Of a stretch of DNA of 64,000 nt, positions 1 through 64,000 are shown one piece after another (positions within the stretch are counted from its first letter, which is position 1; each line of letters starts with the position of its first letter). The notes beneath the pieces were generated by a model. It searched no databases. It saw nothing but the letters and a program-made list of their open reading frames with translations, and had not been told where the DNA came from. A program made the translations under genes and the position numbers. Source of the stretch: Solimonas sp. SE-A11 (GTDB lineage: Bacteria; Pseudomonadota; Gammaproteobacteria; Nevskiales; Nevskiaceae); NCBI RefSeq assembly GCF_030345715.1, contig NZ_JAUASX010000010.1:1-64000 (forward strand), read 5' to 3'.

Positions 1-59
1 TTCCACGCTAATCACTCCTGGTCATCCCTGGCGAGAAAATCGCCAGAGTACCGATTAAC

Positions 60-116
60 GTGGGTCAAATTTCAGTGCGCACTTGCCTCTTGGGTGGGTC
101 AATTCTTACTGCGCGC
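60..116. repeat. Two imperfect 23-bp direct repeats near the island end
   Basis: Positions 60-82 and 94-116 carry two copies that both begin GTGGGTCAA and share a TGCGC core; 18 of 23 positions agree, with starts 34 bp apart. Repeated terminal motifs like this are known at the ends of IS21-family elements and in recombinase-binding arrays, but no transposase gene is visible, so the assignment is open. The first 59 bases show no gene I can support. Confidence 0.4.
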
Positions 117-158
117 CAACAACCGCCCTCTAAGACCCTACTGATTGCCGATACACAA

Positions 159-1256
159 TCAGTGAACGGGCGAGCCACCCATCACTGTAGTCAATGGCAG
201 CGGCTCCGCGGCCTCGGACGTAGCCAGCTTCATGGCCAATTTATTCGCTCGCAGGTGAGCGTATCGCTTGAGCATGCTCAGGGTCTTGTGGCCGGAGATC
301 GCGGCGATCTCCATGTCCGAGAGGCTCGTCCTCTCAAAGAAGCGGCTGATCGCCTCGTGCCGCAAGTCGTGAAAGCGCAGCCCTTTAATGTCAGTTCGGG
401 CCATTACCCGCGTGAACATTAGCCGAATCGATTCCGTGGGGCCGAAGACCAAACCGTCGTTCCGGCGTGCAAGTGTTGAGAGCAACCGCACAAGGTGCGG
501 CCACAATGCCACCGTGCGCGCGCTTCCGTTCTTCGTAGCGGGAAGTAAAATGGTCGCTTGCTCTAGATCGACGTGCTTCCATTCGCATCTGCCAATCTCA
601 CTCAGCCGCATGCTGCTCCCCAGTGCAAACCGGATCACTGCGGAGATCGGAATTTCTGGCGCGCAGTCGAGTTCGTAGGACCGAGCCGCCTCAAGGAGTT
701 TCTCCTCCTCCCCGATCTCCAGCCGCCTCTCCCTAGGCTTGTTTTCCCGGCGACGGATGCCCCGCGTGATTGGATTGACGAGGCCGACGTATTCCCACTC
801 AGCGACGGCCACGGTGTACAGATGGCTGATGCGAGCCAACTCGCGATTCATCGTGGAGCCGGTGATCGGCTTTTCGACCGGATCGGAGGGTTTCATGCGA
901 CGTTGTACAAGCGCTTTCATGTCAGACGGCGCGATGTCGCAAAGCGGCTTCTCGCACAACACGGCTTCCCGCGCTAGAAATGCCTCGATGAGGCGCTTTT
1001 CGCTTGCAGCCGATTTTTTTTGCGGCGTGATTTCAGCCAGATAGCGCTTGAACCCGGCGCGAAGCGTTACTTCCTGGGAGGCAAGCCAAGCGTTGGCGGC
1101 ATTCGCCGCATCCGCTTTCAATAACCCCTGGATCCAGGCTTCAGCTTCCCCGGCGGTCGAGAACGTCTTGCTCTTCTCCCGCCCGCCGACCGTGACCGCC
1201 GCTCGGAACTGCAGCGGCCCCCGATGCCTAATGCTTCCCGTCTTCTTTCGCGCCAC
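159..1256 (-). CDS. Tyrosine recombinase / phage-type integrase
   Basis: Site-specific integrase of an integrated element, about 365 aa. An N-terminal arm-type DNA-binding segment (VARKKTGSIRHRG) is followed by a SAM-like core-binding domain and a C-terminal catalytic domain. The catalytic residues are visible: Arg in SMRLSE near residue 218, Lys in TKNG, HDLRH near 296-300, His in GHKT near 323 and the nucleophilic Tyr in KRYAH near 332. I chose the GTG at 1256 because a GGAG Shine-Dalgarno lies about 8 bases upstream; the reading frame stays open further upstream but without family-like sequence. It lies about 160 bp beyond the 3' end of tRNA-Cys, the usual arrangement for an element inserted at a tRNA. 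The protein looks intact. Confidence 0.9.
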   Translation of the reverse strand: MARKKTGSIRHRGPLQFRAAVTVGGREKSKTFSTAGEAEAWIQGLLKADAANAANAWLASQEVTLRAGFKRYLAEITPQKKSAASEKRLIEAFLAREAVLCEKPLCDIAPSDMKALVQRRMKPSDPVEKPITGSTMNRELARISHLYTVAVAEWEYVGLVNPITRGIRRRENKPRERRLEIGEEEKLLEAARSYELDCAPEIPISAVIRFALGSSMRLSEIGRCEWKHVDLEQATILLPATKNGSARTVALWPHLVRLLSTLARRNDGLVFGPTESIRLMFTRVMARTDIKGLRFHDLRHEAISRFFERTSLSDMEIAAISGHKTLSMLKRYAHLRANKLAMKLATSEAAEPLPLTTVMGGSPVH

Positions 1257-1418
1257 GCTCGCTCTCCAATGGAAAGCGGGTATCCGCAGGGCAACGAAAC
1301 GATCAAACCGGCCAAAACAGCTCGGAATAAACGGCCAGAAAGTCGACACAGTAATGGCCAGCCGATCGACGACTGAGGCCAAGTCACTGATTTAGAGAGG
1401 GAAAACGGGTAAAGGTAA

Positions 1419-1492
1419 TGGAGGCCAGGGTCGGAATTGAACCGGCGTACGCGGATTTGCAGTCCGCTGCATAACCACTCTGCCACCTGGCC
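1419..1492 (-). tRNA. cysT: tRNA-Cys (GCA)
   Basis: The leftward transcript folds as a cloverleaf with a 7-bp acceptor stem (GGCCAGG with CCTGGCC), anticodon GCA in the loop ACTGCAAAT, a TTCAATTCC T-loop and an encoded CCA end. Length is 74 nt including CCA. It follows tRNA-Gly as in the E. coli glyW-cysT cluster. E. coli has leuZ next; here an integrase follows, so the 3' half of this tRNA is the probable attachment site. Confidence 0.95.
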
Positions 1493-1528
1493 ACCGGGGA
1501 CGGCTGCATTCTATCAGCCGTTGAGACT

Positions 1529-1558
1529 AAAAAACCCCGGCATTGCTGCGGGGGTTTT
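1529..1558 (-). terminator. Intrinsic terminator between the two tRNAs
   Basis: On the minus strand AAAACCCC pairs with GGGGTTTT around an inner GCA/TGC helix, and a run of six T follows. It lies directly behind tRNA-Gly and before tRNA-Cys. Either it attenuates read-through into tRNA-Cys, or tRNA-Cys has its own promoter; a TAGAAT hexamer at 1508-1513 is a weak candidate -10 element. Confidence 0.75.
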
Positions 1559-1566
1559 CTTGAAAC

Positions 1567-1642
1567 TGGAGCGGGAAACGAGATTCGAACTCGCGACCTC
1601 AACCTTGGCAAGGTTGCGCTCTACCAACTGAGCTATTCCCGC
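1567..1642 (-). tRNA. glyW: tRNA-Gly (GCC)
   Basis: The leftward 76-nt gene starts GCGGGAATAGCTCAG, has anticodon GCC in CTTGCCAAG, a GTTCGAATC T-loop and an encoded CCA end. The 7-bp acceptor stem GCGGGAA/TTCCCGC is perfect. It lies just downstream of pgsA and ahead of tRNA-Cys, the order of the E. coli pgsA-glyW-cysT locus. Confidence 0.97.
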
Positions 1643-1657
1643 GTCTTGAGAGCGCGC

Positions 1658-1685
1658 ATTTTATAGAGAAGTAAGGGCAAGTCAA
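1658..1685 (-). promoter_or_regulatory. Candidate sigma-70 promoter of tRNA-Gly
   Basis: The minus strand reads TTGACT, a 16-bp spacer, then TAAAAT, followed by a GC-rich GCGCGC discriminator before tRNA-Gly. A GC-rich discriminator is typical of stringently controlled stable-RNA promoters. The motif match and position are seen; activity is inferred. Confidence 0.6.
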
Positions 1686-1723
1686 GCTTTTTGCGAAGGT
1701 TTTCTGTGAAACCCGCAAATTGC

Positions 1724-2299
1724 TCAATTATTGTCCGACATCAGGGGCCAGGCCGCCCTCAGGTATACCACCATGCTCCAGATCGTCAGCACTGCGGCGA
1801 TGAACAGCAGGCCGTAGCCAAGGTGATAGATCGGCAGATGGAAGGTGTCGATCTCCCAGATCATCATGCCGATGGCAGTCATCTGGAAGCCGGTCTTGAC
1901 CTTGCCGATCCAGCTCACCGCCACATGGGTACGGGCACCCAGCTCCGCCATCCACTCGCGCAGGGCCGAGATGGTGATCTCGCGGCCGACGATCACCGCC
2001 ACCAGCGCGGCGAGCACCCCGCCCGGCTGATCCTGCAGCAGCATCACCAGGCACACTGCCACCAGCAGCTTGTCCGCCACCGGATCGAGGAAGGCGCCGA
2101 ACTTGCTGGTCTGGTTCCACTTGCGTGCCAGGTAGCCGTCGAGCCAGTCGGTGATGGCGGCCGCCGCGTAGATCACGGTGGCGAGCTGCCGCGATACCTC
2201 GTAGCCGGCGATGTGCACGGGAACGTAGAACAGGGCCAGCACCACCGGGATCGCGGCGACACGGCCCAGGGTCAATGCCAGAGGCAGGGTGATCTTCAC
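1724..2299 (-). CDS. pgsA: CDP-diacylglycerol-glycerol-3-phosphate 3-phosphatidyltransferase
   Basis: Inner-membrane enzyme that makes phosphatidylglycerophosphate from CDP-diacylglycerol and glycerol-3-phosphate, the committed step to phosphatidylglycerol and cardiolipin. The 191-aa protein has the CDP-alcohol phosphotransferase signature intact: D54-G55, A58-R59, G68, D72 and D76. Several hydrophobic helices flank it (roughly 5-26, 38-50, 78-95, 100-118, 150-175), and the length is normal for PgsA. It is the third gene of a leftward uvrY-uvrC-pgsA series and lies about 80 bp after uvrC. The same linkage is known in E. coli and pseudomonads. Confidence 0.96.
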   Translation of the reverse strand: MKITLPLALTLGRVAAIPVVLALFYVPVHIAGYEVSRQLATVIYAAAAITDWLDGYLARKWNQTSKFGAFLDPVADKLLVAVCLVMLLQDQPGGVLAALVAVIVGREITISALREWMAELGARTHVAVSWIGKVKTGFQMTAIGMMIWEIDTFHLPIYHLGYGLLFIAAVLTIWSMVVYLRAAWPLMSDNN

Positions 2300-2378
2300 G
2301 CAACCGTCCTGTTTTTCATGCTGACAGATTACCCGACTCCGGCGTCAGGTCGTCAGGCAGAGGCTGAAAAAAAGCCCA

Positions 2379-4196
2379 TCAGTGGAAATAGGCGTAGATA
2401 CGTTCCGCCAGCGTGCGCGAGATACCCTCCACCCGCGCCAGGTCGTCGATGCTGGCGCGCTTGAGCTGCGCCAGGCCGCCGAAGCTCTTCAGCAGCGCCC
2501 GCCGCCGCGTGGCCCCCAGGCCCTCGATGCTCTCCAGGCCGGAGCTCACACGCGCCTTGTCGCGCCTGCCGCGATGCCCGGTGATGGCGAAGCGATGCGC
2601 TTCGTCGCGAATGCGCTGGATCAGGTGCAGCGCCGGCGAGTCGCCCGGCAGGCGCAGCGGAAACTCCCGCTCGGGCATGATCAATTCCTCCAGCCCCGGC
2701 CGGCGTGTCGGGCCCTTGGCGATGGCGACGATGCGCAGGTCCTCGATGCCGGCCTCGTCCAGCGCCTCCAGGGCCGCATTGAGCTGGCCCTGGCCACCGT
2801 CGATGAACAGAACGTCGGGCCGCTGCACCTCGCCGCTCTTCACCCGGGCGAAGCGTCGCGCTACCGCCTGCCTGATGGCGGCGTAATCGTCGCCCGGCGT
2901 GATGCCATCAATGTTGAACTTGCGGTAGGCGGACTTCAGCGGCCCCTGGTCGTTGAATACCACGCAGGACGCCACGGCCCGCTCACCCTGGGTGTGGGAG
3001 ATGTCGAAGCACTCCAGCCGCAGCGGCGGCTTGTCCAGCTCCAGCGCGCGCTGCAGTTCCAGCATGCGCTCGTCCATGCTGGCCATCTCGGTCAGGCGCG
3101 TGGTCAGGGCCTGCTGCACGGTGCTCTGGGCCATCTCCAGCAGGCGCAGCTTGAGGCCCCGCTGCGGACGGTTGATGGTGACCTTGCGGCCCGCCCGCTG
3201 AGCCAGGGCGGCCTCCAGCAGCTCCACGTCTTCCAGCTCGTGGCTGACCAGGATTTCCGGCGGCGCCGGCTGTTCCAGATAATGCTGGCTGAGGAAGCTC
3301 TCCAGCAATTCCTCCGGCTCCACCTGCGGCGGATGCCGGGGGAAGTGGCTGCTGTGGCCCAGATTGACGCCATCCCTCACGCTGACCACTGCCAGGCAGC
3401 TGCTGGAGGCATGCGGCGCCACCGCGATCACGTCCAGGTCCTCGGCGCCGCCGGTCAGGGCACGGCTCTCGCGCACCCGCTGCAGGGCCGATATCTGGTC
3501 ACGCAACCTTGCGGCGCGCTCGAACTCCAGGGCCTCTGCCGCCTGCTCCATTTCTGCCCCGAGGTCCTTGGCCAGCTCGTCCGCCCGGCCCTCCAGCATG
3601 CGCTGGGCATTGGCCACGTCGCGGGCATACTCCTCCTCGCCCACCAGCCCCACGCAGGGCGCGCTGCAACGCTTGATCTGGTGCTGCAGGCAGGGGCGCT
3701 CGCGGTGGTTGTAGAAGCTGTCGCGGCAGGGCCGCAGGCGGAACAGCTTCTGCAGGGTGCCCAGGGTATCGCGCACCGAGCTGGCCGAGGGGAACGGGCC
3801 GATGTAGCGGTCTTGTCCCACCTTGGCGCCACGGTAGTAGGCAATGCGCGGAAAGCGGTGGGCGGTGAAGCGGACGTAGGGGTAGCTTTTGTCGTCGCGG
3901 TAGGAAATGTTGTAGCGCGGCGACTGTTCCTTGATCAGGTTGTTTTCCAGCAGCAGCGCCTCGTCCTCGGTGCGGGTGACCGTCACCTCGATCCGGCGTA
4001 TCTGCGACACCATGCTCTCGATGCGCGGGTTGCCGCTGGCACGCAGGAAATAGCTGCCGACGCGCTTCTTCAGGTTGCGCGCCTTGCCCACGTACAGCAG
4101 CTCGCCTTCTCCGCCGTACATGCGGTAGACGCCCGGCTGGGTCGTGAGCTGCGAGAGGAAACTGCGGGAGTCGAAGGACTCCGTCTGGGGCTTCAT
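2379..4196 (-). CDS. uvrC: Excinuclease ABC subunit C
   Basis: Nuclease of nucleotide excision repair that makes the 3' and 5' incisions on the UvrB-DNA complex. The 605-aa protein has an N-terminal GIY-YIG domain (GVYRMY, then LLYVGKARNLKKR, about residues 22-48), the central Cys cluster and UVR (UvrB-binding) helix around 150-245, the UvrC RNase H-like nuclease domain, and C-terminal helix-hairpin-helix motifs (LGATRRRALLKSFGG and LARVEGIS). The start lies 18 bp after the regulator stop, consistent with co-transcription. Full length, nothing unusual. Confidence 0.97.
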   Translation of the reverse strand: MKPQTESFDSRSFLSQLTTQPGVYRMYGGEGELLYVGKARNLKKRVGSYFLRASGNPRIESMVSQIRRIEVTVTRTEDEALLLENNLIKEQSPRYNISYRDDKSYPYVRFTAHRFPRIAYYRGAKVGQDRYIGPFPSASSVRDTLGTLQKLFRLRPCRDSFYNHRERPCLQHQIKRCSAPCVGLVGEEEYARDVANAQRMLEGRADELAKDLGAEMEQAAEALEFERAARLRDQISALQRVRESRALTGGAEDLDVIAVAPHASSSCLAVVSVRDGVNLGHSSHFPRHPPQVEPEELLESFLSQHYLEQPAPPEILVSHELEDVELLEAALAQRAGRKVTINRPQRGLKLRLLEMAQSTVQQALTTRLTEMASMDERMLELQRALELDKPPLRLECFDISHTQGERAVASCVVFNDQGPLKSAYRKFNIDGITPGDDYAAIRQAVARRFARVKSGEVQRPDVLFIDGGQGQLNAALEALDEAGIEDLRIVAIAKGPTRRPGLEELIMPEREFPLRLPGDSPALHLIQRIRDEAHRFAITGHRGRRDKARVSSGLESIEGLGATRRRALLKSFGGLAQLKRASIDDLARVEGISRTLAERIYAYFH

Positions 4197-4214
4197 GCCC
4201 CTATTTTAAGGCGC

Positions 4215-4883
4215 TCAGGCTCCGGCGGCAGGCTCGGCGGACGACTTCTCGTCCAGCAGGCCGTAGCGCATGGCCATGCGGGTCAGTTCCACGTCGTTGG
4301 TGACGTTGAGCTTCTCGAACAGGCGGTAGCGGTAGGTGCTGACCGTCTTGGGGGAGAGGTGCAGGCGGTCCGATATCTCCTGGGTGGAGTAGCCCTTGGT
4401 CACCATCAGCATGACCTGGGTCTCGCGCTGGGACAGCTGCTCGAAGGGCGAGCCGCCGTTGTTGCCCTTGACCAGGGAGGCCGCCAGGTTGCCGGCCACG
4501 TCGGCCGCCACGTAGTGCCCACCGGTGTTGACCCGGCGGATGGCCGCCACGACCTCGTCGGCCGCGGAGTCCTTGCTGATATAGCCGGCGGCGCCGGCCG
4601 CCAGCATGCGGCTGGGGTAAGGCTCCTCAAGATGCATGGACACCACGATCACGCGGGCTGCCGGCAGCTTCTGCAACAGGCGCCGGGTGGCCTCCAGTCC
4701 GCCGATGCCGGGCATGTTGATGTCCATCAGGACCACGTCCGGCGTGTGGGTGCGCAGCAGGTCCAGGGCTTCCTCGCCGCTGGACGCCTCGGCGATGACC
4801 TCCATGTCGGGCACCTCCTGCAGCACACGCTTCAGGCCCGCCCGAACCAGGCGATGGTCGTCCACCAGCATGATCTTGATCAT
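4215..4883 (-). CDS. uvrY: Two-component response regulator UvrY/GacA (LuxR type)
   Basis: Cytoplasmic transcription regulator of the BarA/UvrY (GacS/GacA) system, which in known species drives CsrB/RsmZ-type small RNAs that sequester CsrA. The 222-aa protein has a receiver domain with the acidic pair D8-D9, phosphoacceptor D54 (VLMDINMPG), S82 and K104, then a C-terminal LuxR-type helix-turn-helix (QLSQRETQVMLM, KTVSTYRYRL) near 145-205. Adjacency to uvrC is the classic gacA-uvrC arrangement. It probably carries the operon promoter in the 150 bp shared with the divergent phosphatase gene. The sensor kinase is not in the window. Confidence 0.94.
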   Translation of the reverse strand: MIKIMLVDDHRLVRAGLKRVLQEVPDMEVIAEASSGEEALDLLRTHTPDVVLMDINMPGIGGLEATRRLLQKLPAARVIVVSMHLEEPYPSRMLAAGAAGYISKDSAADEVVAAIRRVNTGGHYVAADVAGNLAASLVKGNNGGSPFEQLSQRETQVMLMVTKGYSTQEISDRLHLSPKTVSTYRYRLFEKLNVTNDVELTRMAMRYGLLDEKSSAEPAAGA

Positions 4884-4958
4884 GAATCCCTCCGTATGCG
4901 CCCATTCTAGGCTACTTAGGGATCGCTGCCTCGCCCGGGGCGTCTAAACGTAACAAAA

Positions 4959-4976
4959 CAGTCAGACGAGCGTCAC
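4959..4976 (+). promoter_or_regulatory. Candidate PHO box upstream of phoX
   Basis: Two seven-base units, CAGTCAG and GCGTCAC, are separated by four bases, giving the 11-bp period of the PhoB consensus (CTGTCAT repeated). Each unit matches about five of seven positions. It lies 60 bp before the phosphatase start. PhoB control of PhoX-type phosphatases is established in other bacteria; here it is inferred from the motif. Confidence 0.4.
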
Positions 4977-5035
4977 ATCAGCCCCCTAGGCTCAGGCCGG
5001 TTATCCCAGCCACTACCCAGCCAAGGACCATCGCG

Positions 5036-7288
5036 ATGAGTCATCACCACGACGTCGACGTCGTCACCAACAATTCCGACAATCCTCATATCCTCGACGT
5101 CGTCCAGGCGCGCTTCACTCGCCGCCAGACGTTGCTCGGCGGCCTTTCCGCCACGACCGCGGCTCTCTTCGGCGGCCTCACGCTGACCGGCTGCGACAGC
5201 AACGACGACAACGACTCCGACGGCAGCAGCCTCCCCGCCCCTACGCTCAACTTCAGCGCGGTCGAGAAGAACCAGCTGGACAAGATCACAGTTCCCGCCG
5301 GCTACAGCGTGGCGGTGCTCTACGCGCTGGGCGATGCCCTCGACGACGCTACCCCCGCCTGGGCCGACAACGGCACCGAAACGGCGGAGTCCTACGAAAA
5401 GCGCGCCGGCGACAACCATGACGGCATGTACTATTTCGGACTGAGCGACGCCGGCAAGTTCGACGCCAACCGCTCCGACCGTGGCCTGCTGTGCATGAAC
5501 CACGAGTACAACAGCAGCCCCTACATCCACCCGAACGGCTACTCCCCGGCCCCGCGTCCTGAGGAAGAAGCCCTGAAGGAGATCAACTGTCACGGCGTCA
5601 GCGTCATCGAGGTCAAGCGCACCGGCGCTGTCGTCTCCGTGATCAAGGGCTCTGCCTTCAATCGCCGCATCACCCCGAACACGGTGATGGACATGGCTGG
5701 CCCCGTATCCGGCACTGCCTGGAACAAGACGCTGTTCGATGCCACCGGCAAGACCACCCGCGGCACCATCAACAATTGCGCCAACGGCTACACGCCCTGG
5801 GGCACGTACCTGACCTGCGAAGAGAACTGGAACGGTTTCTTCAAGCGCCCGTCGGCTGTGGACAACGCCAATCGCAGCGCGCGCGAGATCGCGATCTTCA
5901 ATCGCTACAACCTCAACAACAACGCCGACAGCCAGAATTGGTCGACCGTAGTGCCGGCCGACGCCAGCACCACGGTTTTCTCCCGGTGGGATGCGACCAA
6001 GAAGGGCACCTCCACGGACGGCAGCGATGACTTCCGCCATGAGCCGCATAATTACGGCTGGATCGTGGAGATCGATCCTTTCACCAGCACCTCGCGCCCC
6101 AAGAAGCGCACCGCGCTGGGTCGCTTCGCCCACGAGGGCTGCTGGCCGGCCAAGGCCGTCGCTGGCCAGCCGCTGGTCTGGTACATGGGTGACGACAACC
6201 GCGGCGACTACATCTACAAGTTCGTCTCGAAGGCCAACTGGGATCCGGCGGATATCGGCAAGGGCCTGGCCGCCGGCGATAAGTACATGAACGAAGGCAC
6301 GTTGTACGTGGCCCGCTTCAAGGCCGACGGCAGCGGCGACTGGGCTGCCCTGGCCTATGGCGCCAATGGCCTGGATGAGGGCAATGTCCTGTTCTCGTTC
6401 GCCAACCAGGCCGATATCCTGGTTGCCACCCGCATCGCTGCGGACGCGGTCGGCGCCACCAAGATGGACCGCCCGGAATGGGGCGCCGTGAACCCCGTCA
6501 ACGGCGAGGTCTACATGACGCTTACCAATTCCAACACCGCCAATCGGCTGGTCACCGGCACTCCGACCGCCGGCACCCGCCAGGCCCTGACGGACGCCGC
6601 CAACCCGCGCGTGTATGAGGACAAGAAGGCCGGCTCCAACCAGAGCGGCAACGTCAACGGCCACATCATCCGCTGGCGCGAAGACGGCAGCTCGAATGCA
6701 GCCACGACCTTCAAGTGGGACGTCTACCTGTTCGGCGCCCAGGAAAAGGCAGACGCCACCGCGACGACCGATGAAGCGGCTGCGTACCAGGCCAACGTCA
6801 ACGTCTCCAGCCTCAAGGCGAGCAACGACTTCTCGAGCCCGGATGGCCTCTGGTTCGATCCGCGTGGCGTGCTGTGGATCCAGACGGACGACGGCGCTTA
6901 CACCGACGTCACCAATTGCATGATGCTGGCCGCGGTGCCCGGCAAAGTCGGCGACGGCAGCCGCAAGTCCATCACCTCCAAGCTGGGTGCCAACACCCGC
7001 ACGGTCGAATCGCCGGTTGGCAAGGCCGCCGAGGAGACCACGCTGCGCCGCTTCCTGGTGGGACCGAAGCAGTGCGAAGTCACCGGCATTGCCATGACGC
7101 CTGACGGCAAGACGATGTTCCTCAACATCCAGCATCCGGGTGAAGAGAGCGCCGGCGGAGATATCACCTTGCCGGCTACCTACGGCAGCCACTGGCCCGA
7201 TACGCAGGCCAACGCGACCAGCACCAAGCGCCCGCGCTCGGCCACCGTCGTCATCAGCAGGAACGACGGCGGCGTGATCGGCATTTGA
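5036..7288 (+). CDS. phoX: PhoX-family alkaline phosphatase (DUF839), Tat-exported lipoprotein candidate
   Basis: Secreted phosphatase that releases phosphate from organic monoesters; family members use Ca/Fe cofactors and fold in the cytoplasm before Tat export. The 750-aa protein has a long polar N-terminus with twin arginines at R29-R30 (FTRRQTLLGG), a hydrophobic stretch and an LTGC lipobox with Cys near 53, so it may be a Tat-exported lipoprotein. Family blocks are visible along its length: NHEYNSS, TCEENWNG, RFAHEG, GDDNRGDY, RPEWGAVNP and SSPDGLWFDPRG. A PHO-box-like site lies upstream and a strong terminator downstream. An Asp-rich run follows the lipobox as a likely tether. Confidence 0.88.
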   Translation: MSHHHDVDVVTNNSDNPHILDVVQARFTRRQTLLGGLSATTAALFGGLTLTGCDSNDDNDSDGSSLPAPTLNFSAVEKNQLDKITVPAGYSVAVLYALGDALDDATPAWADNGTETAESYEKRAGDNHDGMYYFGLSDAGKFDANRSDRGLLCMNHEYNSSPYIHPNGYSPAPRPEEEALKEINCHGVSVIEVKRTGAVVSVIKGSAFNRRITPNTVMDMAGPVSGTAWNKTLFDATGKTTRGTINNCANGYTPWGTYLTCEENWNGFFKRPSAVDNANRSAREIAIFNRYNLNNNADSQNWSTVVPADASTTVFSRWDATKKGTSTDGSDDFRHEPHNYGWIVEIDPFTSTSRPKKRTALGRFAHEGCWPAKAVAGQPLVWYMGDDNRGDYIYKFVSKANWDPADIGKGLAAGDKYMNEGTLYVARFKADGSGDWAALAYGANGLDEGNVLFSFANQADILVATRIAADAVGATKMDRPEWGAVNPVNGEVYMTLTNSNTANRLVTGTPTAGTRQALTDAANPRVYEDKKAGSNQSGNVNGHIIRWREDGSSNAATTFKWDVYLFGAQEKADATATTDEAAAYQANVNVSSLKASNDFSSPDGLWFDPRGVLWIQTDDGAYTDVTNCMMLAAVPGKVGDGSRKSITSKLGANTRTVESPVGKAAEETTLRRFLVGPKQCEVTGIAMTPDGKTMFLNIQHPGEESAGGDITLPATYGSHWPDTQANATSTKRPRSATVVISRNDGGVIGI

Positions 7289-7316
7289 TTCATCCCACTG
7301 TACTCTCGAGCCATTC

Positions 7317-7343
7317 GGCCCGCGCAAGCGGGCCGTTTTCTTT
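7317..7343 (+). terminator. Intrinsic terminator of phoX
   Basis: GGCCCGC and GCGGGCC form a perfect 7-bp stem around a GCAA loop, followed by G and a T-rich tail. It begins about 30 bp after the phoX stop. Confidence 0.85.
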
Positions 7344-7390
7344 GCGGCTCGTCCTTTTACAGCTCGCGGGTTGTCCCGGGGAGCCTCTGT

Positions 7391-7484
7391 CCGTTCGTGC
7401 TGAGCCTGTCGAAGCGCGGGCGGACTTTCCCCATGGCCGGTCCACTAGTTGCCGTTCACCCCTCGACAAGCTCAGGGCGAACGG
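7391..7484. repeat. REP-like palindromic repeat, copy A (inverted pair)
   Basis: Two opposed copies of one unit. The left one runs CCGTTCGTGCTGAGCCTG then TCGAAG; the right one, read on the minus strand, runs CCGTTCGCCCTGAGCTTG then TCGA. The pair fills the gap between phoX and the oppositely directed thioesterase gene. The same unit recurs near 43.2, 48.6 and 55.6 kb. No coding potential. Confidence 0.8.
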
Positions 7485-7503
7485 TAACTTTTTCAGAGCT
7501 TCC

Positions 7504-7944
7504 CTAGCCTTCTTCCGGCGCAATCCGCTCACGCGAGCGGATGCCCTGGCGCACGTAGTCCGGGATCGGGGCCGGCTTCTGCTGGGTGTAGTCGAACCAC
7601 ACCAGCGTACCGCGCGTGACCGCCACCAGCTTGTCGCCGACGAACATGCCGGCCTCGGTCTTCATGCTGGAACGGCCCAGGCGCGCGATGCGGAAGCCCG
7701 CCTCTACCGTCGAGGGATGGTGCAGCTGCGCCACGAAATCGCAGCCCAGGTTGGCCAGGATCAAGCCCTCTTCCTTCCAGAAGCGCGGATTGTCGCGGCT
7801 GAACAGGCCGAAGTAGTCCAGGCGCACGGACTCGTCGAAGACGAAGAAATTGGTGTTGTTGACATGGCCCAGGGCATCCAAATCACCCCAGCGGGTGGGG
7901 ATCTGCAGGAAATGGCCGTAATCGCTGCGCTGCGGGGTGCTCAT
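7504..7944 (-). CDS. Acyl-CoA thioesterase, 4-hydroxybenzoyl-CoA/hotdog type
   Basis: Predicted cytosolic thioesterase of the YbgC/4HBT hotdog family, hydrolysing short acyl-CoA or acyl-ACP esters. The 146-aa product carries the signature RWGDLDALGHVNN near residues 19-31, with the second Asp as the usual catalytic residue. I chose the ATG at 7944 because GGAG lies about seven bases upstream; the frame is open further upstream but that part does not resemble the family. It is last in a leftward set with a DUF1289 protein, a lipoprotein and a phosphoesterase; the functional link is not obvious. The true substrate cannot be read from sequence. Confidence 0.85.
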   Translation of the reverse strand: MSTPQRSDYGHFLQIPTRWGDLDALGHVNNTNFFVFDESVRLDYFGLFSRDNPRFWKEEGLILANLGCDFVAQLHHPSTVEAGFRIARLGRSSMKTEAGMFVGDKLVAVTRGTLVWFDYTQQKPAPIPDYVRQGIRSRERIAPEEG

Positions 7945-7997
7945 GCAAAGGCTCCGGGGAATGCCCGGATTCTGCCTTGCCTGGCCGGAAATGGGGG

Positions 7998-8201
7998 TTA
8001 TCGGCGCCAGAACGGCTTGCGCTTGCTCGCCAGCCCCGCCAGCCGAAGCTGGGCGAGCTGCAGAATCTCGCGCTTGCGCGGGTCCGTGGCGTAGGGCCAT
8101 TCCGAGATTTCGTCCATGCTGCGGTGGCAACCCACGCAGACATGCTGCGGGTCCAGCTGGCAGACGCCTACGCAAGGCGACTCGATCTCGTCGTCGTCCA
8201 T
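7998..8201 (-). CDS. DUF1289 small cysteine-rich protein
   Basis: Short protein of about 67 aa of the DUF1289 family; no function is established. The family signature is clear: SPCVGVCQLDP, then CVGCHRSMDEI and W, with four Cys spaced as in a small metal-binding fold (metal binding is inferred). The ATG at 8201 is preferred; a TTG at 8207 is the alternative. The gene overlaps or abuts the end of the lipoprotein gene, which suggests translational coupling. Confidence 0.8.
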   Translation of the reverse strand: MDDDEIESPCVGVCQLDPQHVCVGCHRSMDEISEWPYATDPRKREILQLAQLRLAGLASKRKPFWRR

Positions 8202-8203
8202 GC

Positions 8204-8734
8204 TCAAGGCGCCGGCGCCAGCCAGTGCAGGCTGTGGATCATCGCCTTGAAGTCACGGCGCAAACGGGGGAACTCGCTGACTGGTGCCGAGCCCACCAGC
8301 AGCAGGCCCTCGTGCCCACGCACCATCAGGGCTGCCAGGCTGCGCCGCGGCTCCATCTGGCCCGACAGCTCGATCTCGCGCAGATCGGCCTCCACGCCAT
8401 CCAGGATCACCCGCTCCGAATGGATCACGCGGTATTCCCGGGCCTGGGCACGTCCCTGCTCTTCCTTGTAGCGGACATAGCTGTCCAGCGTTGCGGGCCG
8501 GCCGCTGGGCTGCTCCCGCATGGGGTCGCTGGCCACCAGGAAGAAGCTGCGCCCGATCACCTGCCCGCGCTCCGCCGGCAGCACGAAGTAGAGGCTGCCG
8601 GGGCTGCTGTCCGCCTGCCAGCCGGCCGGCACGTGGAGTTGCAGGCGAGCGGCCGGCACGTCCACCGGGCGTGGCGGCGGCTGAGGCTGGCAGGCCGCCA
8701 GCCCCAGCAACAATACGGCCAGCAGACGCCTCAC
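8204..8734 (-). CDS. Hypothetical lipoprotein
   Basis: A 176-aa predicted lipoprotein with signal peptide MRRLLAVLLLGLAAC and a lipobox ending at Cys15, followed by a Pro-rich linker. I do not recognise a named family. The rest alternates strands and helices (LHVPAGW, SFFLVASDPM, VDGVEADLREIEL-like pattern) and resembles small envelope proteins that include a short conserved beta-rich domain. It overlaps the phosphoesterase stop by four bases and is followed by the DUF1289 gene with a similar overlap, so all are probably co-translated. Confidence 0.7.
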   Translation of the reverse strand: MRRLLAVLLLGLAACQPQPPPRPVDVPAARLQLHVPAGWQADSSPGSLYFVLPAERGQVIGRSFFLVASDPMREQPSGRPATLDSYVRYKEEQGRAQAREYRVIHSERVILDGVEADLREIELSGQMEPRRSLAALMVRGHEGLLLVGSAPVSEFPRLRRDFKAMIHSLHWLAPAP

Positions 8735-9810
8735 TTGGTGTAGCTCATCTCGAAGGCCGGCTTGGGCGCACCGTTGGCATCCACGTCGGTGGCGACGCCG
8801 CCGGGGCCGACACGGTAGGCCGCACCGGTGAAGCGGTTGCCACGCAGTTCCACCCAGAAGAAGCCGTGGGTGTCGCCTACCTGGTAGTAGGCCTCGTTGC
8901 GCGCCGGGTCCTGGATGCTGCGGTGCTTGGAGGCCGCGCCAGACAGCATGTGCTGGGTCTTGCCGCAGGACGCCACCGGCTTGAGCCAGTACAGCTCGTG
9001 GTCGTGGCCATTGAAGAAGACATCCACCTTGTCGCAGATGGTCTGCTCCAGGAAGGCCTTGTAGTCGGTGCCGCGGCAGCTGGGGCTGATCAGCCCGGCC
9101 AGCGCGCAGAGATCCGGCGAAGCGCCGCCCTCGTAGTTGCCGGCGTCGCCATGCATGCCGTTGGAGACGTAAGGATGGTGCGCCAGGGCAAACTTCCAGG
9201 TCGCCTTGCTGGCCGAAAGCGCCGCCTGCATGTCAGTCTTCTGCTCGGCTATGTAGGTCTGCAGGTTGGCGCCGTTCCAGGCGGGATTCAGGTCGTTGAA
9301 GAAATGGGTGATCGGGCTGGAGTCCAGCACGAACAGTTCCACCGTCGGGTTGGCGCTGCCGCGCGGCCAGCCCTGCGTGTAGTAGCGCGCCGGCATCACC
9401 CACTTGCTGGACTTGGCGGTGTACGCCACCTCGTGGTCGCCGCGCTCGTTGGTGCCGCCGCCGCCCAGCGGCGAGTTGGAGTTGTCATGGTTGCCCAGGG
9501 CCATGAAGAACGGAAAGTCCAGGTTCTTGTAGGGCTCTTCGAAGGCTGCCTGGAAGATCGGATCGTCGGGTGAATCCGCGCCCTGGTCATAGATGTTGTC
9601 GCCCGCGCCGACGGCGAAGTCGCAACCACGCTGGGCGCAGACCTTTTCCACGATCTTGGCCACGTCGCCGGACTCCGGCGGCGCACCGGAGTCACCGAGC
9701 ACGATAAAGCGGACGACACCGCCGGAAGACCCACCGGGGCCGGCCTCGTCGGAGCTGCCATGGCAACCCGAAAGGATCAGCGCAGTGGCGATGAGCAGGC
9801 GTTTGAACAT
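8731..9810 (-). CDS. Secreted metallophosphoesterase (purple-acid-phosphatase-like lipoprotein)
   Basis: Predicted exported calcineurin-fold phosphoesterase, 359 aa. The ATG at 9810 follows a GAGAGGGG ribosome site and opens a lipoprotein signal peptide (MFKRLLIATALILSGC). The five metal-ligand motifs appear in order: LGDSG, GAGDNIYD, GNHDN, HHPYVS and GHDHELY, as in acid phosphatases that hydrolyse phosphomonoesters. It is first in a leftward four-gene set. It faces the PhoX gene across the set, so two secreted phosphatases of unrelated folds lie within 5 kb. No PHO box was seen in front of it. Confidence 0.87.
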   Translation of the reverse strand: MFKRLLIATALILSGCHGSSDEAGPGGSSGGVVRFIVLGDSGAPPESGDVAKIVEKVCAQRGCDFAVGAGDNIYDQGADSPDDPIFQAAFEEPYKNLDFPFFMALGNHDNSNSPLGGGGTNERGDHEVAYTAKSSKWVMPARYYTQGWPRGSANPTVELFVLDSSPITHFFNDLNPAWNGANLQTYIAEQKTDMQAALSASKATWKFALAHHPYVSNGMHGDAGNYEGGASPDLCALAGLISPSCRGTDYKAFLEQTICDKVDVFFNGHDHELYWLKPVASCGKTQHMLSGAASKHRSIQDPARNEAYYQVGDTHGFFWVELRGNRFTGAAYRVGPGGVATDVDANGAPKPAFEMSYTK

Positions 9811-9838
9811 GATCGTGACCCCTCTCCAGGGACTGCAT

Positions 9839-9880
9839 AAAACGGAAGACCGCGTGCCACCCGAGGGTAGCACGCGGTCT
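9839..9880 (-). terminator. Intrinsic terminator of the OmpA gene
   Basis: AGACCGCGTGC and GCACGCGGTCT form a perfect 11-bp stem with a 12-base loop; the minus strand then runs into TCCGTTTT. It lies 26 bp past the OmpA stop and ahead of the phosphoesterase gene. Confidence 0.8.
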
Positions 9881-9905
9881 GGTACCTACAGATGACCGAG
9901 GAGAA

Positions 9906-11111
9906 TTACTCGACGATGATCTTGAACTCGACGCGGCGGTTGGTCTCGCGACCGGCCTCGTTCTCGTTGGACGCCACCGGCTGGAACTCGCCGTAGCCCT
10001 GGGCGGTCATGCGGCTGCTTTCGATGCCACGGCCGATCAGGTACTGGCGCACCGACTCGGCGCGCTGCTGCGAGAGCAGCAGATTGAAGGCCTCGGAGCC
10101 GTTCGAGTCGGTGTGACCGCCGATCTCGACGGCCAGGTTCTTCTGGCTGCTGAGGGTGCGGGACACGCCATCGAGGATGCCGCGGGAGTCGTTGGTCAGC
10201 TCGGCGGAGTTATTGTGGAACTTCACGCCCTGCAGCGTCATGGTCTGGCCGACCACGCAACCGGCGACGTCCACGGTCAGTCCGCGCTTGGTCTCGGGGC
10301 AGCGATCCGCCACGTCGGGAACGCCGTCACCGTCGGTGTCGGTGCCGGTGCTGGCAACCGGGCAGCCGTTGGTGTTGACCGGGGTGCCCGGGGGCGTGCC
10401 GGGGCACTGATCAACGCTGTCGAAGATGCCGTCGCCGTCCGTATCCACGGCGCAATCGCTGCGGCCGGTGACCGGATCCACCACGGAGATTTCGCACTCG
10501 CCCGGCTTGCCTACCGGCGCGCTGCGCTCGGCGAAGAACACCGTCAGCGGCACCTGCAGGCCGACGTTGAAGCGGTAGTCGATCAGGAAGTCTTCACCCG
10601 AAACCGACTCGTCGTTGTACTGGGCCTGCGCGCGGGCTTCCGTGCGGATGCCCAGGCCGTACCAAGGCAGCGGAAACAGCAGGCCCGCGCCGATGTTGAG
10701 GCCGCCGTGGACGTGGTCGTCGCCACGCACGTCCTCCTGGATCAGGTTGACGCCCGCCAGCAGGAAGGGCTTGAAGCGCGGCGCGTACTTCAGGCCGGTC
10801 TGCGGCTCGCCGTAGTGGTGCACCAGGTCCAGCGACAGGGCCGACTGGTAGTCCTTGTTGCCGTCGATGTTGCGCTCGCGGCCGACGTCGGTGAAGCTCA
10901 GTTCGAGGGCGTTGTTGCTGCCCCAGTCGATCGGCATGCCGACGGTGATCTGGAAGCCCTGGCCGTCGTCGGAGTCACGGGCGCTGTCGCCGAGCTCGTA
11001 GGAGTAGAACGCTCCGACATACGGAATCTCGTAGCCGTCCGTGGTAACCGCGTAAGCCGGGGCGACACTGAACATCGCCAAGGCCGCCGCGCTGATGGTC
11101 CGCATGCGCAT
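9906..11111 (-). CDS. OmpA-family outer membrane protein with TSP3 repeats
   Basis: Outer membrane anchor protein of about 401 aa linking the membrane to peptidoglycan. A Sec signal peptide (ending APAYA) precedes an N-terminal beta-barrel of alternating aromatic strands up to about residue 205. A Cys-containing, calcium-binding thrombospondin-3-like stretch follows (DTDGDGIFDSVDQCP and DTDGDGVPDVADRCP). The C-terminal OmpA domain (about 290-401) has GHTDSNGSEAFN and LSQQRAESVRQYL. ATG 11111 is preferred, after AGGGGAAG; GTG 11114 and ATG 11105 are alternatives. This is the OprF-like layout. It lies between its own terminator and the pyrD terminator, so it is monocistronic. Confidence 0.92.
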   Translation of the reverse strand: MRMRTISAAALAMFSVAPAYAVTTDGYEIPYVGAFYSYELGDSARDSDDGQGFQITVGMPIDWGSNNALELSFTDVGRERNIDGNKDYQSALSLDLVHHYGEPQTGLKYAPRFKPFLLAGVNLIQEDVRGDDHVHGGLNIGAGLLFPLPWYGLGIRTEARAQAQYNDESVSGEDFLIDYRFNVGLQVPLTVFFAERSAPVGKPGECEISVVDPVTGRSDCAVDTDGDGIFDSVDQCPGTPPGTPVNTNGCPVASTGTDTDGDGVPDVADRCPETKRGLTVDVAGCVVGQTMTLQGVKFHNNSAELTNDSRGILDGVSRTLSSQKNLAVEIGGHTDSNGSEAFNLLLSQQRAESVRQYLIGRGIESSRMTAQGYGEFQPVASNENEAGRETNRRVEFKIIVE

Positions 11112-11142
11112 CACTCTTCCCCTGTCTTGAACTCAAAAAATG

Positions 11143-11170
11143 AAAAAAACCAAGTACTGTCGTAACTTGG
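11143..11170 (-). terminator. Intrinsic terminator downstream of pyrD
   Basis: On the minus strand CCAAGT, a nine-base loop and ACTTGG are followed by seven T. It lies in the 160-bp gap between the pyrD stop and the OmpA start, so it ends the ribA-kinase-pyrD transcript. The stem is only six bp, but the T-run is strong. Confidence 0.65.
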
Positions 11171-11272
11171 AGTGATTATTCGTCGAATATAATGTATTGC
11201 TCATGACAGCGGCAACCTTGCCCCCGCCATGGGCAATTTCTCCTAGCCGCCACCCCAAGCCGCCCCGCCGGT

Positions 11273-12277
11273 TCAGGCCTGGGTGCAGTCCGCTATCAGC
11301 CGCGGCCCCTGGTAGATGAAGCCGGTGTAGATCTGCAGCAGGTCGGCGCCGGCCCGGCGGCGCGCCCGGGCATCCTCGCCCGAGCAGATGCCGCCGACGC
11401 CCACCAGCGGGTAGTCCTTGCCGACGCGCGAGCGCAGCTGGCGCAGCGTCTCGCAGGCCAGGCTCTCCAGCGGCGCCCCGGACAGGCCGCCCTGCTCCTT
11501 GGCCAGCGGCTCCCGCTCCAGCCCCGGGCGCGACAGCGTGGTGTTGGTGGCGATCAGGCCGTCGATGCCCAGCTCCACTGCCAGCCGGGCGATGTGGTCC
11601 AGCTGTGCCAGGCTCACGTCCGGCGCGATCTTGACCAGCAGTGGCGTGTGCTTGCCGTGGCGCTGGGCCAGCTCCCTCTGCTCGGCCTTCAGCGCCTTCA
11701 GCAGGGCCTCCAGCTTGGCCTCGTCCTGCAGGTCGCGCAGGTTCTTGGTGTTGGGCGAGGAGATGTTGACGGTAATGTAGCTGGCGGCCTGGTAGACCTT
11801 GCGCAGGCAGATCAGGTAGTCGTCCGCGGCCCGCTCGATCGGCGTATCGGCGTTCTTGCCGATATTGATGCCGAGGATGCCGGAATAGTCGGCCTTGGCC
11901 ACCTGCTGCAGCAGGTAGTCCACGCCCTTGTTGTTGAAGCCCAGGCGATTGATCAGGGCCTGCTGCTCCACCAGGCGGAACATGCGCGGCCGCGGGTTGC
12001 CCGGCTGTGGCCGCGGCGTGACCGTGCCCACCTCGATGAAGCCGAAGCCCAGGCGTGCCCAGGCCTCGATGCACTCGCCGTTCTTGTCGAGGCCGGCGGC
12101 CAGGCCCACGCGGTTGGGGAAGTTCAGGCCGAACAGCCGGACCGGGTCATCCGGCGTGCGCCCCGCGAAGGGCGCGGTGGCCAGGCGCGGCCAGTTCTTG
12201 AAGGAGGCGATCGTCAGTTCGTGCGCCTGTTCGGCGTCGAGCTGGAACAGCGCGCTGCGCGCCAGCGAGTAGAGCAT
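11273..12277 (-). CDS. pyrD: Dihydroorotate dehydrogenase, quinone type (class 2)
   Basis: Membrane-associated FMN enzyme that oxidises dihydroorotate to orotate using ubiquinone, the fourth step of UMP synthesis. The 334-aa product has the amphipathic class-2 N-terminus (MLYSLARSALFQLDAEQAHEL), FMN-binding GLAAGLDKNG, the NRLGFNNKG motif, catalytic Ser in NISSPNT near 173, and VGVGGI with IYTGF at the C-terminal phosphate site. The length matches the E. coli enzyme. It follows the ABC1-kinase gene by 11 bp and probably shares its transcript. Confidence 0.96.
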   Translation of the reverse strand: MLYSLARSALFQLDAEQAHELTIASFKNWPRLATAPFAGRTPDDPVRLFGLNFPNRVGLAAGLDKNGECIEAWARLGFGFIEVGTVTPRPQPGNPRPRMFRLVEQQALINRLGFNNKGVDYLLQQVAKADYSGILGINIGKNADTPIERAADDYLICLRKVYQAASYITVNISSPNTKNLRDLQDEAKLEALLKALKAEQRELAQRHGKHTPLLVKIAPDVSLAQLDHIARLAVELGIDGLIATNTTLSRPGLEREPLAKEQGGLSGAPLESLACETLRQLRSRVGKDYPLVGVGGICSGEDARARRRAGADLLQIYTGFIYQGPRLIADCTQA

Positions 12278-12288
12278 GGTGTAGGGAC

Positions 12289-14292
12289 TTAGGGTGCGTG
12301 GAGGGCCGGACGCGCGGGCGGCGCCAGGCGTTGCTTGATGATGCCGGGCAGCGGCAGCAGGCGCGCCAGGCGCAGGCGCAGGCTGCGGCTCTCTTCATGG
12401 AGCCGGTCCTGCGTGAAGGTGAGCGGCAGGCGCAGCAGCCCCCGTGCCAGGTCGGCGGCCAGCTTCTTCTTGGATTCGTTCTCGTATAGCGAGCCGAAGC
12501 TGCCGGCGGCGGCGAACAGCGCGCGCGACAGGTGCAGGTAGTCGCGCTTGAGCACCACGCCGGCATGCTGGGTATTGGACATCAGCTGCAGGATCGCCTG
12601 CCCGCGCCGATAGAGCCCGTCCACCCCTTCCCGCTTCAGCTCGGGGATGAAGCTGCCCAGGGTCAGCGGGCGGATGCCCTTCTTGGCCAGGGTCTCGTCC
12701 AGCAGCGCCTTGATCTCCGCGCGTCGCGCGGCGTTGGCTTCCGGCTGGGTGCTGACGCGGATCAGGGTATCGGCCAGCAATTCGGTGTCGGCGAGGATGG
12801 CCCCGGCCAGGTAGTCCCAGACCAGGTTCCACTTGCCATCCAACGGCACCACGTTGCCCCAGTCGATCAGGTGCAGCGAGCCGTCCGAGCCGATCATGAT
12901 GTTGCCGGGGTGCAGGTCGCCGTGCATCTCGCCGTGCACCATCACGTGGTACAGCAGGGTGTACAGCAGGCGTTCCGAAATCTGGCGCTGAAAGCAACGA
13001 CGCTCCGACAGCGGCATGCGGCGCAGCGCGCGCGTCAGGCTGCTGGCATCGGAGAGGTATTCCATCTCGATGATGCGCCGCGTGTGGTTGTAGATCGCGG
13101 GCACCTTCCACATGTTGGACTTGAGGCTGCGCTCGTAGAAACGCAGGTGGTGCCGCGCCTCCGACTCGAAGTCCAGCTCCTCGACGAAGCCAGCCACGAA
13201 CTCATCGATCTGCTCCTGCATCGCGCGCAGGAACGGCGCCAGTTTGGTGTGCGGCGCCCAGTACTGAGAGGACATGATCGCCAGCCCCAGCACCAGCTTA
13301 CCGATGATGAACTCGCGGTCGATGTTGTGGCGGCCGACCTTGATCACCACCGGCTTGAGGATTTCCTTGCCATCCTCCATGACGGGCTTCTTGGCGAAGT
13401 AGACGCTGCCGATCGAGCCTGACTTCACCGGCCGCGCCGGGTCGAAGTCCATGAACAGCTTGTGCGCGGGCTTGCCGTAGCACTCGAGGAAGGCCGTGCT
13501 CACCTCCTCCTCGGTCATCGCCGGTACGTCCTCGTGGAACACCGCCAGTTCCCTGGCGATCTCCTCGGGCAGGAAGTCGGTATTCGCCGCCGCCACCTGC
13601 GCCATCTTGATAAAGAACGGCCCGAACTCGCGCACCATGGCCGCCACGATCTGCGCCTGCGCACCGAAGTCGCGCGGGTCGGCCTGGAAAAACGGCTTGA
13701 TGTGGCGCAGCGCGCGGATCTGGCGCCGCACGATGATGGCATCGTTGCGGATGATGGCGGCCCGCCGCAGGATTTCGTTGAGCTGCCACTGGTTGAAGCG
13801 GCGGCCGGCCTTGAGCAGGTTCACGATCTCCACCAGCTGCGGCTCGTAGGTGCGCAGTACCAGCCGCACCATGTCCAGCGACAGCTCCCCCAGGCCCTTC
13901 AGGTCCGGCGAGGAGAACAGCTCGTTGAAGAACAGCCAGAACTCCTGTACCAGGGCGTCCGGCACCGGCACCGGAGAGCGGGCCGTCACCTGCTCCACCA
14001 GGAAGCGGATGAGGTCCTCGGTGGATTGCTCGTTGGGGATCAGCTGCCGCATGCGCAGGTAGCTGGTGAGCTTTTCGGTCTGGCGCAGCAGCGGGTGCTG
14101 GTACAGGCCCTCGAAAGCCTTGTCGACGGCGAAGGTCAGCTCGTCGCGGGTGACGTCCGGCTCCGAGGCCAGCAGCTTCACCAGCGGTGCAAAGCCCTTG
14201 GTCAGGCGATAGGTGGACGTAGTGAACGCCCCGAGCCCGCGCAGCAGGCCGAGCTGCTTGTCAGCGAGATCGTAGGGCTCGGGCGGGTTCAC
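12289..14292 (-). CDS. ABC1/AarF/UbiB-family protein kinase-like protein
   Basis: Atypical protein-kinase-like ATPase of the ABC1/UbiB family, about 667 aa; members support ubiquinone synthesis or lipid/quinone handling. Kinase-like motifs are visible: the Ala-containing nucleotide loop ([11 protein letters not shown]), the family helix [17 protein letters not shown], catalytic [10 protein letters not shown] and LIDWGN. It is longer than canonical UbiB and has a different N-terminus, so it may be a paralogue. The GTG start at 14292 overlaps the ribA stop as GTGA, giving tight coupling; the open frame upstream lies inside ribA and is not real. pyrD follows. Confidence 0.85.
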
Positions 14293-14876
14293 GGCAGGCC
14301 CAGCAGGTGCCCCAGCTTGGCGGCCTTGGTGGCCAGGTAGGACTCGTTGTGCGGGTTGCGGCCGCTCTCCAGCGGCACCCGCTCCACGATCGTGACGCCC
14401 GCCTGCTCCAGCGCGTCGAGCTTGCGCGGATTGTTGGTCATCAGGCGGATGTGGCACAGGCCCAGCTGCTTGAGCAGGTCAATGGCCAGGCCGTACTCGC
14501 GGGCGTCGGCCGGAAAACCGAGCTGGTGATTGGCCTCCACCGTGTCCGCCCCCTTGTCCTGAAGGGCGTAGGCGCGAATCTTGTTGCCCAGGCCGATGCC
14601 CCGCCCTTCCTGGCGCAGGTACAGCACGGCGCCGCGTCCGTCCGCGGCGATCTTCTGCAGGGCCGAATTCAGCTGGGCACCGCAGTCGCAACGCAGCGAG
14701 AACAGCGCATCGCCCGTCAGGCACTCGGAGTGGATGCGGATCAACGGCGGTTCACCCGCCAGGTCACCGAGCGACACCACCACGTGTTCCTTGCCATCGT
14801 CGGACTGGAACACGGTGATGCGGAACTCGGCGAAGGGAGTCGGCAGCTTGGATTCGGCGATCCGTTGGAGAGTCAT
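14289..14876 (-). CDS. ribA: GTP cyclohydrolase II
   Basis: Opens the imidazole ring of GTP to 2,5-diamino-6-ribosylamino-pyrimidinone phosphate, the first step of riboflavin synthesis. The 195-aa stand-alone enzyme (not fused to RibB) has zinc ligands C52, C63 and C65 (SEC...LRCDCG), the active-site stretch RQEGRGIGL and the conserved MTNNPRK near 148-155. It is first in a leftward unit with the ABC1 kinase and pyrD. No FMN riboswitch is visible upstream. Confidence 0.96.
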
Positions 14877-14996
14877 GCGCAGATTATCGGGGCTCCCGGC
14901 CTCAACCGCCCGGAATGCATTGAAGTCGTTATCTTTTTTGCCGCCCGACGAAGATGCCGGGAGGCATTCGGCGCATTGTGACCGCTTTGCAACGAA

Positions 14997-15024
14997 ATAG
15001 GGAGGGCCTCACGGCCCTCCCTAT
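14997..15024. terminator. Perfect 12-bp hairpin, possible terminator after fabG
   Basis: ATAGGGAGGGCC and GGCCCTCCCTAT pair perfectly around TCAC. The minus-strand tail (TTCGTTGC) lacks a real T-run, so termination is only a possibility. It lies between the reductase gene and ribA, next to a longer palindrome. Confidence 0.45.
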
Positions 15025-15046
15025 CTTGATTGCAAGCTCTCCGAGG

Positions 15047-15159
15047 ATGTGAAGAGGCCGTCGCGAGCGCCCCGAGGTTGCAGCGAGGAGCGGAGCCGTA
15101 CTGATGTACGGCGAGCACCAGAGATGCAGGATCGGGGTGCGTAGCAGGCCTATTCACAT
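15047..15159. repeat. 113-bp concentric palindromic element
   Basis: Three inverted-repeat pairs share one centre at 15103.5: outer ATGTGAAGAGGCC with GGCCTATTCACAT, middle GCGCCCCGA with TCGGGGTGC, and inner GCCGTAC with GTACGGC around TGAT. The element ends three bases before the reductase stop codon, so it forms the start of that mRNA's 3' untranslated region or the ribA leader region. It has no protein-like reading. Confidence 0.75.
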
Positions 15160-15161
15160 AC

Positions 15162-16589
15162 TCAAGCGCCCATCCAGTTCTGGCCGCAGACGCGCAGCGT
15201 GGAACCGTTGACGCCACCCGCCGCCGCCGAGGCGAAGAAGGTCACCGTCTCCGCGATGTCCTGCGGCAGGCCGGCCTGCGACAGCGAGTTGATGCGGCGG
15301 CCGACTTCGCGCGGGCCCAGCGGCATCGCGGCGGTCATGGCGGTCTCGATGAAGCCCGGCGCAACGGCGTTGATCGCACCACCCCGCTTGGCCATGGCGG
15401 CCGCCATGGCCTGGGTGTAGCCGATCACGCCGGCCTTGGTCGAGCCGTAGTTGGTCTGGCCGGCATTGCCGGCGATGCCGCCGATCGACGAGATGCAGAC
15501 GATGCGGGCACCGTCCTTGAGGCCGCTCTTCAGCAGGCCTTCGTTGATGCGCAGGATGGCACCCAGGTTGATGTTCAACACCAGGTCCCACTGCTGCTGC
15601 GACATGTTGCGCAGCATCTTGTCGCGGGTCACGCCGGCGTTGTGGACGACGATGTCCAGCCCCCCGAACTTGGCCAAGGCTTCCTTGGCGATGCGCTCGG
15701 CCGCATCCGGCGCCGTCACGTCCAGGGCCAGGCCGTGGCCGCCGATGCGCGCCATGGTTTCACCCAGGCCGCCCTCGGCCGAGGGATGGTCCATGCCGAT
15801 CACCGTGGCGCCTTCGCGGGCCAGGGTCTCGGCGATCGAGGCACCGATGCCGCGGGCGGCGCCGGTCACCAATGCCACTTTGCCGGCCAGCGAGCCGGCC
15901 AGGGCCAGCGGTTCGCCGCCCTGGGGGCCCTTGCCGACGCGCAGCAGCTGGCCGGTGACATAGGCCGAGTGCTCGGACAGGAAGAAGCGCAGCGGTGCAG
16001 CCAGCCACTCCGCACCGCCCTCTGCCACCTCCAGCAGGTTGGCGGTGGTGCCGTTCTTGCCCACTTCCTTGCCCAGCGAGCGCACGAAGCCGCGCAGCGC
16101 GGTCTGGGCGGTCTTCAGGCCGATCTCCTCGATCTCGTCCGGCGAGCGCGACAGCACCACGACGCGGCCGTTGGCCGGCAGGCTGCGGACCAGCGGCTGG
16201 AAGAAGTCATACAGCTCGCGTAGCTGCTCCGCGCTGGCGATACCCGAGGCATCGAACAGCACTGCGTGGCTGCGCGGAGCACTGGCGTCCGCGCCTGGGT
16301 TGCCGGTCACGGCCAGGCCCAGCTCGGCGGCGGCCTGCTTCACGGGCGTCAGGCCCGCATGCTCCGGCACGACGCGAAGCACGGCACCGGCGGCCGCCAG
16401 CGCCTCCAGCAGCGGCTTGGCCAGGATGGCGCCGTTACCGGAGCCCACAGTGACGAACTTGCCGTCGAGCGGACGATCCGCCCAGGCGGCCTTGGCGCGA
16501 TTCAGGCGCGGCGGCTGCGGCAGGCCGAGCATGGTGGCCAGGCTCTTGCCGAAGGGGGTCTGGGTGAATTCCATCAAGCGATCGCTCAT
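15162..16589 (-). CDS. High-molecular-weight 3-oxoacyl-ACP/CoA reductase (FabG4-like)
   Basis: NAD(P)H-dependent reductase of 3-oxoacyl thioesters, 475 aa, about twice the size of ordinary FabG. The N-terminal half (about 1-215) is a degenerate Rossmann/flavodoxin-like domain (FVTVGSGNGAIL). The C-terminal half is a complete SDR ketoreductase with TGAARGIGAS near 240, NAGVTRDK near 318, catalytic Ser in SSIGG, YGSTK (Tyr/Lys) near 383, and PGFIETAMT. This layout is known for HMwFabG (mycobacterial FabG4), which acts on long 3-oxoacyl-CoA with NADH. A long palindrome lies directly behind the stop. The divergent gene begins about 280 bp upstream. Confidence 0.88.
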   Translation of the reverse strand: MSDRLMEFTQTPFGKSLATMLGLPQPPRLNRAKAAWADRPLDGKFVTVGSGNGAILAKPLLEALAAAGAVLRVVPEHAGLTPVKQAAAELGLAVTGNPGADASAPRSHAVLFDASGIASAEQLRELYDFFQPLVRSLPANGRVVVLSRSPDEIEEIGLKTAQTALRGFVRSLGKEVGKNGTTANLLEVAEGGAEWLAAPLRFFLSEHSAYVTGQLLRVGKGPQGGEPLALAGSLAGKVALVTGAARGIGASIAETLAREGATVIGMDHPSAEGGLGETMARIGGHGLALDVTAPDAAERIAKEALAKFGGLDIVVHNAGVTRDKMLRNMSQQQWDLVLNINLGAILRINEGLLKSGLKDGARIVCISSIGGIAGNAGQTNYGSTKAGVIGYTQAMAAAMAKRGGAINAVAPGFIETAMTAAMPLGPREVGRRINSLSQAGLPQDIAETVTFFASAAAGGVNGSTLRVCGQNWMGA

Positions 16590-16865
16590 CGCTGCTCCTG
16601 ATTGCTTTGCCGTAACGAGGGGTGGGAGCTAGAAAAGCTCCGTCAAGACAACCAAGCTAACCGATCGCCGCCACAGCGTCCTTGGCCGCACTGACACGGG
16701 TTTGCGCCGGTGAAATCAGGCGCCTCCGCCGTATCATTGACGACGCGCGGGCCACTGTCGGATAGTTTTCCGACCTGAGGGTCGTCATAATTCGCGCCCA
16801 GCCGCTCGTCGGCTGATCTACTGCGGCGCCCATAACGAAACAATATTTCTGGAGGGTTGGACCAG

Positions 16866-17720
16866 ATGAACAAAGCCCTGACGCTAGGCGTCATTTCCGT
16901 TGCGATCACGGCCGGAACCTATTTCGTCCTGCACACCATCGCACCGCAGCGCCATGTGGAAGAGAAGCGCGAGCAGCAGGGCCCGACGGTGGACGAGGTC
17001 TTCGCCAGCGAGCTGAACCTGTCCGCAATCGATTCCGACGCCGCCCCCACCGCCGAGGCTCCTGCCGCTACGGCTCCGTCCGGCGACACGGCCGCCGCCG
17101 ATGAAGCCGCCCCGGTGGACGCCTCCGCCGAACAGGCCGCCGACGAAGCCTCGCTCGACGCTTCCGCCGCCGACGCCGACGCCGGCAACGGTGACATGGG
17201 CGCTGTCGATGTCGCCACCGCCCCGGCTACCGAGCCGGCTGCGGCGGAACCGCCCCCGGCTGCCGAGCCGCCGCCGGCTGTGGAACCCGCTCCGGCCCCT
17301 CCCCCGGTTGCCGAAGCCCCCAAGCCGAAGGCCGAGGCCCCGAAACCTGCCGCCAAGCCCGCAGCCAAGCCTGCCGAGAAGAAGGCTGCGCCGGCCGCCG
17401 TCAGTCCCTGGTGGGGCGCCGGATCGCCGAACGAGCTGTCGCTGGACTATGCCGGCTCCGCCGCCTACAAGAAGGCCGTCGTACTGATGTTCAACGGCAC
17501 GTTCGACAGTGCCGACAGCGCCGACAAGAACATCAAGGTCAAGGACGCCGCCGGCAATGCCGTGTCCGGCAAGTGGGAGCTGGGCCCCACCAACAAGAAG
17601 ATGCTGGTGTTCCCGGTCGCCAAGAATGGCCGCTACACCGTGATCGTGGGGAACGGCCTGACGGACCGCAACAACCGCACGCTGGGCAAGAAGCTGTCGG
17701 GCCCGGTGCAGGTTCAGTAA
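16866..17720 (+). CDS. Membrane-anchored Ala/Pro-rich protein with C-terminal Ig-like (Big_5-like) domain
   Basis: A 284-aa protein of unknown function. One N-terminal transmembrane helix (about 5-25) anchors it in the inner membrane; there is no clear cleavage site. Residues 60-180 are a low-complexity Ala/Pro/Glu linker with Lys-Pro repeats, long enough to span the periplasm. The last 95 residues look like a small beta-sandwich: VVLMFNGTF, KDAAGNAVSGKW, YTVIVGNGLTDRNN, matching the pattern of SbsA-type Ig-like domains. ATG 16866 follows GGAGGG by nine bases. It is monocistronic, with a bidirectional terminator behind it. Confidence 0.72.
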   Translation: MNKALTLGVISVAITAGTYFVLHTIAPQRHVEEKREQQGPTVDEVFASELNLSAIDSDAAPTAEAPAATAPSGDTAAADEAAPVDASAEQAADEASLDASAADADAGNGDMGAVDVATAPATEPAAAEPPPAAEPPPAVEPAPAPPPVAEAPKPKAEAPKPAAKPAAKPAEKKAAPAAVSPWWGAGSPNELSLDYAGSAAYKKAVVLMFNGTFDSADSADKNIKVKDAAGNAVSGKWELGPTNKKMLVFPVAKNGRYTVIVGNGLTDRNNRTLGKKLSGPVQVQ

Positions 17721-17728
17721 GCGCAAGC

Positions 17729-17776
17729 CCCAGAAAAAAAGCGGCGGATCGTTCCGGTCCGCCGCTTTTTTCTGGG
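17729..17776. terminator. Bidirectional intrinsic terminator
   Basis: GCGGCGGA and TCCGCCGC form the stem core and are flanked by an A-run on the left and a T-run on the right. The stem therefore extends to CCCAG/CTGGG and works in either direction. It lies between two converging genes. Confidence 0.9.
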
Positions 17777-17797
17777 CCTGCTACAGCAGTTGGGGCT

Positions 17798-19153
17798 CTA
17801 CTTCGCGTCCTTGAACCGCTTCTGCAAGCCCTCCGGCGTAAAGTAATCCATCGAGGGCGTCGCCCCAGCTCCCGGCGAAACCAGCCCGGACACCAGGTAG
17901 CGCCCGATATCGAACTGATACACCAGCTCGGCCGACGCAACGGTGGCCTTGAGCTGGGGGTCATAGGCCAGGTGCGCTTCCTGGAACTGGTAGGCCTGGT
18001 CGTAGACGTCCAGCAGGTCTACCGCCGCGATCTGCCAGCTGTCTTCATCGATGTAGAAGATGCGCTTGCGCACCGGGTGCGCAGAGCCCTTCTTCAGCGC
18101 CGCCTCCACCACCCAGACCCGGTGCAGCTCGTAGCGCGGCCATTCCTGGTCGATGTGCCAGGGCTTCACCAGCTTGCTGAAGTCGCCCTTGTCGGCCCCG
18201 GCGACGCTGCGCGGGCTGTTGTAGGGGATCAGCAGCTCGCGCTTGCCGGCCAGCTTCCAGCTGTAGCGATCCAGCGTGCCGTTGAACATGTCCATCTGGT
18301 CGTAGAACTGCAGACCTTCGGCGCCCGGCGTGAAATTGTCGCAGCAGGCATTGGGCTCGCGGCGCATGCGAGGCTGCTTCTGGCTGGCGATCCAGGCCAT
18401 GCGCCCCTCGGTGCCGGTGCCGCTGCGCTCGCGGATCAGCAACTCCGTGCCGGCCAGGCGCGGTGGCGCCATGGTTTCGGTGGCCAGTTGCCAGAGATCG
18501 CGGCTGTTGGGGTCCAGAAGCTGTGGCCGCCCCGGATTGGCGTAGCTGAAGCGGTAGTCCTCGCGTACCCGAGTGGCCTGGAACTGCCCCTTGGGGTCCA
18601 CCACGAGGTTGTTGTTGATGCGAGACAGCGCCTCGCCGCGCCAGCGCAGCTTGTGGTTCCAGATCGCCTCGGCGCCGCTCTTGGGGATCGGGAACGGGAA
18701 ACCCAGCAGGCAGCCGGCGGGATCGTCGCTGCCGGCGAGCTTGCAGCGCTGCGCGTTGAGCAGGCTGGCCTTCTCGATGCCATCCGGCCAGCGTACCGTG
18801 CGGCGCGAGGGGTACACGCGCATGGAGTAGGTGTTGTACTCCTGCAGCAGCTTCATGTGCCCTTCCGTGAGCCAGTCACGGAAGCGGTTCATGTTGTCGA
18901 TGGTGATGACGAACATCGGCGCGCCCGGCTCGGCATCGCCCAGCTCCATCAGCTTGCCCGAGGCCGCCGCCTGGCCGCGGTCGAGCCCCCAGGCCGGCAA
19001 GGTGCCGTCGGCATTGCCGGCGCGTTCGGCGCCCACGGGCGTCAGGGCGGCACCGAGCGCAGCGGACTCGACCGCGGGGACAGCAGCCAACAGCGGCCAG
19101 GCACCAAGGCTCAGGCCCACGGCCAGCAGGGCCCGCGGCAAGGTTCTCATCAT
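17798..19153 (-). CDS. DUF1329 outer-membrane-associated protein
   Basis: A 451-aa exported protein of the DUF1329 family, distantly related in fold to LolB/outer-membrane lipoprotein sorting proteins and often found near steroid, terpene or fatty-acid degradation genes. The ATG at 19153 sits behind GGGAGGAG and opens a Sec signal peptide (ending PLLA). Family-like blocks include MFVITIDNMNRFRDWLT, RRTVRWP, YSWKLAGKRELLIPYNS, and RKRIFYIDEDSWQI near 370. It stands alone here; the usual DUF1302 partner is not seen. Biochemical role unknown. Confidence 0.85.
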   Translation of the reverse strand: MMRTLPRALLAVGLSLGAWPLLAAVPAVESAALGAALTPVGAERAGNADGTLPAWGLDRGQAAASGKLMELGDAEPGAPMFVITIDNMNRFRDWLTEGHMKLLQEYNTYSMRVYPSRRTVRWPDGIEKASLLNAQRCKLAGSDDPAGCLLGFPFPIPKSGAEAIWNHKLRWRGEALSRINNNLVVDPKGQFQATRVREDYRFSYANPGRPQLLDPNSRDLWQLATETMAPPRLAGTELLIRERSGTGTEGRMAWIASQKQPRMRREPNACCDNFTPGAEGLQFYDQMDMFNGTLDRYSWKLAGKRELLIPYNSPRSVAGADKGDFSKLVKPWHIDQEWPRYELHRVWVVEAALKKGSAHPVRKRIFYIDEDSWQIAAVDLLDVYDQAYQFQEAHLAYDPQLKATVASAELVYQFDIGRYLVSGLVSPGAGATPSMDYFTPEGLQKRFKDAK

Positions 19154-19269
19154 CGTTCTCCTCCCGAGCAACCGTCGGCCCGGGCGGGCGCGCGGCGCAT
19201 TCGTAGTAATGCCCGGGATTCTGCCACCAATGCACCAGTGGCCAATGGCTGGTTCGACAGCCGCGCCTG

Positions 19270-20160
19270 TCAGCCTTGCCGGCGACGGGGCCGGCGCTGG
19301 GGCTTGGGCGCCTCCCGGCCCTCGGCCACTTCCTTGAGGAAATCGCTGATCTGCGGCCACACCCGCTCCGGACGCAGGCGCATCTCCAGGATGTGCTTCG
19401 CCGGCAGCAGGCGTGCGCCCGGAATCTGCCGCGCCAGGGATTCGGAATCCTGGTAGCCGTGCAGTTTGTCGCCGCTGTGGCCGATCACCAGGGTCGGCAC
19501 GCCGATGGACTTGCGCACCGCCACTGGCGGCGCCAGTGGCCCCACCAGCACCCCGTGCAGGATCGCCGCGACGTTACGTGGCGGCAGGCTGGCGGCACTG
19601 TGCAGCGTAGCTAGCAGGTCGTTGCGCGGACGCTTCATGGCGGCGAAGCGCCGCGCCATCCAGGCATAGGGCCGCTCGGCGTAGCGCGTGGCGATCAGCA
19701 CCGGCCCCAGCAGGAATGCCGCCCAGGGCGTGGACCACTCCATCACCGGCATCTCCAGGAACAGGCCCAGCAGCCGCTCCGGCGCCTTCTGCGCGACGTG
19801 CAGCGCCGTGATGGAGCCCAGTGACATGCCGCCGACCAGGGCCTTGTCGATGCCGAAGTGATCCAGCGCCGCGATCACCTGGTCGGCGTAGAACTCGGCG
19901 CGGTGCTCCTTGGGGTCGGTGGTGCGATCGCTGCGGCCATGGCCCAGCAGGTCCAGCAGGATCACGCGGTAGCCCTCGGCGGCCATGCGCCGGGCGATGC
20001 CCCGGTTGATGCCGGCGTCGAGCAGGATGCCGTGCACCAGCAGCGCTGGCACGCCATCCGGCTCGCCCCAGGCCTCGTAGGCCAAGCGGTACTGGCCAAA
20101 CGCGAAGTAACCGCTGCGCACCGGCGCCAGTGCCGGCCGGCTCGATTCCTTGCTGCTCAT
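19270..20160 (-). CDS. Alpha/beta hydrolase
   Basis: Predicted cytosolic alpha/beta-fold esterase or hydrolase, 296 aa. The oxyanion region LLVHGILLD (about 41-49), DLLGHGRSD and nucleophile elbow GGMSLGS (Ser near 112) are clear. VIGHSGDKLHG is the acid-residue region and AKHILEMRLRP may supply the His. The C-terminus is very basic (KPQRRPRRRQG). It is followed by the DUF1329 gene about 115 bp away and preceded by a TetR regulator gene on the same strand. Confidence 0.82.
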   Translation of the reverse strand: MSSKESSRPALAPVRSGYFAFGQYRLAYEAWGEPDGVPALLVHGILLDAGINRGIARRMAAEGYRVILLDLLGHGRSDRTTDPKEHRAEFYADQVIAALDHFGIDKALVGGMSLGSITALHVAQKAPERLLGLFLEMPVMEWSTPWAAFLLGPVLIATRYAERPYAWMARRFAAMKRPRNDLLATLHSAASLPPRNVAAILHGVLVGPLAPPVAVRKSIGVPTLVIGHSGDKLHGYQDSESLARQIPGARLLPAKHILEMRLRPERVWPQISDFLKEVAEGREAPKPQRRPRRRQG

Positions 20161-20279
20161 CTGGGCTCCCTGGCCGTTCTATGGACGGCTCATTGCAATG
20201 GATATGGCACTCAGTCTGTCGCCTCTGCCGACAGCCGGCCTTGGTGGCGGCGCCAGTGACCCGTGGCGCCGCGGCGCTG

Positions 20280-20918
20280 TCATTGCCGGAGCAGAAAGCT
20301 CATGCAACTGTCGGTCACGGACTCGATTGGCGCGCCGAAGCCGGTGGACACCCAACGTGTGCCGATGAACACCATCGCCCCCAGCACACCGGTAGCCACC
20401 AGGCCCTTGCTGGCCCGGCGCGGCAGGTCCCACTGCTTCTGCAACTGCAGCAGCGGAGCGAACTCCGGCCCCAGGGTCAGCATGAAACGATTGGCCAGGC
20501 GGTCCATGTCCAGGCCGATGCCGTAGATCTCGATCATCAGGATGCGCGTGACACGCGCGTCCTTGCGCAGGAACTCCAGGTAGGCCCGCACCATGCGCCG
20601 CGCCAGCTGTTCCGGGTCGTCTCGTGGCCCGGCCAGCAAGGCCGCTCGCAGATCGTCCACCAGGCGGCGTAGCAGCACGTCCACCATCGCCGCCATGAGT
20701 TCGTCGAGATCGGCGAAGGACTCGTAGAAATAGCGCGGGGTGTAGCCGGCGGCGGCGCAGACATCACGCAAGGAGACGTGGCGAATGCCGCGCGTGCCGA
20801 AGGCCTCGATGGCAGTGTCGATCAGCTTCTGCTGGCGTTCGGCGCGGCGCATTTCCTCGCTGACGCCTCGGTAGACCCGCCCTGACCCGCCGGACACCGC
20901 CTGTGTCTGCTTTGACAT
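20280..20918 (-). CDS. TetR-family transcriptional regulator
   Basis: A 212-aa repressor-type regulator. An N-terminal TetR helix-turn-helix spans about residues 28-75 (LIDTAIEAFGTRGIRHVSLRDVC-type region, then YTPRYFYESFADLDEL), followed by an all-helical ligand-binding domain. It is divergent from an alpha/beta hydrolase gene, with an 18-bp palindrome between them that is the probable operator. The alpha/beta hydrolase gene downstream on the same strand may be in the same unit. Ligand unknown; a lipid or acyl-CoA-type compound is plausible from the neighbours. Confidence 0.88.
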   Translation of the reverse strand: MSKQTQAVSGGSGRVYRGVSEEMRRAERQQKLIDTAIEAFGTRGIRHVSLRDVCAAAGYTPRYFYESFADLDELMAAMVDVLLRRLVDDLRAALLAGPRDDPEQLARRMVRAYLEFLRKDARVTRILMIEIYGIGLDMDRLANRFMLTLGPEFAPLLQLQKQWDLPRRASKGLVATGVLGAMVFIGTRWVSTGFGAPIESVTDSCMSFLLRQ

Positions 20919-20942
20919 TGACAGCGATCACCACCAATGATT

Positions 20943-20960
20943 TGATAACGGACGTTATCA
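20943..20960. promoter_or_regulatory. Palindromic operator candidate for the TetR regulator
   Basis: TGATAACG and CGTTATCA are perfect arms with a two-base centre. A second overlapping inverted pair is CGGACGTT (20949-20956) with AACGTCCG (20979-20986). Both lie between the divergent regulator and hydrolase starts, where TetR proteins usually bind. Confidence 0.6.
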
Positions 20961-20986
20961 CATTTGTCCGACATGACCAACGTCCG

Positions 20987-23963
<2,977 letters not shown>

Positions 23964-23978
23964 GTAAGGTGATGCAGG

Positions 23979-24010
23979 GGGCGCCGGTCATCGCGGCCGG
24001 CGCCCTTTTT
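23979..24010 (+). terminator. Intrinsic terminator of the FadH-like gene
   Basis: GGGCGCCGG and CCGGCGCCC form a perfect 9-bp stem followed by five T. It overlaps the last base of the converging quinone-reductase gene. Confidence 0.85.
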
Positions 24011-24600
24011 CATGCGCGCCGCGGCAATCGCCTACCCTGCCCCTCCGCCGAATCCAGCCAGCGCTCCCGTTGCTCCGCCGTGGCGCTGCGCACCGGGCCG
24101 AAGCTCCTCACCCGCACCGGACGGACGCCGCAGAACTCCAGCACGGTGCGCCGCATCTGCTCATGCCCCGGCTGGCGGTAGAACCATCGGTAGTACCAGG
24201 GCGGCGTATCCATGGTGGTGATCAGCTGGGCACTGCGCCCGGCCAGCAGGCGGTCCCACCACACGGAGTCACGGCGATAGCGGAAGGCGAAACCCGGAAG
24301 TAGGACACGATCGAGGAAGCCCTTCAGCAACGCGGGCATCGCGCCCCACCAGATCGGATAGACGAAGACCAGGTGCTGTGCCCATAGCAGTTCCTGCTGG
24401 GCTCGCGCCAGATCAGGCTCCAGCGCCTGTGGCTCGCGATAGCCCTGTCGCAGTACAGGGTCGAAGGCCATGCGCCCCAGGTCCAGGTGGCGGACCTCCG
24501 CGCCGACTTGCCGCGCGCCCGCGGCATAGCGGGCAGCCAGCGCATGGCAGAGGCTGTCTTCGGCGGGGTGGGCCAGGATGACCAGGACTCGTGAACTCAA
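24010..24600 (-). CDS. NAD(P)H dehydrogenase (quinone) / flavodoxin-fold reductase
   Basis: Predicted FMN/FAD-dependent two-electron reductase of the KefF/MdaB/NQO1 group, 196 aa. Features are the N-terminal LVILAHPAEDS, VFVYPIWWGAMPALLKGFLDR (near 78-98) and the TTMDTPPWYY loop near 128. It is likely cytosolic and reduces quinones or electrophiles. It lies 54 bp after a MerR regulator gene on the same strand and is probably controlled by it, an arrangement typical of stress-induced reductases. Confidence 0.85.
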   Translation of the reverse strand: MSSRVLVILAHPAEDSLCHALAARYAAGARQVGAEVRHLDLGRMAFDPVLRQGYREPQALEPDLARAQQELLWAQHLVFVYPIWWGAMPALLKGFLDRVLLPGFAFRYRRDSVWWDRLLAGRSAQLITTMDTPPWYYRWFYRQPGHEQMRRTVLEFCGVRPVRVRSFGPVRSATAEQRERWLDSAEGQGRRLPRRA

Positions 24601-24654
24601 GGGGCAGCTCCTGCGAAGGGAGCCACAGCTTGCGGCCTGCCCCTAGGGGCAGAG

Positions 24655-25044
24655 TCAAGCGGCGCGGCGTACCGCGGGCACCGCACAGTCTCCCGCCGCG
24701 CTGGCGAGGCAACCGCGGGTCTCGGCTTCCACCGCCTGCAACTGCAGGTCCAGCGCCTGCAGCCGCTGGATTTCACCGGCGACCTGCTGGCGCTTCTCCA
24801 CCAGCGCCTGCAGGACCCTGGCCCAGTCGGGCTCGCCATCGGCCGGATACAGGCCGCGCAGTTCCGCCAGGCGGAACCCCAGGGCCAGCGCCTGGCGGAT
24901 CAGCCGTACAAACAGCAGGTCACGCTCGCAGTACTGGCGATAGCTGCCCTGCCGCGGCACCGCCGGCAGGATACCCAGCAACTCGTAGTGACGGATGGCC
25001 TTGGGCGTAGTGCCCGCTTGCCGCGCGATATCGCCGATCCGCAT
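24655..25044 (-). CDS. MerR-family transcriptional regulator
   Basis: A 129-aa regulator with the MerR winged helix at the N-terminus (MRIGDIARQAGTTPKAIRHYE, split as IGDIAR and AIRHYE), then YRQYCERDLLFVRLI and a long coiled coil (about 75-110). The short C-terminus has Cys in RGCLASA and DCAVP, possibly redox or metal sensing (inferred). The likely target is the quinone reductase gene immediately downstream. Confidence 0.87.
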   Translation of the reverse strand: MRIGDIARQAGTTPKAIRHYELLGILPAVPRQGSYRQYCERDLLFVRLIRQALALGFRLAELRGLYPADGEPDWARVLQALVEKRQQVAGEIQRLQALDLQLQAVEAETRGCLASAAGDCAVPAVRRAA

Positions 25045-25121
25045 GTCCGCCTCCCGATGGTGGGGAAGGATTATCGCCTTGTCAGGCCATCTCGTCGCCC
25101 TGGCAAGGTGTTCCCACGCTG

Positions 25122-25700
25122 TTAGCCCGTCACTTGGCGAATCTCCGCTGCCGGGGCCGATGCCGCGGCCGGGGTCTCCGTCGGGCGCCCCTTGGTCCGC
25201 AGCGCCCGACGCAGGCGGCCATCGGCGTCCACCAGCACATCCACCTTCGACAGCTGGCCTTCGTCGTCGTGGTGAGCCACCAGCAGGCGCGCCTGCTGCC
25301 AGACCTCCAGCTTCTCCGGGGGGAGCTTGAGCGACTCAGCCACCGTTTCCAGGCTGACGCCCTGATCCCCTCCCCGGCGGTGATGGGCGTGACGCCGGCG
25401 GTAGATCGCCAGGTACAGCATGCATCCAGCCATCAACAGGGCCACCGAGAAGTAAAGCAGCAGCAGCCAGCGGTTCTCGATCACCATCGGCAACGAGAAG
25501 AAGTGCAAGTAGGCATACCAGCCCGCGAGCATCCAGAACAGGATCAGCAGCAGCGGCCTCAGAAAGTGCAACCAGGCAAACATCATCACCGCCTTGGGCG
25601 ATGCCTTGTTGTCGAGGAAGGAACTCAGGGGAGCACGCGCAGCATCAATGATGGGCGGCTCCACTTCAAAAGCGTGCGGGTCCTGGGGCTGCTTAGGCAT
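25122..25700 (-). CDS. pgaD: PgaD-like poly-N-acetylglucosamine synthase accessory protein
   Basis: Small inner-membrane partner of the PgaC glycosyltransferase, 192 aa. Two transmembrane helices (about 40-65 and 80-103) follow a cytosolic N-terminus, as in PgaD. In E. coli PgaD with PgaC binds cyclic di-GMP allosterically. The C-terminal half is soluble and longer than E. coli PgaD. Identity rests on position (last of pgaABCD) and topology more than on strong motifs. Its start overlaps the pgaC stop by eight bases. Confidence 0.8.
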   Translation of the reverse strand: MPKQPQDPHAFEVEPPIIDAARAPLSSFLDNKASPKAVMMFAWLHFLRPLLLILFWMLAGWYAYLHFFSLPMVIENRWLLLLYFSVALLMAGCMLYLAIYRRRHAHHRRGGDQGVSLETVAESLKLPPEKLEVWQQARLLVAHHDDEGQLSKVDVLVDADGRLRRALRTKGRPTETPAAASAPAAEIRQVTG

Positions 25701-26970
25701 TGTGGGGCACTCCTCGGTCAGGGCTGGACCAGACGGCGCGACGGCCCTCCGGTCGCAGCAGTACGGCAGGTACGGCGATTACCGCAGTGATCATGTTGAT
25801 CATCCAGAAAGCAGCGGGGTACCAGATGCTCCACAGGAAGTAGCGCAGCAGGTTCACGTCATAGCGGCGGTCGATCCACAGGCTCACCAGCATCTGCAGC
25901 ATGCAGCTGATGCCCAGCAGCATGCCGTGCCAGGCAGGAAGGAAGCTCACCTGCCACACGCCCCCCAGGTCGAAGTAGTGCTCTGCCGCCGACAGCACCA
26001 GCACGGTGAACATGGCATAGGCCCAGAGCACGCTGGCGAAGTATTCGGCCCAGATCGGCCACATGCGCCAGTTGACGGGCTTGAGCACGGCCAGCGAGTA
26101 CTGCTGCAGGGTCTGCACGCCGCCCATGGCCCAGCGCAGGCGCTGGCGAAACAGCCCGCGGACGGTTTCCGGCATCAGGATCCAGCACAGGGCCCGCGGC
26201 TCGAAGCGCAGCGCCCAGCCGGAGAGCTGCAGCTTCCAGCTGATGTCGATGTCCTCGGTCAACATGTCCGGGCTCCACATCCCGACGTCCAGCAGCGCCT
26301 CCTTGCGGAACATGACCACCACGCCCGAGACCGTGAACAAGCGGCTGAACAACTGCTGCGTGCGCTTGATCAGGCCGATGGTCGAGGAGAACTCACCTAC
26401 CTGCATGCGGCCCAGCAGCGTCGTACGAGTGCGGATACGCGGATTGCCGGTGACGGCACCGACGTCCGCCGACTGCAGCATCGGCCGCAGCAGCCAGCTG
26501 ATTGCATCCCGATCCAGGATGGCGTCGCCGTCCAGGCCCAGGATGAAGTCACCCTTGGCCAGCGTCGTTCCGGTGATCAGGCCGATCGCCTTGCCCTGGT
26601 TGCCATCCTGGTGGATCACGCGCAACTGCGGATGACGCAGGGCCAGGCCATCGAGAATGGTGCCGGTGTCGTCGGTACTGCCATCGTCAATCGCGATGAC
26701 CTCGTAGTCCGGGTAGTTCAGCTTCAGCAGGGAATCGATCACTTCGCGGACCGCATACTCCTCGTTGTAGCAGGGCACCACGATCGAGACCTTGGGGTGG
26801 CTGCGCAGCACCGGAGGCGTACGCCGCTTGCCCGCGCCGCGCGACTCGAAGTACAGGTAGTGCGCAATGCCGCCGGCCATCCACAGGTAGGCCATAAAGA
26901 ACGGATAGTAGAAGACGTAGTTGAACAGGAAGGTGGCGAAACCTGCCCAGGTGAAGCTGAAGATATCCAT
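25693..26970 (-). CDS. pgaC: Poly-beta-1,6-N-acetyl-D-glucosamine synthase
   Basis: Processive family-2 glycosyltransferase of the inner membrane that polymerises UDP-GlcNAc into the PNAG biofilm exopolysaccharide, 425 aa. Catalytic motifs are visible: VPCYNEEY, IDDGSTDDT, GLDGDA (DxD), TEDIDISW and QRLRWAMGG. N-terminal hydrophobic helices and three or four C-terminal ones complete the topology. It lies three bp after pgaB and overlaps pgaD, so it belongs to one tight operon. Confidence 0.95.
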   Translation of the reverse strand: MDIFSFTWAGFATFLFNYVFYYPFFMAYLWMAGGIAHYLYFESRGAGKRRTPPVLRSHPKVSIVVPCYNEEYAVREVIDSLLKLNYPDYEVIAIDDGSTDDTGTILDGLALRHPQLRVIHQDGNQGKAIGLITGTTLAKGDFILGLDGDAILDRDAISWLLRPMLQSADVGAVTGNPRIRTRTTLLGRMQVGEFSSTIGLIKRTQQLFSRLFTVSGVVVMFRKEALLDVGMWSPDMLTEDIDISWKLQLSGWALRFEPRALCWILMPETVRGLFRQRLRWAMGGVQTLQQYSLAVLKPVNWRMWPIWAEYFASVLWAYAMFTVLVLSAAEHYFDLGGVWQVSFLPAWHGMLLGISCMLQMLVSLWIDRRYDVNLLRYFLWSIWYPAAFWMINMITAVIAVPAVLLRPEGRRAVWSSPDRGVPHNA

Positions 26971-26973
26971 GGC

Positions 26974-29004
26974 TTAGCGCTCCCCTTCCACTGCCGGTTG
27001 CGTTGTAACGTCTGGCGCTGCTTCGTCACCGGTCTTGCCGATGGCATGCGGTATCTGACGGGTCGACAGTGCCTCCCGCGCGGCGGCCAGCGGCGGATGC
27101 CCGCTGATGAAATCATCCGGGTAGTACCCGATGTTCCGGATGCCCTTGCGCCGCAACAACTCCACCTGCTGCGCAAATTGCGCGTCTGGCACCGCCACTC
27201 CCTTGGCCCAATCGCGGGCCTGCAGTTCAAAGATGGTCCGGTCGCGGCCGCCGGGTTGTGCCAGCACACGATCCGCCAGTTCCTTCAACCAGGCCTCCGG
27301 CTGGACCGCGCCTTCCATCTGCGGCATCGCCATCAGGGCGGTGTAGTCATAGGCTTTCAGGAACGCGGGCAGGCTTTGCGCAAACCAGGCTTCCGACTCC
27401 GGCTGCAGCACCGGCCCGGCATACAGGTTGCGCGCGGTGCGCAGTTCGGGGCGGAAGCGGCGCACGGTATCGGCCAGTTCCAGCGTGAGGTCGACCAGGT
27501 AGCGGGTCTTGCCCGCCGACCAGCGAGCCGACAGTTCAGGGCTGGCCCGGATCGCCGCCAGATCGGCCGGCAGCCCCCACTCCGCATAGCGTCGCAATGC
27601 GGCGGGCCCGGCATCTTCGTCGTCGACCAGGCGAGCATCGTCGTGGAACAGCAGGCCATTGAAGATGGCGTGGCGTCCGAGATCCTCATAGATCTCCTTG
27701 ATCGTGCGCCGCACCTGCGGATCGAAGGGGCTGAGACGCGGAATGCGGCCGGCCGGCGTCGAGCCGCCTTGTATCTGTACCTGCGGCAGGCCAGGAATCT
27801 CGAAAGCCGTCACCGGCATCCAGGCATAGACCTGTACGCGAGAGCGTGTACGTAACTGCCAGGCGACGCGACTGAACAGATCGGCACGGACCGGCATGTG
27901 GCGATTCGGGAAGTACAACGCCTCGGCGGCACCGTCGCCGTCGGGATCGGCGAAGGCCTGCAGATAGACGGCACTGGGGGCGATGGCCTGAACGCGATCC
28001 AGCAGCAGGGACAGGTTGGCTTCCTGCTGGATCGGATCCGGATCGTAGACGTAGTCCAGGTCCACCTGCATTACACGCTGTGAGCGGCGCGCCTGATCGG
28101 CGCCAGCCGGATCGCGCAGCAACCACACGTAGTCCGGTGCCCGCAGGTCATAGGTAGGCAAGGCGCGGCGGATGCGCTGCAGGGGAACATCCGGCGTGTT
28201 GGGGCCGCTATCGAGCGTCAGGGCGATATCCAGGCCCGCGCGCTTGGCCGCGTCGATCGCCTGGTCGTTGTACGCGCCATAGGGCCAGGTCACGGTTCGG
28301 ATGCGCTTGCCGGTGTAGCGCTCCAGCAGCAGGCGGCTGCGGCGCAGGTCGCCCTCCACGCGACGGCCGTATTCGGCGTCGGATTCGTAGTGCCCCCGAG
28401 CAGGGTCGTAGCGCCGCACCGCCGCGGCCGGCAGCAGGTTGCCCTGCGGGTTGGCCTGCACACCTTGATGCATTTCGTGAGTATGGGTCGCAAACTCGAC
28501 CAGGCCCGAGCCGGCCATCTCGCGAATCTCCGCCAGCGCCAGGAAGCGCTCGCGCGGCAGCCGGCGATCACCGTACTGCACCTCGGCCACATTCGGCTCC
28601 AGCCACTCGGTGGTCACCGACATCACCGCCGGATAGCGGAAGCGCCGCAGCAATGGGAAGACCTTGGTGTAGGCGCTGCGATAGCCGTCGTCGAAGCTCA
28701 GCAGGACCGCCCCGGCCGGCAACGGCTTGCCACCCGCCCGCGCCGTCACGATCTGCTGCAGGCTCACCGGCTGGTAACCGGACTGCTGCAGCCAGCTGAA
28801 CAGGTTGACCAGGTCGGTCTCGCCGATCGCAGTCTCGTCGGGATCGGTCTCGAAGCTGGCCCGTAGGTCGCTGCGCACGTCATGCAGGGCCAGCGAACGG
28901 AAGGTCTGGCCGTCGGCAGGGTCCGGCGGCGGCAGGGTCTGGGCTTGCAGGCTCACGGGCACGAGCAGGATCAGCAGCAGCGTCAGGATTGCACGCGTCG
29001 TCAT
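26974..29004 (-). CDS. pgaB: Poly-beta-1,6-GlcNAc N-deacetylase
   Basis: Periplasmic enzyme that partly deacetylates PNAG for export, about 676 aa. A signal peptide (ending SLQA) precedes the CE4 deacetylase domain (LSFDDGYRSAYTKVFP near 105-120, ATHTHEMH near 175) and a C-terminal glycoside-hydrolase-like domain (YAWMPV, LLFHDDARL, YDYTALMAMP), as in Gram-negative PgaB. No lipobox Cys is evident, unlike E. coli PgaB. ATG 29004 is preferred, with GGGGG six bases upstream; GTG 29019 and ATG 29010 are alternatives that overlap the pgaA stop. Confidence 0.94.
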   Translation of the reverse strand: MTTRAILTLLLILLVPVSLQAQTLPPPDPADGQTFRSLALHDVRSDLRASFETDPDETAIGETDLVNLFSWLQQSGYQPVSLQQIVTARAGGKPLPAGAVLLSFDDGYRSAYTKVFPLLRRFRYPAVMSVTTEWLEPNVAEVQYGDRRLPRERFLALAEIREMAGSGLVEFATHTHEMHQGVQANPQGNLLPAAAVRRYDPARGHYESDAEYGRRVEGDLRRSRLLLERYTGKRIRTVTWPYGAYNDQAIDAAKRAGLDIALTLDSGPNTPDVPLQRIRRALPTYDLRAPDYVWLLRDPAGADQARRSQRVMQVDLDYVYDPDPIQQEANLSLLLDRVQAIAPSAVYLQAFADPDGDGAAEALYFPNRHMPVRADLFSRVAWQLRTRSRVQVYAWMPVTAFEIPGLPQVQIQGGSTPAGRIPRLSPFDPQVRRTIKEIYEDLGRHAIFNGLLFHDDARLVDDEDAGPAALRRYAEWGLPADLAAIRASPELSARWSAGKTRYLVDLTLELADTVRRFRPELRTARNLYAGPVLQPESEAWFAQSLPAFLKAYDYTALMAMPQMEGAVQPEAWLKELADRVLAQPGGRDRTIFELQARDWAKGVAVPDAQFAQQVELLRRKGIRNIGYYPDDFISGHPPLAAAREALSTRQIPHAIGKTGDEAAPDVTTQPAVEGER

Positions 29005-29015
29005 CGCCATCCCCC

Positions 29016-31517
29016 TCACTGGAACGGAACGGCCAGGCCGATGTACCCGTAGCGACGGCGTTCGCGGTCACCATCGTAGGGATGCCAGGATTGGCCAACG
29101 CCGTAGCGCAGCAGGAAGGTCTCGCCGATCGACCACAGGTGCTCGTAGCGCATGTCCCATAGCGAGCCGGAGCCGTAGCCCTGCTGGAAGTACTGCCCGC
29201 CGGTGCCCTCCAGGCGTTGCACGAAGACCCGGTCGTCACGCTTCCAGCTCAGCAGTTGGCCGCGCGCGCGCAACCACAGGGAGGTTTCCGACTCCGGCGC
29301 GTAGTAGGCCAAACCGTCATCGCTGTTGCCCGCCCAGTCACCGCCCAGGGTGGTCTCGAACTGCGTGCGCGGCGCGCTATGCCAGCGCTCGGTCCAGCTC
29401 AGACTGAGGCCATCGCGCTGGTTGCCGTCGGTGTAGTCCATGAGGCGCCAGCCCGCCTGGTAGCGACGGGACTCGTCGACGATGTAGTCGACGCCAAGGC
29501 CATATTCCGTACCGTTGATGCCGGCGATGTAGGCCTTCCACGGTACCTCGTTGCTGTTGGTGTCCACGCTGCCGGAGAGGCGCCAGTGGTCGCTGGCCCG
29601 GTAGGCCAGGCTGGCCGCCGCGCCGGTGCGATGTGGTCCGCCGCTGGCCTGCGTGGCCTGGGCCTCGACCTCCCAGCGATCGTGACGCCAGGACATGCCC
29701 ACGCCCGAGCGGTTTCGGGAGTGGTCACCGATGTCGGTCTCGCCATGTCCGTAGAAATGCTCGAAGAACGCGCGCCAGCGGCCTTCGATCAGGGCCGACT
29801 CCAGGCGCGTCAGGATGCGCCAGTCACGGTCGGCAATGGTGCCGTTGCCCTCTCCGAAGCTGGCATCGATCCGCAGGTTGGACGCGAACAGCTCGCGCTG
29901 CACACGCGAGGCATAGCGGGCCGGAGCCTTCTCAGGATGCTCAGGCCCCAGGCGCTGCGCCGTAGCCCCGCCCTCGCGCAGGCGCCCGGCTCCCATCTGG
30001 GCAACGGAATACCCCGCCTGCACGTCGATGTCTTCCGGGTGATCGGCCAGAATCTGCTCGTAGCGCTCCAGCGACTGCTCCGGATGCTCGCGCAACTGCG
30101 CAGTGCGTGCCTGGCCAGCCCGCACGCTGGCATTGAAGGGAGCCAGTTCGCTGAGTTGCAGGAAGCGGCGCTCCGCCTGTTTCGGCCGGTCCGTGTAGAG
30201 ATCGATCAGCGCCCGTAGCTGGCGAATCTCTCCGAACTGCGGATTCGGGCGCCCACGTTCCGGCGACTGCCGGATCATCGGCGGACTCGCCGCCTCCAAC
30301 TGGTCCAGCAGCCGGTCCGCATCCTCGAAGCGACCGACGTCGACATAGCCGTACACCAGCCCGACGTGCGTCTGGCTCGGCACGGGAGTATTGCTGCCGC
30401 CCTCACGCAGCGCCTGTTCGTACAGCGGCACTGCCAACTCCGACTTCCGTTGTGCCTGGTAAGCGCCTGCTACCTCCGACAGTGCGTAGTAAGGCAGCTG
30501 GATGTTGTGGCGCTGCGTCTTCTCGTAGAGCTCGGTGACATCGCGATAGCGCGCCCGCGCATTCAGGGCGACGATGCGGTCCGACCACAGCCGCAGACGC
30601 AGGTCGTCACGATCCTGCTGCGGCATGGCCAGGCCACCGGTGTCCAGCGCCGTAAGTTGCGCCTGGTTATCCGCCAGCACGGCATCGATCGCCTCGAAAC
30701 GGCGCGCGGACTTGTCCTGGTCGCGGGCCGCGACGGCCCAGCCGATACGCTGGCCCGCTGCCTGCTGCCGCAACCCGGCGCGCTCGCCGTCGCTCAGTAC
30801 GCCTTGGGGAAGATCGTCGATAGCCGATGGCGCGCCGCCGTTGCGCGCCAGGATCAGCGCACGCTCACGCTGGGCCTCCACATCCTTCGGCTCCAGCTCC
30901 AGGATCGATTCGGCCGCGGCCAGCTCAGCCTGCCAGTCCCCGCGCGCATGGGCCAAGGCCAGGCGGGCACGCAGCACGCCCAGGCGCAGCACGCGATCTC
31001 GAATCTGCGCCGTCTCCAATGCCTGCAGCCTCTCATCCGCTTGCACCAGCCGGCCCGCATCCATCAGCCAGTAGACCTCGCGCAGGCGCGCCTCGCGGCT
31101 GCGCGGCGCGCGGCGCAGCATCTCCGCTACCAATGCCGCTTCAGCCTCCAGATCCGGAAGGCTACGAGCCGCGGCGAATGCGGACTGCAGCGCGTAGTCC
31201 GGCAACTGCTTGAGGTCTGCCTCGCCGGCCACGGCCAGCGTCTCGCGCGGTCTGCCGGCGCGCTCAAGCAGCACCACCAGGTCTGCACGCACTCGCAGAC
31301 GTTGTGGATCGCTCAGGCGAGCGCCATTCCACGCCTGCAGTTGCGTGATGGCTTCTTGCACGGGCTGCGTTCCGGCGCCGGAGGCGTTGCGGATCGCAGC
31401 GTCGTGAGCAGCGCTCGAATAATTCGGGAGGGCGCCTGCAAAGGCGGCATGCGAGGCCAGCAGCACTGCGGGCAGCAGCGGTGCGCAAAGCCGGAGGTTT
31501 GTTCTTGTTGTCGGCAT
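29016..31517 (-). CDS. pgaA: Outer membrane PNAG export porin
   Basis: Outer membrane exporter of deacetylated PNAG, about 833 aa. After a signal peptide (LLPAVLLASHAAFA) come TPR-like helices across roughly 30-500 and a C-terminal beta-barrel ending in aromatic strands (RRYGYIGLAVPF, terminal Gln). ATG 31517 is chosen because a signal peptide starts there, although no clear ribosome site is present; ATG 31541 is an alternative. It is first in a leftward pgaABCD operon with tight junctions. Two short palindromes lie at and before the start. Confidence 0.92.
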   Translation of the reverse strand: MPTTRTNLRLCAPLLPAVLLASHAAFAGALPNYSSAAHDAAIRNASGAGTQPVQEAITQLQAWNGARLSDPQRLRVRADLVVLLERAGRPRETLAVAGEADLKQLPDYALQSAFAAARSLPDLEAEAALVAEMLRRAPRSREARLREVYWLMDAGRLVQADERLQALETAQIRDRVLRLGVLRARLALAHARGDWQAELAAAESILELEPKDVEAQRERALILARNGGAPSAIDDLPQGVLSDGERAGLRQQAAGQRIGWAVAARDQDKSARRFEAIDAVLADNQAQLTALDTGGLAMPQQDRDDLRLRLWSDRIVALNARARYRDVTELYEKTQRHNIQLPYYALSEVAGAYQAQRKSELAVPLYEQALREGGSNTPVPSQTHVGLVYGYVDVGRFEDADRLLDQLEAASPPMIRQSPERGRPNPQFGEIRQLRALIDLYTDRPKQAERRFLQLSELAPFNASVRAGQARTAQLREHPEQSLERYEQILADHPEDIDVQAGYSVAQMGAGRLREGGATAQRLGPEHPEKAPARYASRVQRELFASNLRIDASFGEGNGTIADRDWRILTRLESALIEGRWRAFFEHFYGHGETDIGDHSRNRSGVGMSWRHDRWEVEAQATQASGGPHRTGAAASLAYRASDHWRLSGSVDTNSNEVPWKAYIAGINGTEYGLGVDYIVDESRRYQAGWRLMDYTDGNQRDGLSLSWTERWHSAPRTQFETTLGGDWAGNSDDGLAYYAPESETSLWLRARGQLLSWKRDDRVFVQRLEGTGGQYFQQGYGSGSLWDMRYEHLWSIGETFLLRYGVGQSWHPYDGDRERRRYGYIGLAVPFQ

Positions 31518-31533
31518 GCACTGGCACAGTGCA
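31517..31533. repeat. Palindrome over the pgaA start codon
   Basis: TGCACTG and CAGTGCA are perfect seven-base arms around GCA, with the pgaA ATG inside the left arm. In RNA this would fold over the start codon and could limit translation. No GGA motif suited to CsrA lies in the loop. Confidence 0.55.
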
Positions 31534-31566
31534 CAGCACATGCCAGGCAAAAAACCTTTCAGATCA

Positions 31567-31582
31567 ATGAGCCCAGGCTCAT
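31567..31582. promoter_or_regulatory. Palindromic operator candidate upstream of pgaA
   Basis: ATGAGCC and GGCTCAT flank a two-base centre, 50 bp before the pgaA start. It is the right size for a dimeric regulator, but the protein is unknown. Confidence 0.4.
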
Positions 31583-31662
31583 CATTCTTGGAAATTCGCA
31601 AGCTGCATGGGTATTCACTTTGCAGCCTGCAATTCTGGAAGGCACGATGCCAGCCTCGATGC

Positions 31663-31688
31663 AAAAAAAGGCCCTGCTTTGCAGGGCC
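31663..31688 (-). terminator. Intrinsic terminator of the PepSY operon
   Basis: GGCCCTGC and GCAGGGCC form a perfect 8-bp stem around three bases; seven T follow on the minus strand. It lies 28 bp after the last gene of the membrane operon and ahead of pgaA. Confidence 0.9.
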
Positions 31689-31715
31689 CGTGCATGCTGA
31701 CGATAACCGCCCGGC

Positions 31716-32000
31716 TTATGGAGATTGCGCTCTGCCCTGCCAGGCCAATCCATTGACCAGCAACCAGCCCACGGTGGTCACCACCCCCAGCCAGACCAGG
31801 AAGGCGGGCCACTGCCCCATCACGACCAAGGCAACACCCGGCAGCAGCGTGCCCCAACCCAGCAGCTTCCGTTCGACACCGGGCTTGGGCGCCGCCCGGC
31901 GCAGGCTGCGCAGACGCTTGGGATCGCGCAGTGCGATGGGCAACAGCAGCAGCAGGCTGACCAGGCTGGCCAAGCCCGCAAGACTGTAGGTGGCGCTCAT
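31716..32000 (-). CDS. Small three-helix membrane protein (DUF3325-like)
   Basis: A 94-aa hydrophobic protein with helices at about 6-22, 48-62 and 66-85 and a basic loop (RDPKRLRSLRR) between the first two. Size, topology and position behind a PepSY protein match DUF3325 proteins found in siderophore-utilisation operons; the family call is tentative. It overlaps the PepSY gene stop region by four bases (ATGA), so the two are translationally coupled. Confidence 0.65.
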   Translation of the reverse strand: MSATYSLAGLASLVSLLLLLPIALRDPKRLRSLRRAAPKPGVERKLLGWGTLLPGVALVVMGQWPAFLVWLGVVTTVGWLLVNGLAWQGRAQSP

Positions 32001-33598
32001 GCCTCAACCGCCTTATCAAGATCGGAGTCCGCGGAAGCCGCGGCCGGAACCGGGGGACGCCGCAATGCCGAGATCAGGCACAGCAGGCCGCCAACGGCGA
32101 AAGCGATATCCAGCGCCAGCACCGTGTGCAGCCCTGCTTCAAACGCCTGGCCCCAACCCACGCCGCCGGCCAGCAGGCGAACCAGCGGCAGCAGCAGCAG
32201 CGACAGGCCACTGAGGCCCAGCAGCACGCGGCGCGCCAGCGTCAGGCTGCGCAGGCCCCAGGCCACGGCCGCCGCCGCCAGAGACACCAGCAGGAAGGTC
32301 GTCATCATCGGTCCGTGCACCATGGCTCCCGCCTCACGCAACGGGAAGTAGGCAAAGGCCGGCGCCACCAGCGCCAGCGGCAGGCCGTAACCCACCCAGA
32401 CCGTGGCACGCGCCAAGTGCCGCCAGCCGCGCTCCTCGCGGCGACGCAGCGTCCACAGCATCAGGCCGGTGATCGTGACGTAGGCACCGGCGAAGCCCAG
32501 CGCGAACCACGCGGACTTGGAGAACACACCAGCGAAGTTGCCGAAGTGCAGCGGCGCCATCAGTTCGAACAGCGCGCCGCCGGTAGAGGGCTGCAGGCCG
32601 AGATTGGGCTTGGCGTAACGGAATTCGCCGGTCGCGCCGCCGTAGACATAGGTCGGCCCCATCAGCTTGTCTTCCGGATAGTGCATGAACATCGTCACCA
32701 AAGAATCCGCACGCCCCCAGTGCTGCACAGTGACGAACCCGAGCGTCGCATCCGAGCGGCCACGCACGTCGGCGATCATGCGATCAAGGTCGGCCATGGG
32801 CGCCGGCGTCTTGTCCTCCTTGGGAGGATTGCCGATCACCGTCTCGATCATCTTCTCCTGGTCGCCGCCGAACACCACCATCGCCACCGCCGGGATACCG
32901 AAGGCACTGCCGAAGCTGAAGTAGCTGCCGGTGAAGGCCAGGATGAAGGCAAACGGCAGGTTCCAGGTGCCGGCGATCACGTGCGTGTCACGCACCGACA
33001 GCAGCTTCTCCTTGTGCCGGCGCAACGTGAACAGTTCCTTGATCAGGTGACGGTGCACCAAGAAGCCGGTGATCGCCGCCACCAGCATCGCCAGGCCCAG
33101 CACGCCGGTCAGCAGCAGTCCCCAGGGGTTCGGCAGGTGCAGGCGCACATGCAGTTCCACCATGAAGTCGCCCAGCGCATTGGCGCGGTCGCCGGCATCG
33201 ACCTCCTCGTCCGTGCCTTCGCGGCGCTCGATTTCCGTCTGCGTCAGCGGATCGAACTCGGCAGCGACGCCGCGCTCACGCGGCTTGCCCTTCTCGTCGG
33301 TCTCGTGCTTGTGGAAAAACGCATAGAGGCGGTCGCCGGCACGGGGGAAGAAGAAGAATTCCTCGTGATACTGTGGATCCACGCTGGCGGCGAACTCGCG
33401 CATCATGCGGTCAGTGCCCGGCCTGAAGGGGTCCGTCACCGGCTCCGACAGCGGGCTGGACCAGTCACCCAGTTCCTTGGCGAAGACCGAGGCCACGCCG
33501 GTGAGGATCACGGCGTACAGCAGCAGCCCCAGGAACACGGCTGACCAGCCGTGCACCGCCAGCAACGACTTGTTGCGCTCTTGCGACAGCTTGATCAC
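31997..33598 (-). CDS. PepSY-associated transmembrane protein (siderophore reductase-like)
   Basis: Inner-membrane protein of 533 aa with the PepSY-TM layout: a first helix (about 15-40), a periplasmic PepSY region with Asp/Glu-rich stretches, the VELHVRLHLPNPWGLLLTG segment with conserved His near 148-166, RDTHVIAGTWNLPFAFILAFTG near 203-224 (HxxxG signature), and further helices. Such proteins (FoxB/FsrB type) are known or proposed to reduce ferric siderophores at the inner membrane. It is flanked by two small membrane proteins in one operon behind a Fur-box-like site. Confidence 0.85.
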   Translation of the reverse strand: MIKLSQERNKSLLAVHGWSAVFLGLLLYAVILTGVASVFAKELGDWSSPLSEPVTDPFRPGTDRMMREFAASVDPQYHEEFFFFPRAGDRLYAFFHKHETDEKGKPRERGVAAEFDPLTQTEIERREGTDEEVDAGDRANALGDFMVELHVRLHLPNPWGLLLTGVLGLAMLVAAITGFLVHRHLIKELFTLRRHKEKLLSVRDTHVIAGTWNLPFAFILAFTGSYFSFGSAFGIPAVAMVVFGGDQEKMIETVIGNPPKEDKTPAPMADLDRMIADVRGRSDATLGFVTVQHWGRADSLVTMFMHYPEDKLMGPTYVYGGATGEFRYAKPNLGLQPSTGGALFELMAPLHFGNFAGVFSKSAWFALGFAGAYVTITGLMLWTLRRREERGWRHLARATVWVGYGLPLALVAPAFAYFPLREAGAMVHGPMMTTFLLVSLAAAAVAWGLRSLTLARRVLLGLSGLSLLLLPLVRLLAGGVGWGQAFEAGLHTVLALDIAFAVGGLLCLISALRRPPVPAAASADSDLDKAVEA

Positions 33599-33936
33599 GA
33601 GCCACCCGCCCCTGCGGCCTTGGCCGCTTGCATGGTTTGCATGACATACACCCCGATCACGACGAGGTGGACCAGCGACAGGCCGCCGATCACCGCCCAG
33701 GCCCGCACCAGGCTGCGGTCCAGGTAGGCATAGAAGAACAGCGCCGCCCAGATCGCCGGGAACAGCACGATCGGCAGCACCAGGTTATCGATCTGGGCCG
33801 GCCCCTCGGGCAGCCACAGCGCACCGCCGCACATGACCAAGGCGGCGCAGAGGAAGACGACAGGACCCGCGAGGGCAAAGCGGGACCAGAAGCGCCAGCG
33901 CGCGGCCAGCTCGGAAGTGGACAAGGCAATACTCAA
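33595..33936 (-). CDS. Small membrane protein (DUF3649-like)
   Basis: Hydrophobic protein of about 113 aa with three helices and the pattern WFWSRFALAGP-like, LPEGPAQIDN, FYAYLDRSLVRAWAV that resembles DUF3649 proteins next to PepSY reductases (tentative). The start is uncertain: TTG 33936 or TTG 33924 lie just after the Fur-like box, while an upstream TTG at 34011 would place the box inside the gene. Its stop overlaps the PepSY start by four bases. Confidence 0.6.
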   Translation of the reverse strand: MSIALSTSELAARWRFWSRFALAGPVVFLCAALVMCGGALWLPEGPAQIDNLVLPIVLFPAIWAALFFYAYLDRSLVRAWAVIGGLSLVHLVVIGVYVMQTMQAAKAAGAGGS

Positions 33937-33965
33937 GGCTGCGTACGATTGAAGGAGACCCGATT

Positions 33966-33984
33966 GTAGATGCGAATCATTACC
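33966..33984. promoter_or_regulatory. Fur-box-like site before the PepSY operon
   Basis: GTAGATGCGAATCATTACC matches the 19-bp Fur consensus at 13 positions, with the right half (AATCATTA) nearly perfect. It lies just upstream of the first operon gene and about 80 bp before uup on the other strand. Iron repression is inferred. Confidence 0.55.
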
Positions 33985-34064
33985 GAGTGAATCCTTCAGA
34001 GCTTCCCCCAAGCCCGTGGCGGTAATGCGACAATCCGCCCCCGAATTTCGCCTCGTTTCCTCAA

Positions 34065-35945
<1,881 letters not shown>

Positions 35946-35949
35946 AGCC

Positions 35950-36365
35950 ATGAGCGAGCAGACCGTCGTCACGCACTGGTTCGGCCCCGCCTTCGGCGAT
36001 CTGCATCCGCTACGGCAGGACCTGCATCGCCAGGGCGGCGCGCTGCGCGACGAGATCGATATCCGTGTCGGGCACGGCCTGGCCGGCTCTGGATGGGGCG
36101 GCGCCTGGCGAAGTCCGTGGGCATTCCCGTGGACCCGCCGCGGCGCGGCTTCGAAGTGACGATCCGCCACACCCTCACTGTCTTGGAGTGGACACGCCGC
36201 TTCGACAATGGCGCCGTGATGCGCTCGCTTTTCCGGCAGGTGGGGACACGCCTGTCCGGCTAGTGGGTGGAGGACACCGGGCCGGTCGAGCTGCACCTGA
36301 CGGTGGACGCGGAGCGCGGCGCCTGGATATGGCGCGCGCTGCGGGCACGCCTGCGCGGCATCCGC
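35950..36365 (+). pseudogene. Decayed DUF4166-like gene
   Basis: Remnant with at least two lesions. The first frame (MSEQTVVTHWFGPAFGD, up to VGHGLAG) breaks near 36085-36102. The same protein continues in another frame as RLAKSVGIPVDPPRRGFEV through WTRRFDNG, hits an in-frame TAG at 36261-36263 (after RLSG), and then resumes as WVEDTGPVELHL to GIRIPLLR. The pattern (IRH, W-R-F, W-E-GP, RIPL) resembles DUF4166 domains; the family call is moderate. It starts five bases after uup. Confidence 0.7.
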
Positions 36366-36387
36366 ATTCCCCTGCTCCGCCACACCC

Positions 36388-36585
36388 CTGGCACTGGTGA
36401 AGCCGGGCACGCGCCTGGGCAGCAACGGCACCAGCGGTAACGCAGCCGGCAAGCCGCCGCACCTGCATTACGCCGTTCTCTCCTTGCTGCCTCGGCCCTG
36501 GAACTACGCCAAGTGCACCCAGGGCTGGAAGCGCATGTTCTTCGTCGATCCCGGCAAGCTCCTGGTGCCGGCAGGCACGCACTGA
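36388..36585 (+). pseudogene. C-terminal remnant of an M23-type peptidase
   Basis: In a third frame, LVKPGTRLGSNGTSGN followed by GKPPHLHYAV resembles the end of an LytM/M23 endopeptidase with its HxH metal motif. The N-terminal part of the protease is missing and the sequence joins the DUF4166-like remnant directly. There is no proper start; a GTG at 36397 opens a short frame. Confidence 0.6.
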
Positions 36586-36653
36586 AGACCACCCGCCAGC
36601 CGCTGATGGCATCATACGGCGCATTCAAATAACAACGAGGAGTCTTGCCGCCC

Positions 36654-38081
36654 ATGGCCGACCCGGTCACCAAGGCCCTGCTGAAGCTGCAGCGGATGGA
36701 AATGGCCGCAATCCGCGCGGTACTGGCGCAGCCACGCTTCCTGCTGCCCGCCGAATACCAGCGCCTGCGCTACGTACTGGGCCTGGCGCGCCTGCAACGC
36801 TTCGCGCCCGGCGCGGCCCTGGGCCTGCCCTGGCGGCCCGAGGTGGAGCCGGATCCCGCCATCGTCGAGCCGCTGCGCGAGCTGGTGCTGCGCGAGTGGT
36901 ATAAGCCGCTGCGGCATGAGGACTCGCCCCGCGCGCGCCTGGCTGGCTGCATGGTGTCGCTGGACGCCCTGCATGCCGCGGCAAAGCTGACGCGCACCAA
37001 CCTGCTGGTCCGCCACGCCGACCAGTTCACGGAGCAGGAGCTCGACGCCGAGGTCGGCCGCAAGGCACTGGTCACGGTGGCGGGCGGCGGCGGTGGAGCG
37101 GGCTATGTCTATGTCGGTGCTGCCGCGCGCCTGCGCGCCGAGGGGCGCTCCTCCGACTACCTGGTGGGTTCGTCCATCGGCTCCCTGATCGGCGCCTTCC
37201 TGGCGCGCTCGCGGCAGACCGACATCGAAGCCCTGATGGCCTGGGCCAAGTCGCTGCGAGTGCGTGACATCTTCAGCCGCCCCCACATCGGCGCCACGCA
37301 CACCCTGCCCGGCATCACGCGGCTGCACCTGCACAGCATGCACCGCATCATGACCCTGCCCGATGGCAGCCCGATGCGCCTGGAAGACCTGGAGATTCCC
37401 TACGATTCGGTGGTCGCCGGCGTGCATGCCCGCGCCTATGAGCACCTGCCCTCCGGCCTGCGCGACTTCACCTCGCCCATGGCCAGCGGCAAGCGCTTCT
37501 CCAAGCTGGTGGCGGAGCGCATGCTGCTGCTGGCAGCCATGGTCAGCCCCAGCGTGGTGAAGCCGATCGTGCTGGGCGGCGATGCACTGACGCGCCGCAT
37601 CCGCGCCGTCGACGCCGTGGGCCTGTCCGCCGCGATTCCCGCCGTGCTGCAGTACGAGCCGCCAACGCGTGACCCCGAAAGCGACGCCATCCTCGCCACG
37701 CTGCGCCAGCAGCACGACGTGGCGCTATTCGTCGACGGCGGAGTCGCCTCCAACGTGCCGGCACGCATCGCCTGGGAACGCGTGCAGGCCGGCCGCATCG
37801 GCACGCGCAACGCCTTCTACCTGGCGCTGGATTGCTTCCACCCGCAGTGGGACCCGCGCCACATCTGGCTCTGGCCAGTCACGCAGGCCGTGCAACTGCA
37901 GATGGCCTCGCAGAAGCCATACTTCGACTGGCTGCTGCGCTTCGAGCCGACGCTGTCGCCGATCAACCTGCTGCCGACGGCGCAGGACTTCGACCGTGCC
38001 TTCCAGTGGGGCTGGAACCAGGCCGACGTGATGCTGCCCTTCCTGCTCAAGGCACTGGAGCCGGTGGACTGGGTGCCTTGA
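36654..38081 (+). CDS. Patatin-like phospholipase (DUF3336 + patatin)
   Basis: Predicted lipid acyl hydrolase of 475 aa. The N-terminal 130 residues form a helical region like the DUF3336 domain of bacterial patatin/triacylglycerol-lipase proteins. The patatin domain has the oxyanion loop AGGGGGAGYV near 142, the nucleophile GSSIGSLIG (Ser near 173) and the catalytic Asp in VDGGVASNVP near 360, so it looks active. ATG 36654 is used; a GAGGAG lies 11 bases upstream and a TTG at 36645 is closer to it. It is likely cytosolic or membrane-associated. Confidence 0.88.
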   Translation: MADPVTKALLKLQRMEMAAIRAVLAQPRFLLPAEYQRLRYVLGLARLQRFAPGAALGLPWRPEVEPDPAIVEPLRELVLREWYKPLRHEDSPRARLAGCMVSLDALHAAAKLTRTNLLVRHADQFTEQELDAEVGRKALVTVAGGGGGAGYVYVGAAARLRAEGRSSDYLVGSSIGSLIGAFLARSRQTDIEALMAWAKSLRVRDIFSRPHIGATHTLPGITRLHLHSMHRIMTLPDGSPMRLEDLEIPYDSVVAGVHARAYEHLPSGLRDFTSPMASGKRFSKLVAERMLLLAAMVSPSVVKPIVLGGDALTRRIRAVDAVGLSAAIPAVLQYEPPTRDPESDAILATLRQQHDVALFVDGGVASNVPARIAWERVQAGRIGTRNAFYLALDCFHPQWDPRHIWLWPVTQAVQLQMASQKPYFDWLLRFEPTLSPINLLPTAQDFDRAFQWGWNQADVMLPFLLKALEPVDWVP

Positions 38082-38115
38082 AACGACGGCCTCGCGGCCA
38101 CCGCGTGGGCCCTGC

Positions 38116-38499
38116 TCAGCGTGTACGGCGCAGCCAGTCCCAGAACAGCAGCGCGAATAGCAGGTCGCCGCAGGCCAGCAGCGGCAGTTCCCAGCCGATG
38201 TAGCCCATGGCCCAGGGGATGCCCGCGGCCGGCAGCACCAGCATCTTGCCGATGGCACCCAGCTCCACGTAGACGCGGTAGCGCTGCGGGTCCATGGCGA
38301 CTCGCGCATAGGCATAGGCGAAGAGGCCCACGAAGGCGCCGGAGAGATTCGACAGCACTACGCTGCCCGCCGTAGCCGGCCCCAGGTTCAGCAGCGCGCC
38401 GATCTGGGCGCTGGCCGTCAGCAGGCCCAGTGCCACGGCGAGATTGAACAAGGCCGCGAAACTGAACAGCAACCGCGTGTAAGAAGAATCTGCCTGCAT
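38116..38499 (-). CDS. Small four-helix membrane protein
   Basis: A 127-aa hydrophobic protein of unknown function with four predicted helices (about 9-30, 38-58, 75-95, 100-120). ATG 38499 (MQADSSYTRLLFSF) follows GGGGGAG at five bases. The frame is open upstream but reads through a strong stem-loop, so the long version is rejected. It converges with the patatin gene. On its upstream side lie the structured segment and the PucR regulator. Confidence 0.7.
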   Translation of the reverse strand: MQADSSYTRLLFSFAALFNLAVALGLLTASAQIGALLNLGPATAGSVVLSNLSGAFVGLFAYAYARVAMDPQRYRVYVELGAIGKMLVLPAAGIPWAMGYIGWELPLLACGDLLFALLFWDWLRRTR

Positions 38500-38571
38500 G
38501 CTGCTCCCCCGGTGTTTGCCCGAGCATAGCAAGTGCGGCGCCCAGCCATCCTGACCTGCCGGCATGCAGGC

Positions 38572-38720
38572 AAAAAGGGATTCATGGCCGGCTGCAACGA
38601 GGCCGGCCATGAATCCCAATCCCGGCGGCGGAAGGCCCCGGGGATCCCCACGAAAGGATGACGGCACCGGCGACCGCACGACACGGTCGCCGGCCAGGCC
38701 TGCATCTTCGCGGCAGGCAC
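38572..38720 (-). ncRNA. Candidate structured small RNA ending in an intrinsic terminator
   Basis: The 341-bp space between the small membrane protein and the PucR gene holds three strong stems. GCCTGC/GCAGGC lies at 38698-38718. CCGGCGACCG/CGGTCGCCGG lies at 38667-38693 and is a perfect ten-bp stem. The third, at 38577-38617, has perfect 16-bp arms GGGATTCATGGCCGGC and GCCGGCCATGAATCCC. On the minus strand five T follow the last stem (38576-38572). That is an orphan terminator: no leftward gene lies upstream. A leftward transcript starting near 38.73-38.75 kb is inferred. Confidence 0.45.
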
Positions 38721-38750
38721 CCCACTCGCGCATTGGCAGGTTCACCAGCG

Positions 38751-38772
38751 CTTTTGTGATTCAGCACAAAGG
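38751..38772. promoter_or_regulatory. Inverted-repeat operator candidate, copy 1
   Basis: TTTGTG, six bases (ATTCAG), then CACAAA; arms extend to CTTTTGTG and CACAAAGG with one mismatch. It lies 69 bp before the PucR-type regulator and at the upstream edge of the candidate small RNA. The same motif recurs at 41388-41411. Confidence 0.65.
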
Positions 38773-38840
38773 GCTCCCAGCCTCCCAGCCGATGTCGCGT
38801 GCTATACAGGCGCCCGGGATATCTGCAGGAGCAGCAAGCG

Positions 38841-40115
38841 ATGGGCAAGGCAACCCGGCCGCGCGACGGCGCGGCCGTACCGGTGGTGTCGCGGCGCATG
38901 GCGTCGGAAGTGCGAGCCCTGTCCCAGCATGCCGAGGCCATCGTCCAGCGGGTTTTCGCCACGGTGCGTGAAGACGTGCCGGAGTACGCGGCGATCCGCG
39001 ATGCTGCCGTGGTGCGGGAGGTCGAGACCATGATCCGCATCAACGTCGATATCTGGTTCCGCGCCCTGCTGGGTGGGCGCTCACCCGACGCCGAGATGCT
39101 CAAGCCGGTGGCCGACTTCGCCCGGCGCCGCTTCCATCAGGGCATCGCCATGACCGGGCTGCTGCATTCCTTCCGCGTCGGCAGCACCGTGCTATGGCAG
39201 GCCTTCCTCGACGGCGTGCAGCATCGCCACGAACTGCGCGACGAGGTGCTGCTCAAGCTGTCGCCCTACATGATGTACCACACCGACCTGCTGGGGCAGA
39301 CCATCAGCCACGCCTACATCGACGAGCAGCGTCGCGGAGAGCGCTGGCAGAGCCGCCTGCAGCACGAACTCTGCTCCATCGTCTTCGACCGGCCCGATGA
39401 CACCGAGGGCTTCCGCGAGCGTGCGCTGGCGCTGGGCGCCGATCCCCTGGGCCGCCGCATGGCGCTGGCCTTCGCGGCCACCTCACATGGCAACAGCCGC
39501 AGTGCCGCCGAGGACGAGCTGGAATCGCTGTTGGGCGCCCTGACCCAGCGCGACGAGCCGCGCCCCATCGGCACCCTGTGGCGCGAGCATGCGGTGATCT
39601 GGATGGCGGTCCCTGGCGGCGAGAACGCGATCCGGCACGAGCGGCGCCTGGCCACGCAACTGGCGCAGTCGCCGGCGTTGCGCGGGCGCACCCAGCCGGT
39701 GGGCATCGGCCTGGCGGGCACCGGTGCCCGCGGCTGGCATCTCAGCGCGGAGCAGGCCGCGCGTGCCCTGGACATCGGCCGGCGCCTGGCGACACGCGGC
39801 CGGCAGTTCCGCTACTCCGACTACGTGCTGGACGACACCGCCCTGCAGTCGCGCAATGTCGCCGGCTATCTCGAAGGCCTGCTGGAGCTGATCGCCCCGG
39901 AGCCGCACCTGCTGGAAACGCTGGACAGCTACTTCCTGCAGCGCCAGCAGCGCAAGACCGTCGCCGCCACGCTGGAGATCCACCCCAACACGCTGAGCTA
40001 CCGCCTGAAGCGCATCGAGACCCTACTGAAGGCGGACCTGGACGATCTGTCCTGGCAGTCCCGCCTCAGCGCCGCGCTGCTGATGCGACGCATGGGTCGC
40101 GCCGACAGCGCCTAG
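38841..40115 (+). CDS. PucR/CdaR-type helix-turn-helix regulator
   Basis: A 424-aa transcription regulator. The N-terminal 140 residues are helical (RRFHQGIAMTGLLHSFRVGS) as in RsbT-co-antagonist-like sensor regions. A degenerate GGDEF-like middle domain (IGLAGTGARGWHLSAEQAARAL) follows, and the C-terminal PucR helix-turn-helix (LLETLDSYFLQRQQRKTVAATL-type helix, then HPNTLSYRLKRIE near 395) is clear. ATG 38841 is used, with GGAG ten bases upstream. It sits between two copies of a TTTGTG-N6-CACAAA repeat that may be its own target. Ligand unknown. Confidence 0.86.
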   Translation: MGKATRPRDGAAVPVVSRRMASEVRALSQHAEAIVQRVFATVREDVPEYAAIRDAAVVREVETMIRINVDIWFRALLGGRSPDAEMLKPVADFARRRFHQGIAMTGLLHSFRVGSTVLWQAFLDGVQHRHELRDEVLLKLSPYMMYHTDLLGQTISHAYIDEQRRGERWQSRLQHELCSIVFDRPDDTEGFRERALALGADPLGRRMALAFAATSHGNSRSAAEDELESLLGALTQRDEPRPIGTLWREHAVIWMAVPGGENAIRHERRLATQLAQSPALRGRTQPVGIGLAGTGARGWHLSAEQAARALDIGRRLATRGRQFRYSDYVLDDTALQSRNVAGYLEGLLELIAPEPHLLETLDSYFLQRQQRKTVAATLEIHPNTLSYRLKRIETLLKADLDDLSWQSRLSAALLMRRMGRADSA

Positions 40116-40124
40116 GCGCCCGCT

Positions 40125-41276
40125 TCAGAACATCATCGTCTCGGCAAAGGGATCGACCGGCGGGCGCCTGCCGTCGCCGTGCCGGCGCAGGCGCTCCAGC
40201 ACTGCGGCATGCCCCGCCCGCTGGGCCAGCATCGCCGGCGTCGCACCGTTGTCTGCACGCAACCCCGGATCGGCGCCGGCCTGCAGCAGCACGTCCACCG
40301 CCTCCAGGAAACCGCGACCGGCCGCCTGGTGCAATGCGGTGTGCCCGGATACCTGCGCGGCGTTGGGCTGTGCTCCCGCGCGCAGCAGCCGGTGCACGAT
40401 GCCCAGGGCGCATTCCTGCGAGGTCTGCGTCAGGGCACTGTTGAGCGGATGCGAGCGCATGTTGTTGCGCGACACCGCGTTGACGTCGGCACCCGCCTGC
40501 AGCAGCCGGTCCACGCAGTCGCCGTGCCCGAAGAAGCAGGCCAGCCCCAGCGGCAGGAAGCCGTCGGCCCCGGGCAGGTTCACGCGCTCGGGGGCGCGGC
40601 GCAGCAACAGTGCCAGTGGCTCTATGGCGCCCATTGCGGCGGCCTCGCAGAGCGTCAGGTCATCGCGCAGCGCCAGCAGGTAGGCGGCGATGCGCTCCTG
40701 CCGCTTGTAGGCGGCCACCAGAAGCACCGAGGCGCCCGTGCCATCCACGGTATCGATCAGGTCATGGTCCAGGGCCAGCAGTTCCTTCATCCGCGAAAAC
40801 TCGCCGCCCTTCACCGCATTCAGGAAATCCTGCCGCAGCAGCAACACGCCCTGCTGTGGCGCCGCGACCACCTCCTTGCTGCGGAAGGCGGGCACCGGCG
40901 CACCCCATTGCATGGTGTGCGCATCGACCATCGCCAGGCGATTGCCCCAGGGGTCGGTCATGCACAGCCCGGCCTCGCCGCCGGGCATGCGCCGCGGCTC
41001 GTGGTCCACCTCGGTGGCGCCCATCTGCACGGCGCGCATGCGCAGCTGCATCAGGTTCTCGTCCACGCCGATATAAATCAGTTGCGGCGAGGGCGGTAGC
41101 GGCGTCTCGCCGTCGACGCGTGCGTCATAGCAGGTCAGCAGCGCCTGCCCGAGGGGAAAGTTGTGGATCGCCGGAGGCACGCGGAACCCGTCCACCAGCA
41201 ACAGGCTGCTGTAGAAGCGCACGGCCCGGTCCAGCCCCGACACCGGGATCACGATCCGGAAAAGCTTGGCACCCAT
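40125..41276 (-). CDS. VOC (glyoxalase-fold) domain fused to ankyrin repeats
   Basis: A 383-aa cytosolic protein with an unusual domain pair. Residues about 4-130 resemble a vicinal-oxygen-chelate domain (LFRIVIPVSGLDRAVRFYSS, then ending MTDPWGNRLAMVDAH). Residues about 155-370 are ankyrin repeats (ADGFLPLGLACFFGHGDCV, SGHTALHQAAGRGFLEAV, DNGATPAMLAQRAGHAAV). ATG 41276 follows GGGGAA. Ankyrin repeats usually mediate protein contacts, so the VOC part may be targeted to a partner; the activity is unknown. It converges with the PucR gene and is divergent from the M28-like gene. Confidence 0.83.
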   Translation of the reverse strand: MGAKLFRIVIPVSGLDRAVRFYSSLLLVDGFRVPPAIHNFPLGQALLTCYDARVDGETPLPPSPQLIYIGVDENLMQLRMRAVQMGATEVDHEPRRMPGGEAGLCMTDPWGNRLAMVDAHTMQWGAPVPAFRSKEVVAAPQQGVLLLRQDFLNAVKGGEFSRMKELLALDHDLIDTVDGTGASVLLVAAYKRQERIAAYLLALRDDLTLCEAAAMGAIEPLALLLRRAPERVNLPGADGFLPLGLACFFGHGDCVDRLLQAGADVNAVSRNNMRSHPLNSALTQTSQECALGIVHRLLRAGAQPNAAQVSGHTALHQAAGRGFLEAVDVLLQAGADPGLRADNGATPAMLAQRAGHAAVLERLRRHGDGRRPPVDPFAETMMF

Positions 41277-41387
41277 GAATTTCCCCAAAACCTGGACCGC
41301 TCGGCTGCGGGATCGAGCCCCGCCGGCCTTTTCATGTCCTCAACCCGTCACGATGCACGAAAGCCCGCCCGCTGCCAAATGAAGGGC

Positions 41388-41411
41388 GCTTTTGTGCTCG
41401 GGCACAAAAGC
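41388..41411. promoter_or_regulatory. Inverted-repeat operator candidate, copy 2
   Basis: GCTTTTGTG, six bases (CTCGGG), CACAAAAGC: perfect nine-base arms. It lies in the gap between the divergent VOC-ankyrin and M28-like genes, about 111 bp before the latter. It has the same core and spacing as the site before the PucR gene. Confidence 0.7.
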
Positions 41412-41521
41412 ACCTGTGACACGGCCAATGGCGGGCGGCTCCTGCTGGCCTCACACTGGCGAATCACAGATGGACCCGCCGGCTCCGCAACGGCCAGCCG
41501 GACAGGTCCCGAGGAGAACAC

Positions 41522-43189
41522 ATGAGCGTTTCCATGCGTCTGGCCCGCCGGGCCGGCCTTGCACTGGCCGTCGCCGGCCTGACCCTGGCCGCTGGTTGCG
41601 GCAGCAGCCGTCCGGTCGATGGCGCCTCCGGCGGCACCCCGGGCCTCGACCACAGCCGCGAATTCGATGCCGCGCTGATGCCGAGCCTGGCCCAGGTGCG
41701 AGGCTGGCAGTACGAGATCGACAGCTTCGACAGCGGCTTCCGGCCCGCCGGCAGCGTGGCCGAAATCGCCTATGCACAGCGACTGGCCAGCCAGCTGCGC
41801 GCCATGGGCGTGCCGGACGTGCGCCTGGAACCCTATCCGGTGGACCGCTGGATCGCGCAGAGGGCGCAGTTGCAGCTGCTTGCGGGCGACAGCGCGGAGG
41901 ACATCCAACTGGTGTCCTACATCCCCTTCTCCGGCAACACCGGCCCCGGGGGCCTGGAAGGCCCACTGGTCTACGTGCCAGGGCTGGCCGCCGTGGACCT
42001 GACCGACGTCGTGGTGCGCATGCTCGACAGCGGCGCACTGGCCGGCGGTGTCCTGGGCCTGGTGCAGTCGTTGGTGGGCCTGCTCGGCGACACCGCCAGC
42101 GGCCTGTCGTCCATCGTCTCCCTGCTCACCGCGGCGGACGTGCGCGGCAAGATCGTGGTCTACGACCTGCCGCGGCTGACCATTCCCATCGGCGTGCTCA
42201 GCAGCCTGGCCCTGCACGTCACCGACGACGCCGGCACCATGGGCTTCACCACGCCCTTCTCGCGCCCCTTCCTGGACATGGTGGTGGCCCAGGTTGTCAC
42301 CACCGCGCTGAAGGCTGCCGGCGCCGCTGGCGCGGTTGGCATCGTCGACTATCCGCAGGAAGCCGCACAGGGTTCCTATTACCCGTTCTTCGCTCGCTTC
42401 CTGCCCGCCTCGCCCACGGTCTACCTGGACCGCGACACCGGCGCCGCGCTGAAGCAGCGCCTGCTGGCCAACCCGCTGTCCGCCAAGCCGGCGCGGCTGA
42501 CGCTGCACGCGCTGGAGGAAAGCGTGGAGGCTTACAACGTGGTCGCCGTGCTGCCGGGCGCGAGCCCTCTCGAGATCGTGCTCAGCTCGCATACCGACGG
42601 CACCAACTCCATCGAGGACAACGGCCCGGCCGCGATCCTGGGCATCATGCGCTACTTCACGCGCATCCCCCAGTCGCAGCGCAAGCGCAGCCTGCGCGTG
42701 GTGTTCAGCGGCGGGCACTTCGGCGGCGGCGGCCTGGGGCACTATATCGAAGAGAACCACGACGAGCTGCAGGAGAAGGTCCTGGCCGCGATCGAGGTCG
42801 AGCACGTTGGCGCCCGCGAATGGCTGGAGATCGCCCCCGGCGTCATGGGCCTCACCGGCCTCAACGAGCCGCAGGTGATCATGACGCCGCTCGGCGAAGT
42901 ATTCGAGCGCGAGAGCATCCTGCTGTCGCAGCAGTTCGACCGCAGCATCGTGATGCCGCCGCTGCTGCCCTTCGGCGAGGGCCAGGCCTATCGCAACGAG
43001 GGCGGCCTGCCGGTCATCCAGTACATCACCGGGCCGGTCTACCTGCTCAACTTCGGCATCCCCAAGGTCACCAGCGAGTTCACCGACTACCCGCTGATGC
43101 ACGCACAGGTCGGCGCCTTCGTGCGCATGATCCTCAACCTGGGCAACGAGCCGGCCAGCGCCCTGCGCTCCGGCATCGAGGAACGCTAG
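41522..43189 (+). CDS. M28-like peptidase lipoprotein with PA-type insertion
   Basis: A 555-aa envelope lipoprotein (lipobox LAAGC, Cys near 26). The fold order resembles M28 aminopeptidases: an N-terminal segment, a PA-like insertion, then SSHTDG and IEDNG (about 355-368), equivalent to the H-D and D-N-G metal motif. The usual Glu-Glu motif is replaced by SGGHFGGGGLGH near 396-407, and EVEHVGA follows. So two metal ligands look present, while the catalytic Glu region is altered; activity may be lost or different. A TTTGTG-CACAAA palindrome lies upstream. Confidence 0.72.
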   Translation: MSVSMRLARRAGLALAVAGLTLAAGCGSSRPVDGASGGTPGLDHSREFDAALMPSLAQVRGWQYEIDSFDSGFRPAGSVAEIAYAQRLASQLRAMGVPDVRLEPYPVDRWIAQRAQLQLLAGDSAEDIQLVSYIPFSGNTGPGGLEGPLVYVPGLAAVDLTDVVVRMLDSGALAGGVLGLVQSLVGLLGDTASGLSSIVSLLTAADVRGKIVVYDLPRLTIPIGVLSSLALHVTDDAGTMGFTTPFSRPFLDMVVAQVVTTALKAAGAAGAVGIVDYPQEAAQGSYYPFFARFLPASPTVYLDRDTGAALKQRLLANPLSAKPARLTLHALEESVEAYNVVAVLPGASPLEIVLSSHTDGTNSIEDNGPAAILGIMRYFTRIPQSQRKRSLRVVFSGGHFGGGGLGHYIEENHDELQEKVLAAIEVEHVGAREWLEIAPGVMGLTGLNEPQVIMTPLGEVFERESILLSQQFDRSIVMPPLLPFGEGQAYRNEGGLPVIQYITGPVYLLNFGIPKVTSEFTDYPLMHAQVGAFVRMILNLGNEPASALRSGIEER

Positions 43190-43212
43190 AAATGCGCTGA
43201 ATAAGTCCGCCC

Positions 43213-43316
43213 GTGCCAATCCTGTCGAAGCATGGGGCGGACTTCCCGCCGGTCGGTCAATCCGTTGCCGCCCACCCTTCGATCCTTCGACAGGCTCAAC
43301 ACTTCAAGGCGAACGG
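43213..43316. repeat. REP-like palindromic repeat, copy B (degenerate inverted pair)
   Basis: A degraded unit (CCTGTCGAAG at 43221-43230) faces an inverted unit (CTTCGACAGGCTCAA near 43285, then GGCGAACGG). It fills the gap between the M28-like gene and a converging small gene. Same family as the copies near 7.4, 48.6 and 55.6 kb. Confidence 0.7.
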
Positions 43317-43651
43317 CAACTCAAGCGGAGATTCGCCAGGGCTCGTCCACCAACAGGTAGGTGCTGCAGCACCTCGCTCACGGCCGCACGCCACTGTTCG
43401 TCGGACAGCGGCTTGTTGACCAGGTCGTTGGCCTGCGCCATCACCGCCATGTAGTGCGGCATCCCGTCCACCTCCTCGCGCAAGACCACGCGCGGATGCT
43501 GCAACAGCAGTTCGGCCCAGACCGCGCGCACCGCGCTCCAGTGGGCGCGGATCTTGCGCCAGTACTCCCGCCCGGGCCCGAAGTCGTAGCCCTGGACTCC
43601 GGTGTAGGTGTTGAGCTCGCGCTCGCGCGCCCGTGGGCGCCTCGCGGTCAA
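43304..43651 (-). CDS. Hypothetical protein divergent from the TonB receptor
   Basis: A 115-aa soluble protein I do not recognise. It is rich in Arg and Trp, with a helical look (REYWRKIRAHWSAVRAVW, then DLVNKPLSDEQWRAAVSEV). TTG 43651 follows GGGAAG. It starts about 12 bp from a Fur-box-like site shared with the receptor, so iron control of both genes is plausible. The frame one step over gives a slightly longer but less protein-like translation. Confidence 0.55.
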   Translation of the reverse strand: MTARRPRARERELNTYTGVQGYDFGPGREYWRKIRAHWSAVRAVWAELLLQHPRVVLREEVDGMPHYMAVMAQANDLVNKPLSDEQWRAAVSEVLQHLPVGGRALANLRLSCRSP

Positions 43652-43663
43652 ACACTTCCCTAT

Positions 43664-43682
43664 TTAAATGAGAATTACTATT
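43664..43682. promoter_or_regulatory. Fur-box-like site before the TonB receptor
   Basis: The core AATGAGAATTACTATT matches 12 of 16 positions of the Fur consensus AATGATAATCATTATC in an AT-rich island. It lies 52 bp before the receptor start and next to the divergent small gene. Confidence 0.6.
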
Positions 43683-43734
43683 ATTCGCAAACTGCGGGCA
43701 GGGGCCGCGGACTCAAATTCTCCCGGGGAAGTAC

Positions 43735-46179
43735 ATGGATCAGCTGGCATCGCTGCAGATCGCCATGGCCGCTATTGCCTTGCATCACCTGCTGGCCCGC
43801 CGCACGGAACCATCGGATCGCTGTGAATGGATGCTGTCGCTGGCGCTGCTCAACGCGGCCGCGCTGGCGCTCTGGAGCAGCGCCCACGCTCCCGCCGAAC
43901 TGGGCGGCCTGTGGCTGCGGCACGCCATGGCGTCGGTAGCCGCCGTGGCCGCCCTGCGCCTGCGCCTGGGCCTGACCCTGCACCGCCAGCAGCCGCAGCT
44001 GCTGCGCCGTTTCCTGGCACCGGTGTCCTATGTCGCGGTCACCCTCGCCGCCACGCTGCTGTCGCCGCCCGCGCTGGCGCAGGAAGACGCCCTGCCGCTC
44101 GACACGATCCCGGTCGAGCCCTCCTCGCCGCCCAAGACCGACGAACAGATCATGCTCAAGCCTGTGGAGGTCCACGCACAGCGCGGCTACATAATGGACA
44201 GCGCCAGCAGCGGCACCAAGACCGACGCCGCGCTGATGGAGACCCCGGTCTCGATCTCGGCCATCCCGCGCCAGCGCTTCGAGGACCAGGGCGCGCAGAC
44301 CGTGCAGGACGTGCTGCGCTACAGCACCGGCACGCGCACGGATGCCTACGGCTTCGACACGCGTGGCGACTGGGCCATGATCCGCGGCAGCAGCGCCATG
44401 TACTACCTCGACGGCCTGCGCATGCTGTTCGAGTCCTACAACACCGTGCGTCCCGATCCGTGGACGCTGGACAGCGTCGAGATCCTGCGCGGCCCGGCCT
44501 CCGTGCTCTATGGCCAAGGCCCCAGCGGTGGCATCGTCAACCTCAACTCCAAGCTGCCGCAGGCCACGCCGGAGCACCAGTTGCGGGCCGAGTTCGGCAG
44601 CTACGACCGCCGGCAGTATGCGCTGGACAGCACCGGCAGCCTCACCGCCGACAACAGCCTGAGCTACCGCCTGGTGGCACTGCAGCGCGACTCCGACACG
44701 CAGGTGGACTACGTCGAGGATGATCGCTGGCTGGTCTCGCCCTCGCTGAGTTGGGCTCCCAGCCACTGGCTGCGCTGGACCGTGCTCGGTCGCCTGCAGA
44801 AAGACGAGAGCGGCACCAGCGTGGGCTTCCTGCCCTGGGAAGGCACCGTGCTGCCGAACCCCAACGGCCCCATACCGACCAACCGCTTCGTCAGCGAGCC
44901 GGATTTCGACCGCTACGACATGGAGCAGTCCGCCGTCACTTCGATCCTGGAACTGCAGCTGGGCGAAAACTGGAGCCTGCGCCAGAACCTGCGCTGGTCG
45001 GACAGCAGCGGCCACTACCGCACGCTGTACCCTAACGCCTTCGTTGGCCCGCCGTTCCTGCTCGACCCGCAGATGCGCAAGGTACTGCGCATCTCCAGCA
45101 TCAGCGACACCGATACCAGCACCCTGACGCTGGACCAGCAGCTGCAGGGCCGTTTCCGCACCGGGCCAATGGAACACCTGTTGCTGGCCGGCTACGACTA
45201 CTCGAGAGCCAATATCGACGAGGTTTACGGCGACCTGTCCTCCAACCTGCTGCTGGTGGCGCTGCAGGGCCGCTTCGACCTCTACGATCCGCAATACGGC
45301 CGCTACATCGCGCCGCAGACCTCGCAGCAGCCGCGCGCCCATCTGCGCCAGTCCGGCTTCTACCTGCAGGACCAGGTGCACATCGGCGAGCACTGGATCG
45401 CCCTGTTCGGCGCCCGCCACGACCAGGCCACCGCCAGCAGCGGCAGCACCGACAGCGACGACTCGGAAACCTCTCTGCGCGCCGGCCTGCTGTACCGCTT
45501 CGACGCCGGCTTCTCGCTGTACCTCAGCTACTCCGAGTCGTTCCAGCCGGTGGCCGGCCTGGACCAGAACAGCCAGGCCTACAAGCCGGTGCGCGGCAAA
45601 TCGCGCGAGATCGGACTCAAGTACCAGCCGCCGGGCTCTGCCAGCCTGCTGACCCTGGCCACCTTCGAGACCCGCGAGGAGAACCGCCTGGCACCCGGCA
45701 GCAACCCGCGCTTCCAGGTGCAGCTGGGCGAGGCCGACATCCGCGGCATCGAGTTCGAGGCCCTGACCACCCTGTTCTCGCAGTTGGACCTCACCGCCAA
45801 CTACACCTGGCTGGACGCCGAGAGCAACCAGGGGCCCAGCGCCGCGGCCGGCCAGCGCTACAAATCGCTGGCCACCATCGCCGAACACACCGGCTCGCTA
45901 TGGGCCCGCCTGCGCTTCGCCATCGCCGGAGTGCCCGGCTTCTCCGTCGGCGGCGGCTTCCGCTATATCGGAGAGACCACCGACGAAGGTCGCGAGGTCA
46001 CCGTGCCGTCGATCAAGCTGTTCGACGCCATGGCCGCCTGGGAGAACCCGCACTGGCGCCTGGCCATCAACGCCAGCAACCTCGAGGACGACGCCTACGT
46101 CGCCTCCTGCCTGGAGCGCGGCGACTGCTACTACGGCCTGCGCCGCAGCGTCGTCGGCAGCATTGCCTACAAGTTATGA
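43735..46179 (+). CDS. TonB-dependent siderophore receptor with N-terminal membrane module
   Basis: Outer membrane receptor (814 aa) of the FpvA/FhuA-like siderophore group. The plug domain spans about 135-260 (ETPVSISAIPRQRFED, GDWAMIRGSS, VEILRGPASVLYG, GGIVNLNSK), then a 22-strand barrel ending RRSVVGSIAYKL. Oddly, about 90 residues containing three hydrophobic helices (LQIAMAAIALHHLL, MLSLALLNAAALALW, AMASVAAVAAL) precede a typical signal sequence (LLRRFLAPVSYVAV ending ALAQ near 113). The start has a strong ribosome site (GGGGAAG) and a Fur-like box before it, so the extension is probably translated. Confidence 0.85.
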   Translation: MDQLASLQIAMAAIALHHLLARRTEPSDRCEWMLSLALLNAAALALWSSAHAPAELGGLWLRHAMASVAAVAALRLRLGLTLHRQQPQLLRRFLAPVSYVAVTLAATLLSPPALAQEDALPLDTIPVEPSSPPKTDEQIMLKPVEVHAQRGYIMDSASSGTKTDAALMETPVSISAIPRQRFEDQGAQTVQDVLRYSTGTRTDAYGFDTRGDWAMIRGSSAMYYLDGLRMLFESYNTVRPDPWTLDSVEILRGPASVLYGQGPSGGIVNLNSKLPQATPEHQLRAEFGSYDRRQYALDSTGSLTADNSLSYRLVALQRDSDTQVDYVEDDRWLVSPSLSWAPSHWLRWTVLGRLQKDESGTSVGFLPWEGTVLPNPNGPIPTNRFVSEPDFDRYDMEQSAVTSILELQLGENWSLRQNLRWSDSSGHYRTLYPNAFVGPPFLLDPQMRKVLRISSISDTDTSTLTLDQQLQGRFRTGPMEHLLLAGYDYSRANIDEVYGDLSSNLLLVALQGRFDLYDPQYGRYIAPQTSQQPRAHLRQSGFYLQDQVHIGEHWIALFGARHDQATASSGSTDSDDSETSLRAGLLYRFDAGFSLYLSYSESFQPVAGLDQNSQAYKPVRGKSREIGLKYQPPGSASLLTLATFETREENRLAPGSNPRFQVQLGEADIRGIEFEALTTLFSQLDLTANYTWLDAESNQGPSAAAGQRYKSLATIAEHTGSLWARLRFAIAGVPGFSVGGGFRYIGETTDEGREVTVPSIKLFDAMAAWENPHWRLAINASNLEDDAYVASCLERGDCYYGLRRSVVGSIAYKL

Positions 46180-46310
46180 AAAAAGCACCGGCGCCCAGAC
46201 AACCATGCCCGCCACTGCTTCATACCGGGACTCGGAGTGCCCGAACCTGCGACACTGTTGGGCTACGGCGAACCCCGCGTGCTCGGACTGCAACTGGAAA
46301 TCTTCCTCCC

Positions 46311-48575
46311 ATGAACAAGCCCCCCTTCGCCCTGCTGGCCGGCCTGCTGCCCCTGGCGGCCGTCGCCCAGCCCGAGGCGCCCGCTGCCGAAGCCGCCGTG
46401 CCGGTCATCGAAGTCGTGCGGACGCCGCAAGCCACGCCGGCACTGGCTGAAACGGACGAGCCGGTGAAGCTCGCGCCCGTCGTGGTCACCGGCGAAAAGC
46501 TGGGCCGCTCGCTGGCCGAGACCAACAGCAGCGTCGCCATTGTCACGCGCGAGGATCTCAAGGCTGGCAGCGATGCCTCGATGAAGGACATCGTCACCCA
46601 GTTCGCCAACGTGGTCTCGGCCGACGGCGACCGCGAGATCGCCATCCGCGGCGTGCCGCAGGGCGGCATCGGCGGCCAGGGCGACACCATCAGCGTCTAC
46701 CTCGACGGGGTGGCCCTGCCCTCGCGTGCCGGCGCCTTCGCCGGCCCGCTGTCGGCCTGGGACCTGGAGCAGGTCGAGGTCCTGCGCGGCGCCCAGTCCA
46801 CCAACCAGGGCCGCAACAGTCTGGCGGGTTCCGTGGTGCTGCGCTCGATAGAGCCCACCGCGGAGTGGGACGCGCGCCTGCGCGCAGGCATCATGAGCCG
46901 CGACGGCCATGACTACGCCTTCGCCGGTGGCGGCCCCATCACCGACGCCCTGCGCTTTCGTATCGCCGCCCAGGACCGCTACGACAATGGCGACGTGGTC
47001 AACACCACCCGCAACGAGGACGACGCCCAGCGCGAACGCACGCGCAACGTCCGTACCCGCCTGGCCTGGACCCCGCAGGCCCTGCCCGGCTACAAGGCCC
47101 TCTACGGCTACACCGAGTCGGACAACGAATACGGCGACCCCTTCCACGACTCCTCGGGCGGCGAGCGCACGGAAACCTCCAACGTCCGCCCCAACGAAGA
47201 CGTGACCACCAAGCTGCACAGCCTGGAGCAGGGCTACGCCTTCAACCCGCGCTGGAGCCTGGACGCGATCAGCGGCTGGTCGGAGCTGTCCAATCTCTAC
47301 ACCATCGACTACGACCGCAGCGCGGCGGATGGCGGCTACTCGGACAACACCGAGGACGAAGACATCCTCAGCCAGGAACTGCGCCTGCGCTACTCGAGCC
47401 CACGTTTCAAGGCGATCACCGGTCTCTACTACGCCGACTCGGACGTGGTGAAGAAGACCATCGGCTACGACGTGGCGGCCGCCGGCGGCGTCGCCCTGCT
47501 CAACGGCACCATCGACTCCGAAGCCAACACCCGCACGGCGGCCCTGTTCGCCGAAGCCGACTGGGACTTCGCCGATGCCTGGCGGCTGACTGCCGGCCTG
47601 CGCCTCAACCAGGAACGTGCGCGCCGCCATGACGTCAGCAACCTTGACCTGAGCGTCACCACGCCGCCGCAGCTGCCCCTGCCGATCCCCGTGGTACTGC
47701 CGTTGCCCGATCCGCTGTCCGACCTGCTGTCGACCATCGCCTCCGGCACCGTGCCGCCCGACTACGACAAGCAGGACCGCACCCGCTACACCGACCTGCT
47801 GCCCAAGGCCGGCCTGACCTGGTTCGTCACGGACAACAGCTCCCTAGGCCTGACCTACCAGGAGGGCTACCGTTCCGGCGGCACCAGCATCTCCTTCTTC
47901 GGCGGTGCCGTGAGCCCCTATGAGCCCGAGTACACCAAGACGGTCGAACTGTCGCTGCGCTCGCGCTGGCTGGACGAGCGCCTCACCTTCAACGCCAACC
48001 TGTTCTACACCCGCTGGCGCGACCAGCAGGTGACCATCGGCGAAACCTCCGGCTTTTCCACCTACACGGAGAACGCCGGCCGCTCCCATTACTACGGCCT
48101 GGAGACCGAGCTGCTGTGGAAGTTCCAGGGACCGCTGGAAGCTTTCCTGACTTTCGGCCTGCTGCGCAGCGAGTTCGACGAGTTCGGCAACGACCTCAAC
48201 GGCAATGGCGCCACCACCGATCCGGAGGACGAGGACTACAAGGGCAACGAGTTCCCCTACGCCCCGCGCCAGACCGCCGGAATCGGCCTGACGCTGAAGG
48301 AGTGGCACCGCATCAGCGGCCAGGTAGCCGCCAACTATGTCGGCTCCTTCTACAGTGACCCGGACAACGATCCGCAGTCGCGCGCCGACGCGCGCGTTCT
48401 GGTCAACGCCAAGCTGGGCTACGCACTGCCGGCCGGCTTCAGCCTGGCAGTCTACGGCCGCAACCTGACCGACGAGCTGAACGACCAGGGAGCCCTGGTG
48501 GCCGGCACGCGCCTGGCTAGCCGCTACGGCGAGCCGCGCAGCTTCGGGGCGGTGCTGGAATGGCAGATGGAGTAA
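46311..48575 (+). CDS. TonB-dependent receptor
   Basis: Outer membrane receptor of 754 aa, normal layout. A short signal peptide (MNKPPFALLAGLLPLAAVAQ) and acidic linker precede a plug with LAPVVVTGEKLGRSL near 47 and VEVLRGAQSTNQGRNSLAG near 155. The barrel ends in RSFGAVLEWQME. The plug motifs (VYLDGVALP) resemble receptors for non-siderophore or catecholate ligands; the substrate is unknown. It follows the first receptor by 131 bp, and no separate Fur box is seen, so they may be co-transcribed. Confidence 0.88.
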   Translation: MNKPPFALLAGLLPLAAVAQPEAPAAEAAVPVIEVVRTPQATPALAETDEPVKLAPVVVTGEKLGRSLAETNSSVAIVTREDLKAGSDASMKDIVTQFANVVSADGDREIAIRGVPQGGIGGQGDTISVYLDGVALPSRAGAFAGPLSAWDLEQVEVLRGAQSTNQGRNSLAGSVVLRSIEPTAEWDARLRAGIMSRDGHDYAFAGGGPITDALRFRIAAQDRYDNGDVVNTTRNEDDAQRERTRNVRTRLAWTPQALPGYKALYGYTESDNEYGDPFHDSSGGERTETSNVRPNEDVTTKLHSLEQGYAFNPRWSLDAISGWSELSNLYTIDYDRSAADGGYSDNTEDEDILSQELRLRYSSPRFKAITGLYYADSDVVKKTIGYDVAAAGGVALLNGTIDSEANTRTAALFAEADWDFADAWRLTAGLRLNQERARRHDVSNLDLSVTTPPQLPLPIPVVLPLPDPLSDLLSTIASGTVPPDYDKQDRTRYTDLLPKAGLTWFVTDNSSLGLTYQEGYRSGGTSISFFGGAVSPYEPEYTKTVELSLRSRWLDERLTFNANLFYTRWRDQQVTIGETSGFSTYTENAGRSHYYGLETELLWKFQGPLEAFLTFGLLRSEFDEFGNDLNGNGATTDPEDEDYKGNEFPYAPRQTAGIGLTLKEWHRISGQVAANYVGSFYSDPDNDPQSRADARVLVNAKLGYALPAGFSLAVYGRNLTDELNDQGALVAGTRLASRYGEPRSFGAVLEWQME

Positions 48576-48590
48576 TCAGGTCTCGATGGA

Positions 48591-48618
48591 GTTGCCGTTC
48601 GCCCTGAGCCTGTCGAAG
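48591..48618. repeat. REP-like repeat, copy C (single unit)
   Basis: GTTGCCGTTCGCCCTGAGCC continues into TGTCGAAG; one arm only. It lies 16 bp after the receptor stop and before a converging gene. Same family as the copies near 7.4, 43.2 and 55.6 kb. Confidence 0.75.
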
Positions 48619-48657
48619 TGTGAAAGGCAACCGGGTAGCGGCAGATGAAAAGTCGCA

Positions 48658-48690
48658 GTAGCCCGGCTTGCCTTCGGCAACCCGGGCTAC
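48658..48690. repeat. GTAGCCCGG palindrome
   Basis: GTAGCCCGG and CCGGGCTAC form a perfect 9-bp outer stem, with an inner TTGCC/GGCAA helix around TTC. The sequence is GC-rich and lacks a T-run on either side, so it reads as a second palindromic repeat type next to copy C rather than a classical terminator. Confidence 0.6.
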
Positions 48691-48701
48691 GCTTCTGGGG
48701 A

Positions 48702-49130
48702 TTACGTCAACTCGCCCCGATAGCAGACGATATTGTCAGGCGTCTCCTCGACGCGCACCTCGGACAGCAGCGCGCCAAAGCGCGCATGGCAGACCTTCCA
48801 GAACACCAGCGCCACGTTCTCGGAGGTCGGATTCACGTCGCGGAACATCTCCACATCGTGGTTCAGGTGGTAATGATCCACGCGCGCAATGATCTCCTCG
48901 CGCAGGAAGTTCTTCAGGTCCGCCAGGTTCACCACCATGCCGCTGGCCGGGTCGACGCCGCCTCGCAGCGTCACCTGCAGCACATAGTTATGGCCGTGGC
49001 CGTTGTCGCGGGCGCACTTGCCGTACAGCGCAAAGTTCTCCTCTCGCGACAGCGTCGGCTCCCACAGGCGGTGCGAGGCGCAGAACGACTCGCGGCGGCT
49101 CAGGGTGACGATCGGCCGGGAATCAGCCAT
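48702..49130 (-). CDS. queD: 6-carboxy-5,6,7,8-tetrahydropterin synthase (QueD-like)
   Basis: Zinc enzyme of the queuosine/7-deazaguanine pathway that converts dihydroneopterin triphosphate to carboxytetrahydropterin, 142 aa. Features are zinc His in SFCASHRLW near 18 and HGHNY near 48, catalytic Cys in GKCARDNG near 42, and EETPDN near 130. ATG 49130 overlaps the end of the SDR gene by eight bases. A frame extension upstream lies inside that gene and is rejected. No preQ1 motif was seen. Confidence 0.85.
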   Translation of the reverse strand: MADSRPIVTLSRRESFCASHRLWEPTLSREENFALYGKCARDNGHGHNYVLQVTLRGGVDPASGMVVNLADLKNFLREEIIARVDHYHLNHDVEMFRDVNPTSENVALVFWKVCHARFGALLSEVRVEETPDNIVCYRGELT

Positions 49131-49830
49131 TGCAGAACACCTCCAGGGTCGTGCCGGTGGTCGCGCCGGACTGGGCGCGATCCAGCAGGTATGCCACGCT
49201 TGGCGCCACCTCGTCCGGCAGCGCGCCGCCGTACAGGCCATAGCGCGCGTTCATTTCGGTTTTCATGTAGCCCGGCGCCACCGCGTTGACGCGGATGTTG
49301 AACTCGCGGCCGTCGAAGGCCAGGGACTCCGTCAGCCCCGTTACGGCATGCTTGCTGGGCGCGTAGACGCTCTTGCCCGGCGCAATCTGCAGGCCGCGGA
49401 TGCCCGACAGCGACGACACCAGCACGATGTCGCCACCGCCGCGCTTGCTCATCGTGCGGAAGGCGTGCTGGCACAGGTACCAGAGGCCGCGCACGTTGAC
49501 GTCCATGACCTGGTCGTACTCGTCCAGGCTGGTTTCCATGAAAGGCTTGATCAGCAACTGTGCGGCGCTGCCGACGATGCCGTCGGGCGGCGCATCGCCG
49601 AAACCGGCATAGAGCGCGTCCAGCGCCGCCGTGTCGCCGAGATCGCAGGCCTGGGCGCGCACGTCCGCTCCCTGGGCCCGCAGCGGCGCGGCCACCTGCT
49701 CCAGGGCCTCGGCCCGGCGGCCCAGCAGGGTCAGGCGATGGCCCTGGCCGGCCAGCAGGCGCGCGGTGGCGCCTCCGAGGCCGGAGCCTCCGCCCGTAAC
49801 GAGGATATGACGCTGTTTCTGCTGGGTCAT
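49123..49830 (-). CDS. Short-chain dehydrogenase/reductase (pteridine-reductase-like context)
   Basis: NAD(P)-dependent SDR of 235 aa. TGGGSGLGGAT near 12, GSAAQ in place of the usual NAG near 84, catalytic Ser in SSLSGIRG near 134, and YAPSKHA (Tyr/Lys) near 150 are visible. The Asn-Ala-Gly motif is altered (VGSAAQ), which is uncommon but tolerated. ATG 49830 (MTQQKQRH) is chosen because the upstream extension is not SDR-like. It is coupled to queD by an eight-base overlap. A pterin-related role is a guess. Confidence 0.78.
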   Translation of the reverse strand: MTQQKQRHILVTGGGSGLGGATARLLAGQGHRLTLLGRRAEALEQVAAPLRAQGADVRAQACDLGDTAALDALYAGFGDAPPDGIVGSAAQLLIKPFMETSLDEYDQVMDVNVRGLWYLCQHAFRTMSKRGGGDIVLVSSLSGIRGLQIAPGKSVYAPSKHAVTGLTESLAFDGREFNIRVNAVAPGYMKTEMNARYGLYGGALPDEVAPSVAYLLDRAQSGATTGTTLEVFCNG

Positions 49831-50030
49831 CAGGAGCTTGGACCTTGGGGGGGATGTAAATGATGCACCGGTTTGCAGCATGACCGAAACCACCCCCGGC
49901 GCATCCCCCCTTTGCGGCATGTCCCTTGACCATGCAGGCAGAAGTACGATCGCCAGCACGCCGACCCCTATGTTTCCTCCTGTAGGATCCAGCTTGCTGG
50001 CGACCGGATCAGCCCTGGAAGCGCCTCATG

Positions 50031-51253
50031 CTACTCGTAACGCAGGGCCTCGATCGGATCGAGCTGTGAGGCCTTGCGTGCCGGGTACAGGCCGAACACC
50101 ACGCCCACCGCGGCACTGACCGCCACCGACAGCAGCACGACGTCCACCCGGATCAGCAGCGGCCAGCCGAACGAGGACGACAGCTGCTGGGCGATCGTCA
50201 CGCCCAGGACCACGCCGGTCAGGCCGCCGATCAGGGCCAGCACCAGGGCCTCCACCAGGAACTGCAGCAGGATGTCGCGCGGGCGCGCGCCCACCGCCAT
50301 GCGCACGCCGATCTCGCGGGTGCGTTCGGTAACCGACACCAGCATGATGTTCATCACACCGATGCCGCCCACCAGCAGCGATACCGCCGCGATCGCCGCC
50401 AGCAGCGTGGTCAGCGTCTTGGTACTCTCCTCCTGTGCGCTGGCAATCTCAGCGAGATTGCGCACGTTGAAGTCGTCTTCTCCGCCCACGCGGATGCGGT
50501 GACGGTCGCGCAGCAGGTTGTTGAGGTCGCTCTCGGCCTTGGAGGTCGGCACGCCCGTGGCGGAGCTGACGTAGATCGTACCGGCGATGAATTTCTTCAG
50601 GCCACCCTGCAGCTTCTCGGCATAGGCACGCACCGGCACCAGCGCGGTGTCGTCGTAGTCGTCGCCCATCGGCGACTGGCCCTTGGCCTCCAGCACGCCG
50701 GCCACCTCGAAGGGCACGTTGCGGATACGCACGATCTGCCCCACCGGATCGGAGTAGGCACCGAACAGCTTTTCCACCACCGTCTTGCCCAGCACCACCA
50801 CCTTGGCGTTGGAATCCGGGTCCTCCGGCAGGCCGCTGCCGCTAGCGATGCGCCAGTTGCGCAGCAGCAGGTAATCCGGCGTCACGCCGGCTACGCGCGT
50901 GGTCCAGTTCTGCTCCTCGGAGATCAGGGGCTGGCTGCCGCGCAGCTCCGGCGCCGCATACTTCACCGAGGACAGCTCGGTCTGTATCGCCTTGAGGTCG
51001 TCCCAGGTCAGCGTCGGCTGGCTACCGAAGCCACCGCGTGCGCCACCCATCTGGCTGGAGCCGGAGCGCACCACCAGCAGGTTGGTGCCCATGGCGGCAA
51101 AGCTCTGCTCCACGCGCGACTTGGCGCCCTCGCCGATCGACACCATCGCGATCACCGCCGCCACGCCGATGATGATGCCCAGCGCGGTGAGGAAGGAGCG
51201 CAGGTGGTTGCGCAGCAGCGCGCGGATCGCCACTCGGATCACGGCCAGCAGGT

Positions 51254-51257
<4 letters not shown>
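50031..51257 (-). CDS. macB: MacB-type ABC transporter permease
   Basis: Inner-membrane permease of a MacAB-like tripartite exporter, 408 aa. The FtsX/MacB layout is clear: a first helix (about 20-42, FLTALGIIIGVAAVI), a periplasmic MacB_PCD domain to about 275, then three C-terminal helices (LLAAIAAVSLLVGGIGVMN; EIGVRMAVGA; VVFGLYPARKASQLDPIEALRYE). Here the ATPase is a separate gene, as in YknZ-type systems. It overlaps the ATPase gene by four bases. Confidence 0.9.
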
Positions 51258-51961
<704 letters not shown>

Positions 51962-51975
51962 GTTGGTGGACCGCC

Positions 51976-53334
51976 TCAGAACATGCGCATGCCGGGACCG
52001 CTGGCGCGCGGCTTGTCGCCTTCCGCCGAGGGCATATCCGTGATCAGCTCGTCGCCTTCCTGCAGCGCGCCCTCCACCACCTCGGTGTAGCTGCCGTCGC
52101 TGATGCCGGTCTTGATCTCCACCGACTGGGCCTGGCCGTCGCGCAGCACGTAGACCGTGCGCGGACCGCCAGCGGCGCCCTCACCGCCACGCTGGCGCCG
52201 CTGCCGGCGCTCGCCGTTGCCGCCCTCGGCGCCCGCCGCAGGCTGGCGGAGCGCCGCGCCCTGGCCGTCCTGCGCCGGCGGCTGGCCCTGGCCCTGCGAC
52301 CGGGCCGCGCCGGTCGCCCTGCCGGCCTCGCGCCCGCCAGCCGGGGTCGGCATGCGGAAACGCAGCGCCGCATTGGGCACCTTCAGCACGTCCTCGCGCC
52401 GCGCATAAACGAAGGTCACGTTCGCGGTCATGCCGGGCTTGAGCTTCAGCTCCTCGTTGGTCACGTCGAGCACGGCGTCATAGGTCACCACGTTCTGGGT
52501 AGTGGTGGCGGAGTCGCGCACTTGGCGCACCTCGCCACGGAAACGCTCGCCCGGATAGGCGTCCACCGTGAAGTTGGCCTTCATGCCGGCCTGCAGCTTG
52601 CCCACGTCGGACTCCGCCACGCTGGTATTGACCTGCATCTGGCGCAGGTCCTGGGCAATGGTGAACAGCACCGGCGCCTGCAGCGAGGCCGCCACCGTCT
52701 GGCCAACATCAACGCTGCGCGAGATCACCACGCCGTCGGTCGGGGAGATGATGTCGGTGTAGTTCAGGTTCACCTGGGCGCGGTTCAGCGCCGCGCGAGC
52801 CTGGGCCAGCGCCGCCTGCGACGAGACTACCGAGGCATCGGCGGCGTCAGCGGTGGCCTGCGCCGTGTCGCGCTCACTCTGCGAGATCAGCCCGCGCGGG
52901 GACAGCTCGTCGGCGCGGCGCGCCTGGCGCCGGGCATCCTGGGCCTGGACCTTGGCACGCGTCAGGTTGGCCTCGGCCGCCATCACGTTGGCGCGCTGCT
53001 GCTCGACCTCCGCCAGGAACAGGCGGGGGTCGATCTTGGCGATCAGCTGCCCCTTCTTAACCTGGGAGTTGAAGTCCACCGACAGGTCCTGGATGCGGCC
53101 GCTGACCTGGCTGCCCACCTGGACCGTCACCAGCGCCGACAGGGTGCCGGTGGCGGTGACCTTGGCGACCACCTCGCCGCGCTCCGCGGGCACCGTGGTG
53201 AATGCGGGCGGCTCCTCACCTTTCAGCCAGCCCCGGCCCCACCAGAGGACGACGGCGATCACCAGCACGGCGGTGGCCCACAGGCCCCAGCGCCGGGCCG
53301 GGCGACCGGAGCGCAGATTGTTGTTCGAATTCAT
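51976..53334 (-). CDS. macA: Periplasmic adaptor (MacA/RND-type membrane fusion protein)
   Basis: Periplasmic adaptor bridging the MacB-type transporter to an outer-membrane channel, 452 aa. A single N-terminal helix (about 17-36) anchors it. The barrel-sandwich lipoyl halves (ATGTLSALVTVQVGSQVSGRI, ISPTDGVVISRSVDVGQTV) flank a coiled-coil hairpin (about 105-175), and a beta-barrel follows. A Gly/Gln/Arg-rich low-complexity insertion near 330-385 is longer than usual. First gene of the three-gene leftward operon; no outer-membrane TolC gene is nearby. Confidence 0.9.
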   Translation of the reverse strand: MNSNNNLRSGRPARRWGLWATAVLVIAVVLWWGRGWLKGEEPPAFTTVPAERGEVVAKVTATGTLSALVTVQVGSQVSGRIQDLSVDFNSQVKKGQLIAKIDPRLFLAEVEQQRANVMAAEANLTRAKVQAQDARRQARRADELSPRGLISQSERDTAQATADAADASVVSSQAALAQARAALNRAQVNLNYTDIISPTDGVVISRSVDVGQTVAASLQAPVLFTIAQDLRQMQVNTSVAESDVGKLQAGMKANFTVDAYPGERFRGEVRQVRDSATTTQNVVTYDAVLDVTNEELKLKPGMTANVTFVYARREDVLKVPNAALRFRMPTPAGGREAGRATGAARSQGQGQPPAQDGQGAALRQPAAGAEGGNGERRQRRQRGGEGAAGGPRTVYVLRDGQAQSVEIKTGISDGSYTEVVEGALQEGDELITDMPSAEGDKPRASGPGMRMF

Positions 53335-53554
53335 GGAGTACGGGATCGGCAGGGTCTGTGGAACGAGCGGGGGGTCGGAAAGCCTAGCAGCAATATTGTG
53401 TCATCCATCAGATGAAACGCGGTGATCCTGAGAGCGTTGACATGATGTGGAATTCCCTTCTCCTTGCGGCATGACAAATGCCAGAATGCGTCCATCGCAT
53501 GAACGCCATCGAAAAAGAGCGCAAACAGGGCCCGGACCGCTGCCGGGAGCTCCA

Positions 53555-55591
53555 TTGACGCCCGGGAGCCTGATCCTCGGCACGCCCTACCCGGACGCGA
53601 TTGCCGGGGTCCACGTCGGCTTCCTGCTGGCGATCGGCGTCCTGGGCCTGGCCATCTACGCCCGCTACCGCGACGAGCCCTCCATGCCCTGGCTCTCGCT
53701 GAGCGCCCTGCTCTCGCTGATCTGGCTGCTGGCCTGGCGCGGCCAGATTCCGGGGCCGGCCAGGCTCCTGCCCCATGCCATGCCCTTGTCCGGCGCGCTG
53801 TTCAGCGCCGTGGTGCTGCGCTACGGCCGCCTGACCCTGGACAGCCGAAACCGCCTCCCCGACCTGGACCGGGCCCTGCGCGGCCTCAACGGCCTGCTGC
53901 TGCTGGCCGCCGGCGCCGCCCTGCTGCTGCCCCCGGCCTGGTCATTGCCCCTGCTCGCTCCCCTGGCCGCGCTGACGGCGCTGGGGCTGGTGGTCGCCGC
54001 CTGGCAGCGGCTGCGCCAGGGCCATTGGGTGGCGGTAGGCCTGCTGTCCGGCGCGCTGCTGCTGCTGGCCGTGCTGCTGCCCAACGGCCTGCTGTGGATC
54101 GGCTACACGCTGCCCGGCACCCCGGCCTCCTGGATGAACGCCTTCCAGGTCGGCAGTGGCCTGGCTCTGCTGAGCTTCAGCCTCGGTACCATCGCCTCGC
54201 TGCACCGCCTGAGCGAAGGCCGCGTCTCCGAGCTCAAACTGGCACTGGACGGCCAGCGCGTGGCCCTCAACAAGGCCAGCATCGACGACGTCACCCGCCT
54301 GCCCGACCGCAAGCTGTTCCGCGAGCTGCTGCGCAAGCGCGTGCAGGACGCCCACGAGCTGCAGCAGCGCCTGGCCATAGTCAGTATCAGCCTGTCGTCC
54401 TACCGCACCCTGCGCCATGGCATCGACGGCAACGCCGCCGACTCTGGCCTCTCCGAGATCGCCCTGCGCCTCCGCCAGTCCGTGGGCTCCGGCGACCTGC
54501 TGACCCGCATGGGCAGCGACGGCTTCATCTGGATCACCCAGATTCACGCTGGCGGCGAACTGCTGGACCTGCAGGGCCGCTGCCTCGGCCTGCGTCGCGA
54601 CATCGGCGCACCGCTGGCCAACGCCGGCGGCGTCATGGTGAGCTGCGACATCGGCGTATCCATCTATCCCGACCACGGCGGCGACATCGACCTGCTGCTG
54701 CGCCGCAGCGACGAAGCCCTCTACCGCACCGAGCAGGCCGGCCTGGGCGAGGTCATGGTGTTCCGTCCGGAGCTGCAGCAGCAGTCGCACCAGCACCTGC
54801 GCCTGGCCAAGCAGCTGCGCCAGGCCCTGATCCGCAACGAGCTGGTACTGCACTACCAGCCCCTGGTCGGCCTGGAAAACGGCGAGCTGCGGGGCGCCGA
54901 GGCCCTGATCCGCTGGCCGCGCGACGGCGTAATGATCCCGCCGGGCGAATTCATCCCGGTGGCCGAATCCAGCGGCCTGATCGTGCAGCTCGGCGAGTGG
55001 GTCATGCAGCAGGCATGCCGCCAGATCGCCGACTGGCAGTCGCGCGGGCTGGACCTGCCCTACGTCGCCGTCAACGTCTCGGCGCACCAGTTCCGCCATC
55101 CCGAGTTCATCCGCCACGTCGAGAAGGCCCTGATCGCCTCGCCACTGTCGCGCGACCGGCTGATGCTGGAGATTACCGAGAACATCGTGCTGGACGACAT
55201 CGACCGCACTAGCGCCCTGCTGCAGCAGCTGCTGATGCGCGGCGTCAGCGCCGCGGTGGACGACTTCGGCGTCGGCTACTCCTCGCTCAACTACCTTCGC
55301 AAGCTGCCGGTGCAGGCCATCAAGATCGACCGCAGCTTCCTCCAGGGCATCCCCGAGGAGCAGGAAGCCATGTCGGTGATGAGCACCATCATCACCCTGG
55401 GCCACGACCTGGGCCTGCGCGTGGTCGCGGAGGGCGTCGAGACCGTCGAGCAGCAGATGTTCCTGTCACGCAAGGGCGTCAACTGCGGACAGGGCTGGCT
55501 GTTCAGCAAAGCCATGGCCGCCCCCGACTTCGAGGCCTGGATGATCAAGAACCAGCAGCGCCTCGGCCGCGCGCAGGCGCTGGTCGGCTAA
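53555..55591 (+). CDS. Membrane-bound EAL phosphodiesterase with degenerate GGDEF domain
   Basis: Predicted cyclic-di-GMP protein of 678 aa. About seven N-terminal helices (to about residue 220) form a membrane sensor. The GGDEF domain has RMGSDGF instead of RxGGDEF near 318, so cyclase activity is unlikely. The EAL domain looks active: EALIRW near 448, EITENIVLDD, DDFGVGYSSLNYL near 568 and EGVETVEQ near 625. TTG 53555 is chosen because GGGAG lies five bases upstream; an upstream frame (GTG 53447) adds a non-membrane segment. It may lower c-di-GMP and so oppose pga activity (inferred). Confidence 0.88.
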   Translation: MTPGSLILGTPYPDAIAGVHVGFLLAIGVLGLAIYARYRDEPSMPWLSLSALLSLIWLLAWRGQIPGPARLLPHAMPLSGALFSAVVLRYGRLTLDSRNRLPDLDRALRGLNGLLLLAAGAALLLPPAWSLPLLAPLAALTALGLVVAAWQRLRQGHWVAVGLLSGALLLLAVLLPNGLLWIGYTLPGTPASWMNAFQVGSGLALLSFSLGTIASLHRLSEGRVSELKLALDGQRVALNKASIDDVTRLPDRKLFRELLRKRVQDAHELQQRLAIVSISLSSYRTLRHGIDGNAADSGLSEIALRLRQSVGSGDLLTRMGSDGFIWITQIHAGGELLDLQGRCLGLRRDIGAPLANAGGVMVSCDIGVSIYPDHGGDIDLLLRRSDEALYRTEQAGLGEVMVFRPELQQQSHQHLRLAKQLRQALIRNELVLHYQPLVGLENGELRGAEALIRWPRDGVMIPPGEFIPVAESSGLIVQLGEWVMQQACRQIADWQSRGLDLPYVAVNVSAHQFRHPEFIRHVEKALIASPLSRDRLMLEITENIVLDDIDRTSALLQQLLMRGVSAAVDDFGVGYSSLNYLRKLPVQAIKIDRSFLQGIPEEQEAMSVMSTIITLGHDLGLRVVAEGVETVEQQMFLSRKGVNCGQGWLFSKAMAAPDFEAWMIKNQQRLGRAQALVG

Positions 55592-55607
55592 GGCAGCGCT
55601 GGTCCGA

Positions 55608-55646
55608 TTGCCGTTCGCCCTGAGCCTGTCGAAGGGCGAGCGGCAA
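55608..55646. repeat. REP-like palindromic repeat, copy D (full hairpin)
   Basis: TTGCCG, T, TCGCCCT pairs with AGGGCGA, G, CGGCAA around GAGCCTGTCGA. It is a nearly perfect 39-bp hairpin between two converging genes. Same unit as the copies near 7.4, 43.2 and 48.6 kb. Confidence 0.85.
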
Positions 55647-55653
55647 CTGATCC

Positions 55654-56436
55654 TCAGAAGTTGTGATAACCGCCATCGATGGTGAAGCAGTCACCCGTGT
55701 GATGAGCACTGGCGCCCGACATCAGGTACACCGCAATCCCCGCAAAGTCCCGCGGCTTGCCGAAGCGCCGCTGCGGGATGCGTGCCTTCACCGCCGCCAC
55801 GAACTTGTCGCTGGCCAGCAGCGGCCCGGTCATCGCCGTCTCGATCCAGCCCGGCACGATGGAATTGGCGGTGACGCCATGGCGCGCGTATTCCACGCAA
55901 AGCCCGCGCATCACCGACAGCAGCGCGCCCTTGGTGGCCGCGTAATCCTCGCCGCGAGCCAGGCCTGAGACCGCCGACAAGCTGCTGGTGGCCACCAGGC
56001 GGCCGAAGGCATCGCCTGCCTCGGCGCGCTGCTTCATGTGCCGCGCCGCGCACTGCAGCGTGAACAGCGCACCCTTGAGGTTCACGCCGAAGGTGCGATC
56101 CAGGTCGGCCTCGGTCATCTCATGGAACGGCAGCTGCACGCTCATCACGCCGGCATTGGCGAAGCAGCCGTCTACGCGTCCGAACTGCTCCAGCGTGGCC
56201 GCGAAACTGTGCTCCACCGCTGCCCGGTCCGACACATCACAGCGCAGAGCCGCCACGCGGGTGCCGTGCTGGCGCAGCTGTTCCAGCGCCTCGGCGTTGC
56301 GAGCCTCGTTGGTGCCCCAGATGCAGACATCCGCGCCGGCCTGCGCCAAGCCCTCGGCCATGCCCAGGCCAATGCCGGCGTTGCCGCCGGTGATCAGGGC
56401 GACGCGGCCCGACAGGTCGAAAGGAGCGTAGCTCAT
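55654..56436 (-). CDS. Short-chain dehydrogenase/reductase
   Basis: NAD(P)-dependent SDR of 260 aa with TGGNAGIGLGMAEGL (about 16-30), FANAGVM near 91, catalytic Ser in SSLSAVSG near 150, Tyr/Lys in DYAATKGAL near 163, and PGWIETAMT. It probably oxidises a 3-hydroxyacyl-CoA or related alcohol in the catabolic operon (inferred from neighbours). Last gene of the leftward acyl-CoA series; it overlaps the dehydrogenase stop by four bases. Confidence 0.87.
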   Translation of the reverse strand: MSYAPFDLSGRVALITGGNAGIGLGMAEGLAQAGADVCIWGTNEARNAEALEQLRQHGTRVAALRCDVSDRAAVEHSFAATLEQFGRVDGCFANAGVMSVQLPFHEMTEADLDRTFGVNLKGALFTLQCAARHMKQRAEAGDAFGRLVATSSLSAVSGLARGEDYAATKGALLSVMRGLCVEYARHGVTANSIVPGWIETAMTGPLLASDKFVAAVKARIPQRRFGKPRDFAGIAVYLMSGASAHHTGDCFTIDGGYHNF

Positions 56437-57671
56437 CCCCGCACTCCCGCCGCGCTCAGCACGTGCCGCGCCAGCAGGTTGCGCTGGATCTCGTTGGTCC
56501 CGGCATAGATCGAGGTCTTGCGGTAGTTGAAGTAAAGCGGCGTCACCGCCGCGGCGTGGTCCGGAACCGGCCGCACCGGCGGCGCCCGGCCACGAACCTC
56601 GGCGAAGCTGTCCTGCACGAAGGGCAGCGCATCCGGCCCCAGGGCCTCCACGGCGAACTCGCTCAGCGCCTGCTGTAGCTCCGTGCCCACCAGCTTGAAC
56701 ATGCTGGACATCGCGCCGATGGCCGTGCCCGACTCCACGCTGGAGAAGAAGCGCAACTCGGCGGCGTCCACAGCCTCCACCCGCACCGCCAGCTCGGCAT
56801 AGCGGCGGCGGAAGTCCGGATCGTCGATCAGCAGGCCGCCACCGTTAGCCGGCTGTTCCCGCGCGATGCGGCGGATCTTGGCCAGCAGGTAGCGCAGCAA
56901 TGAACCGTAGGCCGTGCCGCGCTCGAACTGCAGCAGGTACTTGGCATAGGTCCAGCCCAGACCTTCCTCGCCGATACGGTTCTCCACCGGCACGCGCACG
57001 TTCTCGAAGAACAGCTGGTTGACCTCTTGCTCGCCGTCGATCGGCCCGTCCAGCGACGGCAGCGGGCGGATGCTGATGCCCGGCGTGCGCATGTCGGCCA
57101 GCAGGAACGTGATGCCGCTCTGCGCCTTGGCCTCGCGGTTGGTGCGCACCAGGCAGAATATCCAGTCGGCCCACTGCGCATGCGTGGTCCAGATCTTGGA
57201 GCCATTGAGTACGTAGTGATCGCCGTCGCGCACAGCGCTCATCTGCAGCGAGGCCAGGTCGGAACCAGAACCCGGCTCGGAGTAGCCCTGGCACCAGCAC
57301 TCGTCGGTGTTGAGGATCTTCGGCAGGAAACGCTGCTTCTGCACCTCGGAGCCATACTCCATGATCACGTAGGCCACCATCGCGATGCCCATGGGCGAGA
57401 CGATCGGACAGCCCGCGGCCGCCGTCTCGCTCTGGAAGATGTAGCGCTGCGTCGGCGTCCAGTCCGGGCCACCGTACTGCACCGGCCAGCCGGGCGCCGC
57501 CCAGCCCTTTGCCGCCAGCTTCTTCTGCCACTTCACCTGCCCGGCCTTGTCGAGGTAGCCGTTCTTGCTCTGCGACATCAGCTGCTTCAATTCGGCATCG
57601 TAGGCCTGCTTGATCCAGGCGCGGACCTCGTCGCGGAACGCCAGTTCGTCCGGGGTGTAATCGAGATTCAT
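56433..57671 (-). CDS. Acyl-CoA dehydrogenase (large subunit-like)
   Basis: Flavoprotein of 412 aa that introduces a trans-2 double bond in acyl-CoA. ACAD blocks are present: GWPVQYGGPDWTPTQ, CQGYSEPGSGSDLASL near 130-145 (FAD and substrate loop), LNGSKIWTTHAQ near 160, and the C-terminal IYAGTNEIQRNLL near 390. ATG 57671 follows GAGGAG. It lies 10 bp after a second, shorter ACAD gene; adjacent pairs like this are known as heteromeric pimeloyl-CoA or steroid-side-chain dehydrogenases. Confidence 0.9.
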   Translation of the reverse strand: MNLDYTPDELAFRDEVRAWIKQAYDAELKQLMSQSKNGYLDKAGQVKWQKKLAAKGWAAPGWPVQYGGPDWTPTQRYIFQSETAAAGCPIVSPMGIAMVAYVIMEYGSEVQKQRFLPKILNTDECWCQGYSEPGSGSDLASLQMSAVRDGDHYVLNGSKIWTTHAQWADWIFCLVRTNREAKAQSGITFLLADMRTPGISIRPLPSLDGPIDGEQEVNQLFFENVRVPVENRIGEEGLGWTYAKYLLQFERGTAYGSLLRYLLAKIRRIAREQPANGGGLLIDDPDFRRRYAELAVRVEAVDAAELRFFSSVESGTAIGAMSSMFKLVGTELQQALSEFAVEALGPDALPFVQDSFAEVRGRAPPVRPVPDHAAAVTPLYFNYRKTSIYAGTNEIQRNLLARHVLSAAGVRG

Positions 57672-57681
57672 GATCGGCTCC

Positions 57682-58806
57682 TCAGGCAGCGGCCAGCGAC
57701 AGGTCGGCGTAGCGCCGCAGGTGGAAGTCGGCATTGCCGAACTGCGCCGCGATGGCGGTGCAGCGGCGGAAGTAATGACCCAGCGACAGCTCCTCGGTAA
57801 TTCCCATTCCGCCATGGATCTGCACCGCCGACTCACCGACGAACTTCGCCGCCTTGTCCACCTGCGCCTTGGCTGCGCTGGCGGCCAGCGCACGCTCGGC
57901 GGCCGGACGGTCCAGCTTCATCGTCGCCACCAGCGTCAGCGCCGCGGACTGCTCCAGCGCGGTATACATGTCGGCCATGCGGTGCTGCAGCACCTGGAAG
58001 CTCGCCAGCGGCGCGCCGAACTGCTTGCGCTGGCTGGCATAGATCACCGTCTCGGCCAGCATCCGGCGCATGGCACCCACCGCCTCTGCGCAAAGCGCGC
58101 AGACGGCCTCGTCGGCCACGCGCTCCACCAGCGGCAGCGCCCCGCCCTCGGCGCCCAGCAATCGATCCGCCGGCACCAGGACCTGCTCGAACACGAGGTC
58201 CGAGGCGCGGCCGCCATCGATGGTCGGGTAGTCGCTGCGAGTAAGGCCCTGGGCCTGGGCGTCGACCAGCAGCAGGCTCAGGCCCGCGCCGCTCCTCGCC
58301 GTGACCAGCAGATGGCTGGCCCAGGGCCCGCCGGTGACGCCGGCCTTGCGGCCGTCGAGCACATAGCCGCCGTCACGCAGGGTCGCGGTGGTGGCCACCT
58401 GCCCCAGGTCATAGCGCACCTGGCGCTCCGCACCGGCGAAGGCCAGTACCACGTCGCCCGCGATCACACGCGGCAGCCATTGCGCCGCCAGTGCACCACC
58501 CGCCTGCTTGAGCAGGCCACCGCCGATCACCACGGTGCCCAGGTAGGGCTCCACGACCAGCGCCTTGCCCAGTTCCTCCATGACGATCCCGTTCTCGACC
58601 GCACCACCGCCGAGCCCACCGAGTTCCTCGGGAAACGGCGCACCCAGCAGGTTCAGGCGTTCCGCCAGGTCCACCCAGACCTTGGGGCGCCAGCCAGCCG
58701 GCGCCGCAACGGCCGCCCGCCGGGTCTCGAAGTCATAGTGATCGGCCAGGTAGCTGGCCAGCGTGTCGCGCAGCAGGTTCTGCTCGACGCTGTAGTCGAA
58801 ATCCAT
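57682..58806 (-). CDS. Acyl-CoA dehydrogenase (small subunit-like)
   Basis: Flavoprotein of 374 aa, shorter than the neighbour and with a degenerate middle domain (DLVFEQVLVPADRLL, TGGPWASHLLVTA). The C-terminal QFGAPLASFQVLQHRMADMY and HGGMGITEELSLGHYF are ACAD-like, but the catalytic Glu region is not obvious, which fits the non-catalytic partner of a heteromeric ACAD. Paired with the larger ACAD downstream. It follows a 160-bp gap after the HMG-CoA lyase gene. Confidence 0.85.
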   Translation of the reverse strand: MDFDYSVEQNLLRDTLASYLADHYDFETRRAAVAAPAGWRPKVWVDLAERLNLLGAPFPEELGGLGGGAVENGIVMEELGKALVVEPYLGTVVIGGGLLKQAGGALAAQWLPRVIAGDVVLAFAGAERQVRYDLGQVATTATLRDGGYVLDGRKAGVTGGPWASHLLVTARSGAGLSLLLVDAQAQGLTRSDYPTIDGGRASDLVFEQVLVPADRLLGAEGGALPLVERVADEAVCALCAEAVGAMRRMLAETVIYASQRKQFGAPLASFQVLQHRMADMYTALEQSAALTLVATMKLDRPAAERALAASAAKAQVDKAAKFVGESAVQIHGGMGITEELSLGHYFRRCTAIAAQFGNADFHLRRYADLSLAAA

Positions 58807-58966
58807 GTTCCGCGGTCTCCTCCGGGGTGCTTTCGCAGGATATTAGCCCCGTTGGCGGCAAACGCCCTCGTTCGCCACCAACAGGTTTCCATCCTGCCGC
58901 AGTCACCCGCGGAGGGGATTGTCCGAAAGGGCCGCGGATTGAACCCCGACGGAAGACGCGGTGGGC

Positions 58967-59887
58967 TCAGCCCGCCGTCTTGGCGGCCTTGCTTGCCAGC
59001 GCCAGCGCCACGCGGGAGCGCGTCGGCCGGCCGAGCGCCTGGCTGATGTAGTCGCCGGCCGCGGCCAGCGCCTTCAGGTCCACACCGGTTTCGATGCCCA
59101 TGCCCTGCAGCATGTACACCAGGTCCTCGCTCGCCACGTTGCCGGAAGCACCGGCGGCATAGGGGCAGCCGCCGAGGCCCGCCACCGAGCTGTCGAACAC
59201 CGTCACGCCGCTTTCCAGCGAGGCCAGCACGTTGGCCAGCGCCTGGCCGTAGGTATCGTGGAAATGCCCGGCCAGCCGCTCCAGCGGCACGCGCCGGGCC
59301 ACCGCCTCGATCATGCGCCGCGTTGCCAGCGGCGTACCCACGCCGATGGTGTCGCCCAGCGAGATCTCGTGGCAGCCCATGTCGTAGATCTCGCCCGCCA
59401 CCTCGGCCACCTTCTCCGGGGCCACGTCGCCCTGGTAGGGGCAACCCAGCGCGGTGGAGACGTAGGCGCGCACGGGGATGCCCTGCTGCTTCGCCGCCAG
59501 CACCACGTCCTCGAAGCGCTTCAGGCTCTCGGCAATGGAGCAATTGATGTTCTTCTGCGTGAAGGCCTCGGACGCGGCGCCAAACACCGCCACCTCCTGC
59601 GCCCCCGCCGCCACCGCCGCCTCGAAACCCTTGGGGTTGGGTGCCAGCACCGAGTAGGTCATACCCGCGCGACGCGGCGCAGCGCGCATCACCGCGTCGT
59701 GGTCCGCCATCTGCGGCACCCACTTGGGCGAGACGAAGGCCGTAGCCTCGATGTTACGCAGGCCGGCATCGGCCAGCCGCGTGATCAGCCCCAGCTTGAT
59801 CTCGGTGGGCACCACGCCCGGCTCGTTCTGCAGGCCGTCGCGAACACCGACCTCGACCAGCTTGACCCGCTGCGGCAGCCGACTCAC
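58967..59887 (-). CDS. liuE: Hydroxymethylglutaryl-CoA lyase
   Basis: Cleaves 3-hydroxy-3-methylglutaryl-CoA to acetyl-CoA and acetoacetate, the last step of leucine breakdown, 306 aa. [11 protein letters not shown] near 13-23 (metal-binding and catalytic loop), [12 protein letters not shown] near 195, [10 protein letters not shown] near 233 and the Cys-containing signature [16 protein letters not shown] near 262 are all present. Start overlaps the carboxylase alpha stop by four bases. In Pseudomonas the gene is called liuE/mvaB. Confidence 0.95.
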
Positions 59888-61872
59888 GAGGCCACCTTGA
59901 AGTCGACCAGTTCCATACCGTCCTTGACCTGCTCGCCCACCGCGGCCAGGAAGGCCTGCACCACGCCGTTGGCGGGAGCGCAGAGCGTGTGCTCCATCTT
60001 CATCGCCTCCATCACCAGCAGCGGCGCGCCCTTCTCCACTTCGGCGCCCGGTTCCACCAGCAGCGCCACGATCTTGCCAGGCATCGGCGCCGCCAGGCCG
60101 CCATGCGCATCCTGCTCCTCACCGGCATGCGCCAGCGGGTCCTTCAGGTTCATCGCCCAGTGGCGACCACCCAGGAATACGTGCAACTGCTCGCCCAGCG
60201 CCACCACCGTGGCCTCAGCCTTGCGATCGCCCACGGCGTAGCACAGGGCGCCATTCGCCGAGGTGGCGACTCGCACCGCCTCGCCATCGATAGCCAGGCC
60301 CTGCGCGCCGTACTGCAGGTTCAGTTCGCGGCGCTGCTCGCCCGCGCTGAACTCCATGCGTCGCGAAAGATGGGCGTTGATGCGCCAGCCGTCGGCTTGC
60401 CCCCAAGGGGAATGCAGATCCAGCGACGCCGCGGACTGCTCGCGCAGGCGCTGCTGCTCCTGCGTCGCGGTCCACAGCGCCGCCGCTTCCACCGCAGCCA
60501 CCGGCAGCGAGGCATCGCCGGTCAGCAGCGCATCGCCCTCACGGGCGATCAGGCCGGTGTCCACGGTGCCCGCACGGAATTCGGCGTGGCCGACCAGGCG
60601 CGACAGGAAGGCGATGTTGTTGCCCACGCCGACGATCTGGAACTGCGACAGCGCCGCCAGCATGCGCTCAGTAGCGCGCTCGCGGTTCTCGTCCCAGACG
60701 ATCAGCTTGGCGATCATCGGGTCGTAGTGCGGGCTGATCTCGTCGCCCTGCTCTACGCCGGTGTCGATACGCACGTTGGCCGAGGCCGCCGGCGGCGCGC
60801 AATGCACCAGGCGGCCGATCGACGGCAGAAAGCCCTTCTCGGGCTCCTCGGCGTAGACACGCACCTCGATCGAGTGCCCACGCAGCGGCACCTGGTCCTG
60901 CGTCAGCGGCAGCGGCTGGCCGGCGGCCACGCGCAGCTGCCATTCCACCAGGTCCTGCCCCGTGATCATCTCGGTGACCGGATGCTCCACCTGCAGGCGG
61001 GTGTTCATCTCCATGAAGTAGAACGAACCACTCTGGTCCGCAATGAACTCCACGGTGCCGGCACCGACATATCCCACGGCCCTTGCGGCATCGCAGGCCG
61101 CCTTGCCCATGGCCGCGCGGCGCTCCGCGCTCATGCCCGGGGCCGGGGCTTCCTCCACCACCTTCTGGTGGCGGCGCTGCGCCGAGCAGTCACGCTCGTG
61201 CAGATGGATCACGTTGCCCTTGGTGTCGCCGAACACCTGGATCTCGATGTGGCGCGGGCGCCCCAGGTACTTCTCGATCAGCACGCGGTCGTCGCCGAAG
61301 CTGGCGCGGGCCTCGCGCTGGCAGGACGCCAGGGCCGCTTCAAAATCTTCGCTGCGCTCGACCACGCGCATGCCCTTGCCGCCACCGCCGGCAGAAGCCT
61401 TGATCAGCACCGGGTAGCCAATCTTGTCGGCCTGCTGGCGCAGGAAGGCCGGCTCCTGCTGGTCGCCGTGGTAACCCGGCACCAGCGGCACGCCGGCCTT
61501 CTCCATCAGCGCCTTGGCGGCGGACTTGGAGCCCATGGCATGGATGGCACTCACCGGCGGGCCGATGAATACGACACCGGCCGCGGCGCAGGCCTCGGCG
61601 AAGCCCTCATTCTCCGACAGGAAGCCATAGCCCGGGTGCACCGCCTGGGCGCCGCTCTGCCTGGCGACCTCCAGGATGCGGTCGGCGCGCAGGTAGCTTT
61701 CACGCGAGGCGGCGGGGCCCACGCAGTAGGCCTCGTCGGCGAGGCGCACGTGGCGCGAGCCGGCATCCGCCTCGGAGTACACCGCCACGGTGCGGATGCC
61801 CAGGCGGCGGCAGGTGGCGATGACGCGGCAGGCGATCTCGCCGCGGTTGGCAATGAGGATTTTCGTGAACAT
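59884..61872 (-). CDS. liuD: Methylcrotonyl-CoA carboxylase, biotin-containing alpha subunit
   Basis: ATP-dependent biotin carboxylase plus carrier subunit for 3-methylcrotonyl-CoA carboxylation in leucine catabolism, 662 aa. The biotin-carboxylase domain begins [17 protein letters not shown], with ATP-grasp motifs [11 protein letters not shown] near 162, [11 protein letters not shown] and the metal-binding [13 protein letters not shown] near 285. The biotin site [10 protein letters not shown] is near 626. ATG 61872 is preferred over GTG 61881. It is coupled to the beta-subunit stop and overlaps liuE. Confidence 0.94.
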
Positions 61873-61877
61873 GGCGA

Positions 61878-63485
61878 TCACATGCGGAAGACGCCGAACC
61901 GCGTCTGCGGAATCGGAGCGTTGAGCGAGGCCGACAGGCCCAGAGCCAGCAGGCGGCGGGTCTGCGCGGGATCGACGATGCCGTCGTCCCAGAGGCGCGC
62001 GCTGGCGTAGTACGGGCTACCCTGCAGTTCGAACTGCGCACGAGTCGGGGCCTTGAACTTCTCCTCCTCCTCCATGCTCCAGGTCTTGCCCTGGGCTTCC
62101 AGGCCGTCACGGCGCACCGTGGCGAGCACCGAGGCCGCCTGTTCGCCGCCCATCACGGAGATGCGCGAATTCGGCCAGGTCCACAGGAAACGCGGCGAGT
62201 AGGCACGGCCGCACATGCCGTAGTTGCCGGCACCAAAGGAGCCACCGATCAGCACGGTGAGCTTCGGCACCTGGGCGGTGGCGACGGCCGTTACCAGCTT
62301 GGCGCCGTCCTTGGCGATACCTGCGTTCTCGTATTTGCGGCCGACCATGAAGCCGGTGATGTTCTGCAGAAAGAGCAGCGGGATGCCACGCTGCGCGCAG
62401 AGCTCGATGAAGTGCGCGCCCTTCTGGGCCGACTCCGAGAACAGGATGCCGTTGTTGGCGACGATCCCCACCGGGTAGCCGTGGATGTGGGCGAAGCCGG
62501 TGACCAGCGTGCTGCCGTAGCGCGCCTTGAACTCGTCCAGGCGCGAGCCGTCGACGATGCGGGCAATGACCTCGCGCACGTCATAGGGCTTGCGCGTGTC
62601 AGCCGGGATGATGCCGTAGATCTCTTCCGGGTCGTACAGCGGCGCTTCCGGCGTCTGGATGTCCACGCCCGGCTGCTTGCGGATGTTGAGGTTGCCGACG
62701 ATGCGGCGCACCAGCGACAGCGCGTGGTGGTCGTTCTCGGCAAAGTGATCGGCCACACCGGAGATGCGCGTGTGCACGTCCGCGCCGCCCAGGTCCTCGG
62801 CGCTCACCACCTCGCCCGTCGCCGCCTTCACCAGCGGCGGGCCGCCGAGGAAGATCGTGCCCTGGTTCTTGACGATGACGGTCTCGTCCGACATCGCCGG
62901 CACATAGGCACCGCCGGCGGTGCAGGAGCCCATCACGCAGGCGATCTGCGGAATGCCCTGAGCCGACAGGTTGGCCTGGTTGTAGAAGATGCGGCCGAAA
63001 TGGTCGCGATCCGGGAAGACCTCGTCCTGCATCGGCAGGAAGGCGCCACCCGAGTCCACCAGATACACGCAGGGCAGCCGATTCTCGCGGGCGATCTCTT
63101 GCGCGCGCAGATGCTTCTTCACCGTGACCGGGTAGTAGGTACCGCCCTTCACCGTAGCGTCATTGGCCACGATCATGCACTCGCGACCGTTGATGCTGCC
63201 GATGCCGGCGACCACGCCCGCGCAAGGCACCTCGCCGTTGTACATGCCGTTGCCGGCCAGCGCAGAGATCTCGAGGAAGGCCGAGCCCGGGTCGAGCAGG
63301 CCGTCGATGCGGTCACGCGGCAGCAGCTTGCCGCGCGCGGTGTGCTTCTGGCGGGCGCTCTCGGAACCGCCGCGTGCGGCTTCGGCGGTCCTGGCGCGGA
63401 GCTCCTCGACCTGCGCGCGCATCTGCGCGGCATTGGCCTGGAACTCGGCGGAGTTCGTGCGGATCTTGGATTTGATGGCGCTCAT
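61878..63485 (-). CDS. liuB: Methylcrotonyl-CoA carboxylase, carboxyltransferase beta subunit
   Basis: Transfers the carboxyl group from biotin to methylcrotonyl-CoA, 535 aa. The carboxyltransferase N- and C-domains are seen, with [13 protein letters not shown] near 91, [19 protein letters not shown]-type oxyanion loop near 188 ([16 protein letters not shown]), [14 protein letters not shown] near 216, and [16 protein letters not shown] near 373 (second oxyanion loop). Length is typical. It lies between liuA and liuD with a four-base gap and close coupling. Confidence 0.95.
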
Positions 63486-63489
63486 AGGA

Positions 63490-64000
63490 TCAGTGCTTGG
63501 ATTCGCCGAACAGCTCGCGGCCGATCAACATGCGGCGGATTTCCGAGGTGCCGGCGCCGATCTCGTACAGCTTGGCGTCGCGCCATAGGCGGCCGGTGGG
63601 GAATTCGTTGATGTAGCCGTTGCCACCCAGGGCCTGGATCGCCTGCCCGGCCATCCAGGTGGCCTTCTCGGCGGAGTACAGGATCGCGCCGGCGGCGTCC
63701 TTGCGCGCGGTCTCGCCGCGGTCGCAGGCGCGGGCCACGGCGTAGACATAGGCGCGGCAGGCCGCCAGGCCCACATACATATCGGCCAGCTTGCCCTGCA
63801 TCAGCTGGAACTCGCCGATCGACTGGCCGAACTGCTTGCGGTCGTGGATGTACGGCACCACCACGTCGAGGCAGGCCTGCATGATGCCCAGCGGGCCGCC
63901 GGAGAGCACCACGCGCTCGTAGTCCAGGCCTGACATCAGCACGTTGACGCCGCGGCCCACCGCGCCGAGCACGTTCTCTTCCGGCACCTCGCAGTCCGTG
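63490..64000 (-). CDS. liuA: Isovaleryl-CoA dehydrogenase (C-terminal part, cut by window edge)
   Basis: Only the last about 170 residues are present; the N-terminus lies beyond the right edge. The sequence has [19 protein letters not shown], whose Glu is the catalytic base of isovaleryl-CoA dehydrogenases, then [23 protein letters not shown]-type blocks ([20 protein letters not shown]) and [14 protein letters not shown] and [14 protein letters not shown]. Substrate assignment follows from this motif and the liuB-liuD-liuE genes behind it. Confidence 0.92.

Follow-up and report, generated by a model that had tools for sequence, protein, structure and literature searches.

Two copies of a palindrome, TTTGTG-N6-CACAAA, lie beside a gene for a PucR-type regulator in a 64,000-nucleotide stretch of Solimonas sp. 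SE-A11 (the window), and raise the question of which protein recognizes them and which genes they control. A sequence-only reading of the locus had proposed a single dimeric regulator, probably the PucR-type protein, acting on its own gene, on an M28-like lipoprotein gene and perhaps on a VOC-ankyrin gene. Few PucR-type regulators have been studied, by the account given in PMC7652997, and even fewer have a known DNA site. The features with which the question begins are the following.

38753..38770, minus strand: copy 1, strong dyad, exact match to TTTGTG-N6-CACAAA with spacer ATTCAG
38841..40115, plus strand: PucR-type regulator gene, 424 aa, with predicted globin-like N-terminal domain, GGDEF-like domain and HTH_30
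40125..41276, minus strand: VOC-ankyrin gene, outside the inferred regulon
41391..41408, plus strand: copy 2, strong dyad, exact match to TTTGTG-N6-CACAAA with spacer CTCGGG
41522..43189, plus strand: M28-like (Zn-aminopeptidase fold) putative lipoprotein gene, the presumed target

Both copies are exact, as first described, and the arms of copy 2 are indeed perfect, over ten bases rather than the nine originally counted (GCTTTTGTGC-TCGG-GCACAAAAGC, 41388-41411). In the whole genome to which the window belongs (4,937,450 bases) there are two exact matches, both at the PucR locus; allowing one mismatch adds three places, against one for the reversed control. Each of the four Solimonas genomes searched carries two exact dyads at this same locus, with spacers that have diverged and with no control match. 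Genome-wide search and comparison of orthologous loci thus agree with the initial reading in that, within Solimonas, the motif is neither common, nor unlinked to the regulator, nor missing from relatives. Among 96 non-Solimonas genomes, seven have one exact match each and seven have matches to the reversed control, so that single matches outside the genus are at chance level; none of these seven lies at a detected PucR-type or M28-like gene. That the palindromes themselves might be chance or non-regulatory repeats could be argued from the window alone, where two matches with up to two mismatches are not rare (at least two in 11 of 100 shuffles). Two exact copies per genome, confined to the PucR locus in all four Solimonas genomes while their spacers diverged, together with the spacing specificity near PucR-type genes described below, leave this explanation a negligible probability, and it was rejected.

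The dyad is half of a larger element, in which TTGTG-N6-CACAA is followed by 17 bp and CCAAT, 38 bp in all. A -10-like hexamer usually lies downstream at a fixed distance, in a tally that takes in 18 of 21 listed elements (two G002 copies and Rhodanobacter being dropped as near duplicates) and does not extend to the elements with inverted orientation in Burkholderiaceae and Sodalis. When the gap was left free between 16 and 26, the bipartite pattern gave 10 matches in 6 of 11 genomes, every one of them 40 bp long and within 1.5 kb of a PucR-type gene, with none in the control. The element recurs, with unchanged spacing, close to PucR-type genes in Stagnimonas, other Nevskiaceae, Marinobacter, Dyella/Rhodanobacter, Paraburkholderia and Sodalis, and because a same-spaced element adjoins such genes across genera, the PucR-type protein is the likely binder. 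Under a looser pattern searched genome-wide, 11 other genomes have 1-6 matches each (controls 0-4), so that the restriction to two sites is a statement about Solimonas alone. In the window genome the bipartite pattern with up to two mismatches finds three weaker matches, against one for the control; the two whose surroundings were inspected are both inside predicted genes.

Association of the element with PucR-type genes was counted in two sets. At least 13 of the 15 element bases occur within 450 bp of 13 of 29 further PucR-type genes, a set that was partly inspected by eye prior to counting and that includes related genes, compared with none in 100 shuffles and 6 of 313 control pieces. Excluded from this set are the genes on which the motif was defined, four from Solimonas and their two direct orthologues (G011, G022), together with loci duplicating genomes already included; 46 more distant loci (L125-L170) are outside the scan for the element. 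Three plasmid records, with seven places together, are represented by the best place of each. When genes are grouped into 20 clusters at 80% identity or more, CCAAT is found at offset 33 in 11 clusters (0-4 for other offsets from 25 to 44) and the dyad gap is N6 in 14 (0-2 for other gaps). In a later-collected Burkholderiaceae set the signal is weaker, with the element at the same threshold near 5 of 25 genes, nine of which are closely alike. There the N6 dyad at 9 of 10 bases is found at 8 of 25 genes (other gaps 0-2), at the looser 8 of 10 threshold gap 0 equals gap 6 (12 of 25 each), and CCAAT has offset 34 in three genes versus offset 33 in five. Two genes already in the first set (L245, L247) and duplicates (L271, the L248 gene; L253, the L120 gene) were removed from this later set, which is not wholly independent since the L246 protein is 93% identical to that of L106 in the first. 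Genes with no 13/15 element nearby number 16 of 29 in the first set and 20 of 25 distinct genes in the later one, and they include several that share the HPNT recognition helix.

A different regulator, for example of the CRP/FNR type, might instead occupy the palindromes, with the linkage to PucR-type genes being incidental. The TGTG...CACA arms do resemble those of CRP sites in composition. The CRP site is TGTGA-N6-TCACA, that is, TGTG-N8-CACA, whereas both copies here are TGTG-N6-CACA, and on this difference in spacing a CRP-type site was rejected. A global regulator should moreover have many sites, yet each Solimonas genome searched has two exact ones, and the element tracks PucR-type genes over several genera with different targets. 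Such a reading is accordingly highly improbable, and the comparisons between genomes favor the earlier proposal that one regulator, the PucR-type protein, probably serves both copies.

The regulator itself belongs to the PucR type by its C-terminal part only, since PF07905, the N-terminal domain that marks the family in the narrow sense used in PMC7652997, is absent among the four Pfam families matched at E of 10 or less, in a search whose filters discard most weak matches. HTH_30 (PF13556) is found at the C terminus with 55.7 bits against a cut-off of 27 (E 4e-15), preceded by a GGDEF-like domain (GGDEF_2, PF17853, 39.6 bits against 24.5, E 7e-10). The AlphaFold2 model predicts a globin-like sensor domain ahead of these, the architecture of mycobacterial MabR (Rv2242). 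Residues 20-164 of the model match 3pmc (Z 15.4, rmsd 2.2 over 132), 9fb1, the N-terminal part of Rv2242 (Z 13.1, rmsd 3.0 over 141), and 2bnl, RsbR (Z 11.6), the tool cautioning that for helical folds a Z below about 13 may carry little weight. Because the matches extend to heme globins (DosC 4zvb, Z 12.6) and phycobiliproteins, the domain could be of either the heme or the nonheme kind. The C-terminal part matches 3onq (Z 16.5) and 9f80, the C-terminal part of Rv2242 (Z 16.4), with rmsd of 5.8-6.0, and 9f80 is matched by sequence as well (E 8e-10 with a profile). Only one relative of the regulator is present in the window genome at E of 0.001 or less. Of 369 genomes in a class-wide search (E of 1e-40 or less, up to four candidates scored per genome), that of the window was the only one in which the regulator was found; a search of the genus Marinobacter found it in 1 of 120. 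His99, in the stretch RRxHQG, is nearly invariant in the regulator.

How this protein might act is best seen at copy 2, which is directed toward the M28-like gene.

41392..41429, plus strand: copy 2, full element TTGTG-N6-CACAA-N17-CCAAT
41452..41457, plus strand: -10-like hexamer CACACT at the conserved distance, inferred promoter

The palindromes would be the strong halves of 38-bp bipartite operators, with a PucR-type dimer on TTGTG-N6-CACAA centered at about -64 from the presumed start site. Another pair of subunits from that oligomer would contact the GTGA...CCAAT module, which lies two helical turns (about 22 bp) closer to the promoter, centered at about -42 and adjoining a poor -35, so that two dimers would occupy the element and transcription would be activated; a ligand signal would presumably enter through the globin-like or GGDEF-like domain. 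The downstream module is a poor match to the dyad. Most elements of Burkholderiaceae and Sodalis have the opposite orientation to the likely target gene, an arrangement at odds with a single promoter geometry. The M28 fold of the presumed target rests on a model with mean pLDDT of only 67, for which the best Foldseek matches are M28 aminopeptidases (2ek8, E 3.3e-23, TM-score 0.49 by query length); Pfam gave no match up to E 10. The Solimonas protein has the stretches SHTDG, EDNG and EVEH, which we take to have zinc-ligand roles; the Marinobacter homologue has Asn for the His of SHTDG. M28-like targets recur in Stagnimonas aquatica (G011), G022 and Marinobacter, and with the motif conserved at the locus in all four Solimonas genomes, the proposed control of this gene by the PucR-type protein gains support, probably as activation.

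Known systems offer partial precedents, insofar as the cited accounts describe them. GabR of Corynebacterium glutamicum is likewise a local activator with a PucR-type C-terminal HTH, and it binds two inverted repeats, one stronger, upstream of its target promoter, between -87 and -23; unlike the present regulator it is without a GGDEF-like domain, its repeats are of 21 bp, its targets are gabTDP, and an N6 dyad with a CCAAT module does not figure in the description consulted (PMC7652997). AdeR and PutR of Bacillus subtilis are PucR-type activators with inverted repeats of 24 and 17 bp, in another organism and with other targets, whereas PucR of the same species, the namesake of the type, has a non-palindromic site (PMC7652997). 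MabR of Mycobacterium tuberculosis shares the globin-like, GGDEF-like and HTH modules predicted here (PMC11617747); it is actinobacterial, has other targets, and its architecture is described as largely confined to Actinomycetia, exceptions being few (PMC11617747, section 2.6). At the level of titles and abstract openings, the literature searched held no report of the bipartite operator. If the proposal is correct, it would provide a spacing-exact operator for a proteobacterial PucR-type subfamily with a globin-like sensor domain, with targets predictable from sequence, including secreted hydrolases, DUF1302/DUF1329 proteins, and acyl-CoA and efflux genes.

Copy 1 presents a different situation, as its full element faces away from the PucR gene.

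38732..38769, minus strand: copy 1, full bipartite element, directed toward a deleted S15/CocE-type gene
38704..38709, minus strand: -10-like hexamer GAAGAT, inferred relict promoter
38615..38691, minus strand (limits approximate): 3'-end remnant of the deleted S15/CocE-type gene, with its last codons and a changed stop codon
38572..38617, minus strand: terminator-like hairpin with T run, carried over from the deleted gene
38800..38808, plus strand: TG-extended -10-like TGCTATACA of the PucR gene

In S. fluminis (G001) and G003, on gene maps from a simple gene caller, a divergent S15/CocE-type gene lies behind copy 1, both of its versions having PF02129 (Peptidase_S15) and PF08530 (PepX_C) above cut-off and that of S. 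fluminis also CocE_NonD (209.7 bits against 66.3). In the window genome and G002 this gene is deleted with both ends left, the window species keeping its operator, last codons and terminator. Remnant and terminator align to the S. fluminis 3' end with a local score of 76.5 (shuffle maximum 18.5), and a like hairpin lies downstream of the intact gene in both G001 and G003. In 38480-38860 a simple scan detected no sigma-70 promoter and no terminator; the hairpin was missed since its 9-nt loop exceeds the allowed 3-8, and the -10-like hexamers, which lack a good -35, came from alignment. Rfam at gathering scores gave no match in 38400-41550. Copy 1 is thus most likely a switch left behind by a hydrolase gene, which an in-place deletion removed in an ancestor shared by the window species and G002; what persists would be an orphan operator and promoter. 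The scheme as a whole, with PucR-type protein bound to 38-bp operators, copy 2 activating the M28-like gene and copy 1 a deletion orphan, is on these sequence grounds quite likely. A regulatory site would then have outlived its gene, a caution against taking every regulator-adjacent site as self-regulation.

The principal competitor has the PucR-type protein as a repressor or autoregulator, with copy 1 serving the PucR gene and copy 2 repressing the M28-like gene. Between the core of copy 1 and the PucR ATG (38841) lie 70 bp, the center of copy 1 is about 53 bp ahead of the predicted PucR start, and the dyad arms persist in the window genome and G002 despite the loss of the S15-type gene. Against these points stand the orientation of the full element, the divergent gene of G001 and G003, and the absence of such a site from the PucR promoters of G011 and G022, the two closest orthologues outside Solimonas, so that the self-regulation first proposed is unsupported and was rejected as the main role of copy 1. 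The dyad also lies 29 bp from the PucR -10 in G003 versus 32 bp (by-eye count); the TGCTATACA sequence is shared by G001-G003 and recurs in more degenerate form in G011 and G022. As to repression, upstream sites abutting the -35 suit an activator, and the PucR-type regulators studied are activators, with B. subtilis PucR acting in both ways (as described in PMC7652997). Repression or autoregulation is therefore unlikely, and the activator scheme with an orphan copy 1 is preferred; the orphan site may nonetheless still hold PucR and affect the PucR gene. Control of the VOC-ankyrin gene, a further suggestion of the initial reading, was rejected, as copy 2 is directed to the M28-like gene and as G011 and G022 lack the VOC-ankyrin gene between PucR and M28-like genes where element and M28-like gene remain together; some effect on the VOC-ankyrin gene may nonetheless exist.

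It is also conceivable, if very doubtful, that the deletion fused the PucR-controlled operator and promoter to the terminator and so gave rise to a novel small RNA, about 125 nt long, under PucR control. With ends that were chosen, the predicted transcript folds into four hairpins in both deletion species (z -5.4 and -4.3). In a test that used the structure of only one of these sequences, and in which one hairpin is the inherited terminator, the 18 substitutions between the species' transcripts break 2 of 42 pairs, versus 4.6 expected (P 0.012).

Both TTTGTG-N6-CACAAA palindromes that the sequence-only reading had placed beside the gene for a PucR-type regulator are present as it described them, except that the arms of copy 2 are ten bases long rather than nine. 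In the sequence of the window the features are:

38753-38770: copy 1, palindrome core
38841-40115 (+): PucR-type regulator gene
40125-41276 (-): VOC-ankyrin gene
41391-41408: copy 2, palindrome core, arms of ten bases
41522-43189 (+): M28-like gene

Within the window alone, two matches at up to two mismatches are unremarkable. The exact palindrome occurs only twice in the 4,937,450 bases of the whole genome, however, both times at the PucR/M28-like locus, so that the motif is tied to the regulator locus rather than common genome-wide. Among 100 genomes (this one and relatives) it is present in 11: all four Solimonas genomes keep exactly two copies apiece at the same locus, and seven others have one apiece, none at an identified PucR-type or M28-like gene. 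A reversed-pattern control matched in seven non-Solimonas genomes and in no Solimonas genome.

The palindrome is part of a larger bipartite element. The nearest regulator orthologues outside Solimonas (74-76% identical) are those of Stagnimonas aquatica (G011) and G022, in which the VOC-ankyrin gene is missing and the M28-like gene directly follows the regulator gene, the gap holding GTTGTG-N6-CACAAC or GTTGTG-N6-CACAAG. Persistence of the dyad there argues against the earlier suggestion that the VOC-ankyrin gene is a target. CCAAT is found on one side of each palindrome. A search of 11 genomes with TTGTG-N6-CACA and CAATGG separated by any gap from 16 to 26 gave ten matches in six genomes, as against none for the reversed pattern; all ten share gap 19, equal to 17 bp between CACAA and CCAAT, and lie at most 1.5 kb from PucR-type genes. 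Copy 1 of the window escaped this pattern because it reads CCAATGC, but it matches TTGTG-N6-CACAA-N17-CCAAT without mismatch.

Flanks of more distant regulator relatives (about 32-45% identity) were scanned in Marinobacter, Nevskiaceae, Dyella, Rhodanobacter, Pinirhizobacter, Luteibacter, Pseudomonas, Paraburkholderia, Caballeronia, Burkholderia and Sodalis. In a first set of 29 genes, from which Solimonas and the two orthologues were excluded and in which several sites had been noticed by eye before counting, at least 13 of the 15 element bases were found within 450 bp of 13 genes, compared with none in 100 shuffles and six of 313 control pieces (900 bp each). One of these six should be the second site before an S15-like gene on the ND3 contig (L069 7525). 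Spacing was constrained, with CCAAT at offset 33 in 13 genes (other offsets, 0-4) and a dyad gap of 6 in 16 (other gaps, 0-2). Grouping genes at least 80% identical left 20 clusters, 11 with offset 33 (remaining offsets from 25 to 44, 0-4) and 14 with gap 6 (others, 0-2). A later set combined three plasmid records with 97 Paraburkholderia genomes, 21 of which contained a relative and gave 26 genes; once those already used and duplicates were dropped, it came to 25 genes. Five reached at least 13 of 15 bases at offset 33, compared with three at offset 34 and 0-2 at the others, and eight carried the N6 dyad at 9 or more of 10 bases (other gaps, 0-2), although at 8 of 10 gap 0 equalled gap 6, with 12 each. 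The link between element and regulator thus fades with distance while the spacing is kept. The recognition helix reads HPNT in 28 of 31 aligned regulators, several of which also have no nearby element, and HPNS in the other three (L119, L121, L124), from which the element is absent.

Judged by these comparisons, the element is a real operator that most likely belongs to the PucR-type protein, whose binding and activation are predicted. No other relative of this regulator was detected in the genome. In the literature searched, judged from titles and abstract openings and with most subscription journals outside coverage, no paper appears to report the operator.

Pfam detects HTH_30 and GGDEF_2 in the regulator; the PucR domain PF07905 is not among the matches listed. 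In its AlphaFold2 model (mean pLDDT 88) the N-terminal domain is globin-like (3pmc, Z 15.4; Rv2242 N-terminal part, 13.1; RsbR, 11.6; heme globins and phycobiliproteins near 12), and the C-terminal part resembles 3onq (16.5) and that of Rv2242 (16.4). Because the nearly invariant His99 of RRxHQG terminates helix 84-99 of the globin-like domain, heme binding is worth considering. The predicted globin-like, GGDEF-like and HTH architecture of this gammaproteobacterial regulator is that of MabR, an arrangement described as largely confined to Actinomycetia with few exceptions (PMC11617747).

Oriented elements precede M28-like genes in Solimonas, G011, G022 and Marinobacter (product 26% identical over 405 columns, E 1e-20), S15/CocE-type genes in S. 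fluminis (G001) and G003, DUF1302-DUF1329 operons at paralogous loci of G011 and G022, DUF6351 and S15-like genes in ND3, a histidine kinase gene in Pinirhizobacter and, in G057 (of the window's family by genome search), a short gene upstream of MaoC-like and PhaC-like genes. The product of a window gene near 17798 is 39% identical to the DUF1329 proteins of these operons. Across the 18 oriented elements that are left when redundant ones are set aside, a -10-like pattern stands at constant distance (A61 14/18, A63 12/18, T65 12/18), as does a GTGA-like stretch at 24-27 (G24 16/18, T25 and G26 11/18, A27 13/18). With transcription assumed to start seven bases past T65, the dyad would be centred around -64 and the second module around -42, with two turns between them, from which we infer that the regulator acts as an activator; PucR-type GabR is an activator binding two inverted repeats within -87 to -23 (PMC7652997). 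This geometry is not universal, since most elements of Burkholderiaceae and Sodalis stand in the opposite orientation to the presumed target; for CCAAT, contact with a protein is therefore a likelier role than that of a promoter element.

Copy 2, before the M28-like gene, is presumably the working copy. The element at copy 1 is oriented away from the regulator gene, and in G001 and G003 the gene it precedes is of S15/CocE type, 647 aa long and 81% identical between the two. The window's genome and G002 have no comparable copy, the best matches (42% and 41%) lying elsewhere; the former, a paralogue at G000:C34:131828-133582 (L204), has one TAG codon in the match, as does its G002 counterpart. 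In both genomes operator and -10-like region abut the last S15/CocE-type codons, with the stop codon changed, and then the terminator hairpin of that gene; local alignment scores for this remnant are 63.5-76.5, against shuffle maxima of 16.5-20. On this evidence copy 1 is read as the relict operator of a lost S15/CocE-type gene. The short transcript predicted from the relict region (window 38572-38697 (-) and L065 8792-8918 (-)) would fold with four hairpins in both deletion-carrying species and is possibly a small RNA. The regulator promoter has a TG-extended -10-like sequence, and those of G011 and G022 have no copy 1-type site. Of the proposal that one regulator controls itself and the M28-like gene through two sites, the assignment to the PucR-type protein and control of the M28-like gene are supported; copy 1 faces away from the regulator gene but may still affect its promoter.

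The M28-like product, a putative peptidase, has no Pfam or NCBIfam match; the top structural matches of its moderate-confidence model (pLDDT 67) are M28 aminopeptidases. Two TonB-dependent receptor genes lie downstream (43735-46179, siderophore-receptor-like, and 46311-48575). Regulator relatives in Burkholderiaceae (L106, L107, L109, L114, L116, L118) and Pseudomonas (L102) adjoin operons with enoyl-CoA hydratase (Pfam match in L106) and, named by eye, CoA-transferase-, acetoacetate-decarboxylase-, acyl-CoA dehydrogenase- and 3-hydroxyacyl-CoA dehydrogenase-like genes; in some of these loci the element is present but inverted. Near elements or relatives there are also an HlyD-like gene (Pfam; L108 7697) and YtcA-like genes (L105 7655, slightly below the Pfam cut-off; L109 1668, by eye).
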